A stretch of DNA of 25,584 bases, from positions 1 through 25,584 of the IMG/VR virus record IMGVR_UViG_3300042914_001868. The stretch is one strand, 5' to 3'. This DNA is from a virus. Positions 1 to 25,584 of the stretch are shown here, in pieces (the first letter of the stretch is position 1; the number at the start of each line of letters is the position of its first letter). The notes beneath the pieces were generated by a model. The model had not been told where the DNA came from and did no database searches. It was given only the letters and a program-made list of their open reading frames with translations. Made by a program: the position numbers and the translations under genes.

Positions 1-95
1 TCCATCTCGCGGATCTCGATGGTCTGCTCGCTGATTTGGCGCACCACCTCGTAAGGGGTCACGTCGCTGTAGCCGTAGTGATTTGCGTATTGCAT
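1..95 (-). CDS. conserved small phage protein, 3' end cut by window edge
   Basis: The first 31 codons of a leftward gene are present and the frame is open to the window edge. The start is an ATG at 93-95 preceded by AGGAG seven bases upstream, a strong ribosome binding site. The protein begins MQYANHYGYSDVTPYEVV and continues with a run of charged residues ending IEIREM. This opening resembles a short protein common in early regions of proteobacterial phages, whose function is unknown; that resemblance is from memory. It lies downstream of two other small proteins in the leftward early operon and probably shares their transcript. Confidence 0.75.
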   Translation of the reverse strand, partial: MQYANHYGYSDVTPYEVVRQISEQTIEIREM

Positions 96-131
96 GGTGT
101 TCTCCTGTAGGGGCCGTAGCCCCCGGTTGGT

Positions 132-398
132 TTAGCTGTACTTCTTGATAAAGGCCTTGAGCTTGCGGACTTGGCCACGCGCCCACTTCTTGCGCTCGGG
201 GCCGTTCTCACCGCGGTAGTCCTCGGCATTGAAGTGCGACTCCATCGGGTCAACGAACAGGCCCAGGACGTACTTGGCCTCGTGCAGGATCTCGGAGTCG
301 GTGTAGTCCTCAACCGCCTTGCGGTCATCGGTGGAGATGTTGTCCAGGGTGTAGGACAACTCTTCGATTGCCTGGGCCGCTTTGATGATTGCTCTCAT
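132..398 (-). CDS. small acidic phage protein, function unknown
   Basis: An 88-residue protein starting at the ATG at 396-398, chosen because GGGAGG stands just upstream. The same frame is open much further upstream, but that extension is arginine- and proline-rich and overlaps the next gene out of frame, so I rejected it. The middle is acidic (a run of Asp/Glu around residues 24-40) and the last 20 residues are strongly basic (ERKKWARGQVRKLKAFIKK). No catalytic motif, membrane segment or signal peptide is visible. Its place at the end of the early operon suggests a host-takeover or DNA-metabolism accessory role, but that is only context. Confidence 0.7.
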   Translation of the reverse strand: MRAIIKAAQAIEELSYTLDNISTDDRKAVEDYTDSEILHEAKYVLGLFVDPMESHFNAEDYRGENGPERKKWARGQVRKLKAFIKKYS

Positions 399-411
399 GT
401 TGGCCTCCCGA

Positions 412-696
412 TTACTTGCTGGTGACCTTGACCGAGAACACGGCGGTGGTATTGGTGTGCTGCGCGATAAGCTCGGTAGGGATGTTGAGGGCCTTAGCGA
501 TAGCCTTCCAGTCAACCGTAGAGCGATTGGTCTCAACGTAGGTGGCCTTGAACAGATCACCCTCGAAAGCCTTCTGGCCGGACATGCTGGCCTCGTCCTT
601 GATGCTGTCTTTGATTGCATCAGCCTGCTTGGTCAGGTCTGCGATCTGAGCCAGGAGAGAGCCCAGGGTGTCGATGTTGCTGGTGGTGGTGATCAT
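412..696 (-). CDS. conserved small early phage protein, function unknown
   Basis: A 94-residue protein beginning MITTTSNIDTLGSLLAQIADL. The first 40 residues look helical and may form a short coiled coil; the rest carries FEGDLFKATYVETNRSTVDW and ends in a beta-like stretch (TTAVFSVKVTSK). This pattern of a helical N-terminus followed by F-E-G-D-x-F and V-D-W-K occurs in many small phage proteins I recall, none with a known job. The ATG is preceded by AAGGAA. About 100 non-coding bases separate it from the Ref-like gene upstream, the longest gap in this operon, so it may have its own promoter. Confidence 0.75.
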   Translation of the reverse strand: MITTTSNIDTLGSLLAQIADLTKQADAIKDSIKDEASMSGQKAFEGDLFKATYVETNRSTVDWKAIAKALNIPTELIAQHTNTTAVFSVKVTSK

Positions 697-797
697 GTTC
701 GCTGTTCCTTCGCTGTTGGCCGTCTTGCACTATTGCTTAACAGTGAAGGTAGTGTAACAGCAAATTACAACGCACCAGAGGCAAACCCAATTATTTT
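697..797 (-). promoter_or_regulatory. intergenic gap with a possible weak leftward promoter
   Basis: This is the only sizeable gap in the leftward operon. On the minus strand there is TGTTACACT, an extended -10-like element (TACACT, plus-strand bases 751-756), but no good -35 hexamer at the right distance. CACTA at 729-733 and TAGTG at 750-754 form a short inverted repeat around it. A promoter serving the last three genes is plausible but weakly supported. Confidence 0.25.
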
Positions 798-1091
798 CTA
801 GGGACTTACCCTAATCCCCAAAAGCTCCCTGGTGTCGGCCAGCAGATCGGATTCGTCGTAGCCGTAGTGCTTGGGAAAGCCCTTCGTGCCAAGGCCGTGC
901 AGGCCCGTCTTGCCGCGGTGATGCTCTGGGCATAGTGGGATAGCATCCCAGTGGCTTGCGCGTCTCCCAGCCCCTGTTCCGGCCCTTGGATGGTGTATCT
1001 CGGCGGGGGTACCCGGATACCCCATACGCCGACACACAGCGCAGCCGAGGTCAGCTACTTTGGACAGGTGCTTTTTTTCGTCTTTTGTCAT
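798..1091 (-). CDS. Ref-like HNH nuclease (P1 Ref / RecA-dependent nuclease type)
   Basis: A 97-residue protein with a zinc-bound HNH layout: C17-x2-C20, His33-His34, C54 and H57-H58, followed by a Leu-His-Gly-Leu-Gly stretch and a YGYDESDLL tail. This order matches the C-terminal nuclease domain of phage P1 Ref, known to cut DNA in RecA-made displacement loops and to stimulate recombination. The family call is from motif order, not a search. The start is the ATG at 1089-1091; an upstream in-frame extension lacks family features. It overlaps the zinc-ribbon gene upstream by 41 bases, unusually long here. With RusA in the same operon and a RecB-like nuclease in the opposite one, it points to phage-directed recombination or DNA repair. 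Confidence 0.75.
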   Translation of the reverse strand: MTKDEKKHLSKVADLGCAVCRRMGYPGTPAEIHHPRAGTGAGRRASHWDAIPLCPEHHRGKTGLHGLGTKGFPKHYGYDESDLLADTRELLGIRVSP

Positions 1092-1233
1092 CCTTGTGCC
1101 TGGGCTCAGTGATGGCCCGCTCCTCGGTTTGGAAGATGTGTTCGTTGTAGCAGAGGCGGCTGCGCACAATGACGCCATTGGGCTTTCGAGTTGCCTTTAC
1201 ATCGGATGGCGCACCGCATAGTGGGCACTTCAT
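1051..1233 (-). CDS. small zinc-ribbon protein
   Basis: A 60-residue protein with C3-x2-C6, then C28 and H32, separated by a basic beta-hairpin-like stretch (RKPNGVIVRSR), and a FQTEE segment after the second pair. This resembles the N-terminal zinc ribbon of NrdR (CPxC ... RRRECxxC ... FTTYE) and small phage zinc ribbons, but has Cys-x3-His in place of the second Cys-x2-Cys. The C-terminus is very basic. The fold is known to bind nucleic acid; whether this protein regulates transcription or assists the nuclease encoded next is inference. Its ATG overlaps the upstream stop (ATGA). Confidence 0.72.
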   Translation of the reverse strand: MKCPLCGAPSDVKATRKPNGVIVRSRLCYNEHIFQTEERAITEPRHKDDKRRKKAPVQSS

Positions 1234-1568
1234 ATGGTCGCTTTGCCCTCTGCCCGGTTCGTTGCCTCAATTGAGCGCCAGACCTCAATGCGAGCCTGCG
1301 CAGCGATCAAGCGCCAGCGAATCTCCTCCTCGATCTGCACAGCCTCCTGCAAGCCTCTGAGGTGCTGGATGTACTCGGGATCAGAGTACGCCTCGCGCTC
1401 TTGCGCATTGACCGATGTCTCAAGGCTTCGCTTCATGATCATCGCCTTCAGAGACTTGCGGTACTCCTCCATGTAGATCCGATTGCCCTTGGCCTCTCCG
1501 AACTTCTTGCCGTACTTGAAGATGTACTCAATCGCAAGCTCTGGATTTTTTACGTCGCTGTCACTCAT
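1230..1568 (-). CDS. helical early phage protein, function unknown
   Basis: A 112-residue protein, mostly charged helix, with the pattern KxGEAKGNRIYMEEYRKSLKA near residues 22-42, a central QEREAYSDPEYIQHL and a helical C-terminus (RWRLIAAQARIEVWRS). The same order (a KG-R-x-Y-L/M-E-E-F/Y-R-K-S-x-K-A block then A-x-x-x-E-R-E-A-Y-A/S-D-P-E-Y) recurs in phage early proteins I recall, often near recombination genes; no function is established that I can cite. The ATG at 1566-1568 follows TTGGAG; an in-frame TTG four codons earlier is inside that ribosome site and is rejected. It overlaps both neighbours. Confidence 0.75.
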   Translation of the reverse strand: MSDSDVKNPELAIEYIFKYGKKFGEAKGNRIYMEEYRKSLKAMIMKRSLETSVNAQEREAYSDPEYIQHLRGLQEAVQIEEEIRWRLIAAQARIEVWRSIEATNRAEGKATI

Positions 1569-1740
1569 CTTTGTCTCCAATAAATCGCTCTCTCATCTGC
1601 ATCATTTGCGCAGCCATACGGTAAGACCGCTCCGCGATCAGGCGCTGGTACTCGTCGCTCCCAAAAAGCGAAGAGTCATTGGTCTGGTTAATGAGAGCGA
1701 ACATCGCAAACAGGTCGATCAGTTGTGGTTCTGGCTTCAT
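1561..1740 (-). CDS. 59-residue phage protein, function unknown
   Basis: A short gene easily missed. The protein starts MKPEPQLIDLFAMFALINQ and ends in a Met- and Arg-rich helix (YRMAAQMMQMRERF). Its ATG overlaps the stop of the gene before it (ATGA) and its TGA overlaps the ATG of the gene after it by eight bases, so the frame fits exactly into the operon. The LIDLFAMFA opening with a later Y-R-M-A-x-x-M-M resembles the TLRDYFAAKAM ... YAMADAM pattern of the 75-residue gene at 4566-4793, so the two may belong to one loose family. Confidence 0.68.
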   Translation of the reverse strand: MKPEPQLIDLFAMFALINQTNDSSLFGSDEYQRLIAERSYRMAAQMMQMRERFIGDKDE

Positions 1741-1949
1741 GCTTTCCCCTTGAAGAGCGCCTGCCCCGCGGCGTCAGGGAATGCAGCCCCCCAGGCCACG
1801 ATCTGCTGCACGTCCATCTTCTCCATGAACCCATCTACCGGGCTGATGCGGTACTCAATCTTGCCATCTTGGGTCTGCACTTTTGCAACCCCGATCTTTC
1901 CTTTTGACGGCTCAAACCACCGCCACTCCAATGCAGTGCTCTCGTTCAT
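1737..1949 (-). CDS. small early phage protein, function unknown
   Basis: A 70-residue protein beginning MNESTALEWRWFEPSKGKIG with alternating hydrophobic residues (IGVAKVQ, KIEYRISPVD), so probably a small beta fold, followed by a helix containing QQIVAWGAAFPDAA. No metal-binding or catalytic motif is seen. It lies between RusA and the 59-residue protein with four-base overlaps on both sides, so it is translated with them. I do not recognise the family. Confidence 0.68.
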   Translation of the reverse strand: MNESTALEWRWFEPSKGKIGVAKVQTQDGKIEYRISPVDGFMEKMDVQQIVAWGAAFPDAAGQALFKGKA

Positions 1950-2290
1950 TGTTCTCTCACTTTAATTTTTAGCATCCCGCCGATGTGCTCGGCCCAATAA
2001 ATTCTCAGGTCAACGATGTTGCTGTCGTCTTCCCATACGCCCGCGTGGGTGCAGCCGTCCAAAGCCGCCTTGAGCAGGTTGTCCAGATCGCGCCTGCGGT
2101 TGTCTGGCCTCCAGGCCTCGATCTCCACCACGAGCTTGCCCTTAAGGTTCTTGGCCCCTCGCTGGATCAGCACCTGATCGGCCACCGCCTTGCGGTAAGC
2201 CCTGCCGTCTGCGCTGATGATCATGCGGCCCTGGAAAGTGCGCCAGTACCGATTGACCGAGGGCGGCCAAGGCAAGGTCAACTCGATCAT
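1946..2290 (-). CDS. rusA: RusA-family Holliday junction resolvase
   Basis: A 114-residue protein with the full RusA layout: an N-terminal PWPPSVNRYWR loop, then RRRDLDNLLKAALDG with acidic residues D68 and D70 and Lys74, and VWEDDSNIVDL with D88 and D89. RusA is known to be a dimeric, metal-dependent endonuclease that cuts four-way junctions symmetrically, and these acidic residues bind the metal. Length and motif spacing match E. coli RusA (about 120 residues). In phages it resolves branched replication and recombination intermediates before packaging. The ATG overlaps the preceding stop by four bases. Confidence 0.93.
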   Translation of the reverse strand: MIELTLPWPPSVNRYWRTFQGRMIISADGRAYRKAVADQVLIQRGAKNLKGKLVVEIEAWRPDNRRRDLDNLLKAALDGCTHAGVWEDDSNIVDLRIYWAEHIGGMLKIKVREQ

Positions 2291-2574
2291 TGACGCTGGC
2301 TCGGTATGCGGTTCAGGATGGCGTATGCCGCGTTCTTCAGAGCAGTTGAGGTCTCTCCCTCATCCTCCTGAGACGCAAGCTCCATGACCAGTTCTGCGCA
2401 GGCCTGACGCTCAATCATGACGGCCTGCTTGCTGGTTTGGATGGCAATGGCCATGATCTCTGCCTTCGCTTGCGCAAGCCGCTCACCGAACTCCTTCTCT
2501 GTGTACAGGGTTTGCCCAGCACCCTGCCCGAGCAGGAACTGTTTCTGAAAATCACTCAACTCAACTTTGCTCAT
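2287..2574 (-). CDS. small helical early phage protein, function unknown
   Basis: A 95-residue, largely helical protein (MSKVELSDFQKQFLLGQG at the start). The stretch around residues 49-66, ending VMIERQACAELVMEL, followed by an acidic loop and TALKNAAYAILNR, follows the E-R-x-A-C-A ... A-I-x-x-R pattern seen in many small phage proteins next to replication genes. Those have no assigned function that I know. The ATG has AAGGGG six bases upstream. It overlaps the start region of RusA by four bases and the end of the preceding gene by 14 bases. Confidence 0.72.
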   Translation of the reverse strand: MSKVELSDFQKQFLLGQGAGQTLYTEKEFGERLAQAKAEIMAIAIQTSKQAVMIERQACAELVMELASQEDEGETSTALKNAAYAILNRIPSQRQ

Positions 2575-2905
2575 GTTTTTCCCCTTTATCTTTGATGCTC
2601 AATTGCGGCTCTGAGCCAGCCATAACGTCTAAAAAATTCCCCCAAGACTTGAACTTGTCTCCACCGTTTCGGTGCTTGCGCCCGCACTGCCTACAAACAT
2701 GAAACTGAACCACAAGCTGAATCGTTTCATGACGCCTTTCGCGGGTAACAATCTCTTCTTCGATACGGTCAAACTTCTCAACACACTCGTTGAATGAGCA
2801 CAACTTTTCACCCGTTTTTGGATCAATGAAGTTGACATCATTCCTAAGTTTTTTCATCTTTCCGGCTCTCTTGCTTGGACTTTTTTCTTTCGTTTGTTCC
2901 ATCAT
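2561..2905 (-). CDS. putative zinc-binding early phage protein
   Basis: A 114-residue basic protein with two cysteine pairs, C36-x4-C41 and C71-x2-C74 (HVCRQCGRKH), which could bind one zinc ion. The N-terminus is lysine-rich (SPSKRAGKMKKLRND) and a charged helix joins the two pairs. The start is the ATG at 2903-2905, seven bases after AAGGAG; an upstream in-frame start would add an arginine-rich tail with no ribosome site. Composition suggests nucleic-acid binding, but there is no family match I can name. Confidence 0.65.
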   Translation of the reverse strand: MMEQTKEKSPSKRAGKMKKLRNDVNFIDPKTGEKLCSFNECVEKFDRIEEEIVTRERRHETIQLVVQFHVCRQCGRKHRNGGDKFKSWGNFLDVMAGSEPQLSIKDKGEKHEQS

Positions 2906-3131
2906 CTCCAATCTCCTTCTTGGCCTCTGTTGCCTTTGTTCCACTGCTCTCGCACATCTTGATCAAGTCTTGACTTGGGATGTATTTCATTCCAGCCCTT
3001 GTGATACTTGCCAAGGTCGTCACGGTAACCGTAGAGAAATCGGTGCGCAGCTCCACGATCTTGTATCCTTTTTCGGATAACTTCCCGAACGAGACAACGA
3101 TGCCGATGCTCGTCTGCCCCTTCGCCTTCAC
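2844..3131 (-). CDS. small early protein, probably frameshifted
   Basis: The first half (GTG at 3129-3131, directly after the helicase stop) reads as a good protein: MKAKGQTSIGIVVSFGK, then EKGYKIVELRTDFSTVTVT, with mostly G or C at third codon positions. In this frame the gene runs to 2844 and overlaps its neighbour by 62 bases, out of style for this operon. In the -1 frame, from about base 3015, the sequence reads LGKYHKGWNEIHPKSRLDQD and on, and stops at 2902 with an exact ATGA junction to the next gene. I therefore suspect one gene of about 75 codons spanning 2902-3131 with a one-base error, a real frameshift mutation or programmed slippage near 3008-3020. Function unknown. Confidence 0.5.
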   Translation of the reverse strand: MKAKGQTSIGIVVSFGKLSEKGYKIVELRTDFSTVTVTTLASITRAGMKYIPSQDLIKMCESSGTKATEAKKEIGDDGTNERKKSKQESRKDEKT

Positions 3132-4142
3132 TCAAAATGCCCCCCTGTCGTCAAACGACATCGTCAGAGATGAGTCCGACTCCAAGAACTGCTGGCTGTC
3201 CTTGTGATACCACAGGCTGTACCAGTCTTCGGCCTCACCATTGCGCTGCTTCTCGCACATCAAGATTGCATCGGGCTTCATCGGATCCGGGTTGCCGCCG
3301 TTCTGAATCTCGTGCTCCTTCTTTTTGTTGCGCCACATCAGCAGCACGTTGTCCACCTGATCGGCAATTGCACCGGTGCCCTTGATGTCGGTCTTGCTGG
3401 GCATCTGCTCCTCGCTGCCGAGCTTGCGGATGTGATGGATCAGATGGATGTGGATGTGGTGATCCCTTGCCAGTGCGGTCAACTCGTCGACGAAGGACTT
3501 CTGAGCGTTGTAGTCGTCCTCGCCGGCCACGCACTTCATCAAAGAATCAATGAAGACGTGCTGCACGTCGAGCTCCATCGCGCAGTACCGGGCCATCGCA
3601 ATCACTTGCTGGCTTGAGGTCGTCCCCTGCTGGTCGTACAGCCACAACCCATCACGGCTGTATTGCGTGAACCGCTCCAGCAGCCTGCCGATGTAGGTTG
3701 CCTTGTCAACGTACTGCGGGAACTCGATGTTCTCACCGGCGAACTGACGCAGCATCCGGTAGATCGTGCGCTTGGGTTTCATCTCAAAGCTGGCAATGCA
3801 CACCCTCTGCTTCTGCTTGATCAGGCCCATCGCCACCTGACCGGTGATCAGGGACTTCCCCCCGCCGTTGGAGCCGGCATACAGAGTCACCTCGCCTGGG
3901 CGGAACTGAAACCCCGCATGAGTCTTCGGCCAGGGCATGGTCACGCTCTTGTCTCGCTCAGGCGGTGCGACGAGCTCTTGCTGCAACTCATCAAGCCAGA
4001 CCGATGCCTCATGCACTTTGTGCGTCACATCGTGCGCCTTCAGGTACGTCTCGGTGTCGATCTCCTCGGACTTGATCATCCGCACCTTGCGGGCCTCGTC
4101 GAGTTGACGCGCCCTCTGTTCGATCATGGCTACGTTAGACAT
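3132..4142 (-). CDS. DnaB/Twinkle-like replicative helicase (SF4, RecA fold)
   Basis: A 336-residue ATPase. Walker A is AGSNGGGKS (residues 89-97), the catalytic Glu lies in SFEM (E120), Walker B is HVFIDSL with D199, the sensor-like strand is IHLIHHIRK (233-240), then DIKGTGAIADQVDNVLLM (252-269) and an arginine-finger motif CEKQRNGE with K298 and R300. These are the motifs of hexameric DnaB-type helicases that unwind DNA 5' to 3' at the fork. The protein lacks a DnaB-sized N-terminal domain; its first 75 residues are charged helix and may bind the primase-type zinc protein encoded just upstream. The start has GAGG eight bases upstream and overlaps the preceding gene by eight bases. Confidence 0.92.
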   Translation of the reverse strand: MSNVAMIEQRARQLDEARKVRMIKSEEIDTETYLKAHDVTHKVHEASVWLDELQQELVAPPERDKSVTMPWPKTHAGFQFRPGEVTLYAGSNGGGKSLITGQVAMGLIKQKQRVCIASFEMKPKRTIYRMLRQFAGENIEFPQYVDKATYIGRLLERFTQYSRDGLWLYDQQGTTSSQQVIAMARYCAMELDVQHVFIDSLMKCVAGEDDYNAQKSFVDELTALARDHHIHIHLIHHIRKLGSEEQMPSKTDIKGTGAIADQVDNVLLMWRNKKKEHEIQNGGNPDPMKPDAILMCEKQRNGEAEDWYSLWYHKDSQQFLESDSSLTMSFDDRGAF

Positions 4143-4569
4143 TCGCGTACCTCATTGCTTCGTCGATTCGCTGGTAGGCCGTGAGCATGCGCTCGCGGGT
4201 TTCTTCGCTGATGGGCTTTCCGTTACCGATGTCGAAGGCGACGATCTGCACTACAAGAGCCTCGAAGCCGATGATGCGCATCAGGTCGCTCGCGTAGAAG
4301 GCCGGCTTGATTGCTGGCTTGCCATCAACCGGGTACTCCTTGCGCTTGCTGTCAGGCGGGAACAGGTCTCCGATCTCCATGCCGACCGCCCCGACCACGG
4401 AGTGGACGTCACAGCCTGCAAAGCAGTGCAGCAGCACTCGGCCATCGTCTGCGGCCTTGATGGCCAGGGAAGGGCCCTTGTCGTCGTGCGCCGGGCAGCG
4501 GGCAGTCCATGAGCCATTACGGCCCTTTACCTTCTCAAGCCTCTGGAGCAGGTTCTCGACCGGGGTCAT
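4135..4569 (-). CDS. CHC2 zinc-finger primase-type protein without TOPRIM domain
   Basis: A 144-residue protein. Residues 20-70 form a CHC2 zinc domain as in DnaG and T7 gp4 primases: C25-P-A-H28, then C49-x3-C53 (LLHCFAGCD), flanked by WTARCPAHDD, GPSLAIK and a DLF at the end. This domain recognises the priming site in full-length primases. The catalytic TOPRIM part is absent: after a short linker only a helical tail remains (ASDLMRIIGFEALVV ... RIDEAMRYA). It lies directly before the helicase gene with an eight-base overlap. It may help load the host primase or helicase, or work with a primase encoded elsewhere; this is inference. Confidence 0.88.
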   Translation of the reverse strand: MTPVENLLQRLEKVKGRNGSWTARCPAHDDKGPSLAIKAADDGRVLLHCFAGCDVHSVVGAVGMEIGDLFPPDSKRKEYPVDGKPAIKPAFYASDLMRIIGFEALVVQIVAFDIGNGKPISEETRERMLTAYQRIDEAMRYANV

Positions 4570-4793
4570 TTTTGTCTTGCCTTCAGCATGGCGTCTGCCA
4601 TTGCGTAGGCGCGTTCAGCAGCCCATTGCAAAAATGTCTCCGACTCATAAGCGTGCTGCTTCCATCCGTCTTCAAACTCTGCCATCGTTGCCGGCATTGC
4701 CTTGGCTGCAAAGTAGTCGCGCAGGGTCATTCCGGGCATATCGGAAGCGTCATCTGCTACTGGAAACGCTGGCCCGCTTGTTTTGTCGCTCAT
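4566..4793 (-). CDS. small phage protein with TLRDYFAAKAM motif
   Basis: A 75-residue protein. The central MTLRDYFAAKAMPA and the C-terminal ERAYAMADAMLKAR are hallmarks of a small protein very common in proteobacterial phages and prophages, usually in early operons; its role is unknown. The acidic, flexible N-terminus (FPVADDASDMPG) precedes the conserved part. The start has AGGAG six bases upstream and the ATG overlaps the stop of the DUF1376 gene; its own stop overlaps the start of the CHC2 gene. Confidence 0.82.
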   Translation of the reverse strand: MSDKTSGPAFPVADDASDMPGMTLRDYFAAKAMPATMAEFEDGWKQHAYESETFLQWAAERAYAMADAMLKARQK

Positions 4794-5437
4794 ATCATTC
4801 TCCTGTTAATAGAAACCGATTCGCTTTCGTCTTCCCACCGACGCTGGTTGATGTATGTCAGCGGGGCAGGCTCAAACCCCGATGTCCACTGCTCAGAGGC
4901 CTTTAAACGGGCCACAGAGGCGATTATTTTGTCGGCCAAGGGGTCTAGTGCTAGACGGCTCCATTTCGCCTCACAGGCCGCTTTACCGACCTTGCGCTTT
5001 GACGTTGGCCATGCAGACCAAAAGTCGCCGAAACGAGTCGCTTGCGACGATATGTCTTTATTCTCTTTCTGTATCTGTATCTTCTTAGGGTTATCGTTCG
5101 GTTTCGATTCGCTAACCGATTCGGTTTTCTTGGGCCTTCCTCCTCTGAGGCCAAGGGATCGGTTGGTCTCAACACGCTGCTGATACTTCTCGACTTCAGC
5201 ATCGCATCTCACGTTCCGATAGCCCTCTGGAGTCTTCTCGAAGAACTCATTCAAAACCGATTCGGTTATGTCCAAGTCAAGTCGAATCCGACGAGACACG
5301 GCATCGGTGTCCAAAGGGATTGGCTTTTCGCTCATGTAGTACAAATCCAGCAGGCGGCGGTAAGCCAAGTCCTCTGCATCGCTCAGATGCGTGGTGTGGG
5401 TGATGTAGTCACCAAGGTGGAATTTGTACCAAATCAC
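4790..5437 (-). CDS. DUF1376 (YdaU-type) replication protein
   Basis: A 215-residue protein. Residues 1-85 (WYKFHLGDYITHTTHLSDAE ... YRRLLDLYY ... PIP) match the DUF1376 domain of phage replication-initiation proteins, a probable winged helix. A polar linker follows (about 95-130, rich in Lys, Glu and Ser). The C-terminal part has FGDFWSAWPTSKRKVGKAAC ... KWSRL ... PLTYINQRRWED, the pattern found at the end of O-like and DnaT-like initiators. The start is GTG at 5435-5437 with GGAG seven bases upstream and a GTGA overlap; the longer upstream frame is arginine/glutamine-rich and runs through the Cro-like gene, so it is rejected. It probably binds the origin and loads the helicase. The gene contains repeated 13-bp near-palindromes that could be that origin. 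Confidence 0.85.
   Translation of the reverse strand: MIWYKFHLGDYITHTTHLSDAEDLAYRRLLDLYYMSEKPIPLDTDAVSRRIRLDLDITESVLNEFFEKTPEGYRNVRCDAEVEKYQQRVETNRSLGLRGGRPKKTESVSESKPNDNPKKIQIQKENKDISSQATRFGDFWSAWPTSKRKVGKAACEAKWSRLALDPLADKIIASVARLKASEQWTSGFEPAPLTYINQRRWEDESESVSINRRMI
4814..5267. repeat. 13-bp near-palindromic repeats, candidate replication origin
   Basis: AACCGATTCGGTT, two six-base arms around a single T, occurs exactly at 5114-5126 and 5255-5267, and once with one mismatch (AACCGATTCGCTT) at 4814-4826. A further CGATTCG core is at about 5105. All lie inside the DUF1376 initiator gene. A pyrimidine-rich, fairly AT-rich tract lies beside them at about 5057-5090. Phage origins of the lambda type sit inside the initiator gene and contain iterons, so these repeats are candidates. 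They also encode a repeated Thr/Ser-Glu-Ser-Val, so chance or protein-level repetition remains possible. Confidence 0.4.
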
Positions 5438-5643
5438 TTTATTGCTCCAAACATGTCTGGCCGAAGATCCTTGCGTCTGACCTTGCCGTTGGTGTAACGC
5501 TCGATGTCCAGACTGAGCCTGACGCTGGGTACGCGCTGACCGTTGATGATCAGCGCCAGCCACGTTCGACTGATCCCCAGCGCCTGGGCCATATCAGTCT
5601 TGGCCCCCAGCTTTTTGGTTTCAAAAAAATCTTTAAGTGTCAT
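5434..5643 (-). CDS. Cro/YdaS-like helix-turn-helix regulator
   Basis: A 69-residue DNA-binding protein. LGAKTDMAQALGISRTWLAL (residues 12-31) is a helix-turn-helix, followed by INGQRVPSVRLSLDIER and NGKVRRKDLRPDMF, the arrangement of small Cro-like phage repressors and YdaS proteins. The start is the ATG at 5641-5643, five bases after AGGAG; an upstream in-frame extension would run into the promoter region. As first gene of the leftward operon, facing a divergent operon across a promoter region full of short inverted repeats, it probably represses one or both promoters. No CI-like partner is seen in the window. Confidence 0.85.
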   Translation of the reverse strand: MTLKDFFETKKLGAKTDMAQALGISRTWLALIINGQRVPSVRLSLDIERYTNGKVRRKDLRPDMFGAIK

Positions 5644-5659
5644 GCAGACTCCTGTTGCT

Positions 5660-5709
5660 GTTGTAACGCCATCATACAACCAAAAAAAAGTTTTGCAACA
5701 GGGGTTGTA
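5660..5709. promoter_or_regulatory. candidate operators with GTTGTA/TACAAC half-sites
   Basis: GTTGTA (5660-5665) and TACAAC (5675-5680) form an inverted repeat with a nine-base gap that covers the leftward -10. A second, imperfect pair, TGCAAC (5694-5699) and GTTGTA (5704-5709), covers the leftward -35 and the rightward -35. Four related half-sites within 50 bases between two divergent promoters suggest binding sites for the Cro-like protein. Confidence 0.5.
5671..5698 (-). promoter_or_regulatory. leftward early promoter
   Basis: On the minus strand TTGCAA (plus 5693-5698) stands 16 bases before TATGAT (plus 5671-5676), one mismatch from the sigma-70 -10 consensus. The start would lie about 20 bases before the Cro-like gene, giving a short leader that contains its ribosome binding site. 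Confidence 0.6.
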
Positions 5710-5733
5710 TTGTCACGTTAAAGCCGATACACT
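5705..5733 (+). promoter_or_regulatory. rightward early promoter
   Basis: TTGTAT (5705-5710) and TACACT (5728-5733) are 17 bases apart, an ideal sigma-70 spacing with moderate hexamers. Transcription would start near 5740, about 20 bases before the first rightward gene at 5763. Confidence 0.55.
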
Positions 5734-5762
5734 GCGGTTCCCTCAACAGCGAAGCAAGTGCG

Positions 5763-5966
5763 ATGAAAAGCGAAAAAGTAATTCCATACACAACCAAGAC
5801 AGGTGTGCAGATCGGCTGCATGTACCAGCGCAAGCTGGACTACCCGGTCAGCAGAGACATGGAGCGGCTGCAAGACAGCTTCCTGTCTCACCAACAGGTG
5901 CAAAAGCCTGGGCTCCTTGACCGCATCGGTCGATACGTCAACTCCATCGTGAGGACTGACGTATGA
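5763..5966 (+). CDS. first protein of rightward operon, conserved small phage protein
   Basis: A 67-residue protein. The N-terminus (KVIPYTTKTGVQIGCMYQ) reads as a beta strand pair with Y-T-T-K-T-G, and the middle has SRDMERLQDSFL. This combination recalls a small protein found at the start of early operons in proteobacterial phages, without known function. Its ribosome site is poor (GAAGCAAG), so expression may be modest or partly leaderless. It follows the predicted rightward promoter directly and overlaps the next gene by four bases (ATGA). Confidence 0.75.
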   Translation: MKSEKVIPYTTKTGVQIGCMYQRKLDYPVSRDMERLQDSFLSHQQVQKPGLLDRIGRYVNSIVRTDV

Positions 5967-6109
5967 GCGAACAACACCAAGCCATGCTCGAAAGAATGCA
6001 GATGCTCGAAGAGGCCCTTGCCAGGGCTGAGGCGGGCGTTGCTACAAGCGAAGACTGGAAAACCATCCGCTATGAATGCGGTCTACCATCAATCGGAGAG
6101 AAGAAATGA
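5963..6109 (+). CDS. 48-residue coiled-coil-like phage protein
   Basis: A very short gene between two ATGA junctions. The protein begins MSEQHQAMLERMQMLEEALA, a heptad-like helix, and ends with EDWKTIRYECGLPSIGEKK. Exact four-base overlaps with the gene before and after argue that it is translated. Residues 29-48 resemble the end of small phage proteins that contain a W-x-x-I-R-x-x-x-G-L-P motif. No function can be given. Confidence 0.65.
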   Translation: MSEQHQAMLERMQMLEEALARAEAGVATSEDWKTIRYECGLPSIGEKK

Positions 6110-6750
6110 GTCTAGTAGCGAAAGAAAACAACAGCGAAAGCACCTTCACCCCAGTACCCCCAGGGATGCATCTTGCACGGTGCTACCGCATCGTTGACCT
6201 CGGCACGCAAAAGTCAGAGTGGCAAGGTGAGGTCAAACACCTGCACAAGGTAATGCTGCACTTTGAGGTTCACGGCGAAGATGAGAGCGGAAGGCCCTTG
6301 ATCACGAAGAAGGGCGAGCCGATGACCATCTCGAAGAACTACACCCTCTCCCTCGGTGAGAAAGCCGCCCTGCGCAAGGACTTGCAGACATGGCGCGGCA
6401 AGGAATTCACTTCGGACGAGCTTCGCGGCTTTGAACTCAAGAACATCCTCGGCCATTGGGCAATGCTCTCGGTTGCGAAATCCACCGGCGGTAATGGCAA
6501 GGAGTACACCAACATCATGACGGTGAACCCGGTGCTTGCCTCGGTCAGGAAGGCCGGCATGCCAGAGCCATTCAACGAGACAGGCTTGTTCTACATCGAC
6601 AACCCCGACATGGAGATGTTCGAGACCTTCAGCAGGAACCTGCAAGAGAAGATTCAGTCAAGCCCCGAGTGGCAAGCGAGGTCAAAACATGCTGCAAAAC
6701 CAAAAGGCGGATCTGGGTTTGACGATCTGGATAGCGACGTGCCCTTCTGA
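6106..6750 (+). CDS. SSB-like single-stranded DNA-binding protein
   Basis: A 214-residue protein ending FDDLDSDVPF. That acidic tail with a terminal Pro-Phe closely matches the SSB C-terminal tip (DDDIPF), the docking site for SSB partner proteins. The body alternates beta-like segments (GMHLARCYRIVDLGTQKSEW, HKVMLHFEVHGED, MTISKNYTLSL, NILGHWAMLSVAKS) as expected of an OB fold, and is longer than bacterial SSB. A Lys/Gly-rich linker (about 193-204) joins body and tail. The ATG at 6106 has GGAG seven bases upstream; a start ten codons earlier lacks this. It would coat single-stranded DNA during phage replication and recombination. The family call rests on the tail and fold pattern only. Confidence 0.75.
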   Translation: MSLVAKENNSESTFTPVPPGMHLARCYRIVDLGTQKSEWQGEVKHLHKVMLHFEVHGEDESGRPLITKKGEPMTISKNYTLSLGEKAALRKDLQTWRGKEFTSDELRGFELKNILGHWAMLSVAKSTGGNGKEYTNIMTVNPVLASVRKAGMPEPFNETGLFYIDNPDMEMFETFSRNLQEKIQSSPEWQARSKHAAKPKGGSGFDDLDSDVPF

Positions 6751-6751
6751 C

Positions 6752-7108
6752 ATGAAGCTACCAATCGACGATTTGACCATCGACATGTTCGGTGGCAGGC
6801 CGTTTACAGGGCTGGAGATCGGTCACGCTATGGCCAAGGTAGCGGCTGATCACGCTGGGGAAAGCTGGAAGGAGATGGCTTTCGAGTCTTTCCTCCAGTT
6901 CGCCCGCATGAACTACGAGTTCACCACCGAGCAAGTGCGTGCAGCCAGCCTGCACGTTCCACCGCCCCCTGACTCAAGGGCCTGGGGGCATATTGCGAAG
7001 AGAGCCTCGAAAGAGGGAATTGTCAGAGCCGTAGGCCCGGTCAGGGCTGAAAGCAGAACCGTCCACGGGATGTATGTCACCCTGTGGAGATCCAACGTCA
7101 ACAAATAG
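6752..7108 (+). CDS. winged-helix-like DNA-binding protein
   Basis: A 118-residue protein. Residues 40-118 have FLQFARMNYEFTTEQVRAAS, a proline-rich turn (VPPPPDSRAWGHIAKRASKE), GIVRAVGPVRAES and a final VTLWRS. The order helix, F-T-x-E-x-V-R, P-D-x-R-A-W-G, x-A-x-x-x-G-I/L-I/V and a basic hairpin ending in W recurs in phage proteins and looks like a winged helix. It starts one base after the SSB-like stop, so translation is probably coupled. It may bind phage DNA or help recruit replication proteins; this is inference. Confidence 0.68.
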   Translation: MKLPIDDLTIDMFGGRPFTGLEIGHAMAKVAADHAGESWKEMAFESFLQFARMNYEFTTEQVRAASLHVPPPPDSRAWGHIAKRASKEGIVRAVGPVRAESRTVHGMYVTLWRSNVNK

Positions 7109-7117
7109 GAGAGCGAC

Positions 7118-7369
7118 ATGTTTATTTCTAAGAGCGAAAAAGAGCAACTGCAAAAAGACATCAAGAGCTTGGCCGCAATGGTTCAAGACATCAACGCCGA
7201 GGTGATCTACCTTCGCGCCCTGGTCAAGGCCGATAAAAAGCCGAAGGAAGTCAAGAAAGAGCGCAAGAAAGCCGCGTGGACTCCCGAGCAGCGTGCCAAG
7301 CAGTCTGCCTTCATGAAGGCCCGGCACGAAAAGCAACGTCAGTTGAGACTCGCGGCGGCTCAAGCATGA
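7118..7369 (+). CDS. small basic coiled-coil protein
   Basis: An 83-residue protein. Residues 3-36 form a heptad-like helix (SEKEQLQKDIKSLAAMVQDI), followed by a strongly basic linker (KADKKPKEVKKERKK) and a WTPEQRAKQSAFMKARHEKQ helix. The last element, W-T-x-E-Q-R-A-K-Q-S-x-x-M-K-A, is seen at the end of several phage DNA-associated proteins. AGGAG lies six bases before the ATG. It could be a small nucleic-acid-binding or oligomerising factor; no enzyme motif is visible. Confidence 0.7.
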   Translation: MFISKSEKEQLQKDIKSLAAMVQDINAEVIYLRALVKADKKPKEVKKERKKAAWTPEQRAKQSAFMKARHEKQRQLRLAAAQA

Positions 7370-7533
7370 GCGAGCTTTTCCCGTTTGCGATTGCAGCCTG
7401 GGTCGTCCTGGCTTGGCTCACCCATGTCATCGTCTGCCTCAAGACAGCCTCCTGGGGCTTCTTGTTGGCAGGGGCTTTGTTCTTCCCCGTCGGGTGCGTT
7501 CACGGCACCGGCATCTGGTTTGGAGTGTTCTGA
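7366..7533 (+). CDS. 55-residue inner-membrane protein
   Basis: A short, very hydrophobic protein with two likely transmembrane helices (about residues 5-24 and 30-50) joined by a tight loop with a single lysine. Four-base overlap with the previous gene (ATGA) and three-base contact with the next (TGATG) place it firmly in the operon. It lies in the early operon rather than with the holin, so a lysis role is unlikely; superinfection exclusion or membrane anchoring are possible but unsupported. Confidence 0.65.
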   Translation: MSELFPFAIAAWVVLAWLTHVIVCLKTASWGFLLAGALFFPVGCVHGTGIWFGVF

Positions 7534-8306
7534 TGATTGCAAAAGAGCCTCGCGCAAGCGAAAGCAACCACTGGTACACCCGAGACGGTGCGCCGATGTA
7601 CACGGTCGAGGCAGCCAAGGGCGGGATGAGGAACACAACCCTCAGAGACGCCCGAAAGCTCAACCTTGTACCTTCTGTAACCACCGTACTAAACGTGGCT
7701 GCAAAGCCCGCCCTGACGCAGTGGCTGCAAAAGCAAGTCCTGATGGCCGCCCTGACGCTTCCCAGGCGACAGGACGAGCCGGAGAACGACTGGATTGACC
7801 GGATCATGGATGACAGCAAGGAGCAGGGCCGCGCTGCGGCTGATGCCGGAACTGACATCCATGCCTCAATCCAGGGCTTCTACGACGGTGATCCGAACTT
7901 CAAGCACCACAGCCACGTCATGGGCTGCACCAAGGTCATCAACAACCACTTTGGGCTGCAAGGATGGATCGCAGAGCGTTCGTTTGCCCATGAGATGGGG
8001 TTCGGTGGCAAGTGCGACCTCCACGCGCCTGCAAGGCTTGAATTCGACGGCATCGTGGTGGACGTAAAGACCAAGGACTTCAGCGACCCCGCCAAGGTCG
8101 AGGGGTACGATGACCACCTGATGCAGCTTGCCGCCTACCGGGTCGGGCTTGGCATCCCCAAGGCGCGGTGCGCGAACGTGTTTGTCTCCCGCAGCGTTGC
8201 CGGCCTTTCAGTCATGCGCGAGTGGAGCGCAGAAGATCTCGACCGCGGCTGGCTGATGTTCTGCTCCCTGCTCAAGTTCTGGCAACTCAAAAACCAACAC
8301 CAGTGA
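7533..8306 (+). CDS. PD-(D/E)XK (RecB/Cas4-like) exonuclease
   Basis: A 257-residue nuclease with every motif of the RecB-like family in order: GTDIH with H110, an E in AERS (E149), GGKCDLH with D162, VVDVKTK with D177 and K179, and QLAAY with Q198 and Y202. These residues bind the metal and cut DNA. It lacks the cysteine cluster of Cas4. In phages such enzymes chew back duplex ends to give 3' tails for recombination or degrade host DNA. It shares the operon with the SSB-like protein, which fits end-resection. No annealing protein of the Beta, Erf or RecT type is apparent nearby. The start ATG shares one base with the preceding TGA. Confidence 0.88.
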   Translation: MIAKEPRASESNHWYTRDGAPMYTVEAAKGGMRNTTLRDARKLNLVPSVTTVLNVAAKPALTQWLQKQVLMAALTLPRRQDEPENDWIDRIMDDSKEQGRAAADAGTDIHASIQGFYDGDPNFKHHSHVMGCTKVINNHFGLQGWIAERSFAHEMGFGGKCDLHAPARLEFDGIVVDVKTKDFSDPAKVEGYDDHLMQLAAYRVGLGIPKARCANVFVSRSVAGLSVMREWSAEDLDRGWLMFCSLLKFWQLKNQHQ

Positions 8307-8313
8307 GGTATCG

Positions 8314-8541
8314 ATGGAAAGCTGCTTGACCGAAGAACTGATCAAACAGGTCTTCTTCTACTCTGACGAGAAACGTAAGGACGCCCTGATCGCCGACGAG
8401 GTTGACATCGTGCAGTTCGCTCAGAAACTTGAGGCGGTCATCAGGCCGATCATTGCGAGACAGGAGCACCAACGATGCGTCAAGATCGTCTCCCACATGA
8501 ACCGAGAGGTTGCCTGCGGTTTAGAGAATCAGAGGCCGTAA
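8314..8541 (+). CDS. last protein of rightward operon, function unknown
   Basis: A 75-residue, largely helical protein. It starts MESCLTEELIKQVFFYSDEK and has a central VDIVQFAQKLEAVIRPII followed by EHQRCVKIVSHMNREVA. The pattern F-A-x-x-x-E-A-x-I ... R-x-x-C-x-x-I is common in short phage early proteins of unknown function. GAGG lies a few bases before the ATG. Its TAA stop merges with the A-run of the terminator for the opposing late operon. Confidence 0.72.
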   Translation: MESCLTEELIKQVFFYSDEKRKDALIADEVDIVQFAQKLEAVIRPIIARQEHQRCVKIVSHMNREVACGLENQRP

Positions 8542-8567
8542 AAAAACCCCTCCCGCGATGGGAGGGG
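8540..8567 (-). terminator. intrinsic terminator of the leftward late operon
   Basis: CCCCTCCC (8547-8554) and GGGAGGGG (8560-8567) make a perfect eight-base GC stem with a five-base loop. Read on the minus strand the hairpin is followed by seven T residues (A-run 8540-8546), the classic Rho-independent arrangement. On the plus strand no T-run follows, so it serves mainly the late operon that ends at 8625. Confidence 0.85.
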
Positions 8568-8573
8568 CAAATG

Positions 8574-8623
8574 TGCCGTAGGCAACTGCAAAGCCACGGC
8601 AACTCGGGTGGGAGATCACCCGA
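8574..8623. other. two further stem-loops beside the terminator
   Basis: TGCCGT (8574-8579) pairs with ACGGCA (8596-8601), with an inner GGC/GCC pairing. TCGGGTG (8604-8610) pairs perfectly with CACCCGA (8617-8623) around a six-base loop, just past the stop of the last late gene. With the terminator these give three consecutive hairpins, which could protect both mRNA 3' ends from exonucleases. Confidence 0.5.
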
Positions 8624-8624
8624 A

Positions 8625-10112
8625 TCAGGGGAGAGCACCAGTTGGCGCAGCAGGCTGGTCTGGAGAAAGACCAAGTTTTTTGCGAACGTAGTTTCTGAAT
8701 TCAGGGTTGTAAAGATATTCGTATGTTCCGCTCGCACCAACGCTTGCCGGAATGGTGAACATTTGATGGCGACCCGGAATCATTGAAAGAGCGCCAGTGG
8801 CCAAGCTCGCACCCTTGAGGCCAATTTTTCTTGGGTCTCTCTGATCTGCCGGCTTGCTCATTTCGTGCATGATTTCTGCCGTATCCAAACCAGCAGAAAC
8901 TCCAGCCAGTGGTGGAGCAACAACCCTCAACGCTCTTTCTGCCATCCCAGCAACAGGGCGCATCATGGATTTGAATTTTTCCGTGACTTGACTAAGACCA
9001 GACTGCCTTGGGGGCTCAGGAGGCTGACTTGGAGTGGCCAAAGAAATTGGAGGCATTGTAAAAAATGGATCCTGCAAGGCCCTTGGAACCGCCCGCGTCA
9101 TTGGCTCACCCCTGGGGAACAAAACGCCAGACGGCGTAGATGTCATCCCCGGCTGCCTTGAGAAAAACTCAGGACCGCTCTCCGCTACAAGGCCTGCGTT
9201 TTTCAACGCTTCAGCAGTAGCGTATGCCTGCTTTTGACCGGCAGAAAGTTGAGCGGTTTCAGTGTTGAAGCCTGTTGATCTTGCGCGACCAGTTGTCCCA
9301 AGATCACCGATGGTGCCTTGCTGAATTCTGGTCGCTTGATCAGGCGTAGACAGCGCACTCAGCGGGCCGACCGGTGCAGCAGCCGGGGGTCTGGTGGTTG
9401 CTGCCCTTGTCTGAGCCTCACGAGCGGCCTGAGCCTCTCTCTCCAGTCTTTGCTCAGTGAGCCTTGCTCTTTCTTCCAAGCCGGCCCGGCGCACCAAAGC
9501 CGCCTCTCGATTGGCCATGAGGGCATCAATACCGGTGGCTCCAGTACCAAGAGCGGCACCAACACCGCCAAGCAAAAGACGATCTGCCGGATCGGCAGTT
9601 GACTCGGCGCTCGGCATTTCAGGCGGTGGCGCATCAACAAGCTCATCATCGCCCGATGCGACGGGTTGTGCTACTGGACGATTGTTGAATGTGCCAAAAG
9701 ACTCCAGGGTCCGCACATACTCAATTACCCCAGGGTCTGGCTCCTGGCCACTTTTGAGCGCCTCAAAAGCAGAAGGGCCTCCGCTGTAATAGACCGCCGC
9801 CAACTGGGGGTCGTTTTCCGTTGCGATGAGCGCCCTTCGGAGGTACTCAATGCCAGCCTCAATATTCTTCTTGGGGTCTGCAAGAGCCTTCTCGTCAAAG
9901 CCGATGGCTCTGCCCATTGACGGCGCAATTTGCATGATGCCGACGCCGCCCCTTGATCCCTTCTGGGGCTTCAAGTTCAGGCCGCTTCCCTGGTAGGCGA
10001 TAGCAACTGCAAGAGTTGGATCAACGCCCGCGTTGGCCGCAGCAGTAGCAACAAGAACAGCGTTATTGCGCTGCTCTTCAGACAGCTTATCCATCAAATC
10101 CAAGAATTCCAT
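8625..10112 (-). CDS. ejection/internal virion protein with N-terminal SLT-like domain
   Basis: A 495-residue protein. Residues 1-140 follow the soluble lytic transglycosylase (lysozyme) fold: DPTLAVAIAYQGSGLN, RGGVGIMQIAPSMGRAIG, NIEAGIEYLRRAL and AAVYYSGGPSAF. Such domains cut peptidoglycan so that a short-tailed phage can pass DNA through the wall. However, the position that should be the catalytic Glu before Ser-Gly is Gly42 (codon GGA at 9987-9989), so activity is doubtful. The rest is Ala/Arg-rich helix (about 215-240), a long polar region and a Gly/Ala-rich segment at about 380-450. It is the last gene of the late operon; its start shares one base with the previous stop (TAATG) and has GGAG six bases upstream. 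Confidence 0.78.
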   Translation of the reverse strand: MEFLDLMDKLSEEQRNNAVLVATAAANAGVDPTLAVAIAYQGSGLNLKPQKGSRGGVGIMQIAPSMGRAIGFDEKALADPKKNIEAGIEYLRRALIATENDPQLAAVYYSGGPSAFEALKSGQEPDPGVIEYVRTLESFGTFNNRPVAQPVASGDDELVDAPPPEMPSAESTADPADRLLLGGVGAALGTGATGIDALMANREAALVRRAGLEERARLTEQRLEREAQAAREAQTRAATTRPPAAAPVGPLSALSTPDQATRIQQGTIGDLGTTGRARSTGFNTETAQLSAGQKQAYATAEALKNAGLVAESGPEFFSRQPGMTSTPSGVLFPRGEPMTRAVPRALQDPFFTMPPISLATPSQPPEPPRQSGLSQVTEKFKSMMRPVAGMAERALRVVAPPLAGVSAGLDTAEIMHEMSKPADQRDPRKIGLKGASLATGALSMIPGRHQMFTIPASVGASGTYEYLYNPEFRNYVRKKLGLSPDQPAAPTGALP

Positions 10113-12274
10113 TACTGTCTCCCTTGAGGTCTTGCCATAAGCTCGGAGAGCCTATTTCGCGCCGCTTCAACACCGCTTGATGGCCTTGCGGCGGCACCAG
10201 GGGCGCTGCCCTGCTGTCTGTTTGGCGGCCTGTTCTGTTGTACCGGTCCGGGCAGCATCTTCTCGCCCGTAGCAATTGATGTCAGCCTCTCAAGATAATT
10301 GGAGTACATCGTTTCATATGCATCCGACCTGAAGAAATCCTTGGGGGTCATCTTCGAGTCTTCAAATGCGTTTGCAACGCGCTTGTCGAACTGAGCCTTC
10401 AGATTCAAAAGGTCGGCCTTGATCCGAACTGTTTCTCTCGTGTCTTGTGGGCTGATGGTTGCGTTGCCCAAGATCAAACGCTCACGCTCAGTGGTGGAGC
10501 CCTTCATAGCGTTTTCTGCCGCCAGATTCATCTTGGCGGTATACATCAAGAAAATTCTAAATCTTGCCTGTTGCTCACGATTGAGGCCCGCATTCCTCAT
10601 CACGTCTTCAATTGCTGGGACGCCAATCGAAATGCTTTTCCCGCCGATGCCATCACGCACAAGCATGGCCAGACCGGAGGAGATCTTGTCATTGTTCAAG
10701 ATGCCGGTCATCTTGGAAAAGTCCGGTTGATCAGCCATGCGACGAAACACGTTCGCCGTTGCGGTGATCTCCCTGGCAATCTTCGCGTTCTCGGATATTT
10801 GAGAGCGGTTTTCAATCTCGCTCTTGACTTCTGCCTCTGCCCGAGCCTTTGCTGTTGCCTGCTCAATCTCCATCTCTTGTGTGGAGCGAAGTCTTGCATC
10901 AGCGGGCTGCACAACTTGTCCAGCGGGCCGTGATGGAACCGCTGCGGCAGCAGCCGGGGCGGCCTGCGCGAGAGCAGCCGGTTGCGCAACTGGCTGCTGA
11001 ACTTGTGGGGCAGCTTGCGCAGCAGCCTGTGCTGGTGCAGCCTGGGCACGAGAAGGCTGTGCCGGAGCCAGCCTCATGCCGAAGTTTTGCTCCAATCTCC
11101 TCAGAGTCGCATCAGCTTCTTCTTTCGCCCGAGCAATCACTTCGGGCGAAAAGGGCTGGCCGCGATTAAGCGGAGCGCCGGAGGCTACAGCGAGGTTGCT
11201 TTTGTAGTACTCAATGGCCTGCTCAATTCTGGCTTGATCCTCTGCGTTTTTGGTTGGCGGCGTGAACAGCCCACCCACAAGTTCAGACGCCTGAGCGGCG
11301 ACAGGCGCAGCAGGACGAGCCGCTGGGGGCGCAGCCGCCGCTGGGGGTACAGCCGCAGCTTGGGGGGCCACTGGGGGAACAGCCGCGGCTTGGGCCGCTG
11401 CCGGCACCACGGGGGCAGCAGGAACCGCGGCAGGAACAGCAGCAGGCACGACAGGAGCGGCAGCTTGAGCGGCGGCCTGTGGGGACAAGGTGGCAGGCTG
11501 CGCAGCAGCGCCCGGTGCAGCAGGTTGAGCAGCGGCGCTCGACGAGAGGTCTCTGATCGCTTCCCTAGCCTTTTTGTTCCATCCTTCTACGTCACGGTTC
11601 CTGGCAAGGTTTGAAAGCTCCAGAGCGGTGGATTGAGGTATCTTGTAGGTACGGCCAAAAAGCTGCACCTCAACTTCTTCGTACTTGTAGGGATAAAAAA
11701 TCCCTGTGGTGGCATAAAAAACACCGTTCTCTCTGACCTGGATATTGTCTTTATCAATCTGCGAGGCACCCTTCATTGCCTCGGCTGGCGACATGCCTTG
11801 AGCAATCGCCATTCGGTAATATTTTTCGCCGGTCATGCGATTTGGATCAGGAGGGGCAATCTGAATTCCCTGCCCGCTGACGGCCTGATCGCCGGATGGT
11901 GCCCCAGCCTGCCCGCCTTGCAGTTGCCTCAAGGCCATCGATTGAAGCGATTTTTGACGCTGCACATCAAGGCCGCGAGAGGCCAGCAAAAGTCTTTGCT
12001 CATCAAGCTCTTGCTGCTCCTTGAAGGCAGCAGACTCGGCTGCTCCTATTTTTGCTGCCGCATTGCTCAGAGATTCACCGAAGCTGCCGGTTTGAGTGGG
12101 CGCGAGAAATCCCTGCGCAGCAGCAAGCAGCACAGGGTCAAAAAGTCGATTTTTACGGCTGTTGAGGGAATCGGTCAGCCTTGTCAGCGCATCTTGATAC
12201 GCCCTGTTGGCAGCAATCGTTTCAGGATCATCGCCAGCCAAATATGTCGTTTGCGGAGATCCAGGCTTGGACAT
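10112..12274 (-). CDS. large internal virion/ejection-type protein with Ala-Pro linkers
   Basis: A 720-residue protein. Residues 1-120 are helical and charged with a coiled-coil stretch (KEQQELDEQRLLLASRGLDV). Residues about 165-240 form a small domain (TGEKYYRMAIAQGMSPAEAM, FYPYKYEEVEVQLFGRTYKI). Two long low-complexity tracts of Ala, Pro, Val and Gln follow (about 245-330 and 400-458), separated by a helical segment. The last 250 residues are helical (about 475 onward). It resembles podophage internal proteins in size, position and composition, but I recognise no specific family. The ATG lies in an AT-rich hairpin with AAGGA in its loop. Confidence 0.7.
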   Translation of the reverse strand: MSKPGSPQTTYLAGDDPETIAANRAYQDALTRLTDSLNSRKNRLFDPVLLAAAQGFLAPTQTGSFGESLSNAAAKIGAAESAAFKEQQELDEQRLLLASRGLDVQRQKSLQSMALRQLQGGQAGAPSGDQAVSGQGIQIAPPDPNRMTGEKYYRMAIAQGMSPAEAMKGASQIDKDNIQVRENGVFYATTGIFYPYKYEEVEVQLFGRTYKIPQSTALELSNLARNRDVEGWNKKAREAIRDLSSSAAAQPAAPGAAAQPATLSPQAAAQAAAPVVPAAVPAAVPAAPVVPAAAQAAAVPPVAPQAAAVPPAAAAPPAARPAAPVAAQASELVGGLFTPPTKNAEDQARIEQAIEYYKSNLAVASGAPLNRGQPFSPEVIARAKEEADATLRRLEQNFGMRLAPAQPSRAQAAPAQAAAQAAPQVQQPVAQPAALAQAAPAAAAAVPSRPAGQVVQPADARLRSTQEMEIEQATAKARAEAEVKSEIENRSQISENAKIAREITATANVFRRMADQPDFSKMTGILNNDKISSGLAMLVRDGIGGKSISIGVPAIEDVMRNAGLNREQQARFRIFLMYTAKMNLAAENAMKGSTTERERLILGNATISPQDTRETVRIKADLLNLKAQFDKRVANAFEDSKMTPKDFFRSDAYETMYSNYLERLTSIATGEKMLPGPVQQNRPPNRQQGSAPGAAARPSSGVEAARNRLSELMARPQGRQ

Positions 12275-12293
12275 AATTAAATCCTTTTAATTA
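12274..12293 (-). promoter_or_regulatory. AT-rich hairpin presenting a ribosome binding site
   Basis: TAATTAAA (12274-12281) and TTTAATTA (12286-12293) are a perfect eight-base inverted repeat with a four-base loop. In the mRNA the loop is AGGA, the ribosome binding site of the 720-residue protein, and the A of its AUG closes the stem. It may tune translation of that gene. Confidence 0.45.
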
Positions 12294-13309
12294 TAAACGT
12301 CATAATTGACAAAGTCGTTGTAGTTGAGAGGATAGTTCCCAGCCAAAGCCTGATTTAGGAAATCCTGCTGCGCAAAAGAAGCCTCTCCATAATTATTTGG
12401 GTCGTAATAGTTGTAGCCTGGGGAACCGGGGCTGGACGAGAACGCCCTGCCGATACCGGAGCCGAGAGAAGCCAGCAGAGAGCCTTGACCAGCAGCGCCG
12501 AGCATGCTGCCGATACCAAGGATCGACGCCAGAGGCGACTGAGAGTAAACGCCAGCCTTCGGGCCGACGAACGTCTCGGTCTTCGAGGTGGGCACCGTGT
12601 AGCCACGCAGGAGACCTGATCCAGTCGTTGCCGTTTTGAGCGGGGCATCAAGGATGCTCTGCTGATAAGCCTGCCGTTCTGCGCCAGCTTTGGTCAGCGC
12701 CCCAACACCGGCCAGATCAAGGTCTTGCTGCACTTTCGCAAGCTCGCCCTGAGTACGAGCGGCTTGATTTTGCAGTTGCGCCTCATCCAGAGCGCCTTTC
12801 ATGGCCTCGCTGAAGCCCTTGGAGAGGGCTGCTTGCTGCTGGCCCGTCAGGTTGGCTTGAACGTCCGCAATCGACTGCCCAAGGGCACCGCCATATCCTC
12901 TGCTGCCCAGCCCACCAGTACCGACAAAAGCGGCCTTCATAGTCGGCAGAATATTCCTCTGGAGGTTCTGCTGAGACAGCCTCTCCATCTCGTTGACCAC
13001 ATTGGCCGTGTACGGGTTCATGAGCGCCTGGATGCGCTCAGGAGTGATGCCCGCTGATGCCCTGGATGCAGTCTGCTGCGCAGCAGTCAAGCCGGGCTTG
13101 TAGGCCTCAGCAGCACCGGGCAGAGCACTATAGCCCTGAGTCTGCAAGGGGTCGTAGCCAGCAACGCTTTCTGCGCCGGTACGGCCCATCGCCGTCTGTC
13201 CTGCTTGGCTCAGGGTCGTCAGGTAGTCCTTGTAGTAATCAGGGGCCCGATCAGAGGTGATCGTCGTCGTTCTGACGTCTGGGAGCGGAGAGCCTTGAGT
13301 GATTGACAT
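12287..13309 (-). CDS. structural/ejection-type virion protein
   Basis: A 340-residue protein. After an extended N-terminus, residues 55-200 are helical with MNPYTANVVNEMERLSQQNL and NILPTMKAAFVGTGGLGSRG, a helix-glycine-loop pattern I recall from virion proteins of uncultured podoviruses. A second half is Gly/Ser/Ala-rich with a hydrophobic stretch (LASILGIGSMLGAAGQGSLL, about 260-280) that could insert in a membrane. The C-terminus is unusually rich in Tyr and Asn (YNYYDPNNYG ... YNDFVNYDVYN). It lies between two other large late proteins and is probably part of the ejected set; this is inference. The ATG has AAGGGG upstream. Confidence 0.7.
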   Translation of the reverse strand: MSITQGSPLPDVRTTTITSDRAPDYYKDYLTTLSQAGQTAMGRTGAESVAGYDPLQTQGYSALPGAAEAYKPGLTAAQQTASRASAGITPERIQALMNPYTANVVNEMERLSQQNLQRNILPTMKAAFVGTGGLGSRGYGGALGQSIADVQANLTGQQQAALSKGFSEAMKGALDEAQLQNQAARTQGELAKVQQDLDLAGVGALTKAGAERQAYQQSILDAPLKTATTGSGLLRGYTVPTSKTETFVGPKAGVYSQSPLASILGIGSMLGAAGQGSLLASLGSGIGRAFSSSPGSPGYNYYDPNNYGEASFAQQDFLNQALAGNYPLNYNDFVNYDVYN

Positions 13310-13311
13310 GC

Positions 13312-15891
13312 TTATCCCCTTGCTTTGCTGGGTTTCTTGAGGTAGTCCAGCGGCGACTTCTTGGCCGGCGGTGGAAGGTCTTCTGGATCGCCCGTTCTGT
13401 GATGCGCCCTGATCGCGTGCATCATGTCGTAGAGTTTATCGCTTCCGGCCTTGGTTGAGCCATTTCCGAGAGCAGCAACAACGTCAGCCGGAAAGACAAA
13501 TTCGCCGTCTGCAAGCATGGCCGGGATGTCGTCCGATTGGCCGTCACCCTCTCCGGTCACCGCAGCACCTTCGCGGAAGTCCAGGCGCTGCTTGCCAGCG
13601 TGCTCGATGACGTTCAGGCCACCACCGGCATACTTGCCGTATCGAGTTGTGCCCCCTGCGGCCATCAGAGGCGTTGCAAGACCACCCGCCTTGGCCTGCA
13701 TCTGTTGCCCAAAATAATTGGCCTGAGCAAAATTCTGAGGGTTCTGGTCGTATGAAGCCAGGGTGTTGTCGATGTTGGGCTCTTGACCGTAATTGAAATA
13801 CCCGAATGGCTGATCAAGGCGGTCTGGTTGTGTTGGCATGTTCATGTTGTTTGCCTGCTGCGGCTGTTGAGCCGGTTCATTGACATACGATCCCTCGGAA
13901 ACCATTTCAAGAAAATCTTCCAAAGGCCCTTCAAATTTATCCATTTTTCCATATATCGGCAACCCCGATTTTTGCATCGGCTTGTCAGCAGTTGACGCAG
14001 GAATGGAGTCTGATGTCTGGGGGCCAATCAGGAAATTGAGCGCGCTTGCTGCACCGGCAAAATTGCCGGCGGAAGGCATCAACTGGCCACTACCTCCCCT
14101 GCTGGGCGAGGAGCCCACAGGGACGCAAGACTGAGTGTTGAGGTCGAAGACAAACCCGTCAGGGCACTCCTGCGACTCCTTTTGCTCGTCAGAGTCCGGA
14201 ATGCACATCTGACGGGCTTCGTCCCAATGGAACCCATCCCCGCATCGGTTGTACCCGCCTGGGGCTGTATCCGTGCCACCGGTTGCGGAGAAGTATCCCG
14301 ACTCCTGGGTATTCAGGAGGGCGCTCTCAACCATCTCCTCAACCTGATCCTCAGACAGCGAATACGTTCCGCCTTCTTCGTTGATGCCGATGGCCGTTCC
14401 GTCATCGTTGACAAAGATGCGGTCTTTGTTGACGACGTTCTGCCACTGGCTGGTGTACCCGCCCTCATCCATGATGCGCTTGAGGTTCTGGTTGTATTCG
14501 TTCCAGTACTCTCCGACATCAATCGTTGATCCGGGCAGATTTAATTCTGCCGGCTTGTTTTCCAGGCTTTCAAGGTAGCGCTGCCATTCTGCGGCAGCAC
14601 GCTGCTGCGGGTTCAGATCGGACTTGTAAATGTCAAAGTCAACCGCATCCAATATATCTCCGCTGGAAATATATTTGTTCAGGATTTCTTGTGTCGGGTC
14701 TTCCCCGAACTTTCCCCTGTAGCGTTCGCTTGCGGTGGTGATCTCCCCAAGTGTCTTCTTCGCAATCTCAGCGTTCTCAGCCTCTGCGGCATTGAATGCA
14801 TCAATGGCCTTTGTGAGGTTGGATTCCTTCTCCTGAAAATTGGTTTGCAGATCAGGTATTCTGTCTTGCAAAGCAGTAATCTGATCCTTCAATGGAGCAA
14901 GAGACGCAAGAACTACTTCTTGTCGATTCTGATAGCTCTCAAAAATTTTGGCGATATTGCTGTCAAGAGCAATTGCCTCGTTGTAAAGATCGGCTTTTAC
15001 TGGCGCAGTATTGCCGTCCTTATCAACGCCGCCTGCAAACAAAGAATCGTAGTTGTTGTATTTGTTGGCCAGATCCTCGTACTGCTTCGACAGGTCTTGT
15101 ATTTCAGCGTACTGATCTTGCAGCGGCTTTATGCCTTGGTTGTACTCTGCAACCAGTTTTTCCTGCTGAGACAGGACATCCGAAAATTCTGTTCGGGCAG
15201 CCTTGTATTCATCATTTGCGGTCTGGGTGGTCGAGCCAAGATCGCGCATCCCCCTGGCCATCGCCTCTGCACCAGAACCGATGAACGAGTTCAAAACGGC
15301 TGGTGCAATACTCTCTACGTTGCCGCCAGAAAGAATAGTCGTAGCCAGCGCAGTCTTTGCCGCCCGCTGTGCCGCAGCCTCCATTGCGTTTGCAGGAGGG
15401 CCAAATCCGGGCACGTCCTTGACGGCGTAATTGACGGTCTCCATCAAGCCGGATGTCAGGGCTCCACCAAGGCCGCCCTTTATCAGTGCATCAACCGGAT
15501 CTTCGCCGGTCAACAGAGCCGATGTACCAGAAACGATTGCGCTACTGGCCGCCTGACCGGCAACGCGGCCCATAGCATCCGCAACCGACTTGCTCACAAG
15601 GCTCTCGGTTCCGCTGCTCAGGATGGATTCAGAAACGGATGACGCGACAGACGATGCAATGGAGGCTCCGGCATATGACGACACGCCACCAAGAACGGCA
15701 GACTTCAAGACATCGCTTGCATCACCGCCTTGAATCGCCGTAATGCCACCGGATACAACACCAGCCCCGATTGCGGTAGCCGCAGCCGTACCGACAAGGC
15801 TTGTCGCGCCGATTGCAGTGGCAATGCTACCGCCAATAGTGGTCAACGCACCGGAGTAACCAAGACCCGCCATTACTACGGCTGCTGGCAT
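13312..15891 (-). CDS. large internal virion protein with Cys-rich repeats and DDIPAML motif
   Basis: An 859-residue protein with four zones. Residues 1-220 are Ala/Gly/Ser-rich and hydrophobic, typical of proteins that enter membranes. Residues 225-400 are a long coiled coil. Residues 550-594 hold two cysteine repeats of the form C-x-D-G-F-x-W/F-D ... C-x-P. The C-terminal 100 residues contain DDIPAMLADGEFVFPADVVA and ALGNGSTKAG, a signature widespread in large structural proteins of uncultured phages. This combination suits an ejection protein of a short-tailed phage, but tape-measure or scaffold roles are not excluded. GGAG lies six bases before the ATG, and the gene ends just before the 340-residue gene. 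Confidence 0.75.
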   Translation of the reverse strand: MPAAVVMAGLGYSGALTTIGGSIATAIGATSLVGTAAATAIGAGVVSGGITAIQGGDASDVLKSAVLGGVSSYAGASIASSVASSVSESILSSGTESLVSKSVADAMGRVAGQAASSAIVSGTSALLTGEDPVDALIKGGLGGALTSGLMETVNYAVKDVPGFGPPANAMEAAAQRAAKTALATTILSGGNVESIAPAVLNSFIGSGAEAMARGMRDLGSTTQTANDEYKAARTEFSDVLSQQEKLVAEYNQGIKPLQDQYAEIQDLSKQYEDLANKYNNYDSLFAGGVDKDGNTAPVKADLYNEAIALDSNIAKIFESYQNRQEVVLASLAPLKDQITALQDRIPDLQTNFQEKESNLTKAIDAFNAAEAENAEIAKKTLGEITTASERYRGKFGEDPTQEILNKYISSGDILDAVDFDIYKSDLNPQQRAAAEWQRYLESLENKPAELNLPGSTIDVGEYWNEYNQNLKRIMDEGGYTSQWQNVVNKDRIFVNDDGTAIGINEEGGTYSLSEDQVEEMVESALLNTQESGYFSATGGTDTAPGGYNRCGDGFHWDEARQMCIPDSDEQKESQECPDGFVFDLNTQSCVPVGSSPSRGGSGQLMPSAGNFAGAASALNFLIGPQTSDSIPASTADKPMQKSGLPIYGKMDKFEGPLEDFLEMVSEGSYVNEPAQQPQQANNMNMPTQPDRLDQPFGYFNYGQEPNIDNTLASYDQNPQNFAQANYFGQQMQAKAGGLATPLMAAGGTTRYGKYAGGGLNVIEHAGKQRLDFREGAAVTGEGDGQSDDIPAMLADGEFVFPADVVAALGNGSTKAGSDKLYDMMHAIRAHHRTGDPEDLPPPAKKSPLDYLKKPSKARG

Positions 15892-16311
15892 TTATAGCTC
15901 CACCACAAACACGTTAAGTTTCATGCCCTCGTAGTCGGCCTTGTACTGCTTGATCGGCAGATCAATCATTTTGGCCAACTTCTTGAACCGCTCGTCTTCG
16001 GCATAGGTGTAGGCAGTCTTCACGCCGATGTTCTTGAGATACTTGGACAACTCCAAGAAATCATTGGCCATGTCCCGTGGCCGCTTCTCTTCGCCGATGG
16101 TATGGACTTCAACCACACCCTCGCTCCTGACCAAAATCAGGAACAAAACATTTCCGAGGTGGACGAGCTTCGCACCATCGTCCTGTAGGACGCGGGCCAG
16201 CCTGCCCATCATCTCCTGAGCCTCTTCCTCCGTTTTTGTGATCCCGCGGAAATACTCAAGGGCGATTCTGTTCGCCTCTTGGACTTCCTGATCCTCTGTC
16301 TGGTATTCCAT
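15892..16311 (-). CDS. small virion-associated protein, possibly GNAT-like
   Basis: A 139-residue protein. After an acidic helical start (YQTEDQEVQEANRIALEYFR), it has beta-like strands (LVHLGNVLFLILVRSEGVVE), a helix (MANDFLELSKYLKNIGVKTA), TYAEDERFKKLAKMIDLPI and a last strand KLNVFVVEL. This order of strand, helix, strand, helix and strand recalls an acetyltransferase-like (GNAT) fold, as in T7 gp13, a small internal virion protein of almost the same length. The acetyl-CoA loop is not clearly present. Position among large ejection-type genes supports a virion or assembly role. Low certainty on fold. Confidence 0.65.
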   Translation of the reverse strand: MEYQTEDQEVQEANRIALEYFRGITKTEEEAQEMMGRLARVLQDDGAKLVHLGNVLFLILVRSEGVVEVHTIGEEKRPRDMANDFLELSKYLKNIGVKTAYTYAEDERFKKLAKMIDLPIKQYKADYEGMKLNVFVVEL

Positions 16312-16322
16312 GTCAGTTGCCG

Positions 16323-16583
16323 TCAGGTTGTTTGCACCGCAGGGTTCACCGCTGAAACCAGGGCCTGGGCCCAGTCATACCAATTGTCGAAGTCGTCCGT
16401 CATCGGGATCGCTTCGTTAGAGAACACGTCAATCGCACCTAAGCCGTTGCCCCACTTCTTCCAGTCGGTGGTTGCGTCAGGGATCGAAAGCTGCTGCGCC
16501 GCATACAACTCGACCATGAGGCAGGCCCACGACTCAAAAGTGTGATACCTGGGGTCATAGACCTGAGCCGGATTAAGGGCCAT
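16323..16583 (-). CDS. small late protein, function unknown
   Basis: An 86-residue, aromatic-rich acidic protein (RYHTFESWACLMVELYAAQQ, WKKWGNGLGAIDVF, DDFDNWYDWAQALVSAVNP). It has no signal peptide or membrane segment. Its start overlaps the end of the gp10-like gene by 11 bases with GTGAGG just upstream, and it sits between tail and ejection proteins. A minor virion component or an assembly factor is likely from context alone. Confidence 0.7.
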   Translation of the reverse strand: MALNPAQVYDPRYHTFESWACLMVELYAAQQLSIPDATTDWKKWGNGLGAIDVFSNEAIPMTDDFDNWYDWAQALVSAVNPAVQTT

Positions 16584-18786
16584 ACGGCCTCACGTCGCCC
16601 ACCTCGGCGTTCAGGAGCAGCCTACCCAGTTGATAGTCGCCGCCGGCCACATCAGAGATGAACCGCAGGCGCAACTCTCGGCGCTGCTCACGCATGTCGA
16701 TCTTGCCGGTGTTCGGGCCAAAAATGTACGGGTCAGACTCCTTGTCCTCCCCTTGAGCGAAAGGCCGTCCGGTCACGATCACCGACATCTCGCCTTCTTG
16801 CAAGAAGTCGGGCTCAATCCGCTCGATCCTGAGCCATCGGTTCGGGCCTTCAGCGGCAGGCTGAGACGGGCCACCAGCGGTCAAGCTCAGGTCGCTGGTC
16901 TCGAAGTAGCTGCGGATGGCCGACACGTTTTGGCCCTCGACATCGTCGGTTCCGATCTCGTGCTGGTACAAACGAACCAGCCCGGCAGGGGTCGAAAACG
17001 TCAACGCAGCCGTTCCGCTTGCGGTGGCCGCAGCAGACATCTCAATGGCCTGGGCATAAATCGCCGACACGGGGATTGCGAATCCAGAGCCGGATCCGCC
17101 CAGGTTGGTGTTGCTCGCGCTCAGGATGTCGCCGATCTCATATCCTGCCCCGCGATCCGTAACCGTCACCGTCGTCACCTGACCACCAACGACAGAAATC
17201 GTCGCCCTTGCACCCATTCCAGAACCACCCGTAAGGGGCACGTTGGTGTAGACAGCATTCACATATCCAGACCCAGGGGTGATCGTACCGAGGGTCTTGA
17301 TGTTGCTCGACGTAATGGCGACGACGGTCGTGCCGGTCGGGATGTTCGATCCGGAGATGACTTGATTTATGGCGGCCTGCGTGTTGTAGGTGTCAAGGTA
17401 CAAAAACTCGCTGCCCGAAACCTCAGTGAAGTTGTCCACAAAAACGGCTTCGGCCTCGCTGGCATCCCAGTTGGCCGCGATGGGGAACGCAAACACCTGG
17501 GAGAAGTACCCGGCAGACCGACGGGCACCAAGGGCCTGCCCGGCGTCATACCAGACGTTCTCGCGCACGTTGTAGATGATTGCGTCGGTGCATTCGGTCG
17601 CGTCCCCGCGGGGGTAGAACCACCAGATCTCTCCGTACCTGGGTACCTTGGTCACCCAGACCTTCTGGCGCTGGGAGTAGTTCAGGTTGTCGAAGAAGTA
17701 GTTCTGGTTCATGCTGTTCGGGATTTCCTTGACCACACCGTTGTAGAGAAGGAACCGGTCAACACCGCACCAGTAGTAGATCCCGTCGTACTCGATGGCC
17801 GACTGGGACGACAAGATTGAGGACTGGCTGCTGATGATGTCATAGCGCCAGTATTGGGGAGGGGTTCCCGTGCCGCCGATAAACGACACGCGGATGAGGC
17901 TGTCAAGGCTCCAAAACAGCCCAGAAGGCGCGTTGGAGCCACCCCTGACGGGTAGCCCTTGGACGATCTTTCCGGTGGCCACGTTGGTCGCATTGGCGTC
18001 CGCAGAGACCCAGTCATCCAAGTTGCCGGCAGAGCAATTTTGGATCAGGCCGTTGTTGCCGTACACAAACAGGTACGGGTGCAGGGACACCACGCCGCCG
18101 GAGACGGAGATGTTGTTGTCGAACGTGACGGTCACCGTAGCCGAAGCCGTAGCGTTGTTGGAAATCGTCACGCTCGTCGTCGAGACAGACACCACGGTAG
18201 TGTTGGCAGGGATACCCGCACCGGTCACAGTCTGCCCAGCACCGACAAAAGGATTCACTGCGGCCAGGGTGATGACGTTGTTGCCGCTTACGGTCGTTGC
18301 CGAGTCGGTAAAAACGCCGACCTTGGACATGGTCGAGCCGTTGATGTTTCCAGCCAAAACAGGGGTGTTGGCGGTGCTGTCAATCGCAACAAGATTCTTC
18401 CCAGGATGGGCAACAATTGTTTGCAGGCCAGACCCAGTGACATCGTAAAAGCCGTCGAACTGCCAAAGGTTCAATGGAGACGCGGTAAAGTTGGACAGCG
18501 TGAAATTGGTCACGCCGGCACCGATACCGTTGTCGTCAATGACCAGAACTTGCAAGCCGTCGCTGTACCCGCTGAAGATGGAATTGAACGAGTCTTGAGG
18601 GTTGACCCAGATGCCGCGAGAAGGCCCGCTCAAGCCGTCAGAGATGACCCGGTAGCCGCCGATCTTCCTGGGTCGGCCACGCTGAAAGCGCACCCACTGC
18701 CCATCGTTGTAGAAAATCTTGTCGTAAACGGTACCGTCACGCTGGATTCCAGCCCGCGTGTCGAGCGAGAAGACCTTCTGCGTCAT
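16573..18786 (-). CDS. P22 gp10-like packaged-DNA stabilisation (tail hub) protein with inserted beta domains
   Basis: A 737-residue beta-rich protein. The N-terminus (GQWVRFQRGRPRKIGGYRVI) sets up a gp10-like propeller. The centre has YDGIYYWCGVDRFLLYNGVV, then KVWVTKVPRYGEIWWFYPRG and DAIIYNVRENVWYDAG, similar in order to the P22 gp10 core, and the C-terminus (RELRLRFISD ... GRLLLNAEVGD) matches its closing strands. Two G-T-T-V-V-type beta modules are inserted, near residues 160-235 and 470-610; the second is itself interrupted by a GSGY-type module (about 498-577). Known gp10 proteins plug the tail channel and anchor the needle or fibres. This gene is adjacent to an adaptor and ejection genes, as expected. 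Its ATG directly follows the upstream stop codon. Confidence 0.78.
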   Translation of the reverse strand: MTQKVFSLDTRAGIQRDGTVYDKIFYNDGQWVRFQRGRPRKIGGYRVISDGLSGPSRGIWVNPQDSFNSIFSGYSDGLQVLVIDDNGIGAGVTNFTLSNFTASPLNLWQFDGFYDVTGSGLQTIVAHPGKNLVAIDSTANTPVLAGNINGSTMSKVGVFTDSATTVSGNNVITLAAVNPFVGAGQTVTGAGIPANTTVVSVSTTSVTISNNATASATVTVTFDNNISVSGGVVSLHPYLFVYGNNGLIQNCSAGNLDDWVSADANATNVATGKIVQGLPVRGGSNAPSGLFWSLDSLIRVSFIGGTGTPPQYWRYDIISSQSSILSSQSAIEYDGIYYWCGVDRFLLYNGVVKEIPNSMNQNYFFDNLNYSQRQKVWVTKVPRYGEIWWFYPRGDATECTDAIIYNVRENVWYDAGQALGARRSAGYFSQVFAFPIAANWDASEAEAVFVDNFTEVSGSEFLYLDTYNTQAAINQVISGSNIPTGTTVVAITSSNIKTLGTITPGSGYVNAVYTNVPLTGGSGMGARATISVVGGQVTTVTVTDRGAGYEIGDILSASNTNLGGSGSGFAIPVSAIYAQAIEMSAAATASGTAALTFSTPAGLVRLYQHEIGTDDVEGQNVSAIRSYFETSDLSLTAGGPSQPAAEGPNRWLRIERIEPDFLQEGEMSVIVTGRPFAQGEDKESDPYIFGPNTGKIDMREQRRELRLRFISDVAGGDYQLGRLLLNAEVGDVRPYGP

Positions 18787-20022
18787 TTAGAACGCCCCGC
18801 CTTGAACGCCGCCGCTGAAGATGCCCGTGCCGGTAATCGACAAGCCGGTGGTCGTCAGACCAAAATACTTCGCACCAAGCACGGCGATACCGAACTCGCC
18901 AGAGCCTGGGCGATAAATGCCGGTCGATGTCTCGCTTGCGAAGTTGAGCGCAGGTGCGCCAACAGAGCCATCAACCAAGGATATATTGGAAGCGCCAGCG
19001 GCAATCGTTGAGGCGTTGAGCAGGTTGACGGAGTCGCACAGCAAGATAACCTGCTGACCAGCGGGAACGGTTGCCGTTGCACCACCAGAGCCGGTGGTGA
19101 ACGTGATCTGATACCCGGATCCACCACCATCGGTCTGGTTTGTGATGTAGTAAACCTGAACTGTCTGCGGCAGGGTGACCGTCACGTTGCCAGAAAGCGT
19201 GCCGGTGTACTTTTGCACCACGTTGGATGCTTCAGACGAGGTCAGGGTGTACGAGCCAGAAACAACCGCCTTGGTCAACTGCGTGAAGTTGAACTGCGTG
19301 CTGCGACCCAGGCCGACCGTGTAGAAGGCGCTTCCAGAGCAGACGATGAAAGCCGAATCAGCCGGCTGCAAGGAAATGCTCGCAAGGCCGTTGATCAAGC
19401 CAGAAGCCGGGCTGACAGCCAAGGCCCCGGTTCCGCTGTTGCGGATCATCAGGAACCAGTCGTTTCCAAGGGTCGATGCACCCGTCAGGCTCAAGGTTCC
19501 AGATCCGCCCGTCCAAACGTAGGAGGCCGCTCGGTCAGAGGCCAGAGCCGTGTAATTGGACGCAAATGTCTGAACCGTATGGGACTGATTGAGGGTCGTG
19601 GACAGAGCCTTGAGGCCATACCCTGCCAGGGTCGAAGCATCTGCGCTTGAGCTTCCCACGCCGAAGGAAATGACCCCCCAGGTGCCCGATTCAGTGGCGT
19701 TGCTGGTGATATAGATGTACTTGGCCTCGCCAGAAGCCACAGCAATGATGGTGTTGCCGTTGTAGTCGGCCACCGTGAAGGTGGTAGCGCCGACGTTGCG
19801 GATCAGCGCATCCTGACCGACAGAGGCTTGATTGGCCGGCGGCATCTTGAGCAGCAGGCTGCCCGCCGTGGCCGAGACGTTCATGATCCTGGCGGCAGCA
19901 TTGTCCGTGTCGCTGCCGTTGATCGGCCAGGACAGGGTCGTGGTGACGCTCAGGGTAATGGCACGGAACGATACGTCCGTCGGCTGGATCACCTGACCGG
20001 TGAAAGGGCTGGTAAAGCTCAT
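18787..20022 (-). CDS. tail-fibre-like beta-structured virion protein
   Basis: A 411-residue, Ser/Thr/Gly/Ala-rich protein almost free of helix. It contains three similar beta segments (SLLLKMPPANQASVGQDALI, about 55-120; YVWTGGSGTLSLTGAST, about 165-235; and YTGTLSGNVTVTLPQT, about 265-330), the kind of repeats found in phage fibre and baseplate-decorating proteins. The last 70 residues carry the module VGAPALNFASETSTGIYRPG, also present in two other genes of this window. It lies between the adaptor and the gp10-like gene with an ATGA overlap. It is likely an accessory tail or fibre protein. Confidence 0.75.
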   Translation of the reverse strand: MSFTSPFTGQVIQPTDVSFRAITLSVTTTLSWPINGSDTDNAAARIMNVSATAGSLLLKMPPANQASVGQDALIRNVGATTFTVADYNGNTIIAVASGEAKYIYITSNATESGTWGVISFGVGSSSADASTLAGYGLKALSTTLNQSHTVQTFASNYTALASDRAASYVWTGGSGTLSLTGASTLGNDWFLMIRNSGTGALAVSPASGLINGLASISLQPADSAFIVCSGSAFYTVGLGRSTQFNFTQLTKAVVSGSYTLTSSEASNVVQKYTGTLSGNVTVTLPQTVQVYYITNQTDGGGSGYQITFTTGSGGATATVPAGQQVILLCDSVNLLNASTIAAGASNISLVDGSVGAPALNFASETSTGIYRPGSGEFGIAVLGAKYFGLTTTGLSITGTGIFSGGVQGGAF

Positions 20023-20654
20023 GAATCCCTCACAATCGCCTGACGGTCAGCCACCCTGGTGATGTTCTCTTCCTTCAGGACTTGGATGATGCGGTCGTAG
20101 TTGCCCTGCCACATCGGCATGCGTTCGTCGTTCTTGAGGAACGGCATGGCCTGGAGCAGGGAGCCATAAAGCAGCGCCTGGGGAGCATACTGCGTGAACC
20201 AGTTGGACTGGTTGCTGGAGTCAAGAGGCTGCAAACGCTCGTAATACAGAACCTCGTAGTTGTACGCAACGTCAGGCGTCGGGCCGATCAGCCAGTGCTC
20301 GTAGTCGTAGTCGCAGAAGAACTTCGGGGCCGCCTCCTGAGCGGGATCCGGCCAATACTCTCGGATGTACTCGTAGGCGCGGATGAGCACGGGCTGGCGC
20401 TTGCCATCGACCGTGACGTTCATGGAGACAGTTTTTCTCCACCTTGCAGGCTTGGCGATTACGTTTTCGCCCTGCACCATCTGGCTGGTGACCACTTGCA
20501 GATTGCCAAGGAACTTCAGATCGGCGGCAATGATCTGCTCCGCCAGCATGATGAACTGGGGGATCTTGTCAAGGGTGGCCTGATCGGTACGCTCCAGATA
20601 CGACTGGATGTCCTCGACCAAGCTGTCGTATGTCATGACTGCGGCTACGGTCAT
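20019..20654 (-). CDS. head-tail adaptor protein (Ad1/tail-tube-A-like)
   Basis: A 211-residue protein. YDSLVEDIQSYLERTDQATL and IPQFIMLAEQIIAADL form the N-terminal helical bundle of podophage adaptors, followed by beta-rich ARWRKTVSMNVTVDGKRQPV, YEVLYYERLQPLD and the C-terminal helix pair with QALLYGSLLQAMPFLKNDER and YDRIIQVLKEEN. These are typical of the adaptor ring that joins portal and tail. The ATG at 20652-20654 is preceded by AAGG and shares one base with the upstream stop; two GTG codons just upstream are less likely. The family call is from pattern, not search. Confidence 0.78.
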   Translation of the reverse strand: MTVAAVMTYDSLVEDIQSYLERTDQATLDKIPQFIMLAEQIIAADLKFLGNLQVVTSQMVQGENVIAKPARWRKTVSMNVTVDGKRQPVLIRAYEYIREYWPDPAQEAAPKFFCDYDYEHWLIGPTPDVAYNYEVLYYERLQPLDSSNQSNWFTQYAPQALLYGSLLQAMPFLKNDERMPMWQGNYDRIIQVLKEENITRVADRQAIVRDS

Positions 20655-21046
20655 CACCACACCTTCTTCTTGATAGATTCTGGCTGCGGGACAAATTGCT
20701 TGCCCTGTCGCATGCCTTCTCTTTTGGCTCGCGTTGTTGCCGCGTATTCAGAAGGTGTTAACTTCTCTCGTGCCTTTTTGGGCAGATACCGCTCGCCGGT
20801 TGCTTGGGATCCCTGCGTGGACGGCTTTCCAGACTTCGTTCCCCAGTCCTCTTTCGTCCACTGTGAGAGCGAATTATCCGCCTTCTTGGGGCCTTTGTAA
20901 CCCCCCCCAGAAGATTTGTACTTCTGCGTGGCAAGCTGGGCCTTCCTGGCGCTCCATTGCCCAGGAGAACCGCCCTTCCCGCTGGCTTTGACCTGAGAGA
21001 CGATCCTGTCCCATTTTGCCGGGTCTGTCTTCTTTGCCGTGCTCAT
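20654..21046 (-). CDS. DUF5872-like basic protein
   Basis: A 130-residue, very Lys/Arg-rich protein. KWDRIVSQVKASGKGGSPGQ, WSARKAQLATQKYKSSGGGY, SLSQWTKEDWGTKSGKP, RYLPKKAREKLTPSEYAATT and KQFVPQPESIKKK follow the DUF5872 pattern that I recall from giant-virus and phage proteins of unknown function. Its composition suggests binding to DNA or to an acidic surface of the virion. It has no recognisable ribosome site and its ATG overlaps the endolysin stop (ATGA), so translation is coupled. A G8 run (20901-20908 on the plus strand as C8) lies in the Gly-rich turn, a slippage-prone spot, but the frame is intact. Confidence 0.75.
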   Translation of the reverse strand: MSTAKKTDPAKWDRIVSQVKASGKGGSPGQWSARKAQLATQKYKSSGGGYKGPKKADNSLSQWTKEDWGTKSGKPSTQGSQATGERYLPKKAREKLTPSEYAATTRAKREGMRQGKQFVPQPESIKKKVW

Positions 21047-21549
21047 GATAGGAAAAAGGCCCTTTCTTCCTTGCGGCGCTTGTCCAGCCCCGGCAGCACT
21101 TTACCGCCGCCCTTATTCCAGAGCAAGAAGGCATCCGCCGCGGCCTCCCACTCCCCCCGGTTTGCCTTGATCCGGATGGTCGAACGCTGGAGATTCCCAA
21201 GGCCTACATTGAAGGCAAAAGATACCAGAGCGTCAAACCGGCCTTGATGGCCAACACAATTGGGAATAAGTCGAAGAACACCGCGTTCAAAAGACGCGAC
21301 GTCCGCTGAGAATAGGTCATCGGTTTCTTTCTTTGTCCAGACACGGCTGTCCTCCGGTTTGAGCGGCATTTCTTTGCGAATCATCGGCGCTGGCTTGTCT
21401 TCGGTGCGCATCATCGGCAGGCGAATCTGCTCCTGATACAGCACATGTCCGTAGCCAATTGTCCAGATGTGCGCCGGGCACAGGTACGGGCGGTTCCTGT
21501 ACCCCTCGTACTTGTGCATCAAATCAGCGCCGGCCTTGCTCAGTTTCAC
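21043..21549 (-). CDS. GH24 endolysin (T4/P22-type lysozyme)
   Basis: A 168-residue lysozyme. E15 in HKYEGYR, C24 in PYLCPAH and T30 in WTIGYGH form the catalytic triad with T4 spacing (E11-D20-T26), but Cys replaces Asp. Later motifs are FDALVSFAFNVGLGNLQRST and FLLWNKGGGKVLPGLDKRR. An insertion of about 30 residues after GYGH (EQIRLPMMRTEDKPAP ...) is characteristic of one phage subgroup. The enzyme cleaves the glycan strands of the host wall. No signal-arrest sequence is present, so it needs the holin encoded just upstream. The start is GTG at 21547-21549 with a GTGA overlap; an earlier TTG start would overlap the holin by 34 bases. Confidence 0.92.
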   Translation of the reverse strand: MKLSKAGADLMHKYEGYRNRPYLCPAHIWTIGYGHVLYQEQIRLPMMRTEDKPAPMIRKEMPLKPEDSRVWTKKETDDLFSADVASFERGVLRLIPNCVGHQGRFDALVSFAFNVGLGNLQRSTIRIKANRGEWEAAADAFLLWNKGGGKVLPGLDKRRKEERAFFLS

Positions 21550-22049
21550 TTCTTGCCCCAGGTGCGGGTACCAAACCAAAAACCAATAATCGCGCCCAAC
21601 ATCGACATTTCATCGGGGCTGAAGATGATGTCTGAGTACCGCAGCACATCGTCCATGCTTTTGATCATTCCGGGGTTTGTGTATAGGTAGTAGCACAGGA
21701 ACAGGTTGATCAGCACCAACTCCAGCACGAAGATGTACGTCACGGTCGGGCGCACAGTGCCGACGTAGGAGGCAACCCACTTGTGGGCTCTGTCCAGCAC
21801 CTTTTCGTCGTGTTGCAGAGCGGCCTCGGTCATCTGCGCCTCGGTCTGCATCATGATCTGATCAGTGCGGATTTCCTCAATGCGCTGCTGCGCGGCGTAC
21901 CCCTGGGCCGCCAGAGCCAACTCACGCTCGTTTTGCATCCTTGCCAAAGCCAACTCGTGCTTCTGGTCGGCCTTGTTTTGGAAGTACTCAAGCAATTTGG
22001 GCAGGCCGGAAATAAGCAGGCCGCCGAGGGTAGAAATGAGGGACAGCAT
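21546..22049 (-). CDS. GTA-type holin with three transmembrane segments
   Basis: A 167-residue protein. A hydrophobic N-terminus (about 3-22), a charged coiled coil (25-85), then RPTVTYIFVLELVLINLFLC (100-119, TM) and MLGAIIGFWFGTRTWGK (150-166, TM) match the three-segment holin family named after gene transfer agents. The R-P just before the second segment and the G-x-x-x-G-x-R/W ending are its hallmarks. It would form membrane lesions that release the endolysin encoded next. GGAG lies eight bases before the ATG, which shares one base with the upstream stop. Confidence 0.85.
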   Translation of the reverse strand: MLSLISTLGGLLISGLPKLLEYFQNKADQKHELALARMQNERELALAAQGYAAQQRIEEIRTDQIMMQTEAQMTEAALQHDEKVLDRAHKWVASYVGTVRPTVTYIFVLELVLINLFLCYYLYTNPGMIKSMDDVLRYSDIIFSPDEMSMLGAIIGFWFGTRTWGKK

Positions 22050-22357
22050 TATCTTTTCTCCATTTTGGCTTCAATGATTGCAATCTTTTGGCGGTTGTAC
22101 TGGATGTCGTCGCGGTTCTTTTGGATCTCCGCTGACAGGTCTTGACGCAGCCGCTCCCTGGCCAATTCTGCCCCGGTGTTGGTGGCCTGTTTGTTGTCGC
22201 TTGTCACCACAAGGCTGATCTTGCTGTTCAAGATCGTGACCTCATGGCTCAGGTTTGACAGCGCCGACATGAGATACACCACGCAGCTAAAAAGCAGTGG
22301 CAGCAGAGCAAACGCGATCTTTTCGATCAATGCGCTCTTTGCAGCTTCTTCAGCCAT
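22049..22357 (-). CDS. membrane-anchored coiled-coil protein of lysis block
   Basis: A 102-residue protein with one transmembrane helix (about residues 14-34, IAFALLPLLFSCVVYLMSAL) and a long heptad-like tail (SAEIQKNRDDIQYNRQKI). This layout resembles an inner-membrane spanin, but no matching outer-membrane lipoprotein gene is nested in it or nearby. It could also be a holin regulator. GGAGG precedes the ATG and the gene overlaps its neighbour by eight bases. Confidence 0.72.
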   Translation of the reverse strand: MAEEAAKSALIEKIAFALLPLLFSCVVYLMSALSNLSHEVTILNSKISLVVTSDNKQATNTGAELARERLRQDLSAEIQKNRDDIQYNRQKIAIIEAKMEKR

Positions 22358-22838
22358 TTCGTCCTCCCTGTGCAGTAGCTTCCATGATGAACCAAACAGT
22401 TGCGCCGATCACGACGAGCACAACCAACGCGCCGATCAAAATAATGAACAGCTCATCCAACTCCTGCTGCCGTTTCTTTGCGGCTTCTTTCTTTCTACGC
22501 GCTGCATGTGCAGCATCTGCTTCCATCCTTTGCGCCCTGGCTGCAATTCTGGCCCAGACGTCCATCTTGTTCGCCTGGAAAAACAGCATCTTGATCTGAT
22601 TCTCGAACTCCTTGGCCTGCTCCACTGCAAGCTCCAGCTCAAGCGCCTTACCCAGCGCAGATCCCTTGAACTCGCCCTGCTGTGATCGTTGAACTACCTC
22701 AATTGCATCGGCTTTGGCATCAAAATACTTGCCCAGCACGGGCCCGAGCGAGGTAACGTCATCAACCGTCGCGGCGACCTTTTTGACAAGCTCAACCGCC
22801 GACGATATTGCAGCAAGGGCGCTTATCGGGTCGATCAT
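22350..22838 (-). CDS. tail-anchored coiled-coil membrane protein
   Basis: A 162-residue protein. MIDPISALAAISSAVELVKK begins an N-terminal helical region, followed by a long charged coiled coil (about 80-125, rich in Ala, Arg and Lys), and a C-terminal transmembrane helix (about 129-151, LFIILIGALVVLVVIGATVW). Such C-terminally anchored phage proteins recur next to holins in uncultured phages, without known function. The start is placed at the ATG at 22836-22838; a GTG six bases upstream is also possible. Whether it is part of the lysis machinery is inference. Confidence 0.7.
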   Translation of the reverse strand: MIDPISALAAISSAVELVKKVAATVDDVTSLGPVLGKYFDAKADAIEVVQRSQQGEFKGSALGKALELELAVEQAKEFENQIKMLFFQANKMDVWARIAARAQRMEADAAHAARRKKEAAKKRQQELDELFIILIGALVVLVVIGATVWFIMEATAQGGRNG

Positions 22839-22844
22839 ATGCAC

Positions 22845-23066
22845 TCACTTGTCCATCTTGTGATCGAGCTTGTTGAAGATCTGCTTGCAGATGTCCTTGA
22901 TTTCGTCGATGTCGCGGTGATAGTCGTCTTTTGAAACGTAGTTGTGCGGCATCTCCCGAACATCCTTGTCCAGGCGTTCAATCGCCTTGGTGATGTTGTT
23001 CAAGACCCAGCCGCCAAAAAAGGCGGCGATTCCAACAATCACGTTGAATATCGCCTGCGTTTCCAT
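22845..23066 (-). CDS. small membrane-anchored coiled-coil protein
   Basis: A 73-residue protein with an N-terminal transmembrane helix (about 5-22, AIFNVIVGIAAFFGGWVL) followed by NNITKAIERLDKDVREMPHN and YVSKDDYHRDIDEIKDICKQ, a charged coiled coil. The W-V-x-N-N-I-x-K-A-I-x-R-L-D ... Y-V-x-K-x-D-Y pattern is widespread in marine and freshwater phages and lies near lysis genes there. The ATG at 23064-23066 follows TGAGG; an in-frame TTG just before it is inside the ribosome site. Confidence 0.75.
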   Translation of the reverse strand: METQAIFNVIVGIAAFFGGWVLNNITKAIERLDKDVREMPHNYVSKDDYHRDIDEIKDICKQIFNKLDHKMDK

Positions 23067-23073
23067 CAAATCC

Positions 23074-23286
23074 TCACTGAGGTTGCTCTTCCAGAGACTG
23101 CTGGAGCATCTTCAGGAATGCATCCTTGCCAACTCGAAGTTGATCAAATTGAAACTGACAAGAAGCAATTTTTCTGTCCAAGTCCACACAATGATCAAGC
23201 AACATCTTTTGCTCCTGTGTGAAGTTGTCCAGCCTGTATTCCTTGCCTTCAATGCTTACGGTCTGGGGCTCTTTGTTGTTGCCCAT
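23074..23286 (-). CDS. DUF6447-like small phage protein
   Basis: A 70-residue protein: VSIEGKEYRLDNFTQEQKML, then a coiled-coil tail (DLDRKIASCQFQFDQLRVGK). The I-D/E-G-x-x-Y-x-L-D-x-L/F-x-x-x-x-K motif and following helix match what I recall of DUF6447, a small phage protein of unknown role. I chose the ATG at 23284-23286 because GGGAG is seven bases upstream; a start 24 codons earlier has no ribosome site and would add an unrelated segment, though it cannot be excluded. Confidence 0.7.
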   Translation of the reverse strand: MGNNKEPQTVSIEGKEYRLDNFTQEQKMLLDHCVDLDRKIASCQFQFDQLRVGKDAFLKMLQQSLEEQPQ

Positions 23287-23363
23287 AGCGTATCTCCCAA
23301 AATCCACCATCAGAGGCTGGTGGGCTGCCTTACCGGCAAAACCGGCAATCCCGAACATTGAGA

Positions 23364-23594
23364 TTAAGGCATCAGCGCCTTGAGTTGCTCAGGAGTCTGC
23401 GCTGCATCCATATGAGCCTGGAGAACAGCGTACTTGTCACGAATGGCTTGACGAGCGGCTTCTGCTGCTGTGGAGTCAGCGCCAGGAATCTGCTTCATGA
23501 TGATTGCGTCATGCGGCTCAAACTCAGCGGAACGAGCAGCACGGCGCTTGTCATGCGCGATGGCCTTGGCTTTGTCGATGTTGATGATAATCAT
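23364..23594 (-). CDS. small tail-fibre companion protein
   Basis: A 76-residue helical protein beginning MIIINIDKAKAIAHDKRRAA, with a central FEPHDAIIMKQIPGADSTAA and an ending in AAQTPEQLKALMP. The start I-x-I-D/N-x-x-K-A-K-x-I-x-x-x-x-R-R-x-A and the end T-P-E-E/Q-L-K-A-x-x-P recur in small proteins next to fibre genes in many phages; they may assist fibre assembly. The ATG follows GGGAG and overlaps the upstream stop (ATGA). Confidence 0.72.
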   Translation of the reverse strand: MIIINIDKAKAIAHDKRRAARSAEFEPHDAIIMKQIPGADSTAAEAARQAIRDKYAVLQAHMDAAQTPEQLKALMP

Positions 23595-23782
23595 GCCGCA
23601 TACTCCCAAGCTGCACGGAATGTGCGGTCAGACGGAATATCTGCCACATCCACGATCTTATAAGGCTTCCCTGCCGGAACGTCCTTGGCCGCGATCTCTT
23701 CAATCGTTAGGCCGCACTCGGCAGCGGGCACGATGACGGACACGCCGCCATCGTCGTTGGGGTAGATGATGCGTTGGTTCAT
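23591..23782 (-). CDS. small conserved late protein (NDDGGVSV motif)
   Basis: A 63-residue protein. MNQRIIYPNDDGGVSVIVPA and LTIEEIAAKDVPAGKPYKIV, then DIPSDRTFRAAWEYAA, form a compact pattern (D-D-G-G-V-x-V ... P-x-G-x-P-Y-x-I-V ... I-P-x-D-R-T-F-R-x-A-W) known to me from many tail-fibre regions. Its function is not established. AGGAG lies five bases before the ATG. Confidence 0.75.
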   Translation of the reverse strand: MNQRIIYPNDDGGVSVIVPAAECGLTIEEIAAKDVPAGKPYKIVDVADIPSDRTFRAAWEYAA

Positions 23783-23794
23783 GATGGCTCCTGA

Positions 23795-24427
23795 TTAACG
23801 GAAGATGGAGACGTTAACAAAAGCAAAATCTTGACTGCCAACGCCTGCTGCTACGGATGAAATACGGGCTGACCCAGTTGCAGGAGCAAAACCACCGGCA
23901 ATAGTTGGGCTGCATACAAAACCTCTTGTGTCAGTATTGTTGTTCAACAAACAAGTTCCCGTTAAACCATAATTCGCATCCGGCATCGCCGTGGTGAAGT
24001 TCACCGTGTAGTCGCCCGTGCCGTTATCCGTGATGCTGGTGACGTTGCCAGAGGCCCGGATCGCCACAGTGCCGGTGCCGTTGAAGTTGACCCATGCACG
24101 GCAACCGTAAGCCACAGCAGCGGAGCCGTAGCCTGAATTCATCAGGAAGTTGCCAGAGGCATCAAACTCACCAACCTGAACGCCGCCCTCGGCAAAGCCA
24201 ATCCTGTCAGCGCCTGGGGAATAAATACCCGTGTTTAGGTCACCAGTGAACGTCAGGGCTGGGAGAGAAGCAGTCCCTGCAACAGCAACAATCTGGCTGT
24301 CCGTGTTGATGCGGGCGGTTTCCGTCCCGCTGGTCTGGAAAACAAGAATGCCGTCGTTGGCCCCAGAGGTCTTTAAACCTGCGGAGCCGGATACGACTCC
24401 GTTGTCGCTGTTGATGATTGCGGGCAT
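23795..24427 (-). CDS. tail-fibre-like protein with GIYSPGAD module
   Basis: A 210-residue, beta-rich protein. Residues 1-45 (DGILVFQTSGTETARINTDS) and 46-100 hold two short modules; the second is LPALTFTGDLNTGIYSPGAD, then GFAEGGVQVGEFDASGN, shared with two other genes here. The last 110 residues form a separate domain (CRAWVNFNGTGTVAIRASGN ... DYTVNFTTAMPDANYGL) seen at fibre tips, so it is a likely receptor-binding or tip domain. AAAGGAG lies six bases before the ATG. Confidence 0.8.
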   Translation of the reverse strand: MPAIINSDNGVVSGSAGLKTSGANDGILVFQTSGTETARINTDSQIVAVAGTASLPALTFTGDLNTGIYSPGADRIGFAEGGVQVGEFDASGNFLMNSGYGSAAVAYGCRAWVNFNGTGTVAIRASGNVTSITDNGTGDYTVNFTTAMPDANYGLTGTCLLNNNTDTRGFVCSPTIAGGFAPATGSARISSVAAGVGSQDFAFVNVSIFR

Positions 24428-24430
24428 TTT

Positions 24431-24697
24431 TTACTCCTTTGGGTAACGGGCTTTGATTTCAGCCACTTTGGCCTGCCACTCAGTCAGTGTGGCTTCGCCT
24501 CGTTGTGCTTTGAAGAATAGTGGGTCGGCTTCTGCAATGTAGGCTTGCTGGCGCAGTTGTGAGGCGTTGTCAATCTTCCATTGAGCCTCTGCTTGTGCGG
24601 CTTGTTCTGCCTGTGCTTGGACTTGAGCAATTTCTTCGGCGGTCAGTTGAATGACCTGACGCTCACCTGTTGTTACATTAACTTGTATGCGTTCCAT
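24431..24697 (-). CDS. small tail-fibre-assembly-like protein
   Basis: An 88-residue protein. MERIQVNVTTGERQVIQLTA is a strand pair, then a Gln/Ala-rich helix (AQVQAQAEQAAQAEAQWKID), then ADPLFFKAQRGEATLTEWQA and KVAEIKARYP. The final D-P-L-F-F-K-x-Q-R-G-E-A-T-x-x-x-W-x-x-x-V-x-x-I-K-x-R-Y-P-x is typical of small proteins next to fibres in caudoviruses, thought to assist fibre assembly. It sits between two fibre-like genes, which supports that role. Confidence 0.78.
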   Translation of the reverse strand: MERIQVNVTTGERQVIQLTAEEIAQVQAQAEQAAQAEAQWKIDNASQLRQQAYIAEADPLFFKAQRGEATLTEWQAKVAEIKARYPKE

Positions 24698-24700
24698 GAT

Positions 24701-25453
24701 TTACTCGTAGAGAATGTTGATGGAGCCAGCGTCGAAGGTGTCTGTGCCGTTGACGGTTGTGATGCGGATGCGGTCTAGTGTGTCGGAAAGTGTTTTTGCA
24801 CCCGAGGTGTAATTTCCAAAAGCAACATTACTGTCAGAAATGTTACCCGCCGCTGCCCAAATCTTATTGGTTGCGTCCAAAAGATTTATGGTTACACACC
24901 CATTTAAAAGCGCAGAAGCGGAGCCGCTTCTATTTACTCCAAAACCCGAAGTTATTAACTCGGGCGCACCGCCGCCACCGGCGTTAATAGAAGTAAGAGA
25001 ACCTCTGTATCCTGTTGTTTCCACGCCTCCAGAGTCACCCAATTGAATAATTGTGTAAGAAGACCCGCTTGTACTCACACCGCTGAACATCACCGTAATA
25101 CGCCGCACCCACGACGGGATGCCGGTGAAGTCAATCGACGTACCAGACGTCGATGCCTGAGCGGTGGCAGCGACAAGTGGATAAAGATTGGTTGCCACCC
25201 CGCTGGCTTGAATCGCCCCGGTTGCGCTGATTGCGCCTGCGACATCCAACTTTACTGCTGGTGTGCTCGTCCCAATCCCGAGATTCCCAGACGAATCGAA
25301 TCGCGCAACTTCAGCACCGCCCTCTGCAAACGCAATCGTGTCAGCAGCAGGGAAGAAGATGCCGGTGTTGGAATCCGTACCCCTGATGGCAGGAGTAGCA
25401 GCAGAGCCGTCTACATCAGACAGGCCCGTGTCACCATTAAGAATCAGTGTCAT
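24701..25453 (-). CDS. tail-fibre-like protein with N-terminal GIFFPAAD module
   Basis: A 250-residue beta-rich protein. The N-terminal 65 residues hold the shared module (AATPAIRGTDSNTGIFFPAA, FAEGGAEVARFDSSGNLGIG). A short linker leads to a C-terminal domain of about 150 residues (SIDFTGIPSWVRRITVMFSG ... YTIIQLGDSGGVETTGYRG), whose pattern of I-P-x-x-V-x-R-I-T-V-M-F and L-G-D-S-G-G is common at the ends of phage fibres and is probably a trimeric tip. AGGAG precedes the ATG. Confidence 0.8.
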   Translation of the reverse strand: MTLILNGDTGLSDVDGSAATPAIRGTDSNTGIFFPAADTIAFAEGGAEVARFDSSGNLGIGTSTPAVKLDVAGAISATGAIQASGVATNLYPLVAATAQASTSGTSIDFTGIPSWVRRITVMFSGVSTSGSSYTIIQLGDSGGVETTGYRGSLTSINAGGGGAPELITSGFGVNRSGSASALLNGCVTINLLDATNKIWAAAGNISDSNVAFGNYTSGAKTLSDTLDRIRITTVNGTDTFDAGSINILYE

Positions 25454-25462
25454 GGTTGCTCC

Positions 25463-25584
25463 TCAATACTTTCCTTCAGAAAACACGTTCACGAAAACCG
25501 TGCCGTCTTCCAATGCTTCAATCTCGTGCCACTCACTGCCGATCAAATTGACCGGCTGTGTGTCCTTGGTCATCACCAACTCTT
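25463..25584 (-). CDS. C-terminal end of a small late protein, cut by window edge
   Basis: The frame is open from the right edge to the TGA at 25463-25465 and reads MTKDTQPVNLIGSEWHEI then LEDGTVFVNVFSEGKY. It could be complete from an ATG inside this stretch (about 36 residues) or the tail of a longer protein. The alternating E-A-L-E-D-G-T-V-F-V-N pattern suggests a beta fold. Its position directly before a fibre gene suggests a tail-region role. Confidence 0.55.
   Translation of the reverse strand, partial: ELVMTKDTQPVNLIGSEWHEIEALEDGTVFVNVFSEGKY

Follow-up and report, generated by a model that had tools for sequence, protein, structure and literature searches.

Insertion of domains into the propeller of phage nozzles is already known. 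According to the available part of the SU10 description, the nozzle of this phage carries an insertion into its propeller, and its domains rearrange on attachment. Two-level nesting has been described for the muzzle protein gp44 of phi-crAss001, a nozzle whose propeller has received Ig domains at blades 2-3 and 3, with a further domain made up of insertions that lie in loops of one of these Ig domains, IG2; the distal domain of this muzzle is proposed to contact the cell (PMC10172136, in the part available). A survey of 48,551 insertion events, in which phages are not mentioned, names Si3 of the cyanobacterial RNA polymerase as a six-level case (PMC13114784).

Here we analyzed a stretch of 25,584 nt of viral DNA (IMG/VR record IMGVR_UViG_3300042914_001868; referred to as the window), which encodes a nozzle that is a clear new case of such nesting. 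The protein shares the core of the P22 gp10, T7 gp12 and SU10 gp17 nozzles, i.e., a platform and a seven-bladed propeller. In contrast to SU10, where the described insertion is into the propeller, the window protein carries an insertion into an inserted domain, and the inserted modules differ, as far as the available SU10 text goes. With gp44 it has the two-level nesting in common, but the nested part of gp44 is a unique crass fold built over two loops, and the available part of that description contains no recurrent module, module exchange in one slot, or self-nesting as in the window's family (PMC10172136). Si3 resembles the nozzles in its recursive domain insertion (PMC13114784); it is, however, part of a cellular enzyme, whereas relatives of the window protein appear to carry one module type within itself five to seven deep, with a number of layers that varies between close relatives. 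Uninterrupted domains with a fold like that of the GTTVV module, which is split in the window protein, are found in the decoration protein of Arthrobacter phage Bridgette (8eci), where the likeness weakly extends to the sequence (E 0.0027), and in residues 103-183 of the tail tube of phage Mystique (9n71).

A nozzle protein with modules in its core loops

The open reading frame at 16573..18786 on the minus strand is translated into a protein of 737 aa, which is a nozzle of the P22 gp10/T7 gp12 type. Its sequence matches phrog_3287 (7e-25), whose name reads simply "virion structural protein". By phmmer it also matches the VP1 nozzle, for which a structure has been solved (1.5e-8). An AlphaFold model of the whole protein, built with 57 relatives, reached a mean pLDDT of 87 and was aligned by VIA to the nozzles of Pa223 (9nwi, Z 28.2), VP1 (Z 26.0), and SU10 (Z 25.8) as well as to P22 gp10 (8eap, Z 24.6, 428/471 residues, rmsd 3.7). 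These nozzle matches extend over the whole length of the model, and T7 gp12 is also among its Foldseek matches. The matches to P22 gp10 and Pa223 place the platform and seven-bladed beta-propeller fold in the window protein, so that computation confirms the homology, and the description of the protein as gp10-like in the initial annotation was borne out by the P22 gp10 alignment and the VP1 match. By homology to the solved nozzles, the protein would form a hexamer placed between the adaptor and the needle or fibres. No Pfam family was found at the curated cut-off for the protein or its modules. Matches of single modules in nozzles, e.g., to tail fibre or baseplate proteins, name the insert and not the protein, and such annotations should be read with this in mind.

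Among the neighbours of the nozzle gene, one encodes a virion structural protein and another a protein with an SLT domain; matches to tape-measure-like proteins are also found there, but are weak. The SLT-domain protein (8625-10112, minus strand, 495 aa) carries its transglycosylase domain near the N-terminus (PF01464, 2.3e-13) and is likely an ejected tail or core protein. An endolysin (21043-21579, minus strand; phrog_7, 4e-46) is encoded between tail-fibre-like genes and the nozzle gene.

The layout of the nozzle gene in window coordinates is as follows.

16573..18786, minus strand: nozzle gene (P22 gp10-like), 737 aa; phrog_3287 7e-25, VP1 1.5e-8, P22 gp10 Z 24.6
18337..18786, minus strand: core part 1, residues 1-150, including the unoccupied site A (about residues 87-105)
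18106..18336, minus strand: site B with module 1, an uninterrupted GTTVV beta domain, residues ~151-227; 8eci E 0.0027
17467..18105, minus strand: core part 2, residues 228-440
17296..17466, minus strand: site C, left half of module 2 (GTTVV), residues ~441-497; maps to profile 6-57
17056..17295, minus strand: nested GSGY module, residues ~498-577, at the hairpin tip of module 2; PHROGs 6005, 5342, 438
16978..17055, minus strand: site C, right half of module 2, residues ~578-603; maps to profile 64-80
16573..16977, minus strand: core part 3 and stop codon, residues 604-737

The motifs ISGSNIP (residue 477), GSGYVNAV (505), RGAGYEI (545), and AIEMSAAA (580) lie where the initial annotation had placed them, and bases 17056-17295 correspond to residues 498-577. 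The uninterrupted GTTVV module that it had noted at residues 175-235 exists, but is located at residues ~151-227.

A GSGY module splits the second GTTVV domain

The proposal that one beta domain is nested inside another was confirmed and does not reflect a chance resemblance: residues 498-577 are a separate GSGY module which splits a GTTVV beta-sandwich into the stretches ~441-497 and 578-603. Flanks joined by script matched the profile of the uninterrupted module 1 over 69 columns (hhalign, 2e-16), compared to 46 columns of the left flank only (3e-9) when they were left unjoined. The right half alone mapped to positions 64-80 of the 85-column profile, where the final strands of module 1 lie (1.4e-7), and the left half alone to positions 6-57. 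Upon shuffling of the right-half columns, the score dropped from 84 to 58-62 in 20/20 trials (E 1e-11 to 6e-11).

In the AlphaFold model of the whole protein, the short hairpin 196-202/205-208 of module 1 has its counterpart in 482-499/570-583 of module 2, with the GSGY strands in between. The region 437-605 folded alone gave a model with a pLDDT of 94.5. In line with this, a continuous stretch of 78 residues of 8eci aligns to residues 10-169 of the region model while skipping the insert (VIA, 75 aligned, Z 8.4), and residues 103-183 of the Mystique tail tube likewise align with both flanks across it (Z 6.3). With the insert left out, module 2 is thus a continuous domain homologous to module 1; secondary structure and the alignment to 8eci indicate that its strands probably pair across the insert. 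At the level of single searches, the joined flanks gave only E values above 0.3 against the PDB by phmmer, and Foldseek of the site-C region alone against the PDB gave no E below 0.001, with 8eci resolved only by a second look with VIA. A scan of bacterial genomes gave no match to the site-C composite.

Searched alone, residues 498-577 match tail, baseplate, and structural PHROGs that bear the GSGY module (6005, 5342, 438), and a profile of the nested segment matches the site-A insert of relatives (9e-28); phmmer of the nested part against the PDB returned nothing. The module occurs independently in unrelated phage proteins, such as P-HM2 gp7, which has it without GTTVV flanks, and alone at sites A and C in relatives. 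What looks like similar grafting is also seen in cyanomyophages: in very large structural proteins of the Synechococcus phages S-H9-1 and S-MbCM7 (L380, L381), the GSGY module comes after a YYVRKRIYQ strand that belongs to a different domain. When inspected by tblastn as candidate composites, these two proteins were rejected, as GSGY lies there between unrelated flanks.

Occupied and empty sites in related nozzles

Six scans of viral contigs yielded 352 distinct complete nozzles. Inserts were located by anchoring on four core segments; alignment to a bare-core profile by hmmalign could not place large inserts. Three core loops, sites A, B, and C, vary among these relatives. Site C is empty in 168 of the 352. 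Short RITE-type repeats occupy it in 60 relatives, a lone GSGY module in 13, a lone GTTVV module in one (L424, of a divergent lineage), and the composite GTTVV[GSGY], at about the same length, in 110. Both L001 and Caulobacter phage GB2A have the core without site-C modules, GB2A lacking all modules including module 1, and Manatee Spring phage MW202545 has no modules at C, but its site A is filled by GSGY and its site B by GTTVV. The bare-core relatives, the site states, and the model together reveal an inserted domain wholly inside an inserted domain inside the host core (A1-B1-C-B2-A2). Neither of the two outcomes that the initial annotation had named as fatal to the nesting was observed: the joined flanks match one domain, and relatives carry each part by itself at site C and not the entire stretch as a single fold.

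The Caulobacter-phage-like nozzles L085-L164 carry RITEDGD/RVTE repeats of 30-60 aa at site C, showing that this slot also takes a quite different kind of insert. At site A of L234, about 165 residues consist of GSGY and a second part.

At site B, the GTTVV domain is whole in about 190 relatives and in others carries inserts of its own, namely GSGY (6), a T4-type module (26), one T3 module (39), or T3 stacks. These mostly lie in the module-1 loop at profile positions 48-58; some T3 inserts are found before the last GTTVV strand (profile 68-69), and here nesting within GTTVV is less sure. Occupied and empty slots recur across the core tree, which requires at least 17 state changes at site A, 27 at B, and 8 at C (FastTree, fewest changes), and modules have been exchanged often.

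History of the composite at site C

The initial annotation had a GSGY module jump into a module inserted earlier. Simple insertion demands that GTTVV came first and GSGY later, but this order is not supported as stated: on the core tree, L415, L406, L440, and L448, which branch deep within the window's clade, carry GSGY alone at site C, and among the 352 relatives the window's own lineage has no intermediate with uninterrupted GTTVV at this site. In the module tree, the GSGY copies of these deep branches do not group with nested GSGY (80 columns, weak support). The content of the site could instead have been replaced. The GSGY tree groups the nested copies of site B with site-A copies, apart from those of site C, which form nearly one group (80 columns, weak support); this suggests that the same GTTVV[GSGY] nesting happened at least twice.

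A competing explanation, which we consider possible but somewhat doubtful, is that GTTVV[GSGY] took shape outside site C, for example at site B of a different nozzle or in a different structural protein, and reached site C whole, i.e., by one insertion and not by two rounds. The composite is present in full in close relatives of the window and also at site B in L272, L344, L345, L352, L357, and L378; against a single arrival, no other protein in the phage collection was found to carry it, and the GSGY tree, weakly supported over its 80 columns, points to separate nesting events at the two sites.

Two further readings would deny the nesting itself. That the stretch 441-603 is one continuous fold merely resembling two modules would fit its near constancy in the window's clade (110/352, about the same length), yet it is very improbable given that the parts occur alone at site C (13 GSGY, 1 GTTVV), that the joined flanks match the uninterrupted module, and that both flanks align to one continuous 8eci domain. 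Hardly any weight can be given to two partial tandem GTTVV copies beside GSGY, derived by duplication and decay of module 1, since the halves, though both homologous to module 1, cover complementary, non-overlapping parts of its profile (6-57, 64-80), joining them in swapped order loses the right half, and the model is of high confidence (pLDDT 94.5).

Probable recursive nesting of the T3 module in relatives

In a relative whose best segment shares 86% identity with the window protein (L078, IMGVR_UViG_3300032308_000777), module 1 contains a stretch of 258 residues that reads T3-left, T3-left, whole T3, T3-right, T3-right, with T3 split at profile position 31-36/37. Many further cases came from a scan that used this stretch as the query. 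Such arrays were read with separate left and right profiles in distinct complete nozzles; for the calling of halves the cut-off was raised, and lone low-score half matches at sites without T3 were dropped as noise. T3 arrays are located at residues 151-486 of L078 and also in L386-L402, L404-L419, L421, L422, L424, and L444, and the open frames of such nozzles extend to about 1,430 codons.

The T3 halves form balanced brackets in 70/70 arrays, up to seven deep, with the types LR (39), L3R3 (14), L5R5 (13), L6R5LRR (2), and L7R6LRR (2); the 70 arrays represent few independent lineages and should not be read as 70 events. When L3R3 and L5R5 arrays are compared, the first left half is closest to the first left, the last right to the last right, and the innermost pair to the innermost pair, as nesting predicts. 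Single T3 modules at site B (L042, L428-L459) have a left half most like the innermost left and a right half most like the outermost right of the five-deep arrays (L404-L419). Within the window's clade, depths of 1, 3, and 5 were seen and none of 2 or 4, and on the core tree L042, with one T3, lies close to L409, with five.

Nozzles of the window's phage family probably build arms by recursive self-nesting, in which a module of ~78 residues was repeatedly placed in its own loop, with brackets to seven deep inside the propeller. The layer number varies between close relatives, so that the length of such an arm would be evolvable. Where the T3 stack sits in GTTVV, one more level would be added. 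Our literature searches found no precedent for recursive self-nesting in phages, and no description of module exchange in one nested slot or of balanced self-nesting. If true, the self-nesting equals or exceeds the deepest domain nesting named in the insertion survey (PMC13114784).

Proposed architecture and role

We propose, with a probability of about 0.88, that the window encodes a beta-propeller nozzle, a hexamer by homology, which forms the end of the tail in a short-tailed phage, that its core loops A, B, and C take small beta modules, that the hairpin tip of the site-C GTTVV module holds GSGY, and that the resulting outward arms most likely serve host contact. A beta-sandwich with adjacent chain ends could be placed in a loop while the host fold stays intact, and the far hairpin of the inserted sandwich could then act as the next graft point. 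As the two connections of an inserted beta-sandwich to the chain lie at one end, nesting would produce a stiff rod of stacked beads, the base of which holds both chain ends. In relatives, this slot is empty or occupied by GSGY, by a T4-type module, or by T3, either single or as a recursive stack. Six rods per nozzle would allow longer or varied presentation at the tail end. Display of the modules on the surface is plausible, and a role in adsorption may be assumed by analogy with the SU10 and crAss001 nozzles: most likely, six variable outward arms contact the host surface or fibres and are changed by recombination.

The intermediates of insertion, from the empty slot through one module and a module within a module to stacks, are found within one gene family, so that a question of protein evolution, namely how split domains arise and stay balanced, becomes testable. 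The loops of these nozzles represent natural, pre-tested insertion slots, and the phage may vary the arms at its tail tip while the conduit core remains untouched.
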